The position numbers and the translations under genes were made by a program. 64,000 nt of DNA from Fodinicola acaciae (GTDB taxonomy: Bacteria; Actinomycetota; Actinomycetes; Mycobacteriales; HKI-0501): positions 868,001 to 932,000 of the forward strand of contig NZ_WOTN01000004.1 in the NCBI RefSeq assembly GCF_010993745.1. The letters run 5' to 3'. Position 1 is the stretch's first letter; each line of letters starts with the position of its first letter. Positions 1 through 64,000 of the stretch are shown here, in pieces. Below the pieces are notes generated by a model. It ran no database searches, was not told where the DNA came from, and saw only the letters and a program-made list of their open reading frames with translations.

Positions 1-1
1 C

Positions 2-1564
2 TGTCCGCGCGGCCAGCTGCTGGTGCTCGGCGGCGACGAGGTCTATCCGACGCCGTCGCAGACTCAGTATCTGGACCGTACGCTCCGGCCGTACGCGCTG
101 GCCGAGCACTGCGACCAGGTCGACGCCAACCTGGAAGTGCTGGCGATTCCGGGAAACCACGACTGGTATGACGGCCTGGACGCGTTCAGCGAGCTGTTCA
201 GTCCGGGTCACTGGCTCGGCGCGCGCACCATGAACCAGCGCCACTCGTATTTCGCTCGCCGGCTGCCGCACGGCTGGTGGGTCCTCGGCGCCGACACCGC
301 GCTGGACGGCCGGCTCGACATCGCGCAACGCGATTTCTTCGCGACCGTGGTGGCGCCGGAGATCGGTCCGCGGGACAGCGTGATCCTGGTGCTGCCGTCG
401 CCGTTCTGGGTGACCGCGGCGCAGGACGGCGACCAGGAAAGCCTCTCGGTGCTGCGATTTTTCCGCGACCAGGTGTGCAGTGGCGGACGGCTGCGGCTGT
501 GCGTCTCCGGGGATCTGCACCATTACAGCCGATACGTGGACGACGCGCGGAAACCGGACGAGCAGGTGCAGTACGTGACCGCCGGCGGCGGTGGCGCGTA
601 TCTGCTGGCGACCCACGACTTGTGGCGCTTCTGGGCGAAACTCGACCTGTCCGGCTCGTTGCGCCGGATGCGCAAACGCCGTCCACAGTGGACGGCCACG
701 GTGACCGAGGCGGAGCGGACGGCACCACCCGGCGCCGAGACTGCTCACCTCGTGCACACCTATCCAGATCGTGGGACGTCGCGGAAGCTGAGCGTCCAGG
801 TGCTCTGGCGGATGTTCACCAACTGGCCGCTCGGCCTGTTTTTCTGCGGCATCTACCTGATCGCCACGCTCGTCGAAGGTCACGCGCTGCGCGCCGCGGC
901 GGCGTTCCAGGTCGGTTTCGGTGAGGTGCTGGCCAGGATCGCGCCGCTGTGTCCACCGACCTCGGCCGGATGCCCGCCGGCCAGACCCGGCGCGGGTCCG
1001 GCGTACGGCGCGCTGGAGTTCGCCGCCGCGCTGAGCACGTCGCCCGGTGTCTGGATCATCGTGGCGATCCTGTTGATCGCCTGTTATTCGGTGCCGACGC
1101 ACCAAAGACTGACGATCCGGTTGGTGTTGACGATCGGCCACGCCATTGTCCAGGCGGCCGCGTTTTTCGCCGTACAAGGCCTTTATCAGTGGTTCGTCAA
1201 CCTGGTGGCCCCGCACTCGTCAGGTCCGCTGTTCGTCACCGGATATCTGGCCTGGATGGTGATCGCCGGATATCTGGCCGGCCTGGCGGTTTGCGCGGTC
1301 TATCTGCTGACCGCGACCGCTTTCGGTGCCAACCACAACGAGCTGTTCTGTGCGATGCGGTTGCCGACGTACAAGAACTTCCTGCGGCTGCGCATCAAAC
1401 CGGACGGAACGCTCACGGTTTTCCCGGTGCGCATCGACAAACCGCACGCCTTCCGGCTGCTGGCCGGCCGGTTGCCGAAGAACGCCTTCGACAACTACTC
1501 GGTCGACACACAGCTGATCGAGGAGCCGTACGAGGTGCTGCCCAATCCGCTCAGCCGGAAATGA
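2..1564 (+). CDS. Metallophosphoesterase with C-terminal membrane domain (5' end outside window)
   Basis: The frame is open to the window edge and already reads in-frame coding sequence (RGQLLVLGGDE) before the first GTG at 23, so the true start lies upstream. The soluble part carries calcineurin-type phosphoesterase motifs: GGDEVYP near the start, GNHDW around residue 55, and GDLHHYSRY around residue 170, which would bind a two-metal centre. From about residue 265 on there are four to five hydrophobic segments (for example around VWIIVAILLIACYS), followed by a short soluble tail. It is probably a membrane-anchored phosphohydrolase; the substrate cannot be read. A MoxR ATPase gene follows 60 bases downstream on the same strand. 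Confidence 0.8.
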   Translation, partial: CPRGQLLVLGGDEVYPTPSQTQYLDRTLRPYALAEHCDQVDANLEVLAIPGNHDWYDGLDAFSELFSPGHWLGARTMNQRHSYFARRLPHGWWVLGADTALDGRLDIAQRDFFATVVAPEIGPRDSVILVLPSPFWVTAAQDGDQESLSVLRFFRDQVCSGGRLRLCVSGDLHHYSRYVDDARKPDEQVQYVTAGGGGAYLLATHDLWRFWAKLDLSGSLRRMRKRRPQWTATVTEAERTAPPGAETAHLVHTYPDRGTSRKLSVQVLWRMFTNWPLGLFFCGIYLIATLVEGHALRAAAAFQVGFGEVLARIAPLCPPTSAGCPPARPGAGPAYGALEFAAALSTSPGVWIIVAILLIACYSVPTHQRLTIRLVLTIGHAIVQAAAFFAVQGLYQWFVNLVAPHSSGPLFVTGYLAWMVIAGYLAGLAVCAVYLLTATAFGANHNELFCAMRLPTYKNFLRLRIKPDGTLTVFPVRIDKPHAFRLLAGRLPKNAFDNYSVDTQLIEEPYEVLPNPLSRK

Positions 1565-1624
1565 ACTTGCCTGGATGCGCGACCATGGAGACATGACCGC
1601 GTCCAGGAAGGAGAAGGCAAAGCC

Positions 1625-2692
1625 GTGCAGTCCGTCATGACAGTCACTCCGGCACAACTGCCGGAGGTCCTGTTGAACGTGGCTGTCGTGCGGCCGGTTT
1701 TCCTCTGGGGCGCGCCTGGCATCGGCAAGTCGTCGATGGTGCGCCAGTTCGCCGCCTCGCTCAACCTCGACTGCGTTTCGTTGCTCGGCACCCAGCTGGC
1801 GCCGGAAGACCTGATCGGCGTGCCGCAGATCGTCGACGGGAAAAGCCGTTTCTGTCCGCCGGAGCAGATCGCTCGCGAGGAGCCATACTGTCTTTTCCTG
1901 GACGAGCTCAACGCCGCCGCACCGGATGTGCAGAAGGCGTTTTATTCGCTGATCCTTGACCGCCGGATCGGATCGTACGAACTGCCGGCGGGTTCGGTGG
2001 TGGTCGGCGCCGGCAACCGGGCGACCGACCAGGCGCTGGCCCGGCCGATGGCTTCGGCCTTGCTCAATCGGCTTGTCCACGTACATCTGCGCGCCGACGC
2101 CGCCGACTGGCTGGTTTGGGCCGCCAACAACGGGATCCATCCGTGGGTCGTCGACTATCTGACGCAACGACCGGATCATCTGTGGAGCGCTCCGCCCAAA
2201 ACCGAGGAGCCGTTTTCCACCCCGCGGTCGTGGCACATGCTCTCGGACACCCTGCACTCGTACGGTCCGGACGTGTCCGACGAGGTGATCGGCATGCTCG
2301 GATATGGCACGCTGACGGCGGCGCACGCGTCGGCTTTTCGGGCCTATCTCAAGACAGTGCGGCACGCGTACGACTTCGACGCGATCCTGAAAGGCGACGC
2401 GCGCTGGCCGGCCGCGCCGGCCGACCGCGACCTGCTCTATTTCCTGGCCGAGACGTTTCGCGCGCGGCTGGCCCGCGAGCTGCCGGCCGACAAGCGGCAC
2501 GCCTCTCCGGCGGCCCGAAAGTTTGCCTTCCGCGCCAAGGGTTTGCTGGTCGAGCTGGCGGAGATCTCGTTGGAGATCGCGCAACTGGCGATCGCCAACA
2601 ACGACGACGGCTCGCCGTCGCTGCCGTCGTGGTTTCTGCTGGAGGCGGCGCGTGACCTGCCGCGGCTGGTCGCGGCGCGGTCCGGGTCGTGA
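1625..2692 (+). CDS. MoxR-type AAA+ ATPase
   Basis: This 355-residue protein starts at GTG behind a purine-rich ribosome site (AAGGAGAAGG). Walker A is GAPGIGKS at residues 29-36 and Walker B is CLFLDELN near residue 94, followed by a sensor-like stretch GAGNRATD. The compact ATPase with helical C-terminal region is typical of MoxR/RavA-class chaperone ATPases that partner with VWA-domain proteins. The stop overlaps the next gene's start by four bases (GTGA), so the VWA-like partner is almost certainly made from the same message. MoxR/VWA pairs are known to remodel or metallate client proteins; the client is not evident here. Confidence 0.85.
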   Translation: MQSVMTVTPAQLPEVLLNVAVVRPVFLWGAPGIGKSSMVRQFAASLNLDCVSLLGTQLAPEDLIGVPQIVDGKSRFCPPEQIAREEPYCLFLDELNAAAPDVQKAFYSLILDRRIGSYELPAGSVVVGAGNRATDQALARPMASALLNRLVHVHLRADAADWLVWAANNGIHPWVVDYLTQRPDHLWSAPPKTEEPFSTPRSWHMLSDTLHSYGPDVSDEVIGMLGYGTLTAAHASAFRAYLKTVRHAYDFDAILKGDARWPAAPADRDLLYFLAETFRARLARELPADKRHASPAARKFAFRAKGLLVELAEISLEIAQLAIANNDDGSPSLPSWFLLEAARDLPRLVAARSGS

Positions 2693-4569
2693 GCCGGCAG
2701 GCCGCGGCCAACAAACGCAAGGAGCGCCGGCTGGCTGCGCTGCAGGGTGGCTGGCGGATCGTCTACGGACATCCGGCCCTCGGCCGGCTGGCCGAGAGCG
2801 TGCCGGCGAGCGACGCCGGTTCGATGGGTGGCACGTACGCGGTCGTGGACACCTCCGGGTGTGTCCACCAGAACACCGAAATCGACGTGGAGCCGGCCGA
2901 ATGGGCGTGGATTTTCACGCATCTGCTGCTTCATCTCGGCCTCGGTCACCTCGAGCGCGAGACGTTGCTGGAGGCCGACGCGATTTTGCCGGACGGCACA
3001 GTCGATCCCGCGTACGTGGCCGCGGGTTGCGTGGCGGCCAACCGGTTCGCCGCCTCCGTACGCGTCGGCAAACCGCTGGTCTGGCTGCCGGCTTTTCCGG
3101 ACGGCACCGAGGAAAGCCTGCGTACGAGCTGGCGCCAGGACGGCATACCGCCGGAGTTTCGCAGCTGTGGCACCGGTGGCGACGGTCCGTGCCTGGTGAT
3201 CGCCGACGACTTTCATCAGCCGCGGCCGGTCCAACCGTGGCTCAAACGGCCGGTGTATCCGGATCTTTTCACCGCTGGCCTGGCAGACGCGATCACCGCG
3301 GCGGTGCAGAGTGCGGCCGAGGCACGGGGTCAGGTCGTCCGCGGAAAGGCCATGCGTGCGTGGGACCATGCGCTGGCCTGGTTCGTGTCGTCGTATCCAC
3401 TGCTCGGCGCGGTCGCGACCGGTCTGACGATCGTCAGCGACGTGGACCTCGCGCAGGCGTGGGACATCTCGATCGCCGCCGTGAACGCCGAATTCGGCGA
3501 GATCTATGTGAATCCTTACGCGAGCCTGTCGACGGACGAGTGGCGTTTCGTGCTGGCGCACGAAATGTTGCACGCCGCGCTCCGGCACGGCGACCGCGCC
3601 GATGGCCGCGACCATTACTTGTGGAATGTCGCCTGCGACTATGTCATCAACGGCTGGCTGGTCGACATGGCCGTCGGCAGCATGCCGCCGGACTGTCTTT
3701 ACGACCAGAGCTTGGCCGGCCTGTCAGCGGAATCCATCTACGACACGCTGGTCACCGACCTGCGGCGCGCGCGAAGGCTGACGACCTTCGGTGGCCGCGC
3801 CGCCGGTGACATCCTCGGCGACTGGCTGTCCGCGCCGGCCGCGGCCGACCGCCGATCGTCTCGCCGTGCGCCGGCGTTGCCGTGGGACGGTCGCGTCAAG
3901 GGCACCAGCCTGGACGACTTCTATCGGCGTGCTTTGGCGGCAGGACTGGAATATCACCACGAGTCCGGTCGCGGCAGGTTGCCGGCCGGCCTGGAGGAGG
4001 AGATCCGCGCGCTCGACCATCCGCCGCTGGACTGGGACGCGCGGCTGGCCCGCTGGTTCGACGAGCACGTCCGGCCACCGGAGCCGGTCCGCTCGTACGC
4101 GCGTGCCTCGCGCCGCCAGGCGTCCACGCCGGACATCCCGCGGCCTGGCCGCGTGCGGCCCGAGCAGCTGGAGAAGCGGCCGACTTTCGGTGTCGTGCTG
4201 GACACTTCCGGCTCGATGGACTCCACACTGCTCGGCAAGGCACTCGGCGCGATCGCCTCGTACGCGACCAGCCGCGACGTGCCGGCGGCGCGCGTCGTCT
4301 TCTGCGACGCCGTCGCATACGACGCCGGCTATCTGCCGGTGGAGTCGATCGCCGGCAGGGTGCGCGTGCGCGGTCGCGGCGGGACGATCCTGCAGCCTGG
4401 CGTACAACTTCTGGAGCGTGCGCCGGACTTCCCCGCCGACGGGCCGATCCTCATCATCACCGACGGTGCCTGCGACGTCGTACGCGTGCGCCGCGAACAC
4501 GCCTTCCTCATCCCGGCCGGCGCCTCGTTGCCCTTCCGCACCAAGGCCCCGGTCTTCCGCGTCCGCTGA
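2689..4569 (+). CDS. VWA-like domain / putative metallopeptidase protein (DUF2201 type)
   Basis: This 626-residue protein is translationally coupled to the MoxR ATPase. The middle carries a zinc-protease-like helix, LAHEMLHAALRHGDR (about residues 285-300), followed by NVACDYVINGWLVD, as in the DUF2201 N-terminal domain. The C-terminal third has a VWA-like fold with a MIDAS start DTSGSMD (about residues 504-510) and a later ITDGACD. The HExxH-like sequence reads HEMLH, a full HExxH. The pair with the ATPase suggests a metal-dependent remodelling or proteolytic machine. Whether it is really a peptidase is unknown. Confidence 0.8.
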   Translation: MSRQAAANKRKERRLAALQGGWRIVYGHPALGRLAESVPASDAGSMGGTYAVVDTSGCVHQNTEIDVEPAEWAWIFTHLLLHLGLGHLERETLLEADAILPDGTVDPAYVAAGCVAANRFAASVRVGKPLVWLPAFPDGTEESLRTSWRQDGIPPEFRSCGTGGDGPCLVIADDFHQPRPVQPWLKRPVYPDLFTAGLADAITAAVQSAAEARGQVVRGKAMRAWDHALAWFVSSYPLLGAVATGLTIVSDVDLAQAWDISIAAVNAEFGEIYVNPYASLSTDEWRFVLAHEMLHAALRHGDRADGRDHYLWNVACDYVINGWLVDMAVGSMPPDCLYDQSLAGLSAESIYDTLVTDLRRARRLTTFGGRAAGDILGDWLSAPAAADRRSSRRAPALPWDGRVKGTSLDDFYRRALAAGLEYHHESGRGRLPAGLEEEIRALDHPPLDWDARLARWFDEHVRPPEPVRSYARASRRQASTPDIPRPGRVRPEQLEKRPTFGVVLDTSGSMDSTLLGKALGAIASYATSRDVPAARVVFCDAVAYDAGYLPVESIAGRVRVRGRGGTILQPGVQLLERAPDFPADGPILIITDGACDVVRVRREHAFLIPAGASLPFRTKAPVFRVR

Positions 4570-4685
4570 ATTCTGGCCCCCCGAATCCGAGCCTGCCAGC
4601 CGCCGCCGACAGTTTCCCCGACCCTCGCGCAGGCTCCTTGCCCGATTGTCACCTGTTATGACAAACCCGCAGCTCAGGTCCCGAC

Positions 4686-4720
4686 CCGACGACGCAATCG
4701 GAATCCGATTGCGTCGTCGG
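4686..4720. terminator. Perfect hairpin, probable terminator
   Basis: Arms CCGACGACGCAATCGGA (4686-4702) and its exact complement (4704-4720) are separated by one base. It lies 117 bases after the VWA gene stop and before the SIMPL gene. There is no long T run, which is usual in actinomycetes. The rest of the 242-base gap (4570-4811) shows nothing else I can support. Confidence 0.6.
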
Positions 4721-4811
4721 TTTCGTCGTAGGTGGCGAGGAGGCTGGTTCGGAGGGACCATTTTTGGCCGTCCAGGTTGCAGGGGGCCGTACGGACCGGT
4801 TGGCTGGCCGG

Positions 4812-5405
4812 ATGGCGGAAATCGTGACGACCGGGACCGGCAAGGTGGAGCGGATCGCCGACCGGGCTCAGCTGACCGTGGCGTTCGAGGCGTCGGCGAC
4901 GACCAGGGCCGAGGCGGTCGGCGGCCTCAACACCAGGCTGGCCGATGTCGAGCAGCTGGTGCAGGCCGTCGGCGTACGCGTGGCGAGCCGGCAGCTGTCG
5001 GTCAACGAGCGCTGGGAGCGCCGGCGCCGGGTCGGCAGCGTGGCGCGCCAGCAGTACGTGCTGGTGTTCCGCGACCTGGCGCAGCTGCCCGACCTGGTCG
5101 GCAAGCTCGCCGCGATCGAGCCGGCAACCCTCGACGGACCGCACTGGCTGCTGGCCGAGACGACCGACGCGCGCCGCGAGGCGCAGGCCGCGGCGGTGAC
5201 CGACGCGCGGATCATCGCCGAAGGTTACGCGGCGGCGGTCGGCGCGCAGCTGGGTCCGCTGCTCAAACTCACCGACGAGCAGACCCATCACGCGATGATG
5301 GCGGCGTACGGCGGCGCGCCGGCGGTCGACGTGAGCAACCTCAGCCTCGAACCGGAGCTGGTCGCGGTGACCGCCACCTGTGTGACCACGTGGCAGCTGC
5401 TCTGA
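4812..5405 (+). CDS. SIMPL (DUF541) domain protein
   Basis: The start is the ATG at 4812 (MAEIVTTGTGKVERIADRAQ); an upstream TTG at 4764 in frame is less likely because homology-like sequence begins at the ATG. The TGTGxV...ADxAxLTVxF opening and the repeated alpha/beta pattern ending in VSNLSLEPELVAVTATCVTTWQL are typical of SIMPL/BP26-like proteins. The family is usually periplasmic, but no signal peptide is visible here, so this copy looks cytoplasmic. Its function is unknown; members have been linked to kinase signalling and oxidative stress. The stop overlaps the next ATG by one base. Confidence 0.8.
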   Translation: MAEIVTTGTGKVERIADRAQLTVAFEASATTRAEAVGGLNTRLADVEQLVQAVGVRVASRQLSVNERWERRRRVGSVARQQYVLVFRDLAQLPDLVGKLAAIEPATLDGPHWLLAETTDARREAQAAAVTDARIIAEGYAAAVGAQLGPLLKLTDEQTHHAMMAAYGGAPAVDVSNLSLEPELVAVTATCVTTWQLL

Positions 5406-5806
5406 TGCCTCCGCGGCTGCGCCAGGTCGTGCTCGACACCACCGATCCGCGAGCACTGGCCGAGTTTTACCGGCAGTTGCTCGGTTTCCACCTCCGGCCC
5501 GGCGACGGCGACGACTGGGCCGTCCTGCTCGATGACGACGGCCAGCCGCGGCTGGCGTTCCAGCAGGTGCCGGAGCTCGCGCCGACCACCTGGCCGGAGC
5601 CGGGCATCGCTCAGCAGATGCACCTGGATCTGACCGTGCCGTCGAAGGCGGAGCTGGACGCGCAGCACGAGCGCGCGCTCGCGCTCGGCGCGCGTCTGCG
5701 CGACGACCAGTCCGACGACGAGGAGGAGCCGCTGCGCGTGTACGCCGACCCGTCCGGCCATCTGTTCTGCATCTTCGTGGTTGCACCGCTATCTACTCCC
5801 GGGTAA
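5405..5806 (+). CDS. VOC-family (glyoxalase/bleomycin-resistance fold) protein
   Basis: This 133-residue protein has the beta-alpha-beta-beta-beta pattern of a single vicinal-oxygen-chelate module: LDTTDPRALAEFYRQLLGF at the N-terminus, MHLDLTV in the middle and VYADPSGHLFCIF at the end. Likely metal positions are the His in QMHLDL and the acidic residues before the C-terminus, but the first metal His is not obvious. The ATG overlaps the SIMPL stop by one base, so the two are probably co-translated. The substrate is unknown. Confidence 0.8.
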   Translation: MPPRLRQVVLDTTDPRALAEFYRQLLGFHLRPGDGDDWAVLLDDDGQPRLAFQQVPELAPTTWPEPGIAQQMHLDLTVPSKAELDAQHERALALGARLRDDQSDDEEEPLRVYADPSGHLFCIFVVAPLSTPG

Positions 5807-5815
5807 GTTGCGGCG

Positions 5816-6463
5816 ATGGACTCGGAATCGTTGTCCGGCCTGTCGCCGGCCGAGCTGGTCGACCTGCTGGAGACGCTCGATCCGGACGACGACCGCATCC
5901 GGCAGCTCGACCTCAACGCACTGGCCACCGGCATCGATCCGCGCAAGCTCGGCCGGGCCGACTTCGTACGCGCGCTCAGCCAGATCGACCGGCTGGCCGC
6001 CGCCGGCGCCGATCTCGAACTGTCCACATTGGATCCGGAGATCTTCGCCGGCCTGATCACCTTCGCGTCCAAAGCGCAGATCGAGTCGGTGATGGCGCAC
6101 GACCGGCTGCGCGTACGCATCCTCGACGAGATCTTCCGCCGCCTGGAAGCACATTTCCGGCCAGACCGGGCCGGCTCGGCCAGCGGCGTCGTCCATTTCC
6201 GGCTCACCGGCAGCCGCGCCGAGGACGACGGATACGATCGCTATGAGGCGATCATCGGCGACGGCAGGGCGAGTGCGCGCCGCGGTCGTACGACCGATCC
6301 GCGCGTCACGATCACCATCGCACCGGCCGACTTTCTCAAGCTCATCACCAGAAACGCCTCGCCGCCGATGCTTTTCATGACCGGCAAGCTGAAACTGCGT
6401 GGCGACATCGCCTTCGCGGCCGGCATGATGTCGTTTTTCGACCTGCCGTCGGCTAGCCGCTGA
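5816..6463 (+). CDS. SCP2 sterol-binding-domain protein
   Basis: This 215-residue protein begins nine bases after the VOC gene stop. The N-terminal half is helical. The C-terminal half (VVHFRLTG..., DPRVTITIAPADFLKLI, GKLKLRGDIAFAAGM) is a clear SCP2 lipid-binding domain, a fold that sequesters hydrophobic ligands. In actinomycetes such proteins are common and mostly uncharacterised. The last 11 bases overlap the convergent LysR gene. Confidence 0.8.
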   Translation: MDSESLSGLSPAELVDLLETLDPDDDRIRQLDLNALATGIDPRKLGRADFVRALSQIDRLAAAGADLELSTLDPEIFAGLITFASKAQIESVMAHDRLRVRILDEIFRRLEAHFRPDRAGSASGVVHFRLTGSRAEDDGYDRYEAIIGDGRASARRGRTTDPRVTITIAPADFLKLITRNASPPMLFMTGKLKLRGDIAFAAGMMSFFDLPSASR

Positions 6464-7388
6464 AAAACCCGCGGTCGGCCTCCGGGATCCAGACCTCGTC
6501 CGACCACCGGTAGTTTTCTCGCACGTACGCGACGAAAGTCGCCAGGTCGGGGTGGCGGTTCTGGGTGTGCCAGATCACCGTCCACGGATATGCCGGAGCC
6601 GGATCGACCAGCGGGATCTGCACCACGTCCGGATTCCACGGCACGCGCGATCGCTGGCCGACGAGGCAATAGCGGTCGGGACTTCTCGCGATCGTCTCGA
6701 CGTAATGGTCGAAGCCGAAGTTTGGCCCGGTGGTGTCGACCTTGATGTCGAATTTCGGCTCGAACGCGCGATAGTAGTCGGCCCACTCGGTTTCCGGGTC
6801 GACGGCGCCGGGGATCCAGACGGTCGTGCCGGCCAGCTCCGCCATCCGTACGCGCCGCCGCCCGGCCAGCCGGTGCCGGCGGCTGACCAGCAGGTGCATG
6901 GGGTCGAGGAGAGCGGGCGTGGCCAACAGGTCCTTGTCGAGCGGACCGACCGGCCGCGCGAACGCCGCGTCGACGGTGCCGTCGACGAGACCAGGCAGCG
7001 CGTGTCGCATGCCACGGTGGGAAAACGCGAGGTCGACCGGCAGGTCGTCGGTGGACTCGTGAAAGCGGCGGACGATGTCGGCCGGTGCTGACCGCGAGCT
7101 CAGCACATCGACCCGCAACGGCCGCCTCCGCGCGTGAATGACCTCGATTGCGCGATCGGCCAGGTCGAGCAGCGTCCGCGCGTGACCGAGAAACGCGCGG
7201 CCGTCGTCGGTGAGCGAGGTGCCGTGCCGCGACCGGAACAGCAGCGCGGCGCCCAGATCGGTCTCCAGCTTGCCGATCCGCTTCGAGACCGCCTGCTGGC
7301 TGACTCCGAGCCGGTCGGCCGCGTCGCCGAAAAAGCCGTCGTCGGCGATCGCCACGAAGGCGCGTACGGCACCGAGGTCGAGCTCCAT
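6453..7388 (-). CDS. LysR-family transcriptional regulator
   Basis: This 311-residue protein starts MELDLGAVRAFVAIADDGFF; an in-frame ATG 45 bases upstream (7433) is possible but would add an atypical extension. Residues 3-60 form the LysR winged helix (AADRLGVSQQAVSKRIGKLE), followed by the periplasmic-binding-like effector domain from about residue 90. It lies head to head with dnaE with a gap of about 110 bases, but nothing suggests it regulates dnaE. The effector is unknown. Confidence 0.9.
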   Translation of the reverse strand: MELDLGAVRAFVAIADDGFFGDAADRLGVSQQAVSKRIGKLETDLGAALLFRSRHGTSLTDDGRAFLGHARTLLDLADRAIEVIHARRRPLRVDVLSSRSAPADIVRRFHESTDDLPVDLAFSHRGMRHALPGLVDGTVDAAFARPVGPLDKDLLATPALLDPMHLLVSRRHRLAGRRRVRMAELAGTTVWIPGAVDPETEWADYYRAFEPKFDIKVDTTGPNFGFDHYVETIARSPDRYCLVGQRSRVPWNPDVVQIPLVDPAPAYPWTVIWHTQNRHPDLATFVAYVRENYRWSDEVWIPEADRGFFSG

Positions 7389-7497
7389 CCACAACTCCTG
7401 GTTGTCCACCGCAGCGTGTCTCTTGTTGGACATGCGTTCCAGCGAAGGGATCGAATGTCCGGACTGGAAAGGATCGTACAACCGGATGGAGTGACCG

Positions 7498-10400
7498 GTG
7501 GACTCGTACGCGCACCTGCACGTGCACACCGAGTATTCGATGCTGGACGGCGCGGCGCGGATCGCGCCGCTGCTGGCCGAGGCCGAGCGGCTCGGCATGC
7601 CGGCGATCGCCATGACCGACCACGGCAACCTGTCTGGCGCCGACGAGTTTTTCCAGCAGGCACGCAAAACCGCGGTCAAACCGATCATCGGCATCGAGGC
7701 GTACGTGGCGCCGGCCAGCCGCTTCCACAAGAAGCCGGTGGCGTGGGGAAGTGGTGACGGTGACGACGTGGCCGGTGGCGGCGCATACACGCACCTGACC
7801 ATGCTGGCCGAAAACGCGACCGGCCTGCGCAATCTGTTCCGGCTGTCGTCGCTGGCCAGCATCGACGGCTATTACCGGAAGCCGCGGATGGACCGCGAGC
7901 TGATCGGCCAGCACGCGGCCGGCATCATCGCCACCACCGGCTGCCCTTCTGGCGAGGTGCAGACGCGGTTGAGGCTCGGCCAGCCGGAGGAGGCGCTCCG
8001 TGCGGCGGCCGACTGTCGCGACATTTTCGGCCAGGACAACTACTTCCTGGAGCTGATGGATCACGGCCTGGCCATCGAGCGGTCGGTACGCAGCGGCTTG
8101 CTGGACGTCGGCCGGAAGCTCGGCCTGCGTCCGCTGGCGACCAACGACTCGCATTATGTGACCAGAGACCAGTCGGCCGCGCACGCCGCTCTGCTGTGCG
8201 TACAGTCCGGCAAGACGCTCGACGATCCGAAACGCTTCGCCTTCGACGGCGACGGCTATTTTCTCAAGTCGGCGGCCGAAATGCGCGACATCTGGGACAC
8301 CGAGGTGCCTGGCGCGACCGACGCGAGCCTACTGATCGCCGAGCGCGTGCAGCCATACGACGAGGTGTACGCACACCGTGACCGGATGCCGAAAGTCATT
8401 GTGCCGGACGGTCATGACGAGACGAGCTGGCTGCGTCACCAGGTCGCCGAAGGCCTGAAATGGCGATTGCCGGACGGTGTGCCGCCCGCGTACGCGCAGC
8501 GAGCGGAGTTCGAGATCGGCATCATCGCGCAGACCGGGTTCGCCGCGTATTTCCTGATCGTCGCCGATCTGATGAGCCACGCGCGCGCTCAGGGCATCCG
8601 AGTCGGTCCCGGCCGTGGCTCGGCGGCCGGCTCGCTGGTCGCGTACGCGCTCGGCATCACCAACCTCGACCCGCTCGAGCTCGGCCTGCTGTTCGAGCGC
8701 TTCCTCAATCCGGAGCGCGTGTCGATGCCCGACATCGACATGGACTTCGACGACCGTCGGCGCGCCGAGATGATCAGCTATGCCACCGAAAAGTACGGAT
8801 CAGACCGGGTCGCGCAGGTCATCACCTTCGGCCGGATCAAGACCAAGGCGGCCATCAAGGACGCCGCTCGTGTCCACTATGGACAGTCGGGTTTCGCGAT
8901 CGCCGACCGGATGTCGAAGGCGTTGCCGCCGCCGGTCGCGGCCAAGGACATTCCGTTGTCCGGCATTGTCGACAAGTCTCACGAGCGTTACGGTGAGGCC
9001 GCCGAGGTGCGAGCGCTCATCGACAACGACCGCGATGTCGCCAAAATCTTCGACACCGCTCGGGGTTTGGAAGGACTGGTGCGCAATGCCGGCGTGCATG
9101 CGTGCGCGGTCATCATGTCCGCGGAGCCGCTGATCGACACCATTCCGTTGTGGCGGCGCGACGACGGTGCGATCATCACCGGCTGGGACTATCCGTCCTG
9201 CGAGGCCATCGGCCTGCTGAAGATGGATTTCCTCGGCCTGCGCAACCTCACGGTGATCGGCGACGCCATCGACAACGTCAGGGAAAACCGTGGCGAGGAG
9301 ATCGATCTCGACCGGTTGACGCTGGACGACCGCCGGACGTACGAACTGCTGGCACGCGGCGAAAGTCTCGGCGTCTTCCAGCTGGACGGCACGGCCATGC
9401 GCGAGCTGCTACGGCGGATGGGGCCGACCGGGTTCGACGACATCATCGCGGTGAACGCGTTGTATCGGCCGGGGCCGATGGCGATGAACACGCACAACAA
9501 CTACGCCGACCGGAAAAACGGCCGGCAGCCGGTGGTGCCGATCCACCCGGAGCTGGCCGAGCCGCTGGCCGACATCCTCGCCGAGACGCACGGCCTGCTC
9601 GTCTACCAGGAGCAGATCATGCTGGTCGCGCAACGGGTCGCCGGCTATTCGATGGGTCGCGCGGACGTCCTGCGCCGCGCGATGGGCAAGAAAAAGAAGG
9701 AGGTGCTGGAAAAGGAGTTCGAGGGCTTCCACGCCGGCATGCGCGACAACGGCTTCTCCGACGCGGCCGTACGCGCACTCTGGGACACGATCCTGCCGTT
9801 CGCCGGCTATGCATTCAACAAGTCGCATGCCGCCGGCTATGCGCTGGTCGGCTATTGGACGGCGTATCTGAAAGCCAACTATCCAGCCGAATACATGGCC
9901 GCACTGCTGACCAGCGTCGGCGACAACAAGGACAAGTCGGCGGTCTATCTGTCGGAGTGTCGCCGGCTCGGCATCCGCGTGCTGCCACCGGACGTCAACG
10001 AGTCCGGCCTACGGTTCGCCGCCGTCAGCAACGACATCCGCTTCGGCCTCGGCGCGGTCCGTAACGTTGGCGCCAATGTCGTCGACTCGATCATCGACAC
10101 GCGTACGCGCAAAGGAAAATACGCCTCCTTCTCCGACTTCCTCGACAAGGCCGACGTGGTGACCTGCAACAAGCGGACCGTCGAGTCGCTGATCAAGGCC
10201 GGTGCGTTCGACTCGCTCGGTCATCGCCGGCTCGCTTTGGTGCGGATCCACGAAGACGCGGTCGACGCGGTCGTGCCGGTGAAACGACAGGCGACGCTCG
10301 GCCAGTTTGACCTTTTCGGCGACTCCCTGCGGTTGCCGGTCGGCGACGAGGAATATCCGCGAAAGCAGTTGCTCGCGTACGAACGAGAGATGCTCGGCCT

Positions 10401-10968
10401 CTATGTGTCGGCACATCCTTTGGATGGCACCGAAGCGATGTTGCGCGCGTACGCCCCGAGGCCGATCGCCGCGATCCTCGACAGTCCACCGAGATCAGGT
10501 GACCTCGCGGTCGCCGGCCTGATCACCGCGGTGGACCGGAGGGTCAACAAGAAAGGAGAGCCGTGGGCCATCTGTACGGTCGAGGATCTCGACGCCGCCA
10601 TCGAAGTGCTGTTCTTTCCGAAGTCCTATGCTGTCAACTCGGCGGAGCTGGTCGAGGACAACGCGGTCGCCGTACGCGGTCGGGTCAACTGGCGAGAGGA
10701 ACGCATGTCGGTTTTCGGCGACAGTGTGACCACCCTGGACGCCGGCCAACGGCCGATCGAACTCGTTGCCGCGGCGGAGAAAGTCGACGAGAACATGATC
10801 GAGGAGCTGCGCCAGGTGCTGGTCGCACATCGCGGCGACACGCCCGTACGCCTGCGGCTGGTCGCCGGCCGCGACCGGAAACTCTTTGCCCTGCCGCAAT
10901 ATCCGGTGTCGGTCACGTCGATGCTGATGAGCGAGCTGAAAACCCTGCCGGGGATCAGCGTGTCGTAG
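7498..10968 (+). CDS. dnaE: DNA polymerase III alpha subunit (DnaE)
   Basis: This 1156-residue replicative polymerase starts at GTG with [13 protein letters not shown], the PHP-domain signature, and MTDHGNL follows. The polymerase active-site block PDIDMDFDD sits near residue 411, with [10 protein letters not shown] just before it. [14 protein letters not shown] and the HhH region follow, and the C-terminal OB fold begins near residue 1000 ([14 protein letters not shown]). Length and domain order fit DnaE1, the main chromosomal replicase of actinomycetes, rather than the shorter DnaE2. The 3' end overlaps the convergent rhodanese gene by 14 bases. Confidence 0.97.
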
Positions 10969-11335
10969 GCAGCCCTGCGGCCTTCCACGCGATGAACCCA
11001 CCGGCCACGTCGGTTGCCTTGTGCAGCCCCAAATCCTGCAGGGCAGCGGCGGCCAGACTCGACGTGTAGCCTTCTTCGCAAAGAATAATGACAAACACGT
11101 CGTGGTCGACCGCCTGCGGCAGGCGAGCGTCGCTGGCCGGGTCAAAGCGCCACTCCAGCACGTTACGCTCGACGATCAGCGCACCTGGCACCTCGCCGGA
11201 AGGGGCGCGCTGCGCGGCCGGCCGGATGTCGACCAGCACCGCGCCATCGGCGACCGCGGCGAAGGTCTGCTCCGGCGTGAGCCGCGCGAGTCCGGACCGC
11301 GCGTCTTCCAGCACGTCGGCGATGGTGCGCGTCAT
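10955..11335 (-). CDS. Rhodanese-like sulfurtransferase
   Basis: This 126-residue single-domain rhodanese has the active-site loop CEEGYTSS with Cys86, and the CH2-like [12 protein letters not shown] at the C-terminus. Its ATG overlaps the cysteine dioxygenase stop by four bases (ATGA), so the two are co-translated. A sulfurtransferase beside a cysteine-oxidising enzyme suggests sulfur amino acid catabolism: one enzyme makes cysteine sulfinate and the other handles sulfane sulfur. The pairing is the evidence; the physiological role is inferred. Confidence 0.88.
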
Positions 11336-11856
11336 GAGACCAGCGCCGGATGCTTGGCCCAGCCCTTTTCCGGCGTGTCGGTGAGCTCGGTGCGCGTGCG
11401 TACGAGCTGGTTGCTCTCGACCGCGTAGTAGTTCATCCGGGACAGCGGCGGCGAATAGACGTGCAGGCTGGCCGCCGGACCGTCGCCGGTGTGGCCGACG
11501 TCGTGCACGTACTTCGGTCCGAAGCTGACCGTCGCGCCGGCCGGCCGGTCGAGGTGGCGGGGCAGGCCGCCGGACACCACGACCTCGCGCAGCGTGCCGC
11601 TGAGCACGGTGAACGCGCCGGACGAGCCGCCGTGGTCGTGCAGCTCGGTGGACTGGCCGGGGGTCCACGACAGCAGCCAGGCGTCGTAGAACGGGTTGCT
11701 CTCCAGCTGCGCGTACCACCGCTGGTCGGTCGAATAGCGCAGCAGTGGCAGCCAGCGGTCGGTGTCGGCGGCGAGCGCGCTGACCTTGCGCGTGATGGCC
11801 GTACGGGTCAGTGCGGACGGCGAGAGCAGATAGAGCTCAAGTGGGACGGTGGACAA
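11332..11856 (-). CDS. Cysteine dioxygenase (cupin)
   Basis: This 174-residue protein has the cupin iron site HDHGGSSGAF (His73 and His75) and a third His at 118 in KYVHDVG, matching the three-His Fe(II) centre of bacterial cysteine dioxygenases. Tyr134 in VYSPPLS corresponds to the conserved active-site tyrosine. The reaction is L-cysteine plus O2 to cysteine sulfinate. The start codon appears to be TTG (11856) with a GGAG eight bases upstream; no better ATG or GTG is present. It forms an operon with the downstream rhodanese. Confidence 0.85.
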   Translation of the reverse strand: MSTVPLELYLLSPSALTRTAITRKVSALAADTDRWLPLLRYSTDQRWYAQLESNPFYDAWLLSWTPGQSTELHDHGGSSGAFTVLSGTLREVVVSGGLPRHLDRPAGATVSFGPKYVHDVGHTGDGPAASLHVYSPPLSRMNYYAVESNQLVRTRTELTDTPEKGWAKHPALVS

Positions 11857-11925
11857 CGAGGGCTCCGGTGACTGACGAAGGATGCCGCCGCCGGGCCTGC
11901 GCCACGGACGGACAGCGGGACCTCG

Positions 11926-12033
11926 TCAGCGACAGCACTCGTCGAAGAGGTGGCCGCGGCGCGACACCCAGAACACGCGCGGCAGCCTGCGCACTGCCTG
12001 CGGGGTGGTCGGCCAGTCGGTCACGCCGACCAT
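11926..12033 (-). CDS. Small uncharacterised protein (35 aa) divergent from purF
   Basis: The ATG at 12033 is preceded by a strong ribosome site, GGAGGTG, at a spacing of five to seven bases. The frame gives MVGVTDWPTTPQAVRRLPRV and ends FDECCR, with nearly every codon ending in G or C, as in the real genes here. The peptide is rich in Arg and Trp and has two adjacent Cys near the end. I do not recognise it. It fills an otherwise empty 374-base gap between the cysteine dioxygenase gene and purF and is transcribed away from purF. The evidence is ribosome site plus codon bias only. Confidence 0.55.
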   Translation of the reverse strand: MVGVTDWPTTPQAVRRLPRVFWVSRRGHLFDECCR

Positions 12034-12230
12034 GGTGACACCTCCGGCCGCATCTCGTCCACCCACCTCCACACTCTGGGACGGTCACCTTCCGTACGCA
12101 CCACCCCCGAGAAAAACAGGCGTGACGGAGAGTGCGTGCAGGGGCTGCGGCGAGAGGGCTGCATGCGGCCAGGCAGCGTACGATGGAAGGCGAACGCTTC
12201 CCCGCCACAGACTGAGTCAGGAGCACGTTC

Positions 12231-13793
12231 GTGGCCACAGGCAGTGGCGCCTCCAAAAGGGGCGATGGCCGGCTGACCAACGACCTCGACCCCCAGGACA
12301 GGGGCCCCCAGGACGCTTGCGGCGTCTTCGGGGTGTGGGCTCCCGGCGAGGAGGTGTCCAAGCTCACCTACTTCGCCCTGTACGCGCTCCAGCACCGCGG
12401 CCAGGAGGCCGCCGGCATGGCGGTCAGCGACGGCTCCAGCGTCGTCGTCTACAAGGAGCTCGGCCTGGTCAGCCAGGTCTTCGACGAGACCACCCTGACC
12501 AGCCTGCGCGGCCACCTCGCCATCGGCCACAACCGTTACTCGACGACCGGCGGTCCGACCTGGGAAAACTCGCAGCCGACGCTGCGTTCCACCTCGACCG
12601 GCACGACGGTCGCGCTGGCCCACAACGGCAACCTGGTCAACACCGCCGAGCTGGCGACCGAGGCGGAGAAGCAGACCGGTGTGCAGATGAGCGGTCCAGA
12701 CGCGACCAGCGACACCGCGATCCTGGCGACCCTGCTGTCCGCGCATCCCGACCTGTCCGTCGAGGCCGCCGCGCTCAAGGTGCTGCCGACCGTACGCGGC
12801 GCGTTCAGCCTGGTCTTCATGGACGAGCACACGCTCTACGCGGCGCGTGACCCGCAGGGCGTACGCCCGCTGGTGCTCGGCCGGCTGGAGCGCGGCTGGG
12901 TCGTCGCGAGCGAGACCGCCGCGCTGGACATCGTCGGCGCGAGCGTCGTTCGCGAGGTCGAGCCCGGCGAGCTGATCGCGGTCGACGAGCACGGGCTGCG
13001 CTCGGAGCGGTTCGCCAACCCGAAGCCGAAAGGCTGCCTGTTCGAATACGTCTATCTCGCCCGGCCGGACACCGCGATCGCCGGTCGCGGTGTGCACGCG
13101 GCCCGCGTCGAAATCGGCCGTACGCTTGCCAAAGAGCACCCGGTCGAGGCCGACCTGGTCATCCCGGTGCCGGAGTCCGGCACGCCGGCCGCGGTCGGTT
13201 ACGCCGAGCAGTCCGGCATTCCGTACGGCCTCGGCCTGGTGAAAAACTCCTACGTCGGCCGCACGTTCATCCAGCCGTCGCAGTCGATCCGCCAGCTCGG
13301 CATCCGGCTCAAGCTCAACCCGCTGCGCGATGTCATCCGCGGCAAGCGCCTGGTGGTCGTCGACGACTCGATAGTCCGCGGCAACACGCAGCGTGCGCTC
13401 GTACGCATGCTGCGCGAGGCCGGCGCGGTCGAGATCCACATCCGGATCTCCTCGCCGCCGGTGAAATGGCCGTGTTTCTACGGCATCGACTTCGCCAGCC
13501 GCGCCGAGCTGATCGCCAACGGTCTGGACAACGACGGCATCCGCGCGTCGATCGGCGCCGACTCGCTCGGCTATGTGTCGCTGGCCGGTCTGGTCGCGGC
13601 CAGCGAGCAGCCGGTCAACCGCCTCTGCATGGCGTGTTTCGACGGCCAATATCCGATCCCGCTGCCGGAGGACGACAACATGATCGGCAAGCACCTGCTG
13701 GAAGGCATCGGCAGCCGCGTACAGCCGCATGGCCGTGCGCTGCCGTCGCTGTCGGTCTCTCCCGGTGGCGCCGACGCGCTCCGCCGTCCGTGA
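12231..13793 (+). CDS. purF: Amidophosphoribosyltransferase (PurF)
   Basis: This 520-residue enzyme is the first committed step of purine synthesis: PRPP plus glutamine to phosphoribosylamine. The catalytic Cys is residue 30 (DACGVFGVW), after a propeptide that is normally cleaved. ALQHRGQEAAGM and the PRPP loop VVVDDSIVRGNT (about residues 378-389) are present. Cys in KGCLFEY, CFYGIDF and CMACFDG match the Fe-S cluster ligands of the Bacillus-type enzyme. The start is GTG behind CAGGAGCACG. The stop overlaps purM by four bases. Confidence 0.97.
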   Translation: MATGSGASKRGDGRLTNDLDPQDRGPQDACGVFGVWAPGEEVSKLTYFALYALQHRGQEAAGMAVSDGSSVVVYKELGLVSQVFDETTLTSLRGHLAIGHNRYSTTGGPTWENSQPTLRSTSTGTTVALAHNGNLVNTAELATEAEKQTGVQMSGPDATSDTAILATLLSAHPDLSVEAAALKVLPTVRGAFSLVFMDEHTLYAARDPQGVRPLVLGRLERGWVVASETAALDIVGASVVREVEPGELIAVDEHGLRSERFANPKPKGCLFEYVYLARPDTAIAGRGVHAARVEIGRTLAKEHPVEADLVIPVPESGTPAAVGYAEQSGIPYGLGLVKNSYVGRTFIQPSQSIRQLGIRLKLNPLRDVIRGKRLVVVDDSIVRGNTQRALVRMLREAGAVEIHIRISSPPVKWPCFYGIDFASRAELIANGLDNDGIRASIGADSLGYVSLAGLVAASEQPVNRLCMACFDGQYPIPLPEDDNMIGKHLLEGIGSRVQPHGRALPSLSVSPGGADALRRP

Positions 13794-14851
13794 CCGCTTC
13801 GGAAGACGGCGCCACGTACGCGGCGTCCGGTGTCGACATCGACGCCGGCGAGCGTGCCGTCGAGCTGATGAAGTCGGCCGTCAAGACCACCCACCGGCCG
13901 GAAGTGGTCGGTGATCTCGGCGGTTTCGCCGGCCTTTTCGCCTTTGACACGAGCAAATATCGCAAGCCGTTGCTGGCCTCCTCGACCGACGGCGTCGGCA
14001 CCAAGCTGGCGATCGCGCAGAAGACCGGGATCCACGACACGGTCGGCATCGACCTCGTCGCGATGGTGACCGACGATTTGGTCGCGTGTGGCGCCGAGCC
14101 GCTGTTTCTGCAGGACTACATCGCCTGCGGCAAGGTCGTGCCGGAGCGGATCGCCGCGATCGTCGCCGGCATCGCCGAGGGCTGCCGGCAGGCCGGATGT
14201 TCGTTGGTCGGCGGGGAAACCGCCGAGCACGGTGGCGTGATGCCGCCGGACGAATACGACCTCGCCGCGACCGCCGTCGGTGTCGTTGAGGCCGACGGCG
14301 TGCTGACGCCCGATTCGGTGAAGGCCGGCGATGTCGTCATCGCAATGGGTTCCTCAGGCCTGCATTCCAACGGTTTTTCGATGGTGCGCCACGTGTTGCT
14401 GGCGATGGGTCAGCTGCCGCTGGACAAACCGGTCGACGATTACGACGACGACCGCGCGCTCGGTGAGATTTTGCTGACGCCGACCCGCATTTACACGCGC
14501 GACTGCCTCGAGCTGATCGCCGAGACGGACGTACGCGTGCTGGCTCACGTGACCGGCGGCGGTTTCGCCGGCAATCTCGTACGCGTGCTTCCGTCCAATG
14601 TGGACGCCGTCATCGACCGGTCGAGCTGGCAGGTGCCGCCGATCTTCCAGCTGATCGCGGCACGCGGCCGGGTCGAGCGGGAGGAGATGGAGCGTACGTT
14701 CAACATGGGGGTCGGCATGGTCGCGGTGGTCAGCGCCGCCGAGGCCGATCGCGCGCTGGCGTTGCTCACCGCGCGCCACGTGCCGTCGTGGATCTGCGGC
14801 CAGATCGTCGCCGGCACCGGCGAGGCTCGGCTGGTCAGCGCGTACGCCTAG
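13790..14851 (+). CDS. purM: Phosphoribosylformylglycinamidine cyclo-ligase (AIR synthetase, PurM)
   Basis: This 353-residue enzyme closes the imidazole ring to give AIR, using ATP. The GTG start at 13790 overlaps the purF stop (GTGA), a coupled arrangement. Family motifs are GVDIDAGERAVELMK, SSTDGVGTKL, GIDLVAMVTDDL, LVGGETAEH and AHVTGGGFAGN, the last being the C-terminal glycine-rich loop. Length is normal. In Streptomyces the next conserved gene is DUF3073; here it is displaced by about 5 kb. Confidence 0.97.
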   Translation: MTASEDGATYAASGVDIDAGERAVELMKSAVKTTHRPEVVGDLGGFAGLFAFDTSKYRKPLLASSTDGVGTKLAIAQKTGIHDTVGIDLVAMVTDDLVACGAEPLFLQDYIACGKVVPERIAAIVAGIAEGCRQAGCSLVGGETAEHGGVMPPDEYDLAATAVGVVEADGVLTPDSVKAGDVVIAMGSSGLHSNGFSMVRHVLLAMGQLPLDKPVDDYDDDRALGEILLTPTRIYTRDCLELIAETDVRVLAHVTGGGFAGNLVRVLPSNVDAVIDRSSWQVPPIFQLIAARGRVEREEMERTFNMGVGMVAVVSAAEADRALALLTARHVPSWICGQIVAGTGEARLVSAYA

Positions 14852-14895
14852 GCCCCTAGCGAAACACTTTCCGGCCTGCCGGACAGGTGTGGTGT

Positions 14896-15435
14896 ATGAG
14901 GACACTGAAACCAGACAGGGTGGCGCGCTTTCGAGCGCTCTTCGCTGACGCGTACGGGGACGTGCTGCGGTTCGCGCAGCGGCGCGTACACCCCTCACAT
15001 GCCGAGGATGTCGCGGCGGACGCCTTTCTTGTGGCGTGGCGGCGGCTCGACGACGCGCCGACCAGGTTTGACGACCTGCGCGCCTGGCTGTTCGGGATCG
15101 CGCGTCACTGCTTGCTCAACGCGCGCCGCGGACATGGCCGCCAGGACGCGCTCGCGGTGCGGGTCGCCGAGTCTTCGACGCCGCCGCCCACGGCCGATGC
15201 CGACTTTCTCGCGCTGCGCGTCGATCTGGCCGCCGCCTGGCGGCAGCTGAGCGACGCCGAGCAGGAGGTCCTGTCGCTGACCGTGTTCGAGGACCTGACC
15301 TCGTCGCAGGCGGCCAGGGTCCTCGGTGTCAGCTCCGCCTCGTATCGCCTGCGCCTGATGCGCGCTCGCCGCGCGCTGCGCCACCACCTTGCGCTTGCCA
15401 ACGCTCCGTTTCCGCAGATGGAGACCCAGTCATGA
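14896..15435 (+). CDS. ECF-type RNA polymerase sigma factor
   Basis: This 179-residue protein has sigma region 2 (FADAYGDVLRFAQRRV, then DVAADAFLVAWRRLDD) and region 4 (LSDAEQEVLSLTVFEDLTS with SSQAARVLGVSSASYRLRLM). The start could be ATG 14896 or GTG 14887; the ATG is preferred. The stop overlaps the next ATG by four bases, coupling it to a membrane-anchored partner. This is the usual layout of an ECF sigma factor with a regulatory membrane protein. The signal sensed is unknown. Confidence 0.88.
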   Translation: MRTLKPDRVARFRALFADAYGDVLRFAQRRVHPSHAEDVAADAFLVAWRRLDDAPTRFDDLRAWLFGIARHCLLNARRGHGRQDALAVRVAESSTPPPTADADFLALRVDLAAAWRQLSDAEQEVLSLTVFEDLTSSQAARVLGVSSASYRLRLMRARRALRHHLALANAPFPQMETQS

Positions 15436-16235
15436 ACGATTCCGCGCTCCGGTCCATCGACGCAGCGGCGTCGACCCTCACCACCGACGAACACCAGCGT
15501 GCGGCCAGCACGCTCGAACGCATCATCGCCACCGACCCGGGGATCCCCGCGCCGACACCGCCTCGCCGCGGCCGTGGCCGGCGCCGGCTGGCCATCGCCG
15601 CGCTCGCCGTCCTGCCAGTCGCCGTCGGCGGCTGGGTTCTGCTGCCCAAAGGCGACGACGGCGCCGCGTACGCCTCCTGGACCGCCGCTCCGAAGGCCGT
15701 CGGCGGACACCTCGACGCCATCAACGGCGCCTGCCGCGAGCAGGCGACCGGCGGCTCCATCGACATGGGCAGGGCCAAGATCGCGTTGGCCGAGCGCCGC
15801 GGTGAGTACGTCGCCGTGCTCTATCACACCGACAACCCGGACGTCTCCGCTCCTTGCCTGGTACGCAACCCGGCCGGCACCGACACCGTCGACGTGGTCG
15901 GCTTCGCGATCGGCGGGAGCAACGGCCCGGCGCCGAAGGCTCCGGCCGAGGGCTTCATGCCGGGCCAGATCGCGCAGTTCGCCGATGGTCCGGTCAGCTC
16001 GGTGACCGACGGCGTGGTCGGCTCGGAGGTCGTCGGTGTCACCATCCACGCCGGCAAGCTGACCGTTCAGGCGTCGGTGGAAAACGGCCGGTATGCCGCT
16101 TGGTGGCCGGGTCGTGCGTTCCCGGAGGGGCCAAACCAGCCGAGCGGACGCGGGGGACCGCAGGAGATCCTCACGTACGACCTGACGCTGGCCGACGGCA
16201 CCGTGGTGCACAACGCGAAGGCCTCGCGGCCGTAG
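15432..16235 (+). CDS. Membrane-anchored partner of sigma factor, possible anti-sigma or sensor
   Basis: This 267-residue protein has a cytoplasmic N-terminal segment of about 50 residues, a basic patch (RRGRGRRR), one membrane span (about residues 53-72, LAIAALAVLPVAVGG) and an extracytoplasmic domain of about 195 residues. No zinc-binding HxxxCxxC motif of ZAS anti-sigma factors is present. It is coupled by a four-base overlap to the sigma factor gene. The arrangement resembles the CU044_5270-like membrane proteins next to ECF factors. Anti-sigma activity is inferred from position only. Confidence 0.7.
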   Translation: MNDSALRSIDAAASTLTTDEHQRAASTLERIIATDPGIPAPTPPRRGRGRRRLAIAALAVLPVAVGGWVLLPKGDDGAAYASWTAAPKAVGGHLDAINGACREQATGGSIDMGRAKIALAERRGEYVAVLYHTDNPDVSAPCLVRNPAGTDTVDVVGFAIGGSNGPAPKAPAEGFMPGQIAQFADGPVSSVTDGVVGSEVVGVTIHAGKLTVQASVENGRYAAWWPGRAFPEGPNQPSGRGGPQEILTYDLTLADGTVVHNAKASRP

Positions 16236-16248
16236 TAGTCAGACAGCA

Positions 16249-16279
16249 GAGCGGCGAGACCCCGGAGGTCTCGCCGCTC
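16249..16279. terminator. Bidirectional hairpin terminator
   Basis: Arms GAGCGGCGAGACC and GGTCTCGCCGCTC are perfectly complementary (13 bp) around a five-base loop. It sits between two convergent genes, so it probably stops transcription from both sides. Confidence 0.75.
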
Positions 16280-16289
16280 AGTCGTGCCG

Positions 16290-16676
16290 CTAGTCCTCGC
16301 CGCGCCGCTCGTTGTCGCGCCGCTCGTTGTCGCGCCGCTCGTTGTCGCGCGCGATGAGAATGTCGATCGAGGCCGCGATCTGCGCCATGCCGGCGGCCGT
16401 GCCATCGAGCCTGCCGCGAATTTCGGCGAAGCCGCGATCCACTTCGGCAAAGCGGCGATCCATTTCGGCGAAGCCTCGATACATTTCGGCGAAGCCGTTG
16501 TCGACCTTCGTCTCAAGGCTCGTCAGCCGCGTCTCAACGCTTGTCAACCGCTTGTCGACCCCGTTGAACCGCTCGTTCACCTCCGTGCGGAAGGCGTTGA
16601 TGACGCGGTTGTTCTGGTCGCGATACGCGTGGAACTCCGTTCGCAACGCGTCGATGTCGCGATCCCGCTCTGTCAT
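16290..16676 (-). CDS. Coiled-coil protein with internal heptad-like repeats
   Basis: This 128-residue acidic and basic protein has no recognised enzymatic domain. After a start at ATG 16676 (AAGGTGG five bases upstream) it runs as one long amphipathic helix. There are seven-residue repeats GFAEMYR, GFAEMDR, RFAEVDR and GFAEIRG at about residues 64-92, preceded by LTSVETRLTSLETK. The C-terminus is a tandem of RDNER repeats encoded by a 15-bp DNA repeat. It resembles small coiled-coil proteins found widely in actinomycetes. Oligomerisation is likely; its role is unknown. Confidence 0.7.
   Translation of the reverse strand: MTERDRDIDALRTEFHAYRDQNNRVINAFRTEVNERFNGVDKRLTSVETRLTSLETKVDNGFAEMYRGFAEMDRRFAEVDRGFAEIRGRLDGTAAGMAQIAASIDILIARDNERRDNERRDNERRGED
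16301..16350. repeat. 15-bp tandem repeat, 3.3 copies
   Basis: The unit CGCGCCGCTCGTTGT occurs three times in a row, exactly, from 16301, followed by a partial copy. It lies inside the coiled-coil gene and encodes the repeated DNERR tail. Such exact repeats are prone to length change. Confidence 0.9.
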
Positions 16677-16759
16677 GTTGTCCACCTTACTGGTGTTGAC
16701 GGCCACCATCACCGGCCAAATACTGTCAGCAGCCGCATGCGAAACGCAAGTTGCGAAAA

Positions 16760-17344
16760 TCAATCGCGCGCGCGGGCGCGGTGCGCGCGTACTTTGTTGC
16801 GGTTGCCGCAATGTTCCATGCTGCACCAGCGCCGGTTGCCGGGCCGTGAGGTGTCCAGATAGAGCAGATAGCAGTTGTCGCCGGAGCACTGCTTGATCCG
16901 TCCGCTGGCCAGCGCCGCCATCGCGTCGGCCGCCGCGGCCGCCAGCACCTGACGGCCGGTGACCGGCGTCGACCAGTGCGGTTTCAGCGTCACAGGGTCG
17001 AGCCGCGGCACCGGCGGCTCGCCGGCGGCGGCATTGATGGTCGCGACATCGGCCGGGTCGGCTGGCTTGTTTTCGAGCGTACGCAGGACAACCGCGAGCA
17101 GTGCGTTGCGAAACTCCTTGATCCGCGCGAATTCGTCGTCGCCGATCGCCAGCTCAGATGACGCGACGCCGAGCATCGAGTCGCCGAGCCAGCGCACCAG
17201 GTCGTCGGGCTGGTGCAGCGACTCCCAGCGCGCATACATCCCCGGTCCGCCGGTCAGCAGCAGCTCCAGGCTGAACGTGCCGGCGTCGAAGGAGTACGCG
17301 TGACCGTCCGGGCTGCTGCGCATGATCCTTGCTCTGCTCGTCAC
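16760..17344 (-). CDS. CGNR zinc-finger protein, probable regulator
   Basis: This 194-residue protein has an N-terminal ABATE-like domain and a C-terminal CGNR zinc finger: CSGDNCYLLYLD, then RRWCSMEHCGNRNK. These are probably stress-linked DNA-binding proteins. I take GTG 17344 as the start because a TATAGT -10 box ends six bases before it, giving a leaderless transcript; ATG 17323 is the alternative. It is transcribed divergently from an NTF2-like gene with only 21 bases between the start codons, so it may control that gene and itself. A second CGNR gene lies at 26624. Confidence 0.85.
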   Translation of the reverse strand: MTSRARIMRSSPDGHAYSFDAGTFSLELLLTGGPGMYARWESLHQPDDLVRWLGDSMLGVASSELAIGDDEFARIKEFRNALLAVVLRTLENKPADPADVATINAAAGEPPVPRLDPVTLKPHWSTPVTGRQVLAAAAADAMAALASGRIKQCSGDNCYLLYLDTSRPGNRRWCSMEHCGNRNKVRAHRARARD

Positions 17345-17365
17345 GTAACCACTATAGTCAGTTAC
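17345..17365. promoter_or_regulatory. Divergent leaderless promoter with palindromic operator
   Basis: The 21-base gap has GTAAC at 17345-17349 and GTTAC at 17361-17365 as inverted arms around the self-complementary ACTATAGT. That core gives a TATAGT -10 box on both strands, six bases from the minus GTG and seven from the plus ATG. A TTGCTC lies 18 bases upstream of the plus -10. Binding at the arms would block both promoters. Confidence 0.6.
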
Positions 17366-17737
17366 ATGAAACCAGCTAAACAGGTTACGGATGAGATCGT
17401 CGCGATTGAGACCGAGATGTGGCGGGCCAACCGGGACGGCGATGGCGCCTTCTATCAGCGGCTCATCCGCGACGACGGCATCGTCGTCAGTCGCTATGGC
17501 GTGGCGACCAAGGCGCAGATCGTGCCGGTTGTCAGCAAAAACGACAACCCGTACGTGAAGACCGACCTCGACGAGTGGCGCGTGCTGCAGCCGACGCCGG
17601 ACACGGCGGTCGTCACGTACCGGTCAGCGGTCACCACCGGCGCCGGCGTCGAGTTCAAGGTGCTGGCGACGAGTGTGTACGCACGCGAAGCCGACGGCTG
17701 GCGCAGCGTCTTTCACCAGCAGACGCCGCTCGACTAG
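17366..17737 (+). CDS. NTF2-like / SnoaL-type small protein (DUF4440-like)
   Basis: This 123-residue protein has the cone-shaped NTF2 fold pattern: a helical start (TDEIVAIETEMWRANRDGD), then strands with VLQPTPDTAVVTYRS, and the ending DGWRSVFHQQTPLD, which is typical of DUF4440 proteins. It could be a small-molecule isomerase-like or binding protein; no catalytic residues can be assigned. The ATG at 17366 follows the -10 box by seven bases with no ribosome site, so the message looks leaderless. It is divergent from a CGNR regulator that probably controls it. Confidence 0.75.
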   Translation: MKPAKQVTDEIVAIETEMWRANRDGDGAFYQRLIRDDGIVVSRYGVATKAQIVPVVSKNDNPYVKTDLDEWRVLQPTPDTAVVTYRSAVTTGAGVEFKVLATSVYAREADGWRSVFHQQTPLD

Positions 17738-17750
17738 CGGACACTGGGCC

Positions 17751-18405
17751 CTAGGCCGCGAGGTGCTTCTGCATCCCCTCGGCCAGCTCCGCGAAGACGG
17801 CCTCGTTGAGCTCGAACGCGCGCTTGGTCTCGGCGACGACCTGCGCGCGTTCGGCGCGTCCCAGCCGGCGCCGTCCAGCAGCGACCGGTAGTGCCGGCGA
17901 AACTCGGCGGGGCTGCCGATCCGGTCGAAGACATAGAACATGGCGCCAGGCCCCTCGTGCCGTGGAACGTACGCAGCTTCGACCGGATCACCTGACCGCC
18001 GGAGATGTCACCGAGATAGCGCGTGTAATGGTGCGCGACGAAGCCGCCAGGCCAGCTGCCGGCGACATTGTGCAACCGCTCGCAATAGCGGCCGGTCGCG
18101 GCGTTTGGCGCGACGCGGCTCTGCCAGCCGGAGCCGAGGAGAAAGTCGAGGTCCTTGGTCAGCGCTGGTACGCGCCGGAGCCCGTCGATCACGAACGGGC
18201 CGGCGACCGGGTCCGTACGCATCGCGTCGGAGACCTCTTCCAGGGCCGTGTAGATGGAGAAGTGCTGGACGGCCAGCTCGGCGAACCCGGCCAACGCCAG
18301 CTCGCCGGACATCAGCTTGCCGATGAACGCGGCGCCTTCGGCGCGCTCATGGACCAGCCGCGTGGCGCCGCGCAGGACGTTGGAGAAGCGTTCCGTCTCA
18401 GCCAC
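17751..18405 (-). pseudogene. Heme oxygenase (HmuO-like), broken by two frameshifts
   Basis: The N-terminal two thirds read as a biliverdin-forming heme oxygenase: RLVHERAEG with the proximal heme His at about residue 19, and HYTRYLGDISGGQVI on the distal helix. After FHGTRG (about 17946) the homologous sequence moves to another frame (MFYVFDRIGSPAEFRRHYRS). After GWDA (about 17865) it moves to a third frame (ERAQVVAETKRAFELNEAVF), ending at the TAG at 17751-17753. All three pieces belong to one protein of about 218 residues. Either the gene has decayed or the sequence has two single-base errors in GC-rich runs. The start is GTG 18405. Confidence 0.8.
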
Positions 18406-18437
18406 CTCGGCCCAGCCTCTCTCGCGAGCGACGGTCC

Positions 18438-18456
18438 AAGTAAGGCTACCCTTACC
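18438..18456 (-). promoter_or_regulatory. Possible DtxR/IdeR iron box upstream of heme oxygenase
   Basis: On the minus strand TAAGGGTAGCCTTACTTGG lies 33-51 bases upstream of the heme oxygenase start. It contains the inverted arms GTAAG/CTTAC and matches 12 of 19 positions of the actinobacterial iron box TTAGGTTAGGCTAACCTAA. It is weaker than the box at 43365, but heme oxygenases are classic iron-repressed genes. Confidence 0.4.
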
Positions 18457-18457
18457 G

Positions 18458-18667
18458 CTACGTCCTGGCCAGGCCAGCGCCGGTCTTGAGGGCCGAGGTG
18501 AAGGTGGACCACGCGGTGGAGGTGAGGTGAAGCGTGCCGGCCGTACGTGCTTTGGAGTCGCGTACGCCGACCTCGTCGCTGGTCAACCGCACCTCGATGC
18601 AGTTGTCACTTCCGCCGCTGCTCCGACTGCTTTTGAACCAGCCAGTGTCGCGAGCGGCGATAGCCAT
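18458..18667 (-). CDS. DUF397 protein
   Basis: This 69-residue protein has the typical DUF397 core: GWFKSSRSSGGSDNCIEV, then VGVRDSKA and a C-terminal WSTFTSALK. The ATG lies two bases after the stop of the XRE regulator gene, so the two are co-transcribed. DUF397 proteins in Streptomyces accompany WhiJ/BldB-type developmental regulators, and interaction with the XRE partner is the usual proposal. Confidence 0.85.
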   Translation of the reverse strand: MAIAARDTGWFKSSRSSGGSDNCIEVRLTSDEVGVRDSKARTAGTLHLTSTAWSTFTSALKTGAGLART

Positions 18668-18669
18668 GA

Positions 18670-19539
18670 CTAGGTCGTCTCCTCCAGCTTGACGCGGATG
18701 ATGTCCCTGGTGCGCTCGGGAGTGTACGCGAGTTCGCGGATTTTGTTGAAAGCGCGAGTCATTCGCTCGGTATCGATTGCGTCGTCAAAGTACGTCGATG
18801 GGCCATAAGGGACAGAAAGGAAGCCGACTGGTCGCAGCGAGTCCCCGAATCGGTAGATCACCAGACCGCCTTGCTGGACGGGATTGTCGCGTCCGCTGTT
18901 AGGCACGATCTGGACGGTCAGGTGCCGGTTTTGGTCGATGAGGTCGAGGACGTGCTGGAGTTGACGCCGCATTACGGTCGGGCTGCCGACCTCGGCGACG
19001 AGCGTGTCATCGCTGAAGAAGACGTCGATCTGCTTCGGCCTGTCCGGATCGAAGACCGTCCGCTGGCGCTCGGTTCGAAATGCCACTCGTTTGGAGCGCT
19101 CGACCTCGGACGAGTCCCACCAGATGCCGTCCGATGCGTCCATCAATGCCTCGATGTACTCCGGTGACTGCAGACAAGCGGGGAAGACGCCGCGTTCGTA
19201 GTCCCAAATATCGCTCGCTAGCGCCTCAAGCAGGGCCAGTCGCTGGAAGGAGCCGGGTGCGAGGTCGGTGTACGGGCTGCGGCTGGAGCGCTTGCGCGCG
19301 TCGATGCCGAGCCGCAGGATCTCGCGGCGGCGGTCCGGCTCGGCGCCGAGGAAGTCGACCAGCGCCTCCAACTCCTCGGTCGACAGGCTGGAGTTGCCGT
19401 CGAAGACCTTCACGATGCGCGGCCGGTCCTTGCCGACCGCGCGTGCGCAGTCGTCGAGCGACTTGTTCGCGTCGGCGCGCAATTGGCGCAGCGCCGCACC
19501 GAGAAACACGCGCGGCAGTGTCGGGATGGCCTTGGCCAC
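18670..19539 (-). CDS. XRE-family regulator with DUF5753-like effector domain (WhiJ-like)
   Basis: This 289-residue protein has an N-terminal HTH (LRADANKSLDDCARAVGKDR, about residues 15-60) and a C-terminal DUF5753-type domain (FPACLQSPEYIEALM, then VIYRFGDSLRPVGFLSVPYG). The start is GTG 19539 with GAGAGG six bases upstream; an ATG at 19653 is possible but would run through the operator repeats. It forms an operon with the downstream DUF397 gene and is divergent from a 73-residue gene, the three-part layout of WhiJ-like clusters. Such systems affect development or antibiotic production in Streptomyces. Confidence 0.85.
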   Translation of the reverse strand: MAKAIPTLPRVFLGAALRQLRADANKSLDDCARAVGKDRPRIVKVFDGNSSLSTEELEALVDFLGAEPDRRREILRLGIDARKRSSRSPYTDLAPGSFQRLALLEALASDIWDYERGVFPACLQSPEYIEALMDASDGIWWDSSEVERSKRVAFRTERQRTVFDPDRPKQIDVFFSDDTLVAEVGSPTVMRRQLQHVLDLIDQNRHLTVQIVPNSGRDNPVQQGGLVIYRFGDSLRPVGFLSVPYGPSTYFDDAIDTERMTRAFNKIRELAYTPERTRDIIRVKLEETT

Positions 19540-19579
19540 GGTGAGCCTCTCGGTCGTCACGTCCGGTACTTGCGTACGA

Positions 19580-19613
19580 ACACAGTGTCCCTTAAGGTGC
19601 AGACACAGTGTCC
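19580..19613. promoter_or_regulatory. Direct-repeat operator between XRE and small gene
   Basis: ACACAGTGTCC occurs at 19580-19590 and again at 19603-19613, a spacing of 23 bases (about two helical turns). A related GTGGACACAGG follows at 19615-19625. They lie in the divergent promoter region of the WhiJ-like pair and are probable regulator binding sites. Confidence 0.55.
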
Positions 19614-19670
19614 TGTGGACACAGGAATCTACACCGAGCGTGACTCGGCGCATGCAGGGAGGGCTACACC

Positions 19671-19892
19671 ATGCCGTTGATGGACGCCACAGACGTAGAG
19701 GTGAGCGCCTGGGCCATGATCAAGGATCGCACCAGCATCGAGTGCCACGTCTATCCACGGTCGGACGAGATCGAGATCCGGCTCGGTGGCCTGGACGGGT
19801 TCGACCTGATCGCGACCAGCGGTGGTCTGCGCAGGCTGGTGGACGAAGCCGTCGCCGCACTCAGGGAGTACGACGACGCCTTCGTTGACTGA
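19671..19892 (+). CDS. Small uncharacterised protein (73 aa) of WhiJ-like cluster
   Basis: The start ATG follows a good ribosome site (GGGAGGG, eight bases upstream). The protein is acidic, with a predicted strand-rich first half (TSIECHVYPRSDEIEIRLG) and a C-terminal helix (LRRLVDEAVAALREYDD). It is divergent from an XRE/DUF397 pair, where Streptomyces clusters often carry a third small gene. I do not recognise the family and assign no activity. Confidence 0.65.
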   Translation: MPLMDATDVEVSAWAMIKDRTSIECHVYPRSDEIEIRLGGLDGFDLIATSGGLRRLVDEAVAALREYDDAFVD

Positions 19893-19917
19893 CGCGCTCA
19901 GAAAGCGGATAGACAGA

Positions 19918-19951
19918 CAACAGGTGCATCACCGGGATGATGCGCCTGTTG
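19918..19951. terminator. Hairpin terminator between convergent small genes
   Basis: CAACAGGTGCATCA pairs with TGATGCGCCTGTTG (14 bp, one G-T wobble) around a six-base loop. It lies between the 73-residue gene and the DUF3073 gene, which converge. Confidence 0.7.
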
Positions 19952-19994
19952 CCTTGCGTACTCCGCTACCGACGGGACCGGCTCGGCCGGTCAC

Positions 19995-20183
19995 TCAACG
20001 GTCTGAGGAAGCCCAACGATCGTCGGCGTCATCGTCCGCCGAGTCGTCGTGGGTCCTGCCACGCCCGCCCCCGTCGCTGCCGGACAGTTCGCGCTGCAAG
20101 GCCTCGAGATCGGTGTTCGGCGAGCTGTATTTCAACTCCCGAGCGACCTTCGTCTGCTTGGCCTTCGCTCGGCCGCGCCCCAT
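19995..20183 (-). CDS. DUF3073 family protein
   Basis: This 62-residue protein begins MGRGRAKAKQTKVARELKYS, the hallmark of DUF3073, followed by TDLEALQREL and a low-complexity acidic tail. A GAGGGGG ribosome site precedes the ATG. In Streptomyces this gene lies between purM and the valine dehydrogenase gene; here it keeps its place next to the dehydrogenase. Its function is unknown; the basic N-terminus suggests nucleic acid binding. Confidence 0.88.
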   Translation of the reverse strand: MGRGRAKAKQTKVARELKYSSPNTDLEALQRELSGSDGGGRGRTHDDSADDDADDRWASSDR

Positions 20184-20377
20184 GGCTCGACCCCCTCAAA
20201 CAGAAGTATGGGGCCGACCAGCGGCCCCGTTCAGATGGCATCACTCGTGCCTATACCGTACCCCGAGCGCGCGCGCGTTGACATCCCGACTGGCCGCTTA
20301 GGGTCCAATAGGGCGCCGCTCACGTACGATTCCGCCCACCGGAACGGACGACGAGCAGCCAAAACGTCGGAACCGGT

Positions 20378-21454
20378 TCAGGGCAGCAGGATGCCGCGCA
20401 GCCGGCCGACATCGGCCATCCGGCGTTCGGCCAGCCGGTCTGCGGCGGCGGCCGGTGTGATGCCTTCGGTGTCGGCCGTACGCAGGATCGCGGCGGTCGT
20501 GTCGAAGATCTTCTCGGCACGTGCCTTCGCCCGCTCGAACGAGAAGCCCTCGATCTCGTCGGCGACCTGGATGACGCCGCCGGCGTTGACGCAGTAGTCC
20601 GGCGCGTAGAGCACGCCGCCGTCGGCCAGCAGCTTGTCGATGCCGTCATGTGCCAGCTGGTTGTTGGCCGCGCCGCAGACGATCTCGGCGCGCAGCCGCG
20701 GCACGGTCTCGTCGTTGAGCGCGTTGCCGAGCGCGCACGGGGCGTACACGTCGAGATCGAGGTCGAGCAGGTCCGGCGCGGCGGCGACCTGATAGCGGGT
20801 CTGGATGTCGGCGACGGCCGCTGGGTTGACGTCGCTGACGACGACCGTCGCGCCGTCCTCGACCAGGTGCTCGACCAGGTGCCTGCCGACCTTGCCGACG
20901 CCGACGACACCGACCTTGCGGCCGGCCAGGGTCGGTGAGCCCCAGCGGTGCGCGGCGGCCGCCCGCATGCCCTGGAACACGCCGTACGCGGTCAACACGC
21001 TGGAGTCGCCGGCGCCGCCGTGCTCCGGCGAGCGGCCGGTGACGAACCTGGACTCGCGGGCGACAATGTCCATGTCCTGGACGTACGTGCCGACGTCGCA
21101 GGCGGTGTAGTAGCGGCCGTTGAGCGAGGCCACGAATCGGCCGTACGCGCGGAGGAGGGCCTCGGTCTTCACCTTGTTGGGGTCGCCCCAGATGACCGCT
21201 TTGCCGCCGCCGAGGTCGAGACCGGCCAGTGCGTTCTTGTAGGCCATGCCTTTCGACAGGTGCAGCACGTCATCGATGGCGTCCTGCTCGGACGCGTAAG
21301 GATAGAAGCGGGTGCCGCCGAGTGCGGGACCCAGCGCGGTCGAGTAGATCGCGATGATGGCCCGCAGGCCGGTGCCGCGGTCGTGACAGAAGACGACCTG
21401 CTCGTGATCGTTGGAGGCGGTGGCCCCGTCCAGCTCGGTGAAGAAGACGCTCAT
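20378..21454 (-). CDS. vdh: Leucine/valine dehydrogenase (Glu/Leu/Phe/Val dehydrogenase family)
   Basis: This 358-residue enzyme deaminates branched-chain amino acids oxidatively with NAD+. Motifs: [12 protein letters not shown], the catalytic-lysine loop [13 protein letters not shown] (Lys near residue 85), and a Rossmann fold [16 protein letters not shown] with an acidic SDVN after the second strand, fitting NAD+ preference. The length is right for the octameric leucine/valine dehydrogenases. It supplies branched-chain precursors in Streptomyces. Its place next to DUF3073 and bldC is conserved. The 194-base gap to the DUF3073 start (20184-20377) shows no clear feature. Confidence 0.93.
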
Positions 21455-21588
21455 CGTCCGATCTCCCTGCGTACGACTCGGCCCTCGTGAGGCCGCCGGT
21501 CGGTAACGTGTGCCCGGCGGGTCTGCCGGACGAGATCACCATAGAACGCCAAGCCCGCCCCCGCCGTCCCCTCGTCCACCACCTGAGA

Positions 21589-21976
21589 CCCGTTTACCCG
21601 CTACGCCGTGAAACTGTCGTACCCCCCTGCCAATCTGGGCCCCCACCCAGATCGGGCGGGGGGTGGGTTCGCGTGGTTACTTACCCAAGTTCGAAATTGA
21701 TCTTGGAATTCGCCTCATGCGGCTCACTGACCCCATTGACCCCTCTAGTTACACGGCCACATGCACGCATGGGGGCCTTACTTGCGCTGGACGCACGCAA
21801 GGGGGCCTTGCTTGCATCAGCGAAGCCGACAAAAGCCGCATGTAGCGCTCCAATGCGGCAGACCAAGATCAACTTCGCTATGTTTGCAACCTCTCAACCC
21901 ACCCCCCGCCCGAAATGGGTGGGGGAAACATAACGGCACGGGTACGACAGTTTCGCGCTGTAGCAGGTAGTTCGGG
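21589..21976. repeat. Non-coding inverted-repeat element, copy A
   Basis: This is a block of about 390 bases bounded by GAAACTGTCGTACCC (21610-21624) and its exact complement (21940-21954). Each end carries a hairpin of C runs and G runs (CCCCCACCC...GGGTGGGG type). The centre has two direct 30-bp units (21761-21790 and 21791-21820). A second full copy is at 32890 and a half copy at 28459. Base composition is lower in GC than the genes, and short open frames across it look like chance. It fills most of the vdh/22025 intergenic gap. Confidence 0.85.
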
Positions 21977-22024
21977 GGGATGCGGAGTTAGTACGGCTTC
22001 GCTGGTCGTGGCAAGATTCGGGGC

Positions 22025-22846
22025 GTGCCGCCGCCGTACACCGCTCAGTTGCGGGTCTATGAGCCGCTGGCGGCTTTCCCGCCGGCCGAGCAACGGCGTT
22101 GGCGTGGTTATCTCGACTCCGGCTCCGTGCCGGGGGTCGAGGAGGCGCTGTCGGTCGAGCGGTCGCTCAGCCTGCCGTCCGTGGTGGGGCTGCGGCTGCC
22201 GACCGGCGACCAGTTGGAGCATGCCTTCGTGGCGCAGCTCGACGGTGTGCCGGTGATCTGTCCCTGGTCGCTGCGGCTGCGGATGGCCGACGCCGCGATC
22301 GCCGCGGTCGACGGCCTCGCGCCGGTGGTCGCCGAGGCGCTCGTTCCGCCCACGCTGATGGCCGACGCGCGCGAGGCGATCGAGACCGAGCGGGCCGGGC
22401 CGGACCATCGCGAGCACGTGCTGTCGGCGACCTGGGCCGTGCCGGTGCGCTGGTTCTGCCTCTTCACGCCGGCCGAGCGGCTGGTCGTCCTGGAGCCGGG
22501 CAAGCGCGCCCTGCGTTACCGCGCCGACATGTCCGACGCGCGCCGCCGTGGCGCGCGTACGTTGTCGGTCCTGCGGCGTACGCTCGGCGAGGTCGGTGTG
22601 GTCGAGGCGGTCGAAGGCCTCGCGCGCTGGCTGGAAGAGTTCCATCCACGGTCGCTGGTCGAGCTCGACTACGGCGGCCTGGTGCACCTGCTCGACGACG
22701 ACACGCTGATCCACGACTTCTCCGCCGAGGACGTGGCCGAGGTGTTGACCGCGCTCGGCAACTCCGACAGCGAGGCGGCGGCCAAGGCGTACGAGCGGGT
22801 CAGCACCCGGTGGCGGGACATCCACCTGGCAGAGCGTGCCAACTAG
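22025..22846 (+). CDS. Conserved actinobacterial hypothetical protein next to bldC
   Basis: This 273-residue protein starts at GTG 22025 (MPPPYTAQLRVYEPLAAFPP). It is soluble, alpha/beta, with no signal peptide or membrane segment. I recognise no catalytic motif. Its position between the branched-chain dehydrogenase and bldC matches the unnamed gene at that site in Streptomyces, so it is probably a conserved actinomycete protein of unknown function. It ends VSTRWRDIHLAERAN. Confidence 0.75.
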   Translation: MPPPYTAQLRVYEPLAAFPPAEQRRWRGYLDSGSVPGVEEALSVERSLSLPSVVGLRLPTGDQLEHAFVAQLDGVPVICPWSLRLRMADAAIAAVDGLAPVVAEALVPPTLMADAREAIETERAGPDHREHVLSATWAVPVRWFCLFTPAERLVVLEPGKRALRYRADMSDARRRGARTLSVLRRTLGEVGVVEAVEGLARWLEEFHPRSLVELDYGGLVHLLDDDTLIHDFSAEDVAEVLTALGNSDSEAAAKAYERVSTRWRDIHLAERAN

Positions 22847-23165
22847 GACACTTCGGGTTGCGTACGAGCGCGTTCCGCGTTTAAATGTAACTTAAATCTG
22901 GCGAAGGAAAATCACTCCTCGCGCGCACGGTTTCGTTGCTGGCCTGCCAAAAAATTACCGACGGCAGCATCTGTCTAACTATTCGTGGCTGTTTCGCCAT
23001 CCGCTCATACTTTTGGTCAGTAAATCGGGCCCGCTTGGGCCATGCCCGTACAGAACGGAGAAGTCGGACACTTGCATCAGTGCGACGAGAGGGTCGTCGC
23101 AGCTGGCACCCCATGGTGGCCAGTCAAGCCCGCCACGGGGCGAACGAGCGAGGGGGAAACCCGAG
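22847..23165. other. bldC upstream intergenic region
   Basis: These 319 bases have lower GC than the surroundings, with AT-rich patches near 22880 (TTTAAATGTAACTTAAAT) and 22950. They probably hold the bldC promoter and a long untranslated leader, since the last 150 bases contain no supported gene. I could not assign -35 and -10 boxes with confidence. Confidence 0.4.
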
Positions 23166-23372
23166 ATGGCAACACGAATTCCCGAGTCCGAGTCACTGCT
23201 CACGCCGGCTGAGGTCGCGACCATGTTCCGGGTCGACCCCAAGACCGTCACCCGCTGGGCCAAGGCCGGCAAGCTCTCCGCGATCCGCACGCTCGGCGGC
23301 CACCGCCGCTACCGCGAGTCCGAGGTCCGCGCGCTGCTGGCCGGCATCCCGCACCAGCGCTCCGGCGACTGA
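23166..23372 (+). CDS. bldC: BldC, MerR-like developmental regulator
   Basis: This 68-residue protein is almost only a MerR-type winged helix: LLTPAEVATMFRVDPKTVTR, then WAKAGKLSAIRTLGGHRRYR. It lacks the effector domain of full MerR proteins, as BldC does. In Streptomyces BldC delays development by binding cooperatively to direct repeats. The start is ATG 23166 behind GAGGGGG; upstream in-frame codons are not part of the family. A strong terminator follows. Confidence 0.95.
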   Translation: MATRIPESESLLTPAEVATMFRVDPKTVTRWAKAGKLSAIRTLGGHRRYRESEVRALLAGIPHQRSGD

Positions 23373-23455
23373 TCGAAAACTTCTCCTTCGCATCCGCTGC
23401 GGCCGGGGCTTAACCGGACCACGGCGACGCAGCGGGTGCGAAACCTTCTCTCACC

Positions 23456-23506
23456 GCCGACAGCGGTACGGAGCAAACCCCGCCTCCGTACCGCTGTCGG
23501 CTTTTT
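23456..23506 (+). terminator. Strong rho-independent terminator after bldC
   Basis: An 18-bp perfect stem (GCCGACAGCGGTACGGAG and its complement at 23484-23501) around a ten-base loop is followed by TTTTT. It is the clearest intrinsic terminator in the window. Confidence 0.92.
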
Positions 23507-23524
23507 CGGCTTTACCGTGGTGAG

Positions 23525-24310
23525 ATGACCGCCCGAGTCGAGTCGCTGCACGTCTATCCGATCAAGAGTTGCGCCGGCACGCGCGTCGACGAGTTCGTCC
23601 TCACTCCGCACGGCCCCGAGCACGACCGCGACTTCCTCGTCGTCAATCCGGACGGCCGGTTTCTGACCCAGCGCGAGCATCCGCGGATGGCGTTGGTCAC
23701 ACCGAGCCTGGACGCGGTGGCCGACGGCAAGCTCCGGCTCCGCGCGCCTGGCATGGACGACTTCGCGATGGCCGTCGGCGACGGGCCACTGCGCGACGTG
23801 GCGGTCTGGAAATGGTCCGGCACCGGAGTCGACCAGGGTGACGAGGTCGCCGGCTGGCTGTCCGACTTCCTCGGCGCGGCCGTACGGCTCGTGCGCTTCC
23901 CACCAGGCGTACGGCGAGACACGTCGGTCGGCGGCGGCGAGGTGCGCTATGCCGACGGCTATCCGATCCTGGTGACCTCGACGGCGTCTCTGGACGCCCT
24001 GAACGCGTCGCTCGACGAGCCGCTGCCGATGAACCGCTTCCGACCCAACCTCGTGGTCTCCGGCTGGCCGGCGCCGTGGACCGAGGACCTCACGACCGGC
24101 CTGGCGATCGGCTCCGGTGTGACGATCGAGATCGTCAAGCCGTGCGCTCGTTGTGTGATCACGACGATCGACCAGCGGACGGCGGAGAAAGGCCGCGAGC
24201 CGCTGCGTACGCTCGGCCGCACGCGCCGCATCAAAGACGGCCTGGTCTTCGGCCAGAACGCCGTTGTGCGTAGGCCTGGCGTCGTCCGCACGGGCGACCT
24301 GATTGTCTAG
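23525..24310 (+). CDS. MOSC-domain protein (mARC/YcbX-like)
   Basis: This 261-residue protein has an N-terminal MOSC beta-barrel (VESLHVYPIKSCAG, HDRDFLVV) and a C-terminal MOSC domain (MNRFRPNLVVSG, then KPCARCVITTIDQ). The Cys in KPCARC matches the conserved Mo-binding Cys of mARC/YcbX proteins, which reduce N-hydroxylated compounds with the molybdenum cofactor. Length and both domains are normal. The last four bases overlap the convergent hydrolase gene. Confidence 0.88.
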   Translation: MTARVESLHVYPIKSCAGTRVDEFVLTPHGPEHDRDFLVVNPDGRFLTQREHPRMALVTPSLDAVADGKLRLRAPGMDDFAMAVGDGPLRDVAVWKWSGTGVDQGDEVAGWLSDFLGAAVRLVRFPPGVRRDTSVGGGEVRYADGYPILVTSTASLDALNASLDEPLPMNRFRPNLVVSGWPAPWTEDLTTGLAIGSGVTIEIVKPCARCVITTIDQRTAEKGREPLRTLGRTRRIKDGLVFGQNAVVRRPGVVRTGDLIV

Positions 24311-24987
24311 GCGTACGCGATGAGCCGCTCGGCGAGCGCCACCGGCTGGCTGTATGCGTTGAGGTGGCCGCCGGGGACCTCGTCGACCGTCAGGCCGAGC
24401 CGTTCGCCGACGACCCGCCGCTGAAACTCCAGCGGGAACAGCCGGTCGTCGCGGCCACAGGCGACGTGTGTCGGCACGTCCGGCCAGGCCGTCAGCGGCC
24501 ACGGCTGCGAGAAGCCGATGTCGGCCTCCTCGCGGGCGCCGTACGCGAAGACCTGCTCGGTGACGTCGTCCGGTACGTCGTGGAAGAAGCCAGTCATCAG
24601 GTCAAACGGCGCCTCCGGGTCGAGACCGACCTCGGCCGCCTTCTGCTTGTACGCCTCGCCCTGGCCGGTGTTGGTCCACCAGTCGCCGGCCGTCTCGCCT
24701 GGTCGCGGCGTCATCGGGTTGACCAGCACCAGCTTGCGTACGTCCAGGCGGTCGCAGGCGAGCGGTCCGGAGAAGCCGCCCATCGACTGGCAGACGAGCA
24801 CGAGGTCGGACCGGCCGGCGGCGGCCTTCGCGATCAGCTCCGCGTACTCGATGATGCCGGCGGTCGGGTCGGGACCGGGCAGGTCGACCGGGATCGCCTC
24901 GTGGCCGCGCCTGGTGAGCTCCGGCGCGACCCACTTCCAGTAGAACGCGTCGCCGCCCGCGCCCGGGACCAGCACGAAGGTCGTCAT
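24307..24987 (-). CDS. Alpha/beta hydrolase
   Basis: This 226-residue protein of the small salicylate-esterase-like type has the oxyanion loop VLVPGAGG, nucleophile Ser68 in CQSMGGF, an acid in CGRDDRLFP and the catalytic His in GGHLNAYS. It has a GGAAGG ribosome site. It is divergent from an HxlR regulator with a palindrome between them, so it is probably induced by its own substrate. The substrate is unknown. Confidence 0.87.
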   Translation of the reverse strand: MTTFVLVPGAGGDAFYWKWVAPELTRRGHEAIPVDLPGPDPTAGIIEYAELIAKAAAGRSDLVLVCQSMGGFSGPLACDRLDVRKLVLVNPMTPRPGETAGDWWTNTGQGEAYKQKAAEVGLDPEAPFDLMTGFFHDVPDDVTEQVFAYGAREEADIGFSQPWPLTAWPDVPTHVACGRDDRLFPLEFQRRVVGERLGLTVDEVPGGHLNAYSQPVALAERLIAYA

Positions 24988-25007
24988 GTCGATATCCCTT
25001 CCTGTTG

Positions 25008-25022
25008 CTCCTAGATTAGGAG
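25008..25022. promoter_or_regulatory. Palindromic operator between hydrolase and HxlR genes
   Basis: CTCCTAGATTAGGAG has perfect six-base arms around GAT and lies 20 bases upstream of the hydrolase start in a 75-base divergent region. It is the probable HxlR binding site. Confidence 0.55.
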
Positions 25023-25062
25023 TGACTGGTGCGGTAGCACAAGTAGTCAGTACGATCGAGCG

Positions 25063-25710
25063 ATGACCGACGATCCCTGTGGCATCGCGCGTGCGCTCAA
25101 GGTCATCGGTGAGCGTTGGACGCTGCTGGTCGTACGCGAGCTGGTCTTCGGACCCAAGCGCTTCACAGACCTGAGCCGCGGGCTGCCGGCGATGAGCCAG
25201 AACGTGCTGTCGCAGCGTCTCCGCGAGCTGGAGTCGCGAGGCGTGGTGCGGCGGCGAAGGCTCGGGCCGCCAGCGAGCAGCCGGGTCTACGAGCTGACCG
25301 ATTTCGGCGCGGATCTCAAGCCGGTGGTGATCGCCATCGGTCGATGGGGGAGCCGGATCCCGTTTGAGGTGGTGCCGGCCCAGGCCGACATGAGCGTCGA
25401 CGCGCTGATGCTGGCGCTGGTCACCACGTTCCGCGCGGATCTCGCCGGCGACCTGGCCGTACGGTGTGAGCTGCGGTTCGACGACGACCGGTTTCGCGCC
25501 GAGATCGCCGGCGGCGCGCTGTCCCTGGATCGTGGCGCGCTCGCCGATCCGGACGTCGTCATCGACACCGACTCGCCGACCTTGCGATCGCTGGTTTTCG
25601 GTGGCCTGCCGTTGAAAGACGCTGACCGCACGCTCCTGCTGACCGGTGACGCCGAGCTGGCGCGGCGCTTCCTCCGCTGCTTTCCACGACCGGTGCCTGC
25701 GACGATCTAG
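25063..25710 (+). CDS. HxlR-family regulator with SCP2-like C-terminal domain
   Basis: This 215-residue protein has an HxlR winged helix at residues 3-95 (CGIARALKVIGERWTLLVVR, RELESRGVVRRR). It then has about 110 extra residues resembling an SCP2-type lipid-binding fold (ELRFDDDRFRAEI, LADPDVVIDTDSPTLRSLVF). Typical HxlR proteins are about 110-120 residues, so this is the longer two-domain form whose tail may bind the inducer. It is divergent from the hydrolase and two bases upstream of the isoaspartyl peptidase gene. Confidence 0.88.
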   Translation: MTDDPCGIARALKVIGERWTLLVVRELVFGPKRFTDLSRGLPAMSQNVLSQRLRELESRGVVRRRRLGPPASSRVYELTDFGADLKPVVIAIGRWGSRIPFEVVPAQADMSVDALMLALVTTFRADLAGDLAVRCELRFDDDRFRAEIAGGALSLDRGALADPDVVIDTDSPTLRSLVFGGLPLKDADRTLLLTGDAELARRFLRCFPRPVPATI

Positions 25711-25712
25711 GC

Positions 25713-26651
25713 ATGTCGATCAGCGAAGTCGTTATCGCCGTGCACGGCGGCGCCGGGTCTCTGCCGCGCGGCTCGCTGGACCGGTCGGACGAGGCGGCCT
25801 ATCGCGCCGGTCTGGAGGAGGCGCTGCGAGCCGGTGCCGCGCTGCTCGGCCGCGGTCAGTCCGCACTCGATGCCGTGGAGGCGGCCGTACGAGTGCTCGA
25901 GGACGATCCGTGCTTCAACGCGGGCAGGGGAGCGGTCTTCAACACCGACGGCGAGCAGGAGCTGGATGCCTGCATCATGGACGGCCGCGACCTGCGGTCC
26001 GGCGCGGTCGCCGGCGTACGCAACACCAAGAACCCGATCTCGTTGGCACGCGTGGTGATGGAGCGCTCCAAGCATGTCCTGATCGCCGGTCATGGCGCGG
26101 ACATTTTCGCGCTGCGAAACGGGTTCCCGTACACGACAAGGGACTACTTCTTCACCCAGCGGCGCTGGGACGCCTTGATCGACGCCAAAAATCCGCCGGA
26201 GGCCGCGCAGCCGGTCCAGGTCGGCGAGACCGTCGGTGCCGTGGCGATCGACGCGCGCCACGAGTTGGCCGCGGCCACCTCGACCGGTGGCCAGACCGAC
26301 ATGCTGGCCGGCCGGGTCGGCGACACGCCGATCGTCGGCGCCGGCACGTACGCGGACAGCCGTACGGTCGCCGTGTCCTGCACGGGGATCGGCGAGGTGT
26401 TCATCCGCGGGGTCGCCGCGTACGACATCTCCGCGCTGATCGACTATGCGCACGTCGGCGTCGAGGAGGCCGCCGCGCGCGTCGTCACGGAGAAGATCCC
26501 GGCGCTGGGCGCCGCCGGCGGCGCGATCGCGCTCGACCGGCACGGCACGCTCGCGGCGCCGCACAGCTCGCCGGGGATCATCAACGGCTTTCTGCTGCGC
26601 GACGGCTCGGTGGTGACGCGGCTCTACGACGACGAGACGCCGCCGCGCTGA
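25713..26651 (+). CDS. Isoaspartyl peptidase / L-asparaginase (Ntn hydrolase)
   Basis: This 312-residue plant-type asparaginase precursor has HGGAGS at the N-terminus, FNAGRGAVFN, and the maturation site QVGETVGAVAID with the catalytic Thr at 173, followed by STGG and GAGTYAD. It should self-cleave before Thr173 into alpha and beta subunits. The residue before the Thr is Glu, where most family members have Gly. It hydrolyses isoaspartyl dipeptides and asparagine. It is probably co-transcribed with the HxlR gene, and its 3' end overlaps the convergent CGNR gene by 28 bases. Confidence 0.9.
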   Translation: MSISEVVIAVHGGAGSLPRGSLDRSDEAAYRAGLEEALRAGAALLGRGQSALDAVEAAVRVLEDDPCFNAGRGAVFNTDGEQELDACIMDGRDLRSGAVAGVRNTKNPISLARVVMERSKHVLIAGHGADIFALRNGFPYTTRDYFFTQRRWDALIDAKNPPEAAQPVQVGETVGAVAIDARHELAAATSTGGQTDMLAGRVGDTPIVGAGTYADSRTVAVSCTGIGEVFIRGVAAYDISALIDYAHVGVEEAAARVVTEKIPALGAAGGAIALDRHGTLAAPHSSPGIINGFLLRDGSVVTRLYDDETPPR

Positions 26652-27202
26652 CGGCGTGCGCGGAAGTTGGCGACGTTGACCCGGTTGCCGCAGACCTCCG
26701 GCACGCAATAGCGGCGTTTGCCGCCGCGGCTGGTGTCGGCGAAGACGCCGACGCAGGTCGGTGAGGCGCAGATCCGCAGCCGGTTGGCGCCGAGCGCCTG
26801 CACGACGCCGAGCAGGCCGGTGCCGGCGATCAGCGCCAGCTCGTCGGCGAGGCCGGCGCCTGGCGCGGTGCGCGCGTACCAGCGCCACTGACCGTCCGCC
26901 GACCGGCTCAGCGCTGGTCCGCCGCCGGCCGTGGCCAGCTCGTTTGCCACCTCCACAGCGGTCTCCGGCGAGTCGAATGCCGGCCGGATGCGCGTACGGA
27001 GATCGCGTACGGCCGCCACCTCGTCGTCGGTCGGCAGGCGTCCGGCGAGCGCGTCGGAGCGTACGTCGTGCGCGCCGAGGAAGCTCGCCAGCGCGGCCGG
27101 ACCGGCCAGATGGTCGCCGTCCGGCATCACCTCGGCCGACGTGTTGACGAGGTCGGCGGCCAACGCCGCCGGCCATGCGTAATCGGATAAAGCGACTTGC
27201 AC
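26624..27202 (-). CDS. CGNR zinc-finger protein (second copy)
   Basis: This 192-residue protein has an N-terminal ABATE-like domain and a C-terminal zinc finger CASPTCVGVFAD, then RRYCVPEVCGNRVNVANFR. The start is GTG 27202 with a weak upstream ribosome site. It is divergent from an MFS exporter gene over about 65 bases, which again puts a CGNR protein opposite a possible target gene. It shares fold and motifs with the protein at 16760 but is clearly diverged. Confidence 0.87.
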   Translation of the reverse strand: MQVALSDYAWPAALAADLVNTSAEVMPDGDHLAGPAALASFLGAHDVRSDALAGRLPTDDEVAAVRDLRTRIRPAFDSPETAVEVANELATAGGGPALSRSADGQWRWYARTAPGAGLADELALIAGTGLLGVVQALGANRLRICASPTCVGVFADTSRGGKRRYCVPEVCGNRVNVANFRARRQRGGVSSS

Positions 27203-27267
27203 GCCTTACAACCACCTTGTTAGCGTAATGGAATTAGAGCGAGTTTACCTCTTACTCGGGGTTGGTC

Positions 27268-28434
27268 ATGTCTGCCACCACCGCAGAACGGAAGTCTGTC
27301 CTCCGGCCAGTGGTCGTGCTGCTCGGCCTGTTGGCGCTGTCGCTGAACCTGCGCGCCGCGCTGAGCGGCTATCCACCGTTGTTGGAAGCCGTACGCGCCG
27401 AGCTCGGTCTGTCCGCCGGTGCCGCTGGCCTGGTGCAGGCGGCGGCGGTGCTGTCGATGGCCGCCGGTTCGTTCGCCGGCGCGGCGCTCGGCAACCGGTT
27501 CGGCCGGGAACGGGTCGCCGGTGCGGCGGTTGGTCTGGTCGCCGCAGGCAGCCTGGCGCGCGGCGTGCCGGTGGTGGCGACGCTGATCGGCGGCAGCCTG
27601 CTCGTCGGCTTCGGGATCGGGGTCGCCGGCGTGATGCTGGCCGGCATCGTCAAGGAACATCTGGCCGCCAGGGCCGGTGCGGTGACCGGCGGATATGTGG
27701 TCGCCATGGGTCTGGGCGCGACAGTCTCCAGCGCCGCCGCCGTACCTCTGGCCGCCCTGCTCGGCGGCTGGTCGCTGTCGCTTGCCGTCTGGGCCTGTCC
27801 GGCGATCGTTGCCGCCGGCGCGTGGGCCGGCCTGACGCGGCGAGCCGTGGCCGCGCCTTCGCCGGCGGCGCCGCTGCCGTGGCGATCCGGCTTCGCGAGG
27901 CTCGCCGCCAGCCACCAGGCCGCGGCGTCGCTGATGGTGTACGGCTGGATGACCTGGCTGTCGCCGTACTACCAGAGCCACGGCTGGAGCCCCGGCTCGG
28001 CCGGCCTGCTGCTCGCCGTGTGGGCCGCCGCGCAACTGCCGTCGGCGTTGCTGATCCCCGCGCTGGCCGAGCGGCGCCGGCGGTGGCGCTTCTGGTCGGC
28101 GGTGGCGCTGAGCAGCGGCGTCACCGGCACGCTCGGCGCGCTCCTGCTGCCTGGCCTCGCGCCGTGGCTGTGGGCCACCCTGATCGGCGTCGGCTCCGGC
28201 GCCGGTTTTCCGCTCGGCCTGGCCGCCGTCGCGTGGCGCTCGCCTGACGGCGCGGCCAGCGCGGCGACCAGCGGGTTCGCGCTCGGCGTCGGCTACACGG
28301 TGGCCGGGCTCGGACCGCTGCTGATGGGGCTGCTGGTCGACCTCACCGGCGGCTTCCCGGCCGCCATCGCCGTCCTGTTGGCGGCCGCCGCGGTGCAGGC
28401 GTACGCGATCGTCCGCATCGGCGAGCGGCTCTGA
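27268..28434 (+). CDS. MFS transporter, CynX/NimT type
   Basis: This 388-residue protein has about 12 predicted membrane segments (for example VVVLLGLLALSLNLRAALSG near the N-terminus) and a loop motif FGRERVAG. The shape fits the cyanate/nitroimidazole (CynX/NimT) exporter branch, which has short loops. The ATG at 27268 is preferred to a TTG two codons upstream. Its neighbour is the divergent CGNR protein, possibly its regulator. The substrate is unknown. Confidence 0.87.
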   Translation: MSATTAERKSVLRPVVVLLGLLALSLNLRAALSGYPPLLEAVRAELGLSAGAAGLVQAAAVLSMAAGSFAGAALGNRFGRERVAGAAVGLVAAGSLARGVPVVATLIGGSLLVGFGIGVAGVMLAGIVKEHLAARAGAVTGGYVVAMGLGATVSSAAAVPLAALLGGWSLSLAVWACPAIVAAGAWAGLTRRAVAAPSPAAPLPWRSGFARLAASHQAAASLMVYGWMTWLSPYYQSHGWSPGSAGLLLAVWAAAQLPSALLIPALAERRRRWRFWSAVALSSGVTGTLGALLLPGLAPWLWATLIGVGSGAGFPLGLAAVAWRSPDGAASAATSGFALGVGYTVAGLGPLLMGLLVDLTGGFPAAIAVLLAAAAVQAYAIVRIGERL

Positions 28435-28458
28435 GGCGGCATCAGGCCTCGTGGCCGG

Positions 28459-28575
28459 GCCAAGATCAACTTTGCTACTTGGGTAACTTCCGCACGAACC
28501 CACCCCCCACCCCGATCTGGGTGGGGGCCAGTTTTGCTGGTAAGTACGACAGTTTCGCGCCGGTGTGCCGGATCG
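28459..28575. repeat. Half copy of the inverted-repeat element, copy B
   Basis: About 117 bases matching one end of copies A and C: CCAAGATCAACTT at one side, the C-run/G-run hairpin, and GTACGACAGTTTCGCGCC at the outer end. It lies between the convergent MFS and GH15 genes and occupies most of the 153-base gap. The other half and the central 30-bp units are absent. Confidence 0.8.
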
Positions 28576-28587
28576 TTGGCAGCGCTC

Positions 28588-30543
28588 TCAGTTGACCCGG
28601 TTGGCCGGATGGAAGGTGCCGGTGTCCTCCTGTTCCTCGGCCCTGATCACGTGTACGACCGCGTTGATCAGCGCCAGGTGCGTGAAGGCCTGCGGGAAGT
28701 TGCCGAGGTGGCGGCCGGTGTGCGGGTCGATCTCCTCGGCGTAGAGGCTGAGCGGGCTGGCGAAGGACAGCAGCCGCTCGCACAGCCGCCGCGCACGCGT
28801 CAGCTCGCCGATCTCCACCAGCGCGGAGACCAGCCAGAACGAGCAGATGGTGAAGGTGCCTTCCTCGCCGGACAGGCCGTCGTCGGTGGTGTCGGTGACA
28901 TAGCGCAGCACGAGGCCGTCGCGGGTCAGCTCGTCGGCGATGGCCAGCACGGTGTCGCGGATCCGCTTGTCGTCCGGCGGCAGAAAGCGCAGCAGCGGCA
29001 TCAGCAGTACGGACGCGTCGAGGCCTTTGACGCCGTACGCCTGGGTGAAGACACCCCGCTCGTCGACCCCGTTCTCGCAGATGTCGGCATGGATCTCGTC
29101 GGCGATCCGCTGCCAGTCGGCGGCGTACTCGGGCTCGTCGTGCAGCCGCGCCAGCCGCGCGCCGCGGTCGAGCGCGACCCAGCACATCAGCTTGGACGAG
29201 GTGAAGTGCTTCGGCTCGCCGCGCACCTCCCAGATGCCGCGGTCGGGCTCGCGCCAGTGCGCGATGGCCTTCTCGACCTGCTGTTTCAGCAGCGGCCACA
29301 GCGCTTCCGGCAGCTGGTCGCGCGACCGCGTGTGCAGATAGACCGAGTCGAGGAAAGCGCCCCAGACGTCGTGCTGGTTCTGCTTGTACGCGGCGTTGCC
29401 GACCCGCACCGGACGCGCGTCCTCGTAGCCGGTCAGGTTGCCCAGCTCGAACTCCTCCAGGCCGCGCTCGCCGCCGATCCCGTACATCACCTGCAGGTCG
29501 TGCTCCTCGCCGTTGAGGCCCTTGCAGGCGTCGGCGACGAAGTGGAAGAAGTCGTTGGCCTCGCGGTCCAGGCCGAGCGTGTAGAGCCCCCAGAGCGCGA
29601 AGGTCGAGTCGCGGACCCACGCATACCGGTAGTCCCAGTTGCGCTCTCCCTGCGGCGTCTCAGGCAGGCTGGTGGTGGCCGCCGCCAACAGTGCCCCGGT
29701 GGGCGCGTACGTGAGCCCTTTCAGGGTCAGTGCGCTGCGCTGTAGGTATTTGCGCCACGGGTGGTCCGGAAACTCGCCGATGGTGATCCACTGCCGCCAG
29801 CACTCGGACGTACGCCACATCTTGTCGGCCGCCTCGTCGAAGGTGCGCGGAGGCGGCAGCGGCGACCACGACAGCGCCACGAACACGTTGTCGCCTTCGA
29901 CCAGTCGCGTACGTGCCTGCGCGGTGCGGCCCTCGATGCCGAGCCGGAGGTTGGTGGTCAGCCGCAGCTCCGGCGAGTCGTCGTCGCCGTGAGCCACCGC
30001 CTCGCCGTACGCGGGGCCGTCCCATTCCCAGCTCGCATTCGTCCGGCCATAGCCGAAGGACGGCTCGCACGAGAGCGCGAGTTCGACCGTGCCGGAGACG
30101 CATTTGACCGTACGCAGAAGGATGTGCTCGGCGTCGTAGTCGGTCGGCGTGCGCTTGTGCGTACGCGACCGCTCGTCGCGGTTGTGCCACGGACCCATCA
30201 CCAGCGCGTCGCGGACGATGATCCAGCCGGTGCGGGTCTGCCAGGTCGTCTCCAGCATCAGGCTGCCCGGCAGGTAGCGGCGCGAGGCCGGCACCTGCAC
30301 GCCGTAGGGCGCCAGCCGGAAGGAACCGGCGCCGCGGTCCAGCATGGCGCCGAAGACGCTGGCCGAATCCGGCCGCGGCAGACACATCCACTCGACCGCG
30401 CCGTTCGGCGCGATCAGGCAGTTGGCCTCGCAGTCGGACAGAAACGCGTAGTCCGCGATCGGTGGAAACGCGCTGCGGCCGAAACGCGATGGATCAATGG
30501 CGCCGGGCAACGCGCCGACAACCGGATCGATAGGCGTGCTCAT
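28588..30543 (-). CDS. GH15-family hydrolase (trehalase/glucoamylase type)
   Basis: This 651-residue cytoplasmic protein has an N-terminal beta-sandwich (IADYAFLSDCEANCLI, PNGAVEWMCLPRPD) and an alpha/alpha barrel with NWDYRYAWVRDSTF, KHFTSSKLMCWVALDR, GEEGTFTICSFWLVSAL and RHLGNFPQAFTHLALI. These are the conserved blocks of actinobacterial GH15 enzymes, several of which are trehalases. The Glu in GEEGTF is the likely catalytic base. No signal peptide is present. Trehalose breakdown is the favoured reaction, but other alpha-glucosides are possible. Confidence 0.9.
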   Translation of the reverse strand: MSTPIDPVVGALPGAIDPSRFGRSAFPPIADYAFLSDCEANCLIAPNGAVEWMCLPRPDSASVFGAMLDRGAGSFRLAPYGVQVPASRRYLPGSLMLETTWQTRTGWIIVRDALVMGPWHNRDERSRTHKRTPTDYDAEHILLRTVKCVSGTVELALSCEPSFGYGRTNASWEWDGPAYGEAVAHGDDDSPELRLTTNLRLGIEGRTAQARTRLVEGDNVFVALSWSPLPPPRTFDEAADKMWRTSECWRQWITIGEFPDHPWRKYLQRSALTLKGLTYAPTGALLAAATTSLPETPQGERNWDYRYAWVRDSTFALWGLYTLGLDREANDFFHFVADACKGLNGEEHDLQVMYGIGGERGLEEFELGNLTGYEDARPVRVGNAAYKQNQHDVWGAFLDSVYLHTRSRDQLPEALWPLLKQQVEKAIAHWREPDRGIWEVRGEPKHFTSSKLMCWVALDRGARLARLHDEPEYAADWQRIADEIHADICENGVDERGVFTQAYGVKGLDASVLLMPLLRFLPPDDKRIRDTVLAIADELTRDGLVLRYVTDTTDDGLSGEEGTFTICSFWLVSALVEIGELTRARRLCERLLSFASPLSLYAEEIDPHTGRHLGNFPQAFTHLALINAVVHVIRAEEQEDTGTFHPANRVN

Positions 30544-30699
30544 GGGGGAGATGATCGCCCGCGTACGCTCGGGACGCCACCGTCAACATCCGGGTCCGGC
30601 AAAGGAGCGGGATCGCCTGGTGCGGTGGTGGGAGGTCGCGGTCAGCGTGGCGAGCCACATCGGTTGGGACGTGCCGGTCCAGCGGCGGGTTGATGTGCA

Positions 30700-32889
30700 A
30701 TGAGCCGCCATCGCGCTGCCGCATGGCCAACGTCGCCACCGACCGTAGCGGCTGAGTCGCTGACCGTCACTGATCCGACCGTGCGTGTCGCCGTACGGCC
30801 GTGGCGCTATGCGCTGATGATCCGTGCCGGTGACCCGGACGACCTCGGTCGCGCGATCGCCATCGCCTCGATGAGCTGGGGTGGCGTCGGTTGGCCGCTG
30901 ATGCCGGTCGGACCAAGTGGCGCGGTCGACCCGGGCGCGTTGTCGGTGGCTCGCGCGGTGGGGGTCGATGCCGTGCTCGACCTGCGTGGCGCCGGCTGGA
31001 GCATGCCTGACCTGCCATGGCCGGTACGCAAGCCGGATCCCGGCGCGCCGGACGGTGGCCTGACCGCCGACGGCCGCAGCGCGCCGCCGGGGTTGAACGA
31101 CGCGCAGGTGGTGCTGCCGGCCAGCGGCCGGTTCATCGACGCCGCCGGCGCCGGGACGGTGGACGGACCGGCGGCCGTGCAGGTGTGGCGCGCATACGGC
31201 GCCGTCGTACGCGAGGCCACCGACTCGGCGGCGCTGGCCAGAGCGCAGATCGCCGGCCAGACCGCGGTCGCCGTCGGCGCCGACCAGGCGGCCGCGAGCG
31301 GCCGTGGCCGGGTCGGCACGATCGGCCTGGTGTGGGCCGCTCCGGACGACGCCGACCTGTCCGACGTGATCGGCTTCTGGAACGTACGCGCGCTGCGTGG
31401 CCGCGGCGGCTGCGCCGGGGTCGTGCTGATCGCCGACATCCCCACGCTGACCAGCCGCGAGATCATCGATTCGATCCGGTCACGGGTCGCGGCGACCACG
31501 CCGCACGACCCCGGCTGTCTCGTACTGGCGCCGCGGATGAGCCAGGACGACGTGCACACGCTCGGCCGGATGCTCGGCGCGCGGCCGATCGACGAGTCGG
31601 CCGGCTGGTCGCTGTGGAAGCGGAGCACGCCGTCGAGCGTGCCGGTGCCGGCGGCGACCACCTCGTCGGCCGGCAAGCTGGTCGCGCACGTGCTGCCGAT
31701 CCAGCCGGTGCATCCGGCCGCGGTCGGTCACGGTGACATCGCGCTGGTCGTACGCTCGTCGCAGCTGTCGGCGCCGCGCCGGCCGGCGGTCGCCGAGCTG
31801 TTCCATCCGCAGGCGCGTTGGACCGACGACGGCCTCGCGCTGCCGGCCGTACTCGCCGCGTCACACGTCGTCACCGTCGATCTCCCGGAGCCGACCAGGA
31901 TCCTTGACGCGGCACTGGCCGCGCGCGGCCTGGCCTGCGAGCGCAGTGACACCGGCCGGCTGGCCGAGCGGCTGATCGACGCGTGCGGTGACAGGACGCT
32001 GTTGCGGCAGCCTGGTTTCCACACGTTGCTGGCCGCGCTGGCGGCCGCGGGTGAGGCGCGGCATCTGCCGATCCGGTTGTCCAGCCTGGCCGCCGCCGTC
32101 GGCCTCACCGAGCGCCAGCTGCCGGCCGTGTCCCGCGCGCTGGCGGCGCTGGCCGCCGAGGGGCTGGTCGAGTGGTCGGCGCAGGTCGAGTGCGGCGGCT
32201 GCGGCGTGGCGAGCCAGCGTCCGCTGGAGGCGTTGGGGCCGGTGGCGAGCTGCGACCAGTGCGGCCGGCGCGCCGCCTACCGGCTCACCGACAGCGGCGA
32301 CCTGGTCATCCACCACCACTGCCACGAGCTGCTGCGCCGGCTGTGCGTACAACCGATGCCGACGCTGATCGCCGCCGCGGTCACGCTCGCCGCCGAAGGT
32401 GCGTACGTGACGCTGATGCCGCAGGTCGGCTCGGCCGGCCACTGGCAGCGTGTGGACGGCATCGGCTGGCACGGCAACTCGCTCTATGCCCTGGTGCTGC
32501 TGACCGACCAGTCCGTCGCGCTGGTCGACTGGGCCGCGGCCGCCGGCATCGACGCGCTGGTGCTGATCGGCGAGCCGACCGCCGACCTGATGGACGCCTT
32601 CCAGCAGCGAGCGACCGCGACCGGCGTCGACCTGACCGTCCTGACCGCCGACGACCTGGTCTGGGAACCGGTCACCACGCGTCCGGCCGGCCGCCGCTCC
32701 GCCGAACGCCGCCGGTCCGCTCCGCAGCCCCCACCCTCGTCGCTGTCGCCGCCGACCATGTCCGCACCGACCCTGCCCGCCCCGCCAGCCGTACCGACGC
32801 AGGCCTCGCCGTACTCACCCCCGTCGCTCCAACCATCCGGCCCAGTCGACCTCCGCGAAGCCATGCTCGACTTCCGCCGCATGATGTAG
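30700..32889 (+). CDS. Large uncharacterised protein with winged-helix-like region and zinc ribbon
   Basis: This 729-residue protein is not one I recognise. Residues 1-440 are alpha/beta with repeated DLRGAGW/VLIADI-like strands. Residues about 452-492 (LPIRLSSLAAAVGLTERQLP, ALAALAAEGLVEW) look like a winged helix. Immediately after comes a C4 zinc ribbon: Cys498, 501, 518 and 521. A further alpha/beta domain (570-655) and a Pro/Ser-rich tail ending DLREAMLDFRRMM follow. The start is ATG 30700; a start further in, such as ATG 30817, cannot be excluded. No signal or membrane segment. It may be a DNA- or RNA-associated protein. Confidence 0.7.
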   Translation: MSRHRAAAWPTSPPTVAAESLTVTDPTVRVAVRPWRYALMIRAGDPDDLGRAIAIASMSWGGVGWPLMPVGPSGAVDPGALSVARAVGVDAVLDLRGAGWSMPDLPWPVRKPDPGAPDGGLTADGRSAPPGLNDAQVVLPASGRFIDAAGAGTVDGPAAVQVWRAYGAVVREATDSAALARAQIAGQTAVAVGADQAAASGRGRVGTIGLVWAAPDDADLSDVIGFWNVRALRGRGGCAGVVLIADIPTLTSREIIDSIRSRVAATTPHDPGCLVLAPRMSQDDVHTLGRMLGARPIDESAGWSLWKRSTPSSVPVPAATTSSAGKLVAHVLPIQPVHPAAVGHGDIALVVRSSQLSAPRRPAVAELFHPQARWTDDGLALPAVLAASHVVTVDLPEPTRILDAALAARGLACERSDTGRLAERLIDACGDRTLLRQPGFHTLLAALAAAGEARHLPIRLSSLAAAVGLTERQLPAVSRALAALAAEGLVEWSAQVECGGCGVASQRPLEALGPVASCDQCGRRAAYRLTDSGDLVIHHHCHELLRRLCVQPMPTLIAAAVTLAAEGAYVTLMPQVGSAGHWQRVDGIGWHGNSLYALVLLTDQSVALVDWAAAAGIDALVLIGEPTADLMDAFQQRATATGVDLTVLTADDLVWEPVTTRPAGRRSAERRRSAPQPPPSSLSPPTMSAPTLPAPPAVPTQASPYSPPSLQPSGPVDLREAMLDFRRMM

Positions 32890-33277
32890 CCCCGTTTACC
32901 CGCTACACCCCGAAACTGTCGTACCCCCATGGCAATTTTGGCCCCCACCCAAATCGGGTGGGGGGTGGGTTCGCGTTGGAAACTTACCTACATAGGAAGT
33001 TGATCTTGGATGCCGCCTCATGCGACTCTCTCGTCCCTCTGACATCCCTAGCCACATCAGTCACACGCGGGCATGCACGCAAGGGGTCCATGCGTGCGTT
33101 GGACGCACGCAAGGGGTCCTTGCGTGCATCAGCCAACCCGACGAAAGCCGCATTTAGCGCTCCATGACGCCAGATCAAGATCAACTTCTATGCTTGCAAC
33201 CTCTCGACCCACCCCCCGCCCGGAATGGGTGGGGGAAACATAACGGCAGGGGTACGACAGTTTCGCGCCGGAGTGGG
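32890..33277. repeat. Non-coding inverted-repeat element, copy C
   Basis: The second full copy, starting directly after the stop of the 729-residue protein gene. Outer arms CGAAACTGTCGTACCCC (32911-32927) and its exact complement (33249-33265) enclose end hairpins and two 30-bp units (33073-33102, 33103-33132). In this copy the second unit forms a perfect ten-base-arm hairpin (33105-33127). Short frames through it are not convincing genes. Confidence 0.87.
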
Positions 33278-33316
33278 TTGACGGATGTGAAGGCGCTCCG
33301 TACGGTGCAGTCAAAT

Positions 33317-33329
33317 ATATTCGAGATAT
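33317..33329. promoter_or_regulatory. GntR operator, autoregulatory site
   Basis: ATATTCGAGATAT within AAATATATTCGAGATATCC lies just upstream of the GntR ribosome site. A near-identical site precedes the RraA-like gene at 34034. FadR-type GntR regulators bind AT-rich dyads of this size. Confidence 0.6.
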
Positions 33330-33341
33330 CCGGAGGGTCGG

Positions 33342-33989
33342 GTGGCGGTGACAAAGGCCGACGAGGCGTATGCGCGGCTGCGTCGGGAGATCGTCACCGG
33401 GGCGATCGATGCCGAGACCTCGCTGGACGAGAGTGAGCTGATGCGCCGCTTCGAGCTCGGCCGTACGCCGGTGCGCGAGGCGCTGAAGCGGTTGGCGCTG
33501 GAGCAGTTCGTGGTCTGGCCGGCGCGCCGCACACCGTACGTCCGCACCATCGGGGCCGGCGACCTGGCCAGGCTCTACGAGGCGCGGCTGATCCTGGAGG
33601 AGCACACCACCTCCGCCGCCGCCGAGCGGGCCAGCGACCGTGAGCTGGACGAGCTCGACGACATCTTGCGCAACTACGTCGACCGCATCGCACACAACCA
33701 GGTGTACGAGGCCGTCGAGCTCGACCACGAGCTGCACTACGCGGTCGCGCGTGCGTCCCACAACCGCTATCTCGCCGAGGCCGTACGGTCGCTCAACTGC
33801 GGCTCGCTGCGGCTCTGGTTCGTGGCGCACGACCGGCTCGGCATGAGCGGCACGGACGCCGACCACCGCTCGATCGTCGACGCGATCCGTCGGCACGACA
33901 AGGACGGCGCGGCCGCCGCGGCGCGCGAGCACGTCCACGAGTCATATCGCCGCCAGTTGCGGCTGCACGGCTCTGACCGCCTGCGCTAG
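33342..33989 (+). CDS. GntR-family regulator (FadR/FCD type)
   Basis: This 215-residue protein has an N-terminal wHTH (AYARLRREIVTGAI, LGRTPVREALKRLALEQFV) and an all-helical FCD effector domain (LYEARLILEEHTTSAAAERA, DHELHYAVARASHNRYL, with metal-type His at DHRSIVDAI). The start is GTG behind GGAGGG. It sits 72 bases before the RraA-like/MFS/nitrilase operon, with matching AT-rich dyads before both, so it probably represses itself and that operon until its ligand, likely a small carboxylic acid, arrives. Confidence 0.9.
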   Translation: MAVTKADEAYARLRREIVTGAIDAETSLDESELMRRFELGRTPVREALKRLALEQFVVWPARRTPYVRTIGAGDLARLYEARLILEEHTTSAAAERASDRELDELDDILRNYVDRIAHNQVYEAVELDHELHYAVARASHNRYLAEAVRSLNCGSLRLWFVAHDRLGMSGTDADHRSIVDAIRRHDKDGAAAAAREHVHESYRRQLRLHGSDRLR

Positions 33990-34033
33990 TCCGGCAAGAT
34001 CATCACCGGGGGACCAGCACGGCCAAACTAAAT

Positions 34034-34046
34034 ATATTCAGGATAT
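34034..34046. promoter_or_regulatory. GntR operator before RraA-like operon
   Basis: ATATTCAGGATAT (arms ATATTC and GGATAT around A, one mismatch from perfect) within AAATATATTCAGGATATGAGG. It sits directly in front of the GAGGAGG ribosome site of the RraA-like gene. It shares AAATATATTC and GATAT with the site at 33317. Confidence 0.6.
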
Positions 34047-34061
34047 GAGGAGGTCTCCCGA

Positions 34062-34724
34062 ATGTTCCGGATCGACCCGCATCCACCGGCTCTCTCGCCG
34101 CAGACCGTCAAGGCGCTCAGCAAGGTCTGCACGTCGACGCTCGGCCACCTGACCGACTTCGGCTTTCCCCGCGGACTCACACCGGTCACCCGGCCGTGCA
34201 AGTTCGCTGGACCGGCGGTGACCGTGCGCATCCCGCACATGGACTCGACCGCCGTCCACGTCGCGCTCGACCACCTGCAGCCTGGCGACGTGCTCGTCAT
34301 CGACCAGTCCGGCGACCACACGCGCTCCTGTTTCGGCGGCATGGTGTCCTACACGGCGCACGCGCGCGGAGCGGCCGGCGCTGTCGTCGACGGAGCGATC
34401 AACGACTACGACGAGATCGTCGGGCTCGGCCTTCCGGTCTTCTCGCGCGGCATCGCGTCCCACACGACACGACTGCTCGGCATCGAAGGCGCGATCAACG
34501 TGCCGGTGACCGTCGGCGGCGTGACCGTACGGCCAGGCGACGTGGTTTTCGGTGACTCGGACGGGATCGCCATCATCGACCCCGCCGACGCCGACCGGAT
34601 TGCCGCGCTGCTGGCCGAAAAAGAGGCCGCCGAGCCGGCATTGAAGAGCAAGATCGATGCCGGTGCCAGCCTCGCCGAGCACTCCGGTGCGTTGGCGTTG
34701 TTCGAGAAGAACCTCGCGTCATGA
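34062..34724 (+). CDS. RraA-like protein (oxo-acid aldolase/decarboxylase fold)
   Basis: This 220-residue protein of the RraA/HMG aldolase (DlpA) family has STLGHLTDFG, PHMDSTAVHVALD, and GAAGAVVDGAINDYDEI at about residues 103-119. In active 4-hydroxy-4-methyl-2-oxoglutarate aldolases the last motif reads DGxxRD; here Arg is replaced by Asn114 while Asp115 is kept. So the substrate or reaction may differ. It is coupled to the MFS transporter gene by a four-base overlap. Confidence 0.85.
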   Translation: MFRIDPHPPALSPQTVKALSKVCTSTLGHLTDFGFPRGLTPVTRPCKFAGPAVTVRIPHMDSTAVHVALDHLQPGDVLVIDQSGDHTRSCFGGMVSYTAHARGAAGAVVDGAINDYDEIVGLGLPVFSRGIASHTTRLLGIEGAINVPVTVGGVTVRPGDVVFGDSDGIAIIDPADADRIAALLAEKEAAEPALKSKIDAGASLAEHSGALALFEKNLAS

Positions 34725-36007
34725 CCGGCCGGGTGCGCTGGGTCCTGATGGGCTCTCTGCTGCTGCCGCTCACCTTCGTGATGAGCCTGGACCGCACCAA
34801 CATGACCGTGTCGGCGCCGGTCATCCAGGAGAAGTTCGGCTTCTCACTGGCCGAGATGTCGGTCATCCTCACGTCGTTTTTCTGGACGTACGCGCTCTTC
34901 CAGGTGCCCGGAGGCCTGCTGGCGCAGAAGATCGGACCGCGTAAGACGCTGACCGGCGCGTCGGTCTGGTGGTCGCTGTTCACCCTTCTCACCCCGTTCG
35001 GCGGCAATTTCCTCGGTTTCACCGCGATCCGCGCGCTGCTCGGCGTCGGCCAGGCCGCCGACTGGCCGACCTCCGTGCTCGCGTTGCGCCGCTGGTTTCC
35101 GACTTCAGAGAGATCGCGCGGAAACTCGCTGCTGCTCGCCGGCCTGTATCTCGGTCCGATCGTCGGCACCCCGCTCACCGTGTGGCTGATTTCCCAGTTC
35201 GGCTGGGAATGGTCGTTCTATCTGTACGCGGTCGTCGGTTTCGTCATCGCCGGCGCGTGGTGGCTGCTGATGCGCGACCGGCCGCGTGACCATCCGCTGG
35301 TCGGCGAGCGGGAGGCCGCGCACATCGAGAACGGCCAGCCGGCCGAGACCGAGGTGAGGACCAACTGGCGGACGTTCGTCAGCTCCGGCCAGTTCTGGGC
35401 CGTCGGCCTGCAGTACGGATTTCTCATCCTCATCCAGGGTTTCTTCGTCACCTGGCTGCCGACCTACCTGGTGCAGGACCGCGGATTCTCGTTGAAGGAA
35501 ATGGGATTCGGCGCGTCGCTGCCGTGGGTCGCGATGCTGGTGATGGTGTTCGTGACGGCTGCCGTCACCGACCGCATCCTGCGGCACACCGGCTCGGTGC
35601 TCAAGGCGCGCGTACCGCTGGCGATCGGCGGATTCCTGGTCAGCGCGGTGTTTCTCATTCTCGCCGCGCTCACGCCAAACCCGTGGACGATGATCGCGTT
35701 GCTGATGGTCAGCCTCGGCGGGGTCGGCGTCGTGCAGGTGCAGGTCTGGTCGGCCTGTCAGGACCTGTCCGGAAAGTACGCCGCGACGGTGAGCGGATGG
35801 GCCAACTTCTGGGGAAATCTCACCTCCGCGCTCGGACCACTGTTCACCGCCGCGATGGTCGCGCTCGGCGCCAACTGGACGCTCGCGCTGATCGTGCTCG
35901 GCAGCTCAGGTGTGCTCGGCGCGGTGTGCTGGATCTTCGTACGGCCGGACCGCCCGCTTTCGGTCGGCGGTCAGGCATCATCTACTGAAGCCGCTTCTCT
36001 GGTCTGA
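34721..36007 (+). CDS. MFS transporter, anion:cation symporter (ACS) family
   Basis: This 428-residue protein has 12 predicted membrane segments. ACS hallmarks: MSLDRTNMTVSAPVIQEKFG at the first helix, FFWTYALFQVPGGLLAQKIG, and GVGQAADWPTSVLALRRWFP. The family imports small organic acids such as galactonate, glucarate, phthalate or tartrate with protons. Its operon context with an oxo-acid enzyme and a nitrilase suggests uptake of a carboxylic acid or amide for catabolism. Confidence 0.92.
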   Translation: MTGRVRWVLMGSLLLPLTFVMSLDRTNMTVSAPVIQEKFGFSLAEMSVILTSFFWTYALFQVPGGLLAQKIGPRKTLTGASVWWSLFTLLTPFGGNFLGFTAIRALLGVGQAADWPTSVLALRRWFPTSERSRGNSLLLAGLYLGPIVGTPLTVWLISQFGWEWSFYLYAVVGFVIAGAWWLLMRDRPRDHPLVGEREAAHIENGQPAETEVRTNWRTFVSSGQFWAVGLQYGFLILIQGFFVTWLPTYLVQDRGFSLKEMGFGASLPWVAMLVMVFVTAAVTDRILRHTGSVLKARVPLAIGGFLVSAVFLILAALTPNPWTMIALLMVSLGGVGVVQVQVWSACQDLSGKYAATVSGWANFWGNLTSALGPLFTAAMVALGANWTLALIVLGSSGVLGAVCWIFVRPDRPLSVGGQASSTEAASLV

Positions 36008-36018
36008 AGGGACGATCG

Positions 36019-36813
36019 ATGCGACTCGCACTTGCGCAGTTTTCCGCCGAGGCCGACAAAGAGGCCAATCTCAAGGTCATCGGCGAGTACGTGGCGGCCG
36101 CCGCGGACGGTGGTGCGCGACTGGTGATCTTCCCCGAGGTGGCGATGTTTTTCATGGCACAGCCCGACGACCAGTTCGTGGCCGCCGCCGAGCCGGTCGA
36201 CGGTCCGTTCGCGCAGGCCGTCGCCGACCTGGCGCGTCGGCACAGGATTTCGGTGCTGTACGGCGGATCCGAGACCGTGCCAGGCGAGGACCGCGTCTAC
36301 AACACGCTGGTCGCGCTCGGCGCCGACGGCTCGTTGCTCGGCACCTATCGCAAGCTGCACCTCTATGACGCCTTCGGCTATCTGGAGTCCGAGCGGGTAC
36401 GGCCAGGCGAGCACGGCGACCCGCTGACCTTCCCGGTCGACGACCTGGTCGTCGGTGCGCTGACCTGCTATGACGTACGCTTCCCGGAGGCATTCCGGCA
36501 GGTCGTCGACGCCGGCGCGCAGGTCGTCGCGCTGCCGGCCGCCTGGGCCGCCGGTCCGCGGAAGGAAGCGCACTGGGACACGCTCGTACGCGCGCGGGCC
36601 ATCGAAAACACCGTCTATGTCGCGGCCTGCGGCCAGACGCCGCCCCGGTGCTGTGGCAACAGCGCGCTGATCGACCCGATGGGCATCGCGGTGTCCGCAC
36701 TCGGTGAGGCCGCCGGCATCACCTTCGGCGACGTGCACGTCGACCGGGTCGAGGCCGTACGCGCCAAGAACCCCTCGCTGGCCAACCGCCGCTTCACCGT
36801 CAGCCCGCGCTGA
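36019..36813 (+). CDS. Nitrilase-family carbon-nitrogen hydrolase
   Basis: This 264-residue enzyme has the full Glu-Lys-Cys triad: Glu40 in IFPEVAMFF, Lys112 in YRKLHLYDAF and Cys150 in LTCYDVRFPE. Length and motif spacing fit the omega-amidase/amidohydrolase branch acting on amides rather than aliphatic nitrilases. The gene starts 11 bases after the transporter stop. Probably it releases ammonia from an imported amide or nitrogen compound whose carbon skeleton is handled by the RraA-like enzyme. Confidence 0.9.
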   Translation: MRLALAQFSAEADKEANLKVIGEYVAAAADGGARLVIFPEVAMFFMAQPDDQFVAAAEPVDGPFAQAVADLARRHRISVLYGGSETVPGEDRVYNTLVALGADGSLLGTYRKLHLYDAFGYLESERVRPGEHGDPLTFPVDDLVVGALTCYDVRFPEAFRQVVDAGAQVVALPAAWAAGPRKEAHWDTLVRARAIENTVYVAACGQTPPRCCGNSALIDPMGIAVSALGEAAGITFGDVHVDRVEAVRAKNPSLANRRFTVSPR

Positions 36814-36818
36814 ACAGG

Positions 36819-36853
36819 CAACGAGCCCCTGCGTGGGTCGCAGGGGCTCGTTG
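36819..36853. terminator. Bidirectional hairpin terminator
   Basis: CAACGAGCCCCTGCG and its exact complement form a 15-bp stem around TGGGT. It lies between the convergent nitrilase and Pro-rich membrane protein genes. Confidence 0.85.
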
Positions 36854-36860
36854 GACTGGA

Positions 36861-38621
36861 TCAGAGCAACACGCTGTCATCCGCTGGCGGAGACGGCGCG
36901 TCGGCCGACGGCGGTGCCGTGCCCGGACCCTGCTCGCCAGGACTCGGCGACGCGTCGGTCGGCCCACCAGGAGCGTCGGCCCAGCCGTCGCTGCTGCCAC
37001 CACCGTTGGTGGGTGGTGAGTTCTCCGGTGGCGGCGCCATCGGATACGGGCTCAACTGCGCCGACGGTGGCGTCAACGTGGCCGACGGCGGCGTGACCGA
37101 TGTCGAGTCGCCGGACGGGCTGTCCGGCTGGGAAATCGGCTTGTTGTCCGCGGCCGGCGGCGTAGCTGGCTCCGGAGCCGCTGGTGGAGCCGGCTCCGGC
37201 GCCGGGGTCAGCCGGTTGTTCAGATCGTCGATATAGCTCGGATCCGGCTCGTCATACGGATTGGCGGGTTTCAGCGACGGCTGTCCCCACGCTCGATCCT
37301 TGCTTTCCTGCCGATACGTGGAGTTGTCCGGATCGAACGGCTTCGTGAATCCGTTGGTGTCCTTGTCGGCACGCAGGAACCCACGAAACTCGGCGCCGAG
37401 GATGCCGATGGCGATCTTGAAGTGCTCCGGCAGCAGCGATTTGAGTGCCTTCTTCGGAAGCTCCCCAGGTCCCGCCTTGTCACGCTCGAGACCCTTGAGC
37501 GACGAGACATAGCCGTAGAACTCGGAGAAACCCTGCACCTCCGCGTCACCCAGATCGAGCGCGGCCTCACCGATCCGGCTCAGCAGCCCCTTTCCCTTGC
37601 CGCCTGACGGAGCGGCAGGAGCTGGCGGGACCACGGACGGCTCCTGTTTCCTGGAGCCTGTTCCCGGTTTCGAAGGCGCCGGATCGGAGTGCTGCGGACC
37701 GGCCGGCGTGTCATACCACTCGTGCCCGGAGCAGCGCTGCGCATTGGCACACAACGAATTCGCCGGCAGCGGCGGCAGATCGTACGACCGCGCGGGAGCC
37801 GCCGTGACGGACGGAACATCCGTCGGGCTCGGAATTGCCGGCCGCTCGTCGACGACGGATGGATTCCACCGTCCGTCGCGATAGTCGGCGCGGATTCCTT
37901 TCCTTGGCTGGTTCGCCGACTTGTGGTGCTTCTTGTTGGCCAGACTCGTGTGTCCGGGAGACTTGCCGTGCGCCGCTGGAAGACCGAGCCGCTCGGTGAT
38001 CCGACCGATGTCCGGCAGGCCGTACGGCCCGCCGCTCGACCCGAGTGCGGAGAAATCGTCGCTGTCGTGATGGGCGCCGATCTCGGCCGCTTGAGCCTGC
38101 TGCGGATGCGCGGCCTCGGTCGCCATCCAGCCGACGAATCCGAGCGCGCCAGCCAGCACCACCATGCCGACGCGCCGGGTATTTCGCTGTTCCCACACCG
38201 CACCGATCCGTGACAGCAGGGTTCCCGCCGTCGACACCGACCGCTGACTGTGTCGCGCTGCCGGCGTCACGGTCCGGCCGGCAGCCGCCTGCGCCACGAC
38301 GACCTCCACCAGGTCCTCGGCGACCGTGGCGGCGACGGTCACGACCTCGCCGCCATAGCGGCCGGCCGGACGACCGACGCCGTCCGGCCTGACCGCGACG
38401 TACGCACGAGCGCTGAGTCCGTGCAGCTCCTCGTCGTCCAACGCGATCAGGGTCATCCCGCCCAGCCCGCCGTTTTCGGCCGCCTGGCGAAGAAATTCCG
38501 CGCCGCGCACGGCTGGCACGACGACCGGCGTCGGGTCTGCGATGGCTCGCAGGCCGGAGCGCAGGCAGTCCGCGACCGCTCGCGCGATTCGTACGTCTTC
38601 GATGATCACGACGTACGCCAT
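36861..38621 (-). CDS. Single-span membrane protein with Pro-rich extracytoplasmic region
   Basis: This 586-residue protein starts at ATG 38621 behind a strong GGAGGGGAGGTG. Residues 1-150 form a cytoplasmic domain (MAYVVIIEDVRIARAVADCL). One membrane span lies at about 151-168 (VGMVVLAGALGFVGWMA). The rest is outside the cell: a segment with two Cys (LCANAQRCSGHEW), a region of about 130 residues with GLLSRIGEAALDLGD and LLPEHFKIAIGILG, and a Pro/Ala/Ser-rich tail of 110 residues. I recognise no family. It could be a cell-surface or spore-associated protein. Confidence 0.7.
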   Translation of the reverse strand: MAYVVIIEDVRIARAVADCLRSGLRAIADPTPVVVPAVRGAEFLRQAAENGGLGGMTLIALDDEELHGLSARAYVAVRPDGVGRPAGRYGGEVVTVAATVAEDLVEVVVAQAAAGRTVTPAARHSQRSVSTAGTLLSRIGAVWEQRNTRRVGMVVLAGALGFVGWMATEAAHPQQAQAAEIGAHHDSDDFSALGSSGGPYGLPDIGRITERLGLPAAHGKSPGHTSLANKKHHKSANQPRKGIRADYRDGRWNPSVVDERPAIPSPTDVPSVTAAPARSYDLPPLPANSLCANAQRCSGHEWYDTPAGPQHSDPAPSKPGTGSRKQEPSVVPPAPAAPSGGKGKGLLSRIGEAALDLGDAEVQGFSEFYGYVSSLKGLERDKAGPGELPKKALKSLLPEHFKIAIGILGAEFRGFLRADKDTNGFTKPFDPDNSTYRQESKDRAWGQPSLKPANPYDEPDPSYIDDLNNRLTPAPEPAPPAAPEPATPPAADNKPISQPDSPSGDSTSVTPPSATLTPPSAQLSPYPMAPPPENSPPTNGGGSSDGWADAPGGPTDASPSPGEQGPGTAPPSADAPSPPADDSVLL

Positions 38622-38745
38622 CTCGACACCTCCCCTCCGTTTTACCGATGGTTCGCTGCTCGTTGGTGAGAGCGAGTCCGATCGAAAGGTAGGGCCGTGT
38701 CGGGAGCCGCCCGTCACAGTGGCAACAACCGGCCAAATCCGGACA

Positions 38746-39450
38746 CTACGTCGGCAGGCGAGCCGCCAGGCCGTCCAGCAGGCAGTCCAGCATGAAGTCG
38801 AAGTCGACCCGGCTGTCCCACTCCGCACCGGCCGCCATCCAGGCCGCGTAGTGCGGAAACGACCCGCGAGCCAGTGACCGCTCGCGCATCGGACCGGCGA
38901 GCTGGCGCAGCTGGTCCTCGTCGGTGACGCCGATCCGGCGCCGCATCTTCAGCTCCTCGCCGATCTGCAGCGCGGTCCCCAGGCACAGGCCGTCGACCAA
39001 CGAGAAATAGCTCATCGCGGTCCCCGGCGGCAGCTCGAGTCCGGCGAACGCGCTCAGGCCGAAGTCGATCCGCCGCAGTGCGTTCGGACCAAAGGGCGGC
39101 CTGGTGTGTGACAGCGCGGCGAACCACGGATGCTCAAGCATCACCGCGAAACTGGCCTTCGCGAGCGTACGCAGCGTCGCCCGCCAGTCGCCGGGTCGTT
39201 TCGCCGGCAACTGGATCCGGCCATAGATGTCGTCCAGCACCAGGTCGACCAGACCGTCCTTGTTGCCGACGTAGCGATAGAGCGACATCGGCGTCGACGA
39301 TCCCAGCTCGGACGCGATCCGGCGCATCGTCAGCGCCTCGGTGCCTTCCGCGTCGGCGATCGCCACCGCCGTACGCACGATGTGCGCGCGGCTCAGCGTC
39401 GGTCCGCCGCCGGCCGGCTCGGGCCGGTCCCAGATCGGCTCGTCGGTCAC
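38746..39450 (-). CDS. TetR-family repressor of the divergent FAD monooxygenase
   Basis: This 234-residue protein has a TetR HTH at about residues 22-68 (AIADAEGTEALTMRRIASEL, SSTPMSLYRYVGNKDGLV) and a Tet-class C-terminal domain (LPAKRPGDWRATLRTLAKAS). The start is GTG 39450 with GGAGG five bases upstream. It is divergent from an FAD-dependent monooxygenase, and three palindromic sites lie between. This is the layout of tetracycline- or aromatic-responsive repressors. Confidence 0.9.
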   Translation of the reverse strand: MTDEPIWDRPEPAGGGPTLSRAHIVRTAVAIADAEGTEALTMRRIASELGSSTPMSLYRYVGNKDGLVDLVLDDIYGRIQLPAKRPGDWRATLRTLAKASFAVMLEHPWFAALSHTRPPFGPNALRRIDFGLSAFAGLELPPGTAMSYFSLVDGLCLGTALQIGEELKMRRRIGVTDEDQLRQLAGPMRERSLARGSFPHYAAWMAAGAEWDSRVDFDFMLDCLLDGLAARLPT

Positions 39451-39463
39451 GGGCGCCTCCTTG

Positions 39464-39513
39464 TGTACATCGTACGCGTGCGTGTACGTTGTACATCGCG
39501 TGTACGTCGTACA
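39464..39513. promoter_or_regulatory. Triple palindromic TetR operator
   Basis: Three 13-bp dyads: TGTACATCGTACG (39464-39476), TGTACGTTGTACA (39483-39495) and TGTACGTCGTACA (39501-39513). The last two have perfect five-base arms. Spacing is 19 and 18 bases, so three dimers could sit on nearly the same DNA face. Confidence 0.75.
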
Positions 39514-39526
39514 CGAAAGGAGACGG

Positions 39527-40990
39527 ATGGAACGCGTCATGATCGTCGGCGGCGGCCTGGTCGGCCTCACCGCCGCGTTGATCCTTCGGCACCACGGAGT
39601 CGAGACACTGCTGGTGGAGAAGCGCTCGGACACCTCGCCGCAACCGAAGGCGCGCCGGATCAACTTCCGGTCGATGGAGGTCTTCCGGCGGATCGGCCTG
39701 GAGGCAGAGGTCGCGAAGGCGGCCGAAGGGCTGGCCTTTTTCCAGGGCATGCGCTCAGGTCCGACGATCGTCGACTCCGAGCAGCTGCCGGCGATCCCGC
39801 CTGGTGACCTGTCCGCGATGTTCGCCGCCACGCCGTGCTCGTCGGTGCTGTGCTCGCAGGATCTTTTGGAGCCCGTGTTGCGAAAACTCGCCGAGGAACG
39901 CGGTGCGGACATCCGCTTCGACACCGAGGTGGTGGGATTTCGGCAGGACGCCGACGGCGTCGACGTGGAGTTGCGCGATGGTTCTTCCGTACGCGCGGCA
40001 TACCTGATCGCCGCCGATGGCGCGCGTTCGCCGAGCAGGGAGGCGCTCGGCATCCGGCGATCGGGTCGTGGCGGTCTCGGCAACGCGGTCAATGTGTATT
40101 TCCGCGCCGACCTGCGCGAGGTCGTCACAGGCCGCGAGTTCAACATCTGCGAGGTCACCAACGACTGGCTGTCCGGTGCTTTCGCCTCCGTCGACGGCGC
40201 CGACCGGTGGATTTTCTACACCGGCGACGAAAAGCACTCGCCCCAGGAGTGGCAGCGGCTGATCGCCAAGAGCATCGGCGCACCCGACCTGGACGTCGAG
40301 ATCCTCAGCGAAATGGCGTGGGAACCGGCGATGCGGGTGGCCGACCGGTTTTCCGACGGCCGCGTCTTCCTCGCCGGCGACGCCGCTCACGTCATGACAC
40401 CGTACGCGGCTCTCGGTGCCAACACAGGCATCCAGGACGCCGACAACCTCTGCTGGAAGCTCGCGTACGTGCTGACCGGAAAGGCCGGCCCCGGCCTGCT
40501 GGACAGTTATCATGCCGAGCGGCGTCCGGCCGGCTATCTGGCCGCGGAGCAGTCGAGCCTGCGCACCGGTGGACTGAAGGACAGCACTGCCTGGGACAAC
40601 ACGAAACCGGATTTCGTCCATCCGCTCGCGCTTTACGTCGGATTCCAGTATGAGAGCGACGCGGTGGTGGCTGACGGCCGGCCGCCGGCGCCGATGGACC
40701 GGCTGGAGCTGACTGGCCGCGCCGGCACGCGGATGCCGCATCTCTGGCTCGACAACGAAAGCCGACTGTCCACTTTGGACGCCGTCGGTGACGGATTCGC
40801 GTTGGTTGGCGGCATGGACACCGACCTGCCGGTGCCGGTCGTACGCGTCGAGAGCGCGCAATGGCAGGCGGCGACAGGACTGCCGGCGGACGGCGCGTTG
40901 CTCGTACGTCCTGACCGTGTCGTCGCGTGGCGCTCGGACACCGACGGCGTGTCCGTGGAGCAGGCGCTCGCGCGGGTTTTGGCCCTCTAG
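39527..40990 (+). CDS. FAD-dependent aromatic monooxygenase (class A, PheA/TfdB type)
   Basis: This 487-residue enzyme has the FAD-binding GGGLVGLTAAL (residues 8-18), the ribityl motif VFLAGDAAHVMTPYAALGAN near residue 285, and a C-terminal thioredoxin-like tail. It fits flavoprotein hydroxylases that act on phenols, polyketide aromatics or antibiotics such as rifampicin or tetracycline. The start is ATG 39527 with AAAGGAG. It is controlled by the divergent TetR. Antibiotic modification or aromatic breakdown are both possible. Confidence 0.9.
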   Translation: MERVMIVGGGLVGLTAALILRHHGVETLLVEKRSDTSPQPKARRINFRSMEVFRRIGLEAEVAKAAEGLAFFQGMRSGPTIVDSEQLPAIPPGDLSAMFAATPCSSVLCSQDLLEPVLRKLAEERGADIRFDTEVVGFRQDADGVDVELRDGSSVRAAYLIAADGARSPSREALGIRRSGRGGLGNAVNVYFRADLREVVTGREFNICEVTNDWLSGAFASVDGADRWIFYTGDEKHSPQEWQRLIAKSIGAPDLDVEILSEMAWEPAMRVADRFSDGRVFLAGDAAHVMTPYAALGANTGIQDADNLCWKLAYVLTGKAGPGLLDSYHAERRPAGYLAAEQSSLRTGGLKDSTAWDNTKPDFVHPLALYVGFQYESDAVVADGRPPAPMDRLELTGRAGTRMPHLWLDNESRLSTLDAVGDGFALVGGMDTDLPVPVVRVESAQWQAATGLPADGALLVRPDRVVAWRSDTDGVSVEQALARVLAL

Positions 40991-41640
40991 ATGGGATAGC
41001 CGATCCGCTCGGCGGCCGCGCGCACAGTGTCCACGCTCTCGTCCGGGTTGATCGCCTGGATGATCTCGTCGGTCAGCGGCGTCGACGCGTACACCTGGCC
41101 GACCGCCTCCGCCGACACCTCGAGCGCGTGCACGGTGCTGGCCGTACGCGCGTATTTCGCCGGATCGCGGTCGACCAGATATTCGAACATCCAACCCGAA
41201 CCGTCCGGGTCGAGGCCGTCCGGGATCTCCGGATTGCCGTGCCGCCAGCGGTCGTCGTCGCGGCGCCGCCACAGGCAGACGGTCGCCGCGAACCGGCGGT
41301 CGATCCGGAAGACGTTTCCCATCACGTAATGCCGAAACTCGTCGGGCAGGCCGTCGATGAGACCCGGCCGGATCGTCGGTGCGCCGAAAACGTACGGGCT
41401 CATCTTGGACTCGTGGTCGAAGCCGCGGATGAACGCGCCGTCCGGACCGAAGACGATCGACCACCCGTCGCCGCAGCCGCTGTCCAGCTCGGCGAGCTGG
41501 TGGTCCGGACCCCAGGCCGGCCGGAACGAGTAGTGATACTCGGCTCGGTTGATGATGATGTCGAGCATGGTGAGCGCACGGCAGTGGTCGCGCAATGCGG
41601 CGATCTCCGGCAACTGCTTGGCGACGTCCACAACGGTCAT
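40987..41640 (-). CDS. Uncharacterised protein (217 aa)
   Basis: This soluble protein begins MTVVDVAKQLPEIAALRDHC and has a recognisable SUKH-like or DUF-like order (YHYSFRPAWGPDHQLAELDS, WSIVFGPDGAFIRGFDHESK), but I cannot name the family. The ATG is preceded by a TTAGAT -10 box six bases upstream, so it is probably leaderless. It is divergent from a TetR gene across 33 bases, suggesting control by that TetR. Its 3' end overlaps the monooxygenase stop by four bases. Confidence 0.75.
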   Translation of the reverse strand: MTVVDVAKQLPEIAALRDHCRALTMLDIIINRAEYHYSFRPAWGPDHQLAELDSGCGDGWSIVFGPDGAFIRGFDHESKMSPYVFGAPTIRPGLIDGLPDEFRHYVMGNVFRIDRRFAATVCLWRRRDDDRWRHGNPEIPDGLDPDGSGWMFEYLVDRDPAKYARTASTVHALEVSAEAVGQVYASTPLTDEIIQAINPDESVDTVRAAAERIGYPI

Positions 41641-41673
41641 TCGTCTATCTAAGCCGGCAGCTAAAATGTCCTG
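41641..41673. promoter_or_regulatory. 33-base divergent leaderless promoter
   Basis: On the plus strand TAAAAT (41662-41667) ends six bases before GTG 41674. On the minus strand TTAGAT (41652-41647) ends six bases before ATG 41640. Neither gene has a ribosome site. The two -10 boxes are only nine bases apart, so the polymerases would compete. Confidence 0.55.
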
Positions 41674-42246
41674 GTGACGGACCTGCGGGAGCGGTTGCTG
41701 ACGGCCGCCGCGGAGCTGACCTGCGACCGCGGCTGGGACGGCGTCACCATGGGCCAGGTCGCAGCGCGCGCGGGCGTGAGCCGGCAGAGCGTCTACAACG
41801 AGCTCGGCGGCAAGCCGGCGCTGGCCGAGGCGCTGATCATCCAGCGGACCGACGTCTTCCTGGCCGGTGTCGCCGAGCAGCTCGCCGCGCACCACGGCGA
41901 CGTGCTGGCCGCCTTCACCGCCGCCGCCGACTACACGCTGCGCACGGCCGCCGACGACCCGCTGCTCAAGGCGATCCTGGCGTCCGTACACGGCGAAGCC
42001 AACGACCTGCTGCCGATGCTGACGACCCGGCCGCAGCCGGTGCTGGCGCGCGCGGTCGACGCGGTGCTCGGCCAGCTGCGCCGCGAGTTCGAGGTGCCGC
42101 TGCCGGACGGTCAGCTCGAGAAGGCGGTCGACGCGCTCGTACGGCTGACGCTGAGCCACCTGGTGCAGCCGACGCTGCCGATCGAGCACGCGACCGCACA
42201 ACTGCATTGGATCGCCAGCCGCCTCCTGGCATCCGAGCGGCGATAG
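41674..42246 (+). CDS. TetR-family regulator
   Basis: This 190-residue protein has a TetR HTH at residues 4-50 (RERLLTAAAELTCDRGWDGV, GQVAARAGVSRQSVYNELGG) and an all-helical ligand domain. It starts at GTG 41674 directly after a -10 box, with no ribosome site. The divergent 217-residue gene is the likely target. A hairpin terminator follows. Confidence 0.88.
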   Translation: MTDLRERLLTAAAELTCDRGWDGVTMGQVAARAGVSRQSVYNELGGKPALAEALIIQRTDVFLAGVAEQLAAHHGDVLAAFTAAADYTLRTAADDPLLKAILASVHGEANDLLPMLTTRPQPVLARAVDAVLGQLRREFEVPLPDGQLEKAVDALVRLTLSHLVQPTLPIEHATAQLHWIASRLLASERR

Positions 42247-42253
42247 CCAAGCC

Positions 42254-42306
42254 CAAACGCCGCCTGCCGGCACCGGCCGACGTCCGGCACCGGCAGGCGA
42301 TGTTTG
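42254..42306 (+). terminator. GC-rich hairpin terminator
   Basis: CGCCTGCCGG and CCGGCAGGCG form a ten-base perfect core, extended by CAAAC/GTTTG-type flanks, with further partial pairing inside the loop. It lies just after the TetR stop and before the opposite-strand 56-residue gene. Confidence 0.65.
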
Positions 42307-42346
42307 GATCTCGACTCTCATCCACGTGGGACTTCGAAACAGACCC

Positions 42347-42517
42347 CTAGGAGAGCGCCAGGCGTAGGTCGATGTACGCCTGCTCGGCCGCGTGCAGCTC
42401 GCGGCAGGCCTCGGCCGCCTCGGTGTCGGTGGCGATCTCCAGCCACAGGTGCGCCGCGTGGACGCGTACGGCCGCGTCAACGAGCTGTTCCTCCAGTGAC
42501 GACACCTCCGTGATCAC
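42347..42517 (-). CDS. Small helical protein (56 aa) coupled to DUF2470 gene
   Basis: The frame starts at GTG 42517, which overlaps the DUF2470 stop by four bases (GTGA), and ends at TAG 42347. It reads MITEVSSLEEQLVDAAVRVH and ends RLALS, acidic and almost wholly helical. Codons end mostly in G or C. The overlap gives translational coupling, so it should be made with the DUF2470 protein under the same iron box. No family recognised. Confidence 0.7.
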   Translation of the reverse strand: MITEVSSLEEQLVDAAVRVHAAHLWLEIATDTEAAEACRELHAAEQAYIDLRLALS

Positions 42518-43347
42518 AGCGACCGCCGGTGGTGCTCAAGCGGCGCGGCGGTGCCGCACGGACAGCCGAGCAACAGGCAGAGCTGACGCGCCAGGCCGTC
42601 GGGGTCGGTGACCGCTCCGTGGAAGCCCGCGCGCAGCCGATGGTGGCCGGCACCGACCCCGCAGAGCAGGTCCAACCCATAGCGGTCCAGGCCCGCGATC
42701 GACACCTCGTGCAGGTCGCGCGCGGCGGTCGTCGGCAGCTCGCGGATGGCGTACGCGATCAGCCGGTCGCGATGATAGGTCTCCAGGTGCTCGACGATCT
42801 CGTCCTCGCCTTCGTAGAGCGGATCGGCCGCCGCGCCCGCGAAGTCGGCGGCGCTGACCAGCTCGGTGCCGGCCGCCGTGGTGATCCTGATCTCAGCCAC
42901 GTCGAAGCGATAGATCGTCCAGCCGCGTCCCACGTCGAGCAGCGCACCAACCGGACGCGCGCAGGCAGCCGAGTCGGCGAGCGCGCGTTGCTGTTGAATG
43001 CCAAGCGGTTCGGTCCATCCGACGACACACAGCCGCGCGCGCGGAAGACACAGCTGGCCAGGCGGTACGTCCAGCACGTCGAGCACGCCCGGTACGTCGG
43101 CCATGGCCGGAACCCGGAGCTGATTCTCCAGTTCGGAATGCAAGGCCGTACCATCTTCTACCAGGAGGAGCATCTGGCCAGCCGGATCGGTCAGGTGTTG
43201 GACCCGGAACGTCGTGGTGTGGCGCCGCCTCGCGGCCTCACCGCTCGCGCCGTCGTCGACGCGGGGGAGAAAGAGCACCCCGTTGACGACGCCAGCAGCC
43301 AGTGTCCTCGCGCGCTCTGCCGCGCTGGGACCAGTCACGGCCTCCAT
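42514..43347 (-). CDS. DUF2470-domain protein, iron-controlled
   Basis: This 277-residue protein starts at ATG 43347 with AGGAGGTGG five bases upstream. The C-terminal part (EIVEHLETYHRDRLIAYAIR, VSIAGLDRYGLDLL, LRAGFHGAVTDPDGLARQLC) is a DUF2470 domain. This is the domain found at the end of HugZ-type heme-degrading or heme-binding proteins. The N-terminal half resembles a split-barrel start but is not clear. The gene begins 18 bases from a near-consensus iron box. Heme or iron handling is therefore the best guess. Confidence 0.8.
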   Translation of the reverse strand: MEAVTGPSAAERARTLAAGVVNGVLFLPRVDDGASGEAARRRHTTTFRVQHLTDPAGQMLLLVEDGTALHSELENQLRVPAMADVPGVLDVLDVPPGQLCLPRARLCVVGWTEPLGIQQQRALADSAACARPVGALLDVGRGWTIYRFDVAEIRITTAAGTELVSAADFAGAAADPLYEGEDEIVEHLETYHRDRLIAYAIRELPTTAARDLHEVSIAGLDRYGLDLLCGVGAGHHRLRAGFHGAVTDPDGLARQLCLLLGCPCGTAAPLEHHRRSL

Positions 43348-43364
43348 GTCCACCTCCTAAACGC

Positions 43365-43383
43365 TTAGGTTAGGCAAACCTAA
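43365..43383. promoter_or_regulatory. DtxR/IdeR iron box between DUF2470 and rpsD
   Basis: TTAGGTTAGGCAAACCTAA differs from the actinobacterial iron-box consensus TTAGGTTAGGCTAACCTAA at one central base. It lies 18 bases from the DUF2470 start on one side and 17 bases from the S4 start on the other. Fe(II)-loaded DtxR/IdeR would bind here and could repress both genes. Confidence 0.85.
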
Positions 43384-43400
43384 TTGATGAGGAGGAAGTT

Positions 43401-44009
43401 GTGAACCGGTCCCGCCCCAAGGCGCGACTGAGCCGAGCCCTCGGGATCCCGCTGACGCCCAAGTGCGTCCGCTACTTCGAGGCCCGGCCCTACCCACCGG
43501 GCGTGCACGGCCGCGCTCGCCGCAACCCGTCGGACTACGGCATCCGGTTGCGCGAGAAGCAGCGTCTGCGCCACCAGTACAACATCGGTGAGGCGCAGCT
43601 CGAGCGCGCGTTCGCCGAGGCCCGCCGGCGTCCCGGCAAGACGGGTGAAAACCTGGTGGCCAGCCTCGAGCGTCGGCTCGACGCGGTGGTCATGCGGTCC
43701 GGTCTGGCCCGCACGATCTACCAGGCCCGGCAGATGGTCGTACACCGGCACATCACGGTGAACGGCAAGCGTGTCGACCGCCCGTCGTACCAGGTCCAGC
43801 TCGGTGACGTCGTCGGCGTCATCGACCGGAGCAAGTCCAAGGCGCCGTTCGTGGCCGCCTCGGAAGGAACCTGGGCCGCGGCCAACACGCCTGGCTATCT
43901 GTCCACCGATCTGAAGAACCTGAAGGTCCAGCTGGTCGCCGAGCCGACCCGTGCGCAGGTCCCGGTGATCTGCGACGAGCAGCTGGTGGTTGAGTTTTAC
44001 GCTCGCTGA
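43401..44009 (+). CDS. rpsD: 30S ribosomal protein S4
   Basis: This 202-residue S4 has [32 protein letters not shown] and the S4 RNA-binding domain [20 protein letters not shown]. It starts GTG 43401 with AGGAGGAAG. The N-terminus ([20 protein letters not shown]) has no CxxC zinc knuckle, so it is a zinc-free form. It resembles the S4 of Streptomyces (SCO1505), which also lies away from the alpha operon. Its promoter overlaps an iron box, which is unusual for a ribosomal gene. Whether a second rpsD exists cannot be seen here. Confidence 0.95.
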
Positions 44010-44087
44010 CCTCGGTCGGCAGGCGAAGGGTGGGTCACCCTCTCAGGCCCATGGATCCTCGCCGTTAGCGTTTGCCAACAAGCGTTG

Positions 44088-44124
44088 ATGACTCCGGAGG
44101 TGCGCGGCTGCCCTCCGGAGTCAT
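44088..44124. terminator. Hairpin terminator after rpsD
   Basis: ATGACTCCGGAGG and its exact complement form a 13-bp stem around an 11-base loop, between rpsD and the convergent MarR gene. Confidence 0.8.
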
Positions 44125-44154
44125 TGCTGTGTCGGGTCGATCAAGTCGGGAAAA

Positions 44155-44625
44155 TCACATTTTGGCGTCTCGAGATGGGGACAGCCGGTCGATGATCTTC
44201 TCGGTGACCGCGGTCAGCGTCCGCAGCTCCTCGGCGGTCAGCAGGTCGATGAAGTGCTCGCGAACGGACCGTACGTGACCGCGCGCCGCCGCCTCGACGG
44301 TCGTCCAGCCGTCGTCGGTCAACACCGCGACCGCTCCGCGTCCGTCTGAAGCGCTCTCCTCTCGTACGACCAGGCCACGTTGCTGCATCCGCGAGATGTG
44401 GTGCGACAGGCGGCTGGTCGACCAGCGCATCCGGCTGGCCAGCTCGGTGATCCGCATCCGCCGCTGCTCGGTCTCGGACAGCGTCGACAGCACGTCGTAG
44501 TCGGCGTCGGACAGTCCGTCCTTGGCCAGGTCGCGAGAGATCTGCAGGTCGAGCAGCGCGCGCATGCGCCGATATCCACGCCAGGCTCGTTGCTCCTGGC
44601 CGGTCAGCCACCGTACGTCGGTCAT
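44155..44625 (-). CDS. MarR-family regulator of the divergent FMN reductase
   Basis: This 156-residue protein has a MarR winged helix (LSDADYDVLSTLSE, ITELASRMRWSTSRLSHHIS, RGLVVREESASDGRG), flanked by helices for dimerisation. It is divergent from an NADPH-dependent FMN reductase gene across 55 bases, with a large inverted repeat between. MarR/FMN-reductase pairs typically respond to electrophiles or quinones. Confidence 0.9.
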   Translation of the reverse strand: MTDVRWLTGQEQRAWRGYRRMRALLDLQISRDLAKDGLSDADYDVLSTLSETEQRRMRITELASRMRWSTSRLSHHISRMQQRGLVVREESASDGRGAVAVLTDDGWTTVEAAARGHVRSVREHFIDLLTAEELRTLTAVTEKIIDRLSPSRDAKM

Positions 44626-44643
44626 CCGGCGAGCCTATCCATT

Positions 44644-44690
44644 TTGTTGACGTGTCACCAAGTCATGCTAAGTTGGTGACATGTCAACAA
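44644..44690. promoter_or_regulatory. Large inverted-repeat MarR operator overlapping a start codon
   Basis: TTGTTGACGTGTCACCAA (44644-44661) and TTGGTGACATGTCAACAA (44673-44690) are inverted copies with one mismatch and an 11-base spacer. Each contains its own TGACnTGTCA dyad. The right arm covers the ATG at 44681 of the reductase gene. Confidence 0.75.
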
Positions 44691-45265
44691 ACACTCCGTA
44701 CCGGCTGCTGGTGGTGATCGCCAGTACGCGACCCGGCCGTGTCGGTCCGCGGATCGCCAGCTGGTTCGCCTCGTACGCGGCGACCGCCTTCGACGTGACC
44801 GTCGCCGACCTGGCCGAGATCGACCTGCCGATGCTCGACGAGCCGGAGCACGCGGCGACCGGCATCTACGCGCACGAACATACGAGACGGTGGAGCGTGA
44901 TCGTCGCCGACGCGGACGCGATCGTCTTCGTCATGCCGGAATACAACGGCGGCTTCACGGCGCCGCTGAAGAACGCGCTGGACTTTCTCTATGACGAGTG
45001 GCGGGACAAGCCGGTCGGCTTCGTCGGCTATGGCATGAGCTCCGGCGGCATGCGCGCCGTACACATGATCAAGCCGGTGCTGCTGGCGCTCGGCATGGTG
45101 CCGGTGAGCAGTGCCGTCACCGTCCGGCTGCGCGAGGTCGTCGATGGCGACGGCCATCTGGTGCCGCATGCCGCGATGGCCGAGGCCGCTGCCGAGCTGG
45201 TGGCCGATCTGGCCAGGCTGGCGCCGGCCCTCGCCGGTCTGCGGACGCAACCGGCGGCCGGGTGA
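44681..45265 (+). CDS. NADPH-dependent FMN reductase / quinone reductase
   Basis: This 194-residue flavodoxin-like protein has LLVVIASTRPGRVGPRIASW as the FMN phosphate loop, MPEYNGGFTAPLKNALDFLY as the flavin ring motif and GYGMSSGGMRAV. It transfers electrons from NADPH to FMN or quinones. The message is nearly leaderless, since the ATG lies in the operator arm. Regulated by the divergent MarR. Its stop codon is in a terminator stem. Confidence 0.92.
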   Translation: MSTNTPYRLLVVIASTRPGRVGPRIASWFASYAATAFDVTVADLAEIDLPMLDEPEHAATGIYAHEHTRRWSVIVADADAIVFVMPEYNGGFTAPLKNALDFLYDEWRDKPVGFVGYGMSSGGMRAVHMIKPVLLALGMVPVSSAVTVRLREVVDGDGHLVPHAAMAEAAAELVADLARLAPALAGLRTQPAAG

Positions 45266-45289
45266 TGGCGTGGTTCACCCGGCCGCCGG
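45251..45289 (+). terminator. Hairpin terminator overlapping reductase stop
   Basis: CCGGCGGCCGGGTGA (which includes the TGA stop) pairs perfectly over 15 bp with 45275-45289 around a nine-base loop. The rest of the gap to 45598 shows no supported feature. Confidence 0.75.
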
Positions 45290-45598
45290 AGCTGTGCCCG
45301 GTGTCCAGATCGCGGGCATTCGTACGATAGCGCGGTTTTATCCGGCGTATCACCGCAGGCTCGGACAAATAGGTGAGATGGATAACCGCGTGCATGTGCA
45401 CCGGTCGACGGGATACAATCGTGACGTGCACCACCGTCGGTCATCGCCATCGGTGGTGGCCGCGGGTCCGCATCCGGACCCAGTCGTTTCCGCATCCGCG
45501 AGGCGCTCATCCGCTTCCGGCATGCCGTCCCGACCAGACCGCGACTGCGTGCGTCCGTGGTCGGGGCCCGTCTCACCGTTGTGCAGGAGAACACCGTC

Positions 45599-45862
45599 AT
45601 GACCACGTACGTGCAGGATGATCTGGCGCTGTTGGCCGAAGCCACGCAGTTCACGCTGCACGCTCTTCCGGCCGACCACCCGGCGGCGGACATCCAGACG
45701 GTAGTCATCTCCGCGCGCGGTCACGGCCTCTGGGCCGTCTACTGCCGCGGCTCGGTGATCACCCGGGACGGCCGCTGGCTGTTCGACCGCGACACCGCGC
45801 TGCGCATCGGCCGCGAGATGCTGCCGGAGATCCGCGACCAGTACGAGCGCTCGCACGCCTGA
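45599..45862 (+). CDS. Small uncharacterised protein (87 aa)
   Basis: It starts at ATG 45599 with GGAGA eight bases upstream; an earlier GTG at 45557 is less likely. The sequence (MTTYVQDDLALLAEATQFTL, then ISARGHGLWAVYCRGSVITR, WLFDRDTALRIGREML) looks like a small alpha/beta protein of a common actinobacterial type. I cannot name it and see no active-site motif. Confidence 0.65.
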   Translation: MTTYVQDDLALLAEATQFTLHALPADHPAADIQTVVISARGHGLWAVYCRGSVITRDGRWLFDRDTALRIGREMLPEIRDQYERSHA

Positions 45863-46416
45863 CCCGTTCGGCCGCATGGCCACCATGCGTGCGCTCGACT
45901 TGAGTTCCAACCTCTGGGTTGGTGGCTTGGTTCCGCGCCACTGGACACCCGACGGCTGGCAAAGTGAGGATCCGGCTGGCCTGCCATGCTCCGAGAGCTG
46001 CCCATCCGGGTCATCGTCGGGCAACGCAGCGACCGGGTGATGTCCTTCCAGTCATCGGCTGCGCGGACCGGGCGCGGAAGGGTGTCGTGGCGTCCCGGTA
46101 GGTGAAAGGGTCCACTAGATGGGATCCACGGGCGCGTGTAACGCTAAATGTCTGTCTTGTGAGGTTTATCGACGAGATGAATGTCGAGTTACTGGCGTTA
46201 GATGCACGAAACAAGGCTTTCGCGCCTGCGTGACCGCCAGCCTCTGTGGTGGGTGTGACTGCTGAGGCGAGTAATGCTGGTGTGACTGCTCGTCGGGCCG
46301 GGCTCGAGGCCATGCGCGTATGTGGACCCTTGCGGTCAGTCGATGGCCTTGACCGTCACATCTCCGCTCAGTCAGCATTTACGCACGTTGTAAACCCTGG
46401 CAGGAGCGGAGTTCCC
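45863..46416. other. Intergenic region without supported gene
   Basis: In these 554 bases no frame shows the codon bias of the neighbours. GC is lower towards the right. GGTGTGACTGCT occurs twice (46252 and 46276), and the promoter of the secreted protein gene at 46417 probably lies in the last 150 bases. I see no terminator or RNA gene. Confidence 0.4.
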
Positions 46417-46752
46417 ATGAGGATTTTGCGAAGCGTCGCGGTCCGCGCGGCCGCTGTCGTCGCGGTGGCCGCCTGCGGGCTCGCGGTCGCGATGCCGGCG
46501 TCGGCGGCCACCGGCACGCTGACGATCAAGCAGCACGGCGTGGTGCTCTTCCAGAAGACCAACCCGGCCGCCGACTGCTACGAACTCGGCAAGGACTTCC
46601 CGCAGGGCGACATCGACACCTACAACAACACCGACGCGACCGTCTATCTGTACGGCAACCCCAACTGCGCCGGGGACCCCGACACCAACGTCAACCCCGG
46701 TCAGTCACTGCTCGGCTACCCCGGTTTCTACAGCCTGCGCGTGCTTTCCTGA
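46417..46752 (+). CDS. Small secreted protein (111 aa)
   Basis: It has a Sec signal peptide (MRILRSVAVRAAAVVAVAAC, ending MPASAA) with a likely AxA cleavage near residue 31. The mature part of about 80 residues has two Cys (AADCYELG and NPNCAGDP) that could form one disulfide, and is predicted beta-rich (GTLTIKQHGVVLF, ATVYLYGNPN). AGGAG precedes the ATG. It resembles the many small exported beta-sandwich proteins of actinomycetes. Role unknown. Confidence 0.8.
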   Translation: MRILRSVAVRAAAVVAVAACGLAVAMPASAATGTLTIKQHGVVLFQKTNPAADCYELGKDFPQGDIDTYNNTDATVYLYGNPNCAGDPDTNVNPGQSLLGYPGFYSLRVLS

Positions 46753-46909
46753 ATCCACCTGCGCAGATGGGTCCGGGCCGCTGCACCATGGGGTGGAATT
46801 TCCGGCCAGCCACACCCAGCCAAACCCCGCCTTTGGTGGCCTTGACCAGCACATTCACCGTACGGCCGCGATCGTGCCAGAGGTCGTTGTCTGCTGACAC
46901 GATGTCTGC

Positions 46910-49735
46910 GTGGACGCCGAGACAGCCGCGCAGCACTCCAGGGACACACACGGTCCCTGGGGTCGCGACCGTGAGCTGGCCACGGTCGACCGGCTCTTCG
47001 ACAGCGACTCGCCGCGTGCCGTGCTGCTGGAAGGCGAGGCCGGCATCGGCAAGTCCGCGGTCTGGTCGGCCGGTGTGGCGGAGGCTCACCGCACCGGCCA
47101 CACGGTGCTCGCGGCGACCGGCAGCGAAGCCGAGACGGCTCTGTCGTACGCCGGCCTGACCGACCTCTTCGAGAACGTCGCCGACCAGATCCTGCCGCGG
47201 TTGCCGGAGCCGCAACGCGAGCCGCTGGAGATCGCGTTGCTGCGCCGCGCCCCAGGTGCGACGCCGATCGGCCAGCGCGAGGTGTCGGTGGCGGTGCTTG
47301 GCGCGCTGCGCCTGCTTTGTGGCAGCGGGCGCGTACTCATCGCGGTCGATGACCTGCAGTGGGTCGACCGCGTGACGATCGAGGCCCTGGCCTTCGCGAT
47401 CCGCCGTTCCGGCACCGAGTGCGTACGCCTGCTGGCCGCCGCGCGTCTGCCTGGCGGTGCCACCGCGTGGAAGGACACCGGTGCCGACCGGACCGGCCTG
47501 CTGTTCTCGGCCGTGGCGGCCGAGGCTCGCGAGACGATCCGGCTGGAGCCGCTGGCGACGCCGGTGATCGACCGGCTGCTCACCGCGCGGCTCGGCGATC
47601 CGTTGCCGCGCAACGTGTTGCTGGCGTTGGTGGAGCGTACGGCCGGCAATCCGTTCTGGTCGCTGGAGGTGGCCGCCGCGCTGGCGCGCGGCGGACCGGT
47701 CGACGGTGAGCTGCCGGTGCCGGAGTCGCTGTCGGCGGTGGTCGCCAGCCGGCTGGCTTCGCTGAGCATCGCCGCGCGCGAAGCGCTGTTGGCGGTCTCG
47801 GCTTTGTCGCAGCCGACCACCGACCTCGCCGTCAGAGCGTTGGAGGAGCTGGCCGGCTGCGACGCCGGCAAGGCCATCGACGAGGCGATCGAGGCCGGTG
47901 TCGTGACCGAGTCAGGCGGCCGGCTGCGGCCGGCGCATCCGCTGCTCGGCTCCGCGGCGCTCGACTCGCTGCTGCCAGGAGCGCGGGTCGCGCTGCATCG
48001 GCGGCTCGCCACCGTGGTTGTCGACCCCGAGCAGCACGCGCGCCACCTCGTACTCGCCGCGAACAACAGCGGTCCGGAGCTCGTCGCGGCACTGGACGCC
48101 GGCGTACGGTCGGCGAAGCTGCGAGGCGCGACGTCGGCGGCGGCCGAGCTGGCGGAGCTGGCTGTCACGCATACGCCGCCGCGGGATCCAAAGCGTGCGG
48201 AGCGGCAGGTCGAGGCCGCCGAGCTGCTCTTCGCCATCGGCAACACGCGGCGCGCCAACGACCACCTGGTCGCCGTCTATCGAAGCGATCCGCCGCCGGC
48301 GATCCGTCGCCGCGCGCTGCCGATGCTGGTCGAGACGACGTACTGGGTCCACGGCGTGCCGGCGGCCGCGCGGATCGTCCGCACGGAGATCGACAACTCC
48401 GACGACGATCCCTACATGCTGGCGACCGCGTTGGCGATGGCCTCCGACGTCGGTGACGGCCGCGGCGGCGACCGTACGGAGCTGGCCGAGCGCGCGCTCG
48501 CGCTGTTCGACGAGCTCGGTGAGGAACCCGATCCGCGCGTGCTGTCGACGGCCCTGCTGTATCTGGCGCTGGCCAGGCTGGACGCCGGCGACGGCATCCA
48601 GTGGGACCTGCTGGACCGGGCCGTACGCGCCGAACGCCGGCTGCCGAGCGTGCCGCTCACCATGCGGGCCGCCTATGCCAGGCGTATCTGGCTGAAGTCG
48701 GTGGACCAGCCGGTCGCCTGCGCCGCGGCGCTGCGGGAGGTGCTGGTGGAGGCTCGCGACCTCGGCGAGGAGTGGGCCCTGTCGCCGACGTACGGCCATC
48801 TGGCGCTGGCCGAGTGCTGGGCCGGTCGCTATGCCGAAGGTCTGGCCGCGGCCGATCGCGGCTTCGCGCACGGTGAGCCAGGCATCGCGAAAGCGGCTGT
48901 GCTCTATGGTGCGCGCGGCCTGTTGCTCGTACTGACCGGCGACATCGCCGCCGGTCGAGCACTGATCGCCGAGCAGCTGAGCAACGAAGGCGACGGCATC
49001 GCCAGCGTCAAGGCGATCGTCTATCGCCAGGTGCTCGGCGCGGCGGCGCTGCTGGACGGCGACGCCGAGGAGGCCGTCGACCTGCTCGGCACGGCTCTGC
49101 GGCTGGCCCGCGGCGAGGGGATCCACGAACCGGGACGGCGGCAGCGGCTGGAAGGCGACCTCGGCCAGGCGCTGGTCATGACCGGCCGGCTCGCCGAGGC
49201 CACCGAGCTGGCCACCGAACAGCTCAGCCTCGGCGGACGTACCGACCGGCCGACGATCCTCGGTGTCGGCCTGCGGATCGCCGGCCTGGTGAGCGCCGCC
49301 GACGGCGACCTGGCGACCGCGCTCGACCAGCTCGAACGGGCCGTACGCGCACACGAGCGGTCCGAGCTGCCGCTCGAGCTCGGCCGCAGCCTGCTCGCGC
49401 TCGGCCAGGTGCAACGCCGCCGGCGGGCGAAACCACAGGCACGGCAGTCGCTGCGGGCCGCGCTGGAGGTGTTCCAGCGGCTCGGCGCGGCCCCGTTCGC
49501 CGAGATGGCCAGCGCTGAGCTGGACCGCATCGAACCGGTGCGCGGCCGAAGCGGACTCACGCGCGCCGAGCAACGGATCGTGGAACTCGTGGCATCAGGA
49601 CACTCCAACCGGGAGATCGCGGCCGAGCTGTTCGTGAGCGTGCGTACAGTCGAGACGCACCTGGGGTCGGTCTATCGAAAGCTCGCGATCCGCTCCCGTA
49701 CCGAACTGGTCCGCCGCTTCTCCACCGGCGGCTGA
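46910..49735 (+). CDS. LAL-type LuxR regulator (AAA/STAND ATPase + TPR + LuxR HTH)
   Basis: This 941-residue protein has Walker A GEAGIGKS (42-49), Walker B VLIAVDDLQWVDR (about 143-155), a long TPR-like helical middle and a C-terminal LuxR HTH (LTRAEQRIVELVASGHSNRE, then VSVRTVETHLGSVYRKL). It starts at GTG. LAL regulators activate secondary metabolite or carbon-use genes on binding ATP and a ligand. No obvious target lies beside it. It is one of two LALs in 11 kb. The 157 bases upstream (46753-46909) hold nothing I can assign. Confidence 0.92.
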   Translation: MDAETAAQHSRDTHGPWGRDRELATVDRLFDSDSPRAVLLEGEAGIGKSAVWSAGVAEAHRTGHTVLAATGSEAETALSYAGLTDLFENVADQILPRLPEPQREPLEIALLRRAPGATPIGQREVSVAVLGALRLLCGSGRVLIAVDDLQWVDRVTIEALAFAIRRSGTECVRLLAAARLPGGATAWKDTGADRTGLLFSAVAAEARETIRLEPLATPVIDRLLTARLGDPLPRNVLLALVERTAGNPFWSLEVAAALARGGPVDGELPVPESLSAVVASRLASLSIAAREALLAVSALSQPTTDLAVRALEELAGCDAGKAIDEAIEAGVVTESGGRLRPAHPLLGSAALDSLLPGARVALHRRLATVVVDPEQHARHLVLAANNSGPELVAALDAGVRSAKLRGATSAAAELAELAVTHTPPRDPKRAERQVEAAELLFAIGNTRRANDHLVAVYRSDPPPAIRRRALPMLVETTYWVHGVPAAARIVRTEIDNSDDDPYMLATALAMASDVGDGRGGDRTELAERALALFDELGEEPDPRVLSTALLYLALARLDAGDGIQWDLLDRAVRAERRLPSVPLTMRAAYARRIWLKSVDQPVACAAALREVLVEARDLGEEWALSPTYGHLALAECWAGRYAEGLAAADRGFAHGEPGIAKAAVLYGARGLLLVLTGDIAAGRALIAEQLSNEGDGIASVKAIVYRQVLGAAALLDGDAEEAVDLLGTALRLARGEGIHEPGRRQRLEGDLGQALVMTGRLAEATELATEQLSLGGRTDRPTILGVGLRIAGLVSAADGDLATALDQLERAVRAHERSELPLELGRSLLALGQVQRRRRAKPQARQSLRAALEVFQRLGAAPFAEMASAELDRIEPVRGRSGLTRAEQRIVELVASGHSNREIAAELFVSVRTVETHLGSVYRKLAIRSRTELVRRFSTGG

Positions 49736-49745
49736 GTCTGCGCGG

Positions 49746-50477
49746 CTACGCCGCGCTGGAGGCGAGGAGGGCGCCGCAGCTGAGCACGATGGCCACTGAC
49801 ATCGCGGTGGCGAGGATGGCGAACCAGAGGCCGGCGGACAGGCCGGTCAGCCGCGCCAGCTGGTCGATGTCGGACTGGACGCGCAGCTCGCGCAGGTGTG
49901 GCGACTGGATGAACTGGTGCCGCCGCTGCTTGTGCAGCTCGACCAGCGTACGCGGACCGGCGAACAGGAAGAAGCAGCTCAGGCCGGCGCAGATGGCGCC
50001 GTGCAGGACGGCCGGTGTCAGCACGGACAGGCCGAACAGCACGATCGCGCTGACCACCAGCGACAGCGCGCCGTACGCGTTGCGGACGAGCACCAGCATC
50101 GTCAGCAGGATGGCGGCGCCGAGCCAGAGCACGCGCGTGCCCTGGCCGAAGCTGACGAGTACGGCGACGATCGTGCCGACCAGCGGCGCGGCCAGATAGC
50201 CGGCCGCGGCGGTGGCGACCATGCCGGGGCCGTACGGCTGGCCGGCGGACAGCGTCAGGCCGGAGGTGTCCGAGTGCAGCCGGATGCCGCTCAGCTGCCG
50301 GCCGGTGAGCAGCGCGACCAGCGCATGGCCGCCTTCGTGGACGATGGTGACGACGTTGCGCGCCACCCGCCAGATCCGGTCCCACAGCACGCAGGCCACC
50401 GCGACGGCGGCGATGGCCAGGAACAGCCACATCGGCTGCCGCCAGGCGTCGATCGCGGCTGGTACGGCGTCGTTCAT
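49746..50477 (-). CDS. M50-family membrane metalloprotease (M50B-like)
   Basis: This 243-residue protein has about six membrane segments and the zinc motif HEGGHALVALLTG near residue 48, with the second-metal region SAGQPYGPGMVATAAAGYLA. It is an actinobacterial M50B-like protein of the shorter kind; no PDZ domain. Start ATG 50477 is preferred over ATG 50504. It might cut membrane-bound regulators by intramembrane proteolysis, but no anti-sigma gene is near. Its stop lies ten bases from the convergent LAL stop. Confidence 0.82.
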   Translation of the reverse strand: MNDAVPAAIDAWRQPMWLFLAIAAVAVACVLWDRIWRVARNVVTIVHEGGHALVALLTGRQLSGIRLHSDTSGLTLSAGQPYGPGMVATAAAGYLAAPLVGTIVAVLVSFGQGTRVLWLGAAILLTMLVLVRNAYGALSLVVSAIVLFGLSVLTPAVLHGAICAGLSCFFLFAGPRTLVELHKQRRHQFIQSPHLRELRVQSDIDQLARLTGLSAGLWFAILATAMSVAIVLSCGALLASSAA

Positions 50478-50519
50478 CGGACCGAGGCTAACGGCTCGGC
50501 ACATGGCCCGGAGTCAGCC

Positions 50520-51161
50520 TCAGGACGGATCGCAGCCGTTGAACGCGCGATAGAGAAACCGCGAGACCGTGTCGATCACCTCGTCGTCACTGACCGGCTC
50601 CGCGGTGAGCTGGCCGTCGCTCGCGTACCACCGCTGCATGAACGCGTCGAGCAGCGACTGCATGAGCACCAGGGTCAGATCGGGGTCGCCGGGCAGCGCG
50701 CGGCCGGCCTTGGTCACGAAGCCGAGGTGGCTGATCAGGTGCTGCTGGTCGGCCGCGATCAGCTCCCGCAGCCGCGCGCTGAACTCGTCGCTGACCAGCG
50801 CGGCCTGCCGCATCGCGACGAGTACGACCCGGTTGTGCCGATAGAAGGACCAGAACGCCGCGACGTGCCAGCGTACGGCGGCGAAGTCGGTGAAGTCGGA
50901 GCTGTGCGTCGAGCCGATCGCGAGCACGGCCTCGTCACCGGCCGCCAGCATGTCGGTGCACATCGCCTGGAGCAACTCCTCCTTGCCGGCGAAGTGGTTG
51001 TAGAACGACCCTGCGGCGCGGCCGGCCTCGGCGGTGATGTCGGTGATCTTGGTGTTCAGATAGCCGCGCTCGGCGAAGACGCGCCGCGCCGCCGTCTTCA
51101 GTGCCGCCTCGGTCTCGGCCGCCTTCGCCTTCCGGCCACCGGCCGCGAGCTTCTCGGACAT
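50520..51161 (-). CDS. TetR-family repressor of the second FAD monooxygenase
   Basis: This 213-residue protein has a TetR HTH at about residues 15-62 (LKTAARRVFAERGYLNTKIT, EAGRAAGSFYNHFAGKEELL) and a helical ligand domain. The start is ATG 51161 with AAGGAGGG. It is divergent from the FAD monooxygenase at 51243 with two tandem dyads between. It probably represses both. Confidence 0.9.
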   Translation of the reverse strand: MSEKLAAGGRKAKAAETEAALKTAARRVFAERGYLNTKITDITAEAGRAAGSFYNHFAGKEELLQAMCTDMLAAGDEAVLAIGSTHSSDFTDFAAVRWHVAAFWSFYRHNRVVLVAMRQAALVSDEFSARLRELIAADQQHLISHLGFVTKAGRALPGDPDLTLVLMQSLLDAFMQRWYASDGQLTAEPVSDDEVIDTVSRFLYRAFNGCDPS

Positions 51162-51197
51162 GACCCTCCTTGACACGGACGCTAGCGTACGTCACTC

Positions 51198-51226
51198 TGA
51201 ATATAGATTCACTGAATCGAAATTCA
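51198..51226. promoter_or_regulatory. Tandem TetR operators
   Basis: TGAATATAGATTCA (51198-51211) and TGAATCGAAATTCA (51213-51226) both fit TGAATNNNNATTCA with perfect arms. They are one base apart, 15 bases centre to centre, in the gap between the divergent TetR and FAD monooxygenase genes. Confidence 0.75.
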
Positions 51227-51242
51227 GCTAAGGAGACGAGAG

Positions 51243-52673
51243 ATGACGACCAACGTGCTGATCGCCGGAGCCGGACCGACCGGCCTGACGTTGGGGATCG
51301 AGCTGGCCCGCCGTGGGGTGGACGTGCGGATCGTGGACCGTGCCGAGCGGTACTTCGTCGGCTCGCGCGGCGACGGCCTGCAGCCACGCACGCAGGAGGT
51401 CTTCGAAGACCTCGGTGTGCTGGCCGAGATCCAGGCCTCCGGCATGGACGCGCCGCTGATGCGGATGTACGCCGGTGAGCAGGTGGTCTGGGAGGGGCGG
51501 ATGGCCGACCCGGTCGAGCCGCGACCGGACGTTCCTTACCCGAACGGCTGGTTCGTGCCGCAGGCGCGGACCGAGGAGATCCTCCGCGACCGGCTGGCCG
51601 AGCTGGGCGTACGCGTCGAGCTGCGCACCGCGGTGACCGGCTTTGAGCAGGACGCCGACGGCGTGACCGTGCGGCTGGAGCGCGACGGCGAGACCGAGGT
51701 CGTACGGGCGGCATATCTGGTCGGCGCGGACGGAGGCAGGAGCACCGTCCGCAAGCAGCTGGGGATCCCGTTCGTCGGCGAGACCAACGAGGAGATCCGG
51801 ATGACGCTCGCGGACGTACGCGCGACCGGCCTGGACCACCGCTATGGCCACGGTTGGATGCTGGAAGGCGAAAAGTTCTTCGGCTTCACACCGCTCGCGA
51901 CCGGTCCGGACACGTACGTCATCGCCACCACCGGCGACGTGGAGCTGACCCTGGACAGCCTGCAGAAGCAGGTCGACGCGATCTCCGGCCGCACCGACAT
52001 CATCCTGTCGGACCTGACCTGGGCCACCGTCTGGCGGCCGAACATCCGGATGGTCGAGCGGTTTCGCGACGGCCGGGTCTTCCTGGCCGGCGACGCCGCG
52101 CACGTCCATCCGCCGACCGGCGGCCAGGGCCTGAACACCGGCGTGCAGGACGCGTACAACCTCGGCTGGAAGCTCGCGGCGGTGCTCGGCGGAGCGCCGG
52201 AGGAGCTGCTGGAGACCTACCAGGCCGAGCGGCTGCCGGTGGCCGCGCGGGTGCTCGGTGTGTCGACCGAGCTGCTGCAGAAATACATCGACGGCGACGA
52301 GGACGCGAACAAGCGCGGCGACAACACCAAGGGCCTGGACATCAGCTATCGGACCGTGCCGGGCGACGGACTGGCCGCCGGCGACCGCGCGCCGGACGGT
52401 CTGGTCGGTGAGAGGCGGCTTTTCGAGCTCTTCGCCGGTCCACATTGGACACTCCTGCGGTTCGGTGCCGGTGCGCCGGAGGCGGACGGTGTGGAGTCGT
52501 ACGAGGTGGACGCGGTCGATGGCTATGACGTGCCGGCCGGCTCGGCGGTTTTGGTGCGGCCGGACGGATACGTCGGCCTGGTCACCTCGTCCGGCGCCGA
52601 GCTCGCCGGCTATCTGCGGCGCGTATCGCCGGCGCCGAAAATGTCGTACCCCGGACGTACCGTCGACGCATGA
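51243..52673 (+). CDS. FAD-dependent monooxygenase (class A)
   Basis: This 476-residue enzyme has GAGPTGLTLGIEL (8-20), the DG motif LVGADGGRSTVRKQLG near residue 160, and VFLAGDAAHVHPPTGGQGLN near residue 280. It belongs with the polyketide-hydroxylase/aromatic hydroxylase group and has the C-terminal thioredoxin-like tail. ATG 51243 has AAGGAGA upstream. It is controlled by the divergent TetR. It is related to the enzyme at 39527, which has the same TetR-divergent layout. Confidence 0.92.
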   Translation: MTTNVLIAGAGPTGLTLGIELARRGVDVRIVDRAERYFVGSRGDGLQPRTQEVFEDLGVLAEIQASGMDAPLMRMYAGEQVVWEGRMADPVEPRPDVPYPNGWFVPQARTEEILRDRLAELGVRVELRTAVTGFEQDADGVTVRLERDGETEVVRAAYLVGADGGRSTVRKQLGIPFVGETNEEIRMTLADVRATGLDHRYGHGWMLEGEKFFGFTPLATGPDTYVIATTGDVELTLDSLQKQVDAISGRTDIILSDLTWATVWRPNIRMVERFRDGRVFLAGDAAHVHPPTGGQGLNTGVQDAYNLGWKLAAVLGGAPEELLETYQAERLPVAARVLGVSTELLQKYIDGDEDANKRGDNTKGLDISYRTVPGDGLAAGDRAPDGLVGERRLFELFAGPHWTLLRFGAGAPEADGVESYEVDAVDGYDVPAGSAVLVRPDGYVGLVTSSGAELAGYLRRVSPAPKMSYPGRTVDA

Positions 52674-53281
52674 CGCTGAGCGCTGACCGCATCGACCTCC
52701 GGATGACCATCAGCAGGCGCTATCGGGTGGTGAACGGCGACCATCCGATGTCGCCGGCCGACGACGCCTACGTGGACCGGCAGTATGCGCCGCTGGAGGA
52801 CGTGGCCGCGGCGCACGGCGTCGATCCGGACGAGGTGCGCGAGCACGTCATCGCCGGCCGGCTGCCGCTGCCGAGCTATCTGCGCTCCGACGGCACCGAG
52901 ATGTATCACAGCGATCTGTTCGGCATCGTCGAGCGCGCCGGTGGAGTGGAGTTCCTGCGGGAGTGGTTCGTCCGGCAGTTCCGCGACCCGGTGGTCGGGC
53001 GCGAGGAGTGGCGGAGCTATCTGAGCGGTCAGTACGTGTGCCTGCGGTCGGTCACACCGCGGACGATCCAGCGCAAGGAGGAGCTGGTCACCGCGATCCA
53101 GCTGGCCGTCGCCGAGCCGCGGCCGCGGTCGTCGGCCTGGCTCGACCAGCTGCACGACTGGGTCGACGAGCTGGACGCGCTGTCGCCGGCGTACACCGGC
53201 TATGACGTGCTCCGGTTCGGCGGTCCGACCGGCCGGCAGACCAACATCGACGCGGTCCGCCATCGATTTCCGCGCCGATAA
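52670..53281 (+). CDS. DUF6058-type uncharacterised protein
   Basis: This 203-residue protein has a start that overlaps the monooxygenase stop (ATGA), though a later ATG (52703) is possible. Features: DRQYAPLEDVAAAHGVDPDE, a HTH-like stretch (EHVIAGRLPLPSYLR), and W/Y-rich repeats (WLDQLHDWVDELDALSPAYT). It resembles the actinobacterial DUF6058 family. Function unknown. A hairpin follows at 53293. Confidence 0.7.
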   Translation: MTLSADRIDLRMTISRRYRVVNGDHPMSPADDAYVDRQYAPLEDVAAAHGVDPDEVREHVIAGRLPLPSYLRSDGTEMYHSDLFGIVERAGGVEFLREWFVRQFRDPVVGREEWRSYLSGQYVCLRSVTPRTIQRKEELVTAIQLAVAEPRPRSSAWLDQLHDWVDELDALSPAYTGYDVLRFGGPTGRQTNIDAVRHRFPRR

Positions 53282-53292
53282 ATAGAATGTCG

Positions 53293-53323
53293 TGCCGGCA
53301 CGCGACGGTTTAGCGTGCCGGCA
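53293..53323 (+). terminator. Hairpin covering the methyltransferase start
   Basis: TGCCGGCACGC and its complement (53313-53323) form an 11-bp stem around a nine-base loop. It may stop transcription from the DUF6058 gene, but the right arm contains the A of ATG 53323, so it could also mask the methyltransferase start. Confidence 0.55.
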
Positions 53324-54057
53324 TGACATGGACGAATTCCGACGCCGTCGACAGGTGGTCGGCGATGCCGAGGTCGTTGCTCGCCGAGATGGACGCCGAC
53401 GGCGATTTCTGCCGGCGCCACCTGCTCAATCCGGTCGTGTTGCGGATGCTCGGCGATGTCGCCGGCCGGCGCGTGCTGGATGCCGGCTGTGGCAACGGAT
53501 ATCTGAGCCGGACGCTGGCGCGGCTCGGCGCGACGGTGGTCGGCGTCGATCCGGCCGAGGCGATGATCGGCTATTCCCGCGAGCGCGAGTCACGGCTGCG
53601 CCAGGGGATAACGTACGTCCAGGCCGACCTGTCCGACCCGCCGGATCTCGGCGAGCCGTTCGACGCCGTCGTGTCCAACGTCGTTCTGTGTGCCGTTCCT
53701 GACTGGAAGGCGGCGCTGCGTACGTGCGTGTCATCGCTGCGGCCTGACGGCGTGTTCGTCTTTTCCTTGGTGCATCCGTGTTTCGAAGGCCTGCTGCCGG
53801 CGTGGCGGTCGTACGGTCACTACCGCGTCGATCGTTACCTTGAGGAATACGTGATCCCGTCGGCGTACGCGCCGGACTTCCACCGGCCGCTGTCGGCGTA
53901 TCTGACCGAGGTGGCGCGGGCCGGCGCGCACCTCACCGAGGTCGCCGAGCCCGGCCTCGACCCGGCCGCCGCCACCTCCGACGACCTCCAAGCGTACGTC
54001 CGCCTGCCCAACTTCGTCGTCATCTCGGCCACCCGCGCCGCGGAGGTCCGATTGTGA
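53323..54057 (+). CDS. Class I SAM-dependent methyltransferase
   Basis: This 244-residue protein has motif I VLDAGCGNGYLSRTLARLG (about 51-69), an acidic VGVDPAEAM after strand 2, and VVSNVVLCAVPDWKAALR in motif II/III position, followed by LRPDGVFVFSLVHP. It fits a UbiE/COQ5-like small-molecule methyltransferase. The ATG has no ribosome site and lies in a hairpin arm. Substrate unknown. Confidence 0.88.
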   Translation: MTWTNSDAVDRWSAMPRSLLAEMDADGDFCRRHLLNPVVLRMLGDVAGRRVLDAGCGNGYLSRTLARLGATVVGVDPAEAMIGYSRERESRLRQGITYVQADLSDPPDLGEPFDAVVSNVVLCAVPDWKAALRTCVSSLRPDGVFVFSLVHPCFEGLLPAWRSYGHYRVDRYLEEYVIPSAYAPDFHRPLSAYLTEVARAGAHLTEVAEPGLDPAAATSDDLQAYVRLPNFVVISATRAAEVRL

Positions 54058-54121
54058 CCTTGTCGCCGGATTCCGCGGCGGAACCGGTCGACAAAGTGTC
54101 AATCGGACGGCCAACGGCGTG

Positions 54122-54556
54122 TCAGGTGATGCGGAAGACGGCGCATTTGCCGGCGGCCTGTTCGAACTCGTCCGGCGACGGTCCGGTGACCAGGCCGGCG
54201 TTCCTGAAAAACGCGACTCCGTTTGGCACCTTCGCCGGAAACGCGCGCAGGACCCGCACCTGCTCGTCGTGGTCGGGCACCTCGGTGAGCGTCACCCGGG
54301 TCGTACGCCGGCCGCGCGACAACGTCCCCCAGCCGGCGGCTCGCGCGTTTTTGGCCCAGTCACCGGAAATCAGGCCGGCGATGACGTAACGGTGGCCGGC
54401 CACCGTCAGCGGCGAGACCGGTGTCGCGCGCATCTTGCCACTGCGCCGCCCCGGCACCGCGAGCACCTCGATGGTCCCCAGTGACAGGCCGAGCCGGTTG
54501 AGAAACTTGACCACACGGTTGGCGGCCGGCAGATAACCCGGCAGACCGTTGTCCAT
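54122..54556 (-). CDS. Deazaflavin (F420)-dependent nitroreductase-like protein
   Basis: This 144-residue protein of the DDN/DUF385 split-barrel family has PAANRVVKFLNRLG, TIEVLAVPGRRSGKMRATPV and the ending GKCAVFRIT. The GRRSGK...TPV motif binds the F420 phosphate. Such proteins reduce quinones or nitro compounds with F420H2 in actinomycetes. ATG 54556 has GGAG five bases upstream. It is divergent from a MarR gene with a palindromic operator region. Confidence 0.88.
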   Translation of the reverse strand: MDNGLPGYLPAANRVVKFLNRLGLSLGTIEVLAVPGRRSGKMRATPVSPLTVAGHRYVIAGLISGDWAKNARAAGWGTLSRGRRTTRVTLTEVPDHDEQVRVLRAFPAKVPNGVAFFRNAGLVTGPSPDEFEQAAGKCAVFRIT

Positions 54557-54570
54557 GATCACTCCAGTTA

Positions 54571-54622
54571 TTTCGACGCTCGAAACATCTCTCGGCAGTG
54601 TAAGATGTTTCGAGTGTCGAAA
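54571..54622. promoter_or_regulatory. Paired TTTCGA dyads in MarR/DDN divergent promoter
   Basis: TTTCGACGCTCGAAA (54571-54585) and TTTCGAGTGTCGAAA (54608-54622) are both perfect TTTCGA-N3-TCGAAA dyads. They also form a 20-base inverted pair with one mismatch. The second overlaps the start of the MarR gene. Confidence 0.75.
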
Positions 54623-55099
54623 CAAGTGCGCGCCGAGCTGATCACCGAGATCCAGCACGCGGTCGCCCATTTCCAGCACCTCAACGACCTGTTCGACGCG
54701 GCGGCGGCCGAGCTGTTCGGGGTCAACCGCACGGATCTGCTGCTGATCGGCCTGCTCGGCGTGCACGGACCGCAGACCGCCGGCGAGCTGGCGGCCGGCG
54801 CGTCGCTCAGTCCGGCGGCCACCACCACGGCGATCGACCGGATCGTCCGGGCCGGTCACGCCGTACGCCGGCGCGGCGAGCACGACAAGCGCCAGACCGT
54901 CGTCGTTCTCACGCCAGGAGCGGAAAAACTGACGAGGCGGATCTATTCCACCATCGCCGACGAGGGCCGCGAGCAGCTGGAGGAATACTCCGACCGCGAC
55001 CTACGCGTCATCCACGGCTTCCTGCTGCGCGGCCACGAGGTGTTGGAACGCAACGAAAAACGGCTACGAGCCAAGCGCGGCGGCGACCTCGGTGCGTGA
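54605..55099 (+). CDS. MarR-family regulator
   Basis: This 164-residue protein has a MarR w[36 protein letters not shown] and [22 protein letters not shown] 54605 is the first start; GTG 54614 is possible and would be leaderless, seven bases after a TAAGAT. It probably autoregulates through the dyads that overlap its start, and controls the divergent F420-type reductase. Its end overlaps the convergent LAL gene by 36 bases. Confidence 0.88.
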
Positions 55100-57769
55100 G
55101 GTGACCTCCAGCTTGTGCAGGATGTTGGACACGTGCACGGCGGCGGTTTTCGGTGAGATGTAAAGCTTTCGGGCCAGCTCGCTGTTGGTCAGGCCGGCCG
55201 CGATCAGCAGCGCGACCTCGCGCTCTCGCGGTGTCAGCGCCTCGGCGCCGGTGACCGGCCGCTCGCCGGCTGGTGCCAGGCCCAGCTGCGTACGCACCTG
55301 CTCCAGCTGCTCGACCCGCCAGCCGCGCCAGCTCGCCAGCAGCTCGGCCGCCGCGCGCACGTGCGGCGCCGCCTCCGCCGTGCGGCCGAGCGTGTGCAGG
55401 CAACGCGCGGCGCCGACGTGCGCCGTGCCGCGTACGGCCACCGGCAGGACGGGCGAGTCGGTCACCGCCTCATAGCCTTCCAACGCCGCGCCGGTCGTCC
55501 CGGCCACCTCGGCGACCTGCGCCTCGACCAGCGTCCGCCAGCTGTCCCACACTTCCGGCGTGATCGCCTCGTCGACGAGCAGCCGCACCCGCTCCATCGG
55601 TAGGCCGCCATGCAGCGCCGCCGACACCAGGTCGTGTGCCTGGCCGTCGGAGCGCCACGGCTGCTCCTTGAGATCGGCGAGTACGTCGTCGAGCAGCCGC
55701 TCGGCCTCGGCGACCTCGCCTCGCCGGCAGGCCAGGTTGAACAGCAGGCCGGACTTCGCGGCCCCCATCATCGGCGCGCCGAGTGCGCGCAACTCGGCGA
55801 CGTACTCGGCGACCCGCTGCAGCTCGCTCGCCTCCAGGCTGAGACCGGCCAGGAAGACCAGATAGAAGTCAGCGCGACGGCCGCGCCGCAGATAGACCCG
55901 GCTGCGCGCGCGGCCTTCCAGCAGCGCGTCGATGGCCTCGTCCAGGTCGCCGTTGCGAAACGCCAACCGCGCCAGCCCCATGTAGTAGGACGCGACCGCC
56001 AGCCGGTCATAGCCGGCGCGCTCGGCATCGACACGCATACGTTCGAGCAGCTCAGCCTGCTCGTTGACGGACGACAGCGGCAGCTGCGACAGGATGTTGA
56101 GGCCGCGCGCGGCGAGCACCCAGTCGCGGTGCCGCTCGGCCTCGTCGATGGCCATGCTGAGCACCTCGCGGCCCTCCAGCGCGGTGGCCGGCCGCTCGCA
56201 CAGCGCCGAGCCCTTCTCCACCATCGCGGCGACGCGTACGTGCGGCAGGTCGAGCTGGTCGGCCAGCGCGATCGCCTGGTCGGCCCACTCGATGGTCGTC
56301 TCGTTGAGATCGCGCAGATACGCCGACTGGGCCAACGCGGCCAGCGCCTGTGCGCGGTCGGGACCAGGAAGCTCGTCGACCAGCGACTCGATCTCGCTGG
56401 TGTGGACCTCCATCGTGTCGTAATTCGGCGCCGATTCCCACGACAGCCGCATCAGCAGCGTCAACGCCTCGGCGCGCTCGGAGGGGTTGGCCGCGTGCTG
56501 CCGCCAGCGGTCGGCGTATCCGATCGCGTCGTCGTACAGGCCGGCCAGCCACGCCGCGCGCGCGGCGCCGGCCAGCAGCTCGGTGTCGTTGCCGACCTCG
56601 TCCAAAGCCATTTCGGCGAGCTGCAGCGCCTGGTACGCCGAACCAATCGCGAGATAGAGGGCGGTGCCTTTACGTGCGGCGGCGATCATGTCGTCGTATC
56701 GGCCGGCTGCCTGAGCGTGGTGCGCGATCAGCGCCGGGTCGGCGGATCCCTTGGCCGAGTCGGCCAGCAGCGCGTCCAGGGCGGCCTCGTGCAGGCGGCG
56801 GCGCTGGCGGCCGAGCATCTGCGAGGTCAGCGCCTCGCGTACCAGCGCGTGCCGGAAGGTGAACTCGTCCTCGCTGGACTCGATCAGCAGGCCGCGGCGG
56901 ACCAGCTCGCGGAGCACGTCGATGAGCTTGCGCTCGCTCGCGCCGGTCACCGCGGCGAGCAGATCGAACGGCACGCGGTGGCCGAGCACGGCGGCCGCCT
57001 CGATGATCTCCATGTCGTCCGGGTCGAGGTCGGCGACCTGCTGTCGGAGCACCTCGGCGACGCTCCACGGCAGCGGCTGCTCGTGCGCGAGGTCCAGGTC
57101 GTTGATCGCCTGCGCGCGCAGCAGCTCCTCGATGAAGAAAGGGTTTCCGCCGGTGCGGTGATAGAGGCTCGCGACCGTGCGGTATTGCACCGGCATGCCG
57201 GTGGCGGCGGCCAGCATCGCGGCGGTGTCGGCCTCGGTCAGCCGGCCGAGCCGCAGGTGGGTCACCTCGTGCCGGCGCTCCAGCCGGGCCAGCAGCGCGG
57301 CGACCGGATGCCGGCTGGTCACCTCGTCCGGGCGGTAGGTGCCGACCAGCACCTGCGGACCGGCGCGGTCGGCCAGCCGCTCGAACAGCGCGGCGCTCTC
57401 CGAGTCGGCCCAGTGCAGGTCGTCGAAGACGATCGCGACCGGCCGGTCGCCGACGACGTGGTCGACCAGGTCGAGCCCGGTGTGCAGCCGCTCGACCGGA
57501 CTGCGCGCGGGGTCGGTCAGTGCCTGCAGGTCGGCGTCGCCGTCCGGCAGGTTGAGCGCGTCGAGCAGCAGCTCGTACGGCCGCGCCAGCGAGTCCGGCT
57601 CGGCGCGGCCGACCAGCACCACGTACGAGTCGTCGACCTTGGCCAGGAACTCCTCGATCAACCGGGTCTTGCCGATCCCCGGCTCACCGGCGACCAGCGC
57701 GACCTCCGGACGCGCCGAGGCCGCGAGCCGCGTCAGCTGACGCAGCTCGCGGTCGCGGCCGACCATCAT
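55064..57769 (-). CDS. LAL-type LuxR regulator, coupled to a small protein gene
   Basis: This 901-residue protein has Walker A GEPGIGKT (28-35), [15 protein letters not shown], a TPR-like middle and the C-terminal Lux[41 protein letters not shown]. The ATG at 57769 overlaps the stop of a 63-residue gene (ATGA), so I prefer it to GTG 57796. It is expected to respond to a small ligand through its ATPase/TPR part. It lies 13 kb from no obvious biosynthetic cluster. Confidence 0.9.
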
Positions 57770-57957
57770 CGGACTGGCACTACGTTTGGCCCGCACGCTG
57801 CCAGCGTATCCGCGCCCCGGCGGCCGCGGAGGAGGTTGTGACGGCGGCTCTGCCGCAGCCAGCCGGCGCCGCGTACGTGGAAGCCGCCGGCGTCCGCGCG
57901 CAGGTCCCGCTGCCGCTGCGCCACCATCTCGGTCAACATTTCCGGGTGAAGGTTCAT
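57766..57957 (-). CDS. Small basic protein (63 aa) upstream of LAL regulator
   Basis: ATG 57957 has CAGGAGCAG upstream, a good ribosome site. It reads [20 protein letters not shown], then a basic stretch with [20 protein letters not shown]. The opening MNxHP and the RQRDLR block recur in many small actinobacterial proteins beside regulators and transporters. The stop overlaps the LAL start by four bases, so translation is coupled. No function is known; it may be a regulatory small protein or leader. Confidence 0.7.
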
Positions 57958-58046
57958 CGTCTGCTCCTGTCTTCGTCGCTGACACCATCTTCGGCTCTCA
58001 GCGACGCCCGGACATCGGCAGCGGATGTCTATCTTCGCAGCTCAGC

Positions 58047-58083
58047 GCATACCTAGGTGACGCACGTACGGCTCTAGGTATGC
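58047..58083. promoter_or_regulatory. Inverted repeat upstream of small gene/LAL operon
   Basis: GCATACCTAG (58047-58056) and CTAGGTATGC (58074-58083) are perfect ten-base arms with a 17-base spacer, about 90 bases upstream of the 63-residue gene. It may be an operator or part of the promoter of the LAL operon. Confidence 0.5.
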
Positions 58084-58091
58084 CTACGTGA

Positions 58092-58141
58092 AACGTCACC
58101 GGAGGCCGCGGTGCTCCAGTCCCTGGGCCTCGGGTGACGTT
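58092..58141 (-). terminator. Hairpin terminator of the ROK regulator gene
   Basis: AACGTCACCGGAGGCC and GGCCTCGGGTGACGTT pair over 16 bases with one mismatch around an 18-base loop, just past the ROK stop. Confidence 0.6.
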
Positions 58142-58170
58142 GACCGGCGGATACCCGGTGCGTACGCCCT

Positions 58171-59352
58171 CTAAACCTCGGTCGCCAGCAGCCGGTCGAG
58201 CCGCGCCGGCGAGAAGATCTCCTCGGCCAGCAACAGCGACAGGCCGACCAGTCCGGCGCGCGGATCCAGCTCGCTGCGCACGATCAGCAGGTTGCGGGTC
58301 GCCAGCGGCAGCGAGCGGCGATAGACGACCTCGCGGATGCCGGCGAACAGCTGCTCGTCGGTGTGCGCCAGCTGGCCGCCGATGCTGATCACCCGCGGGT
58401 TGAAGAGGTTGACCGCGTCGGCGATCGCGCCGCCGAGGATGCGGCCGGCGCGGCGCAACAGGCGAGCCGCGGTCAGGTCGCCGCCGCGGATGAGCGCGAC
58501 GACGTCGTTGACGGTCCGTACGTCCTTGCCGGCCGCGGTCAGGTCGCGCACCAGGGCCCAGCCGCCGGCGTACGCCTCGACACAGCCGGTGTTGCCGCAG
58601 CGGCACAGCGGCTCGTCCTCGACCTCCGGCACGGTGAGCTGGATGTGGCCGATGTCGCCGGCCGCGCCGTCGGCGCCACGGTGGACGCGACCGCCGGCGA
58701 TCAGGCCGCTGCCGACGCCCGTACCGACCTTGACCATCAGCAGGTGCGACACGTCCGGATGCCGCGACCGCTGCTCGCCGAGCGCCATCGCGTTGGCGTC
58801 CTTGTCGACCAGCACCGGCGCGTCGTAGTGTTCGGCGAACCAGCCGGGGATGTCGAACCGGTCCCAGCCGTTCATGATCGGCGGACTGACGACCCGGCCG
58901 CTGGCGAAGTCGACCGGCCCCGGCACGTCGATGCCGACACCGAGCACGTCTGCGCGCGGCCGACCGTCGAGCAGCTGGCCGAACAGTCCGTTGATCGTCG
59001 CCAGCACCGGCTCGGGTCCGGTCGCCACGTCGACGGTGACCTCGCGCTCCGCACACACCGTGCCGGTGAGGTCGCAAAGCGCGGCGCGCAGGCCGGTGGC
59101 GCCGACATCGGCGACCAGCAGCACGCCCCGGCCGCTGTTGAACGCGAACTGTCCGGCCGGCCGGCCGCGGGTCGGCGCGTCCTCGCCGTAGGGCACGACC
59201 ATCCGTGCGTTGAGGAGCGCGTCGAGCCGCTGGTTGACGGTGGATCGCGACAAACCCGTCAAACGCATAACATCCGCACGGGTCAGGCTCTTGGTCGTAC
59301 GAAACAGTGCGAGCACATCGCTGACCCCCGGAGGCCCCGACAGACTCGTCAT
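58171..59352 (-). CDS. ROK-family repressor (FrcR-like)
   Basis: This 393-residue protein has an N-terminal winged helix (KSLTRADVMRLTGLSRSTVN) and a ROK sugar-kinase-like domain with VADVGATGLRAALCDL, GVGIDVPGPVD and the zinc site GHIQL...CRCGNTGCVEAY. The start is ATG 59352. It is divergent from the sugar ABC transporter operon, as FrcR is in Sinorhizobium meliloti. It probably releases DNA on binding the imported sugar. Confidence 0.9.
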   Translation of the reverse strand: MTSLSGPPGVSDVLALFRTTKSLTRADVMRLTGLSRSTVNQRLDALLNARMVVPYGEDAPTRGRPAGQFAFNSGRGVLLVADVGATGLRAALCDLTGTVCAEREVTVDVATGPEPVLATINGLFGQLLDGRPRADVLGVGIDVPGPVDFASGRVVSPPIMNGWDRFDIPGWFAEHYDAPVLVDKDANAMALGEQRSRHPDVSHLLMVKVGTGVGSGLIAGGRVHRGADGAAGDIGHIQLTVPEVEDEPLCRCGNTGCVEAYAGGWALVRDLTAAGKDVRTVNDVVALIRGGDLTAARLLRRAGRILGGAIADAVNLFNPRVISIGGQLAHTDEQLFAGIREVVYRRSLPLATRNLLIVRSELDPRAGLVGLSLLLAEEIFSPARLDRLLATEV

Positions 59353-59408
59353 GCGCTCACCTTATCTGTGTCGTCACTATGCACAAGTTTGTTCCAAAGA
59401 GATTTCGA

Positions 59409-59439
59409 CTAGACATACTTATGGTTGCGCCTAGACATA
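59409..59439. promoter_or_regulatory. Direct-repeat operator between ROK and transporter genes
   Basis: CTAGACATA occurs at 59409-59417 and 59431-59439, 22 bases apart, in the divergent promoter region. ACTTATG and CATAAGT nearby add dyad character. Likely ROK binding sites. Confidence 0.55.
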
Positions 59440-59482
59440 AGTGACGCTACTTTCATCTCATTGTCGTCGAAAGGATCGGCAG

Positions 59483-60484
59483 ATGAGGGTCGTACGACCG
59501 GGGATCGTCCTGCTGGCCGGCGTACTCGCGCTGAGTGCCTGCTCGTCAGGCGGTGCCAGCACGAGCGGTCCGGCGAAGATCGCGGCGGTCATCAAGGGCC
59601 TGGACAACCCGTTCTTCCAGACCATGGAGAGCGGCATCAAGAGCCAGGCCGGCGCCAAGGCGTCGGTGACCGTGCAGGCCGCCGACTCGATCACCGACAC
59701 CACCGGCCAGGCCGACAAGCTCGGCAGCCTGGCCAACCAGGACTTCTCCTGCTACATCGTCAACCCGATCAGCGGGACCAACCTGGTGCAGGGGATCGCG
59801 CAGCTGGCCGCCAAGGACAGGACGATCGTCAACATCGACTCGCCGGTCGACGCGGCCGCCGCGCAGGCCGCCGGCGCGAAGATCGCCACCTACGTCGGCA
59901 CCGACAACACCGCGGCCGGCCGGCTGGCCGGCCAGCAGATGGCCACGCTGCTGCCGCAGGGCGGCGAGGTCGCGGCGGTCGGCGGCGTCCCCGGCGACGT
60001 GACCAGCGCGGCGCGGATCACCGGCTTTGGCCAGGGGATCGGCGCGAAGCTGACGATCGTGCAGACGGTGGCGGCCAACTGGGACCGCCAGGAAGCGCTG
60101 ACGCAGGCGACGAACGTGTTGCGGGCCCGCCCGCAGTTGAGGGGTTTCTTCGTCGCCAACGACGACATGGCGCTCGGCGTCTCGCGCGCTGTCGCGACCG
60201 CCGGAAAAGCCGGACAGGTCAAGGTGATCAGCGTCGATGGCATCAAGGATGCCTTGCAGGCCGTACAAAGCGGGACGCTGGACGCGACCGTCGCGCAATA
60301 TCCGTACGTCATCGGCGCGATGGGGGTCGAGGCGTGCCGTGCGGCCGCCGCCGGCAAGACCTTGCCGTCCAAAGTGGACGCTCCGGTCGAGCTGGTGACC
60401 AAGGCGACCGCGGCCAAGGCGCTGGCGGCCACGCCGAAGCCCTTCGGCACGTACAAAGACCCGTTCGCCGCGCAGGCCGGCTGA
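59483..60484 (+). CDS. Sugar ABC transporter substrate-binding lipoprotein (FrcB/RbsB-like)
   Basis: This 333-residue protein has a lipobox LSAC with the modified Cys at 20, so it is anchored outside the membrane. The periplasmic-binding fold is that of the ribose/fructose family (AAVIKGLDNPFFQTMESGIK, VATYVGTDNT-type loop, PQLRGFFVANDDMALGVSRA). Start ATG 59483 with AAAGGATCGG. It captures a hexose or pentose for the permease encoded next. Confidence 0.93.
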   Translation: MRVVRPGIVLLAGVLALSACSSGGASTSGPAKIAAVIKGLDNPFFQTMESGIKSQAGAKASVTVQAADSITDTTGQADKLGSLANQDFSCYIVNPISGTNLVQGIAQLAAKDRTIVNIDSPVDAAAAQAAGAKIATYVGTDNTAAGRLAGQQMATLLPQGGEVAAVGGVPGDVTSAARITGFGQGIGAKLTIVQTVAANWDRQEALTQATNVLRARPQLRGFFVANDDMALGVSRAVATAGKAGQVKVISVDGIKDALQAVQSGTLDATVAQYPYVIGAMGVEACRAAAAGKTLPSKVDAPVELVTKATAAKALAATPKPFGTYKDPFAAQAG

Positions 60485-61440
60485 TGTCGGCAACCGCGGC
60501 GGCGCGCCGGCCGGCCTGGACCGAGCTCGGCTTCTGGGCCGACTGGGCCGCGGTCGTCGGCCTGGTCGTGCTGGTCGTCGTCTTCCAGCTGCTCAACTCG
60601 ACTTTCCTGTCGCTCGGCAACGTCGAGGCGATGCTGGTCGCGTCCGCGATCCTCATCATCCTGTCGGTCGGACAGTCGTTCGTGATCGCCACCGGCGGCA
60701 TCGACCTGTCGGTCGCCTCGACCATGACCTTTGGCGCGATCATGTTCGGCCTGGCCTTCAGCCACGGCTGGGGCCTGCCGCTGTCGTGTGTGGTCGCGGT
60801 CGTCGCCGGCCTGTTTTTCGGCGCGGCCAACGGGATCCTGGTCTCGCGCGGCCGGATCACCGACTTCATCGTGACGCTCGGCTCGCTGTCGGCGGCCTCC
60901 GGCGCGGCGCTGATCCTGTCCGGTGGCAAGCCGGTCACCATCGTCAACGCGACGCTGCTTCGGTTGTCCAGCAACGGGATCTGGGTCTTCGGTTGGTCGT
61001 TCATCATCGCCGCGGTGGTCGCCGTCATCGCACATGTGGCTCTGTTCCACACAAAGTTCGGCACGCACGTGCTCGCCACCGGTGGCTCGGCCGAGGCGGC
61101 CTCGGCGATGGGGGTGCGGACGAGGCGGATCAAGCTCGCCGTCTATCTGATCTCCGGACTGCTCGCCGGCCTGGCCGCGATCCTGCTGGTGGCGCGGGTC
61201 GGCGCGGCCGAGCCGGCGGCCAACACCAGCTTCCTGCTCAACTCGGTGGCCGCGGTGGTGCTCGGCGGCGTCAGCCTCACCGGTGGTCGCGGCAGCATCG
61301 TCGGACCGGTCGTCGGCGCACTATTGTTGACGGCACTGAACAACGGCCTGACCTTGCTCGGTGTTTCCCAGTTCTGGCAGCCATTGTCGGTCGGGGTGGT
61401 CGTGGTGGCCGCCGCGTTCCTGGCGAGGTTCCAGCGATGA
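60484..61440 (+). CDS. Sugar ABC transporter permease (FrcC/RbsC-like)
   Basis: This 318-residue protein has eight to ten membrane segments and the RbsC-type motif GGIDLSVASTMTFGAI near residue 76, with GTHVLATGGSAEAASAMGVR as the cytoplasmic coupling region. The ATG overlaps the preceding stop by one base. The partner ATPase follows with a four-base overlap. Confidence 0.93.
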   Translation: MSATAAARRPAWTELGFWADWAAVVGLVVLVVVFQLLNSTFLSLGNVEAMLVASAILIILSVGQSFVIATGGIDLSVASTMTFGAIMFGLAFSHGWGLPLSCVVAVVAGLFFGAANGILVSRGRITDFIVTLGSLSAASGAALILSGGKPVTIVNATLLRLSSNGIWVFGWSFIIAAVVAVIAHVALFHTKFGTHVLATGGSAEAASAMGVRTRRIKLAVYLISGLLAGLAAILLVARVGAAEPAANTSFLLNSVAAVVLGGVSLTGGRGSIVGPVVGALLLTALNNGLTLLGVSQFWQPLSVGVVVVAAAFLARFQR

Positions 61441-62162
61441 CCACGCTGCTGGAGACGCACGGCCTTTCGCTGGCTTTTGGCAACGTACAAGCGCTTCGGG
61501 ACGTGTCGGTGAGCGTACGGCAGGGTGAGATCACCGCGCTGGTCGGCGACAACGGCGCCGGCAAGTCGACGCTCGTACGGTGCATTTGCGGCGTACACCG
61601 AGCCGACAGCGGCTCGATCACCTTCGACGGCCGGCAGGTGGAGTTTCACTCGCCGGAGCAGGCACGCGACGCCGGCATCGAGACGGTGCACCAGAATCTC
61701 GCGCTGGTCGAGGACCTGACCGTCTGGCAAAACCTGTTTCTGGGGCGTGAGCTGACCGCTGGTGGTTTTCTCAACCGCCGTACGATGCGCCGGCGTGCCA
61801 CCGAAATGGTGTCGGCGCTGTCGATCAACGTGCCGGCGGTCAACGCGCGCGTACGGCGGCTGTCCGGCGGCCAGCGGCAGGCCGTGGCGATCTGCCGTGC
61901 CGCGAGCTTTTCCTCGAAGCTGGTCATCATGGACGAGCCGACCGCCGCTCTGGGCGTACAGGAGACGGCGAAAGTCGAGGAACTGATCGCACAGTTGCGC
62001 GACGACGGCCACGCCGTCCTGCTGATCAGCCACAATTTCGACCAGGTGATGCGACTTTCGCAGCAGGTGTGGGTGATGCGCGCCGGCCGCTGTGTGGGCG
62101 GCCGGCGCACCGAGAAGACCACCGGCGAGGAGATCGTCGCCATGATCACCGGCGCAGCCTGA
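61437..62162 (+). CDS. Sugar ABC transporter ATPase, single domain (FrcA-like)
   Basis: This 241-residue protein has Walker A GDNGAGKST (37-45), signature RRLSGGQRQAVAI, Walker B LVIMDEPTAALG and the H-loop ISHNFDQ. Unlike RbsA-type proteins of about 500 residues, it has one nucleotide-binding domain. That is the hallmark of FrcA-like systems, in which it would work as a homodimer. Confidence 0.92.
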   Translation: MTTLLETHGLSLAFGNVQALRDVSVSVRQGEITALVGDNGAGKSTLVRCICGVHRADSGSITFDGRQVEFHSPEQARDAGIETVHQNLALVEDLTVWQNLFLGRELTAGGFLNRRTMRRRATEMVSALSINVPAVNARVRRLSGGQRQAVAICRAASFSSKLVIMDEPTAALGVQETAKVEELIAQLRDDGHAVLLISHNFDQVMRLSQQVWVMRAGRCVGGRRTEKTTGEEIVAMITGAA

Positions 62163-62174
62163 GAAAGGATCTTC

Positions 62175-63026
62175 GTGAGCAGTCCGATTGGTGTGCACGC
62201 ACTGGTCTTCGTCGGCGACACCTCGCCGTCGTCGGTGTCGGAGGCGATCACGCGCGCGGCCGCCGCCGGCTATGACCTGCTGGAGTTTTCGCTGCACGAC
62301 TCGCTCAACCTGGACACCGCGGCGGCCCGTACGCAGTTGCGGGAAGCCGGGCTCGCGGTGGCCTGCTCTCGCGGCTTGGCCTTCGACGCCGATGTTTCCA
62401 GCGATGATCCCGAAGTCGTCGCGCGCGGAGTCGCGCTGCTGGAGGACTCGCTGCGGATCACGCGTGAGCTCGGCGGACAAATCCTCACCGGTGCGCTCTA
62501 CAGTGCCTTGGGGAAATACGGCAAGCCGCTGACCGGCGCGGGCCGGCGTAACGTCGTGTCCACCCTGCGAGACCTGGCAAAACAGGCTTCCGGCTGGGAC
62601 ATGACGCTCGGCCTGGAGATCTGCAACCGCTATGAGACCAACGTCGTCAACACGGCCGCCGACGCGTTGCGGCTGGCCGACGACATCGGTGAGTCCAATG
62701 TGGTCATCCACCTCGACACGTATCACATGAACATCGAGGAGGACGACTTCGTACGGCCGGTGCGGCTGGTCGGCGACCGGCTCGGCTACGTCCACGTCGG
62801 CGAGAACCACCGCGGCTATCTGGGCGCCGGCCACCTCGACTTCACCGGATTTTTCCACTCGCTGAAGGACGTCGGCTATAACGGACCGGTGACCTTCGAA
62901 AGCTTCTCCTCGGCCGTGGTCTCCACCGGCCTGTCCAGCGACCTGGCCGTCTGGCGAAACCTGTGGGACGACGGCGACGATCTGGCCCGGCATGCGCGGC
63001 GGTTCATCGCCGGCCAGCTGCGCTGA
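62175..63026 (+). CDS. Sugar epimerase/isomerase (ketose 3-epimerase-like TIM barrel)
   Basis: This 283-residue TIM barrel has metal-site residues in LGLEICNRYETNVV, VIHLDTYHMNIEE and HVGENHRGYLGAGHLDFTGF, ending PVTFESF. These are the Glu-Asp-His-Glu positions of D-tagatose/D-psicose 3-epimerases. Start GTG 62175. Together with the transporter it suggests import of a ketose and its epimerisation before phosphorylation. Confidence 0.9.
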   Translation: MSSPIGVHALVFVGDTSPSSVSEAITRAAAAGYDLLEFSLHDSLNLDTAAARTQLREAGLAVACSRGLAFDADVSSDDPEVVARGVALLEDSLRITRELGGQILTGALYSALGKYGKPLTGAGRRNVVSTLRDLAKQASGWDMTLGLEICNRYETNVVNTAADALRLADDIGESNVVIHLDTYHMNIEEDDFVRPVRLVGDRLGYVHVGENHRGYLGAGHLDFTGFFHSLKDVGYNGPVTFESFSSAVVSTGLSSDLAVWRNLWDDGDDLARHARRFIAGQLR

Positions 63027-63646
63027 TGGATCTCCACGTTTTGGCCGAGCGGCTGCGAAAACTTGTCGACGCGCGGCCGGGCCGGGTCATCGTCGGGATC
63101 ACCGGCGCGCCCGGCGCCGGCAAGTCGACACTCGCCGAGTCGCTGGTCGCCGCACTGGTGGGACCGTCGTGGATCGGCACGTGGGTCGCGTACGTGCCGA
63201 TGGACGGATATCACCTGGCCGACGTCGAGCTGGCGCGGATCGGTCTGCTGGACCGGAAAGGCGCTCCGGAGACCTTCGACTCGCTCGGCTACGCGGCCCT
63301 GTTGCGCCGGTTGCGCGCCGACGAGGACGAGGTCGTCTACGCGCCGGGTTTCGAGCGGGAGCTGGAACAACCGATCGCCGGCAGCCTGCCGGTGTTGCGG
63401 CCGGCTCGGCTGATCATCACCGAAGGCAACTACCTGCTGCACTGGCCGGCCGTGCGCGCCGCGCTCGACGAGGTCTGGTTTTGCGAGGTCGCCGAGCAAA
63501 CCCGGATGGCCCGGCTGGTCGCCCGGCACGAACGCTTCGGCAAGTCGCACGAGGACGCGGTGGCGTGGGCGTACGGCTCCGACCAACGCAACGCCGAGAT
63601 CGTCGCCGCCACCCGCGACCGCGCCGACCTCATCGTGCGAAGTTGA
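63026..63646 (+). CDS. P-loop sugar/nucleoside kinase (FrcK-like)
   Basis: This 206-residue protein has P-loop GAPGAGKST (27-35), YVPMDGYHLADVELARIGLL and LIITEGNYLLHWPAVRAALD, as in the uridine/pantothenate kinase-like family that includes FrcK of Sinorhizobium. Its ATG overlaps the epimerase stop by one base. It probably phosphorylates the imported sugar, though the family also phosphorylates other small molecules. Confidence 0.88.
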   Translation: MDLHVLAERLRKLVDARPGRVIVGITGAPGAGKSTLAESLVAALVGPSWIGTWVAYVPMDGYHLADVELARIGLLDRKGAPETFDSLGYAALLRRLRADEDEVVYAPGFERELEQPIAGSLPVLRPARLIITEGNYLLHWPAVRAALDEVWFCEVAEQTRMARLVARHERFGKSHEDAVAWAYGSDQRNAEIVAATRDRADLIVRS

Positions 63647-63670
63647 CGACCTCAGGCGCAGGACAACAGG

Positions 63671-64000
63671 TCAATCCTTGAGGCCGAGTCGGCCGCCGGT
63701 GAGCCAGATCAGCAGGAGAGCGGCGCCGGTCAGGCCGATCGCCGGACCCCAGTTGCCGCGGGCCTGTACGCCAGGGAAGAGCTGCGGCCAGACCACGAAC
63801 AGGAAGTTGTTGAAACTGGCGTGCATCAGGATCACCATCGGCACACTTTGGCCCGAGCGGTTGAAAAGCCAGGTGAGGACGAAGCTGAACGCGACGGTCG
63901 CGATGGTGAACTGGACGATCGCCCGCCAGCCGCCGCCCTCACCCCAGCTGGTCAGGAACAGCGGATAGTGCCACAGGCCCCACAGCAGGCCGAGGATCGT
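63671..64000 (-). CDS. CPBP-family intramembrane protease (5' end outside window)
   Basis: The 109 visible C-terminal residues begin TILGLLWGLWHYPLF, the second CPBP motif with its His, and include ILMHASFNNFLFVVW, the next motif. Three to four membrane segments are visible. The EExxxR motif lies beyond the window edge. The family includes CAAX-processing-like and bacteriocin-immunity proteins. Stop at 63671. Confidence 0.8.
   Translation of the reverse strand, partial: TILGLLWGLWHYPLFLTSWGEGGGWRAIVQFTIATVAFSFVLTWLFNRSGQSVPMVILMHASFNNFLFVVWPQLFPGVQARGNWGPAIGLTGAALLLIWLTGGRLGLKD

Follow-up and report, generated by a model that had tools for sequence, protein, structure and literature searches.

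Two divergent genes in the window, the whole 64,000-nucleotide stretch of DNA that was analyzed, are transcribed away from a very short common interval. The question raised by this locus is how two promoters and two translation starts are accommodated in this interval, and whether the protein encoded on one side may control both genes from a site located there.

Layout of the region between the two start codons

The start codons, GTG at 17344-17342 on the minus strand and ATG at 17366-17368 on the plus strand, are separated by 21 bases, as the first-pass annotation had reported. Read directly, the 27 bases from 17342 to 17368 are CAC-GTAAC-CACTATAGTCA-GTTAC-ATG. The interval is completely filled by an inverted repeat without strand assignment, GTAAC-N11-GTTAC (17345..17365, hereafter O1), with arms at 17345-17349 (GTAAC) and 17361-17365 (GTTAC). 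Based on its sequence and conservation, O1 is the main inverted repeat of the region and the proposed operator of the CGNR protein encoded on the minus strand. In the orientation of this regulator gene, O1 reads GTAACT-GACTATAGT-GGTTAC and agrees with GTAACC-N9-GGTTAC at 11 of 12 arm positions.

A self-complementary -10 region, ACTATAGT (17351..17358), is nested between the arms of O1. The -10-like hexamer TATAGT can be read on both of its strands, as had been claimed, at 17353-17358 on the plus strand and at 17356-17351 on the minus strand. These hexamers are located 7 bases before the ATG and 6 bases before the GTG, respectively, within the previously stated distance of six to seven bases, and they overlap on opposite strands within O1, as expected of a shared -10 promoter. 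The arms and the -10 box had also been placed on a single axis; the two axes are, however, half a base apart (17355 for the arms and 17354.5 for ACTATAGT). No Shine-Dalgarno (SD)-like tetramer is found upstream of either start in the window. With a TANNNT -10 element approximately 6–8 bases before the start and no ribosome-binding site, both genes are predicted to be leaderless.

The regulator and its family

The minus-strand gene (16760..17344) encodes a protein of 194 residues that belongs to the ABATE/CGNR family. Both of its Pfam matches, the CGNR zinc finger (PF11706, 72.4 bits, cut-off 24) and the ABATE domain (PF07336, 61.5 bits, cut-off 24.4), exceed the curated cut-offs, and the four cysteines and the CGNR motif are visible in the protein. 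The start was assigned to the GTG at 17344, from which a leaderless message is predicted, because in 63 of the 69 loci with a dyad (see below) the homologue has an ATG or GTG that directly abuts the corresponding arm; for the same reason, a start at the ATG at 17323 is not favored. The only solved structure that matches the protein below an E-value of 0.1 is PDB entry 3h0n (E 2.9e-5).

Proteins with a zf-CGNR domain are frequent in actinobacteria, with a match in 104 of 148 genomes searched. A search of the source genome with the window CGNR protein gives 12 matches and one with PF11706 gives 15, counting the window gene. A second open reading frame of the family is located in the window at 26627-27205 on the minus strand (locus L192) and ends near ...CVPEVCGNRVNVANFRARR; it appears in none of the lists of CGNR loci with a dyad.

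Conservation of the dyad at CGNR loci

A search for relatives of the window CGNR protein yielded a near set of 80 loci, mostly from Streptomyces, with others from Nocardia, Actinomadura, Micromonospora, Nocardiopsis, Kitasatospora, Thermomonospora, Actinokineospora and further genera, and with a few proteobacteria at the weak-scoring end. These loci are related, and three of those with a dyad (L052, L055 and L056), all from a single assembly, do not differ in the compared stretch; therefore, the following counts are not independent.

GTAACC-N9-GGTTAC, with at most two arm mismatches, precedes the gene in 69 of the 80 loci. The arms are perfect in 54 of these, with one mismatch in 14 and two in one, and GTAAC is intact in all 69. 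The CGNR start is flush with the right arm in 63 loci (61 ATG, 2 GTG), none of which has an SD-like tetramer upstream on this side; the other six lack a flush start codon on the CGNR side. The 11 loci without an accepted dyad include L031, whose site has one arm mismatch and is located outside the scanned stretch, L057, with the right half only, and L087, L098, L101 and L106, with no site or partial matches. The remaining five are from Marinomonas (L104) and from Chelativorans and Nitratireductor (L107-L110).

The hexamer nested in the dyad is TATATT in 31 loci, TATAGT in 29, TATACT in 2 and TATAAT in 1, so that TATA[GTCA]T occupies the position of the window's regulator -10 in 63 of 69 loci; the other six have a different sequence. 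Thus the regulator side mostly reads TATAGT or TATATT, and the partner side is usually TATAAC, without the last T. The first-pass annotation had described a single self-complementary -10 box serving both genes. The window sequence fits this description, but ACTATAGT itself occurs within the CGNR dyads of only three loci, namely the window, a congener (L004) and L002, which is from another family of the order.

Proposed mechanism

We consider it probable that O1 is a combined CGNR operator and mostly leaderless bidirectional promoter, from which a dimer of the CGNR protein would repress both its own gene and the neighboring gene. Two -10 boxes, one per strand, would draw on the common TATA core of ACTATAGT, and transcription would begin on each strand at the start codon or directly beside it (near 17344 for the minus strand and near 17366 for the plus strand), giving leaderless mRNAs. 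The GTAAC and GTTAC arms would be the half-sites recognized by the zinc-finger regulator. Since the arms fill the bases between each -10 box and its start codon, the operator would end where the messages begin. A dimer on O1 would lie across the two -10 boxes and the two start points and would thereby repress both genes together, and presumably a small ligand of the ABATE domain would release it. In these terms, the arrangement as predicted works like a bidirectional promoter joined to the operator of an autorepressor. A role of the dyad as an RNA hairpin or terminator was set aside, because neither message would contain the dyad if both starts are leaderless.

The divergent partner genes

The partner in the window (17366..17737, plus strand) encodes a DUF4440/SnoaL_3 protein of 123 residues, with an ATG start and a predicted leaderless message; the assignment is based on Pfam and on a homologue in the congener (G001). 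The congener homologue (59% identity) is likewise divergent from a CGNR homologue. However, its start lies some 50 bases farther downstream and is preceded by AAGGA and an apparent leader, and the O1 arm on its side is eroded from GTTAC to GTGTC. The flush geometry of the partner start is therefore absent from this congener, and a leaderless partner is not constant in the genus. The earlier description of the locus as a leaderless divergent promoter is accordingly supported for the window itself, where the promoter is compact, SD-like tetramers are absent and each start codon has a -10-like box 6 or 7 bases away, but does not extend to the partner gene of the congener.

In the near set, the usual partner is a Glyoxalase_6-like gene, which is present in 47 of the 69 loci with a dyad, as scored with a profile of the commonest divergent gene. 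Of these, 45 were recognized by motif and two as full genes (L039 and L041); L086 has a fragment. The family identity comes from Pfam searches with three near-set examples, all of which matched PF18029. In 45 of the 47 loci, the start codon of the glyoxalase gene directly abuts the left arm (44 ATG, 1 GTG), and an SD-like tetramer was found upstream in only 1 of 44 checked. Among the 22 loci in which no full glyoxalase gene lies within 900 bp, a flush start on the partner side is found in only four (ATG in L062, L082 and L092, GTG in L058), which argues that the flush codon is a real partner start. By this comparison of sequences, the start codon on the left is that of the particular partner gene at each locus. 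L062 and L082 appear by eye to hold remnants of the same glyoxalase gene. The outer CAT...ATG was also considered as part of the operator and rejected: 18 of the 22 loci without glyoxalase lack the left CAT, and one other has CAC in its place.

The best surviving alternative is that the dyad is a CGNR operator on the leaderless promoter of the regulator only, with the neighboring gene merely close by and transcribed from another start, more weakly or conditionally, possibly from inside the regulator gene. Both GTAAC and GTTAC are kept in all 22 loci without glyoxalase, so the arms belong to the regulator; the partner-side -10 lacks its final T in all 47 glyoxalase loci (TATAAC in 40), so this box may drive the partner only weakly, or the partner transcript may begin at another place; and the leader and AAGGA of the congener DUF4440 gene point the same way. 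Against this, the flush glyoxalase starts and the lack of an SD-like tetramer in 43 of the 44 checked fit leaderless starts at the dyad, and the partner box in the window is a full TATAGT 7 bases before its ATG. A promoter for the regulator only is therefore judged unlikely, and joint control of both genes from O1 is preferred.

A second inverted repeat

A weaker inverted repeat, GAAACC-N9-GGTTAC (17368..17388, without strand assignment, hereafter O2), is proposed from the sequence as a second site. It is located 23 bp from O1, over codons 1–8 of the DUF4440 gene, and lies upstream of the regulator -10, about where a -35 element would be. The tandem layout recurs in L002, with dyads 22 bp apart, TTGACC in the distal one and TATAGT in the proximal one. 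Weaker tandem second sites are found in L007 (24 bp) and in the congener L004 (22 bp, 3 mismatches). In a control with 1380 random positions, two or fewer mismatches were never reached and three were found in 0.14%.

The first-pass annotation had proposed that a single dimer would act on both genes. This is not fully supported, since O2 suggests two: in the lineage of the window, two dimers may act, the second of which, on O2, would cover the region upstream of the regulator -10.

Such a tandem site raises a further alternative, in which the CGNR protein is an activator, or switches between activator and repressor, and O2 recruits polymerase for the regulator gene while blocking the partner. 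The sites spaced 22–24 bp apart in the window, L002, L004 and L007, one of them at about the -35 position, speak for it, as does the tendency of activation in one direction to repress the divergent RNA at E. coli bidirectional promoters, as described in PMC12825309. On the other side, O1 itself spans both -10 boxes, so that a protein bound there would be expected to keep polymerase out, and no tandem site with four or fewer mismatches (best match at least 5) is found in the 69 near loci with a dyad. Activation or switching thus appears improbable, somewhat more so than a promoter for the regulator only, and repression from O1 is retained as the main mode.

Association of the dyad with CGNR genes across genomes

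GTAACC-N9-GGTTAC was found at 35 sites in 32 of 394 genomes of the class. A CGNR gene is located downstream in 19 of the 30 exact-dyad loci examined out of these 35, with the exact site 18 to 105 bases before the CGNR domain, and all 9 of the loci with TATA in the gap are among these 19. The scrambled control CAATGG-N9-CCATTG, which has the same overall composition, occurs at 26 sites, with a CGNR gene beside none of the 22 examined. These and the near-set counts support an inverted repeat that accompanies CGNR genes across actinobacteria. Genome-wide, the two control patterns (27 sites backwards-read, 26 scrambled) are nearly as frequent as the dyad; therefore, the pattern without its context has no specificity of its own.

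The association was also examined from the protein side. TAACC inverted repeats with gaps of 0 to 31 bases and at most one mismatch were scanned in 140 CGNR loci selected by protein score, of which 134 were usable after removal of two duplicates (L150 and L147) and four loci that were too short (L233, L156, L029 and L239). Repeats were found with a gap of 9 bases (N9) in 21 loci, N18 in 14 and N17 in 6; 29 permuted half-sites at the same gaps averaged 0.3 to 0.5 and never exceeded 2 (for N9, mean 0.5 and maximum 2). Neither an N9 nor an N17-18 site is present in 94 of the 134 loci, so the spacing rule is not shown for most of the family. The median score to a model built from window-type proteins is 233 bits for the N9 loci versus 75 bits for the N17-18 loci, which indicates that the gap follows the CGNR subfamily. 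Two other peaks were not taken as classes of their own: 12 of the 23 sites in the N0 peak (22 loci) lie inside an N9-type site, and the permuted half-site CTAAC at N20 (11 loci) resembles the N18 site shifted outward by one base.

TAACC-N17/18-GGTTA occurs upstream of distant CGNR genes in L018, L019, L144, L153, L158, L160, L171, L188 and others, sometimes twice in a locus. Six distant loci (L013, L020, L120, L122, L140 and L141) contain two N9 dyads approximately 38 to 49 bp apart, and GTCAA, which is TTGAC on the opposite strand, is often present in the gene-proximal dyad. In other CGNR subfamilies, promoters may thus be flanked by an operator on either side.

The dyad could instead be the operator of another regulator or of a nucleoid protein, with the CGNR protein acting elsewhere. 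Eleven of the 30 exact-dyad loci have no CGNR gene in the examined stretch (3 of the 11 end at a contig end), and searches of open-access papers yielded no title or abstract that describes an operator or target for a CGNR-family protein. Nevertheless, the 19 CGNR genes beside the dyad versus none beside the control, and the dependence of half-site spacing on CGNR subfamily, make another DNA-binding protein at this site quite improbable, and we infer that the CGNR protein itself binds the arms.

In the 8.86 Mb source genome, GTAAC-N11-GTTAC occurs once, at O1, and a backwards-read control pattern also occurs once, so the dyad by itself is not improbable at the scale of the genome, and its rarity proves nothing. 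With one mismatch allowed, the window contains two matches (O1 and the site at 17368) versus 0.24 expected, and two such matches were reached in 3 of 100 shuffles. The dyad is lifted above chance by its conservation and by the fact that it directly abuts both start codons; a lone exact site in its own genome fits a local regulator. A chance dyad beside ordinary promoters can be dismissed as extremely improbable and already contradicted: from its composition, a genome this large should contain roughly one such pattern, in line with the single backwards-read match, but arms, register and position are conserved in 69 of 80 loci of many genera.

The partners at N9 sites of distant CGNR genes were identified by Pfam for eight proteins, which were hand-chosen and show variety rather than frequency: AHSA1 (L002), Ribonuc_L-PSP, which is RidA-like (L152), EamA (L122 and L130), MFS_1 (L140 and L009), epoxide hydrolase (L026) and Glyoxalase_6 (L135). 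Further RidA-like look-alikes were noted by eye in L155, L164, L165, L169 and L170. At RidA-type loci, the partner start is not flush in six of seven; five are 9-10 bases off, and the reading frame of L007 was not delimited.

A family-wide reading would join these observations, and we see even chances for and against it. CGNR zinc fingers would read TAACC inverted repeats with a gap of 9 or of 17-18 bases according to subfamily, the 9-base gap would hold a promoter hexamer, and one branch would have fused the operator, two -10 elements and two flush starts into a 27-bp unit. The neighboring gene would be exchanged, as if the unit were a ligand-sensing switch that can be moved between small genes for detoxification or export (Glyoxalase_6, DUF4440, RidA-like, AHSA1, EamA and MFS exporters, epoxide hydrolase).

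Other features of the window

Downstream of the DUF4440 gene, a heme oxygenase match at 17734-18405 (minus strand) stops at position 140 of the 204 profile positions. A minus-strand frame at 17624-17941 overlaps this gene and by eye may continue it, but has no Pfam match; a frameshift in the heme oxygenase gene is therefore no more than a suspicion. On the other side, a gene for a sigma-70-family (ECF-like) sigma factor in the region 14887-16235 (plus strand) overlaps the next gene by 4 bases, and the latter has only weak, below-cut-off matches to anti-sigma-type models. A small protein without a Pfam match is encoded at 16290-16676 (minus strand) and contains repeated FAEMDRRFAE-like and RRDNE-like units, which match DNA repeats near 16300-16350. 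At 18458-19653 (minus strand), a DUF397 gene adjoins a helix-turn-helix/DUF5753 gene, a pairing that is common in streptomycetes.

Comparison with known systems

The regulator shares its two-domain ABATE and CGNR zinc-finger architecture with Jann_2411 (PDB code 3h0n), which is described as a likely dimer whose zinc finger is predicted to bind DNA and is proposed to be a ligand-sensing DNA-binding regulator (PMC2954205). No operator or target gene was found in that report, whose main text contains neither 'operator' nor 'promoter'. The conserved dyad thus provides a testable candidate recognition sequence for part of this little-studied family.

Leaderless messages are commonplace in the group; in Streptomyces coelicolor, they arise from 21.0% of primary start sites, and the -10 motif is TANNNT (PMC4895711). 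A close regulatory parallel among the divergent autorepressors of actinobacteria is CrtR of Corynebacterium glutamicum, a MarR-type regulator whose own transcript is reported to be leaderless and whose operator overlaps promoter elements (PMC5401885). In both systems, the regulator gene is divergent from its target and represses both, as proposed here for the window. In contrast to CrtR, with approximately 200 bp between the genes and a target start 114 bases before the start codon, the window has a CGNR zinc-finger regulator, 21 bp between the genes and a shared -10 region.

In the shared -10 bidirectional promoters described in E. coli and Salmonella by Warman, Grainger and colleagues, a near-symmetrical -10 element serves both strands, and two polymerases cannot bind simultaneously (PMC12825309, PMC10268837); the start points are most often 18 bp apart, and also 10 and 23 (PMC12825309). 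The window site resembles them in its near-symmetrical -10 element, readable on both strands, and in its closely spaced predicted start points. It differs in that the predicted starts are 22 apart with only the TATA core in common, and it therefore has a different register. Two features are particular to the window site relative to the descriptions in these two reports: an inverted repeat that fills the gaps between each -10 and start, and two messages that are both predicted to be leaderless. The result is a short natural module in which an operator, two promoters and two translation starts would coincide and, if this is true, a conserved case for polymerase competition at a shared -10 element with both messages leaderless.
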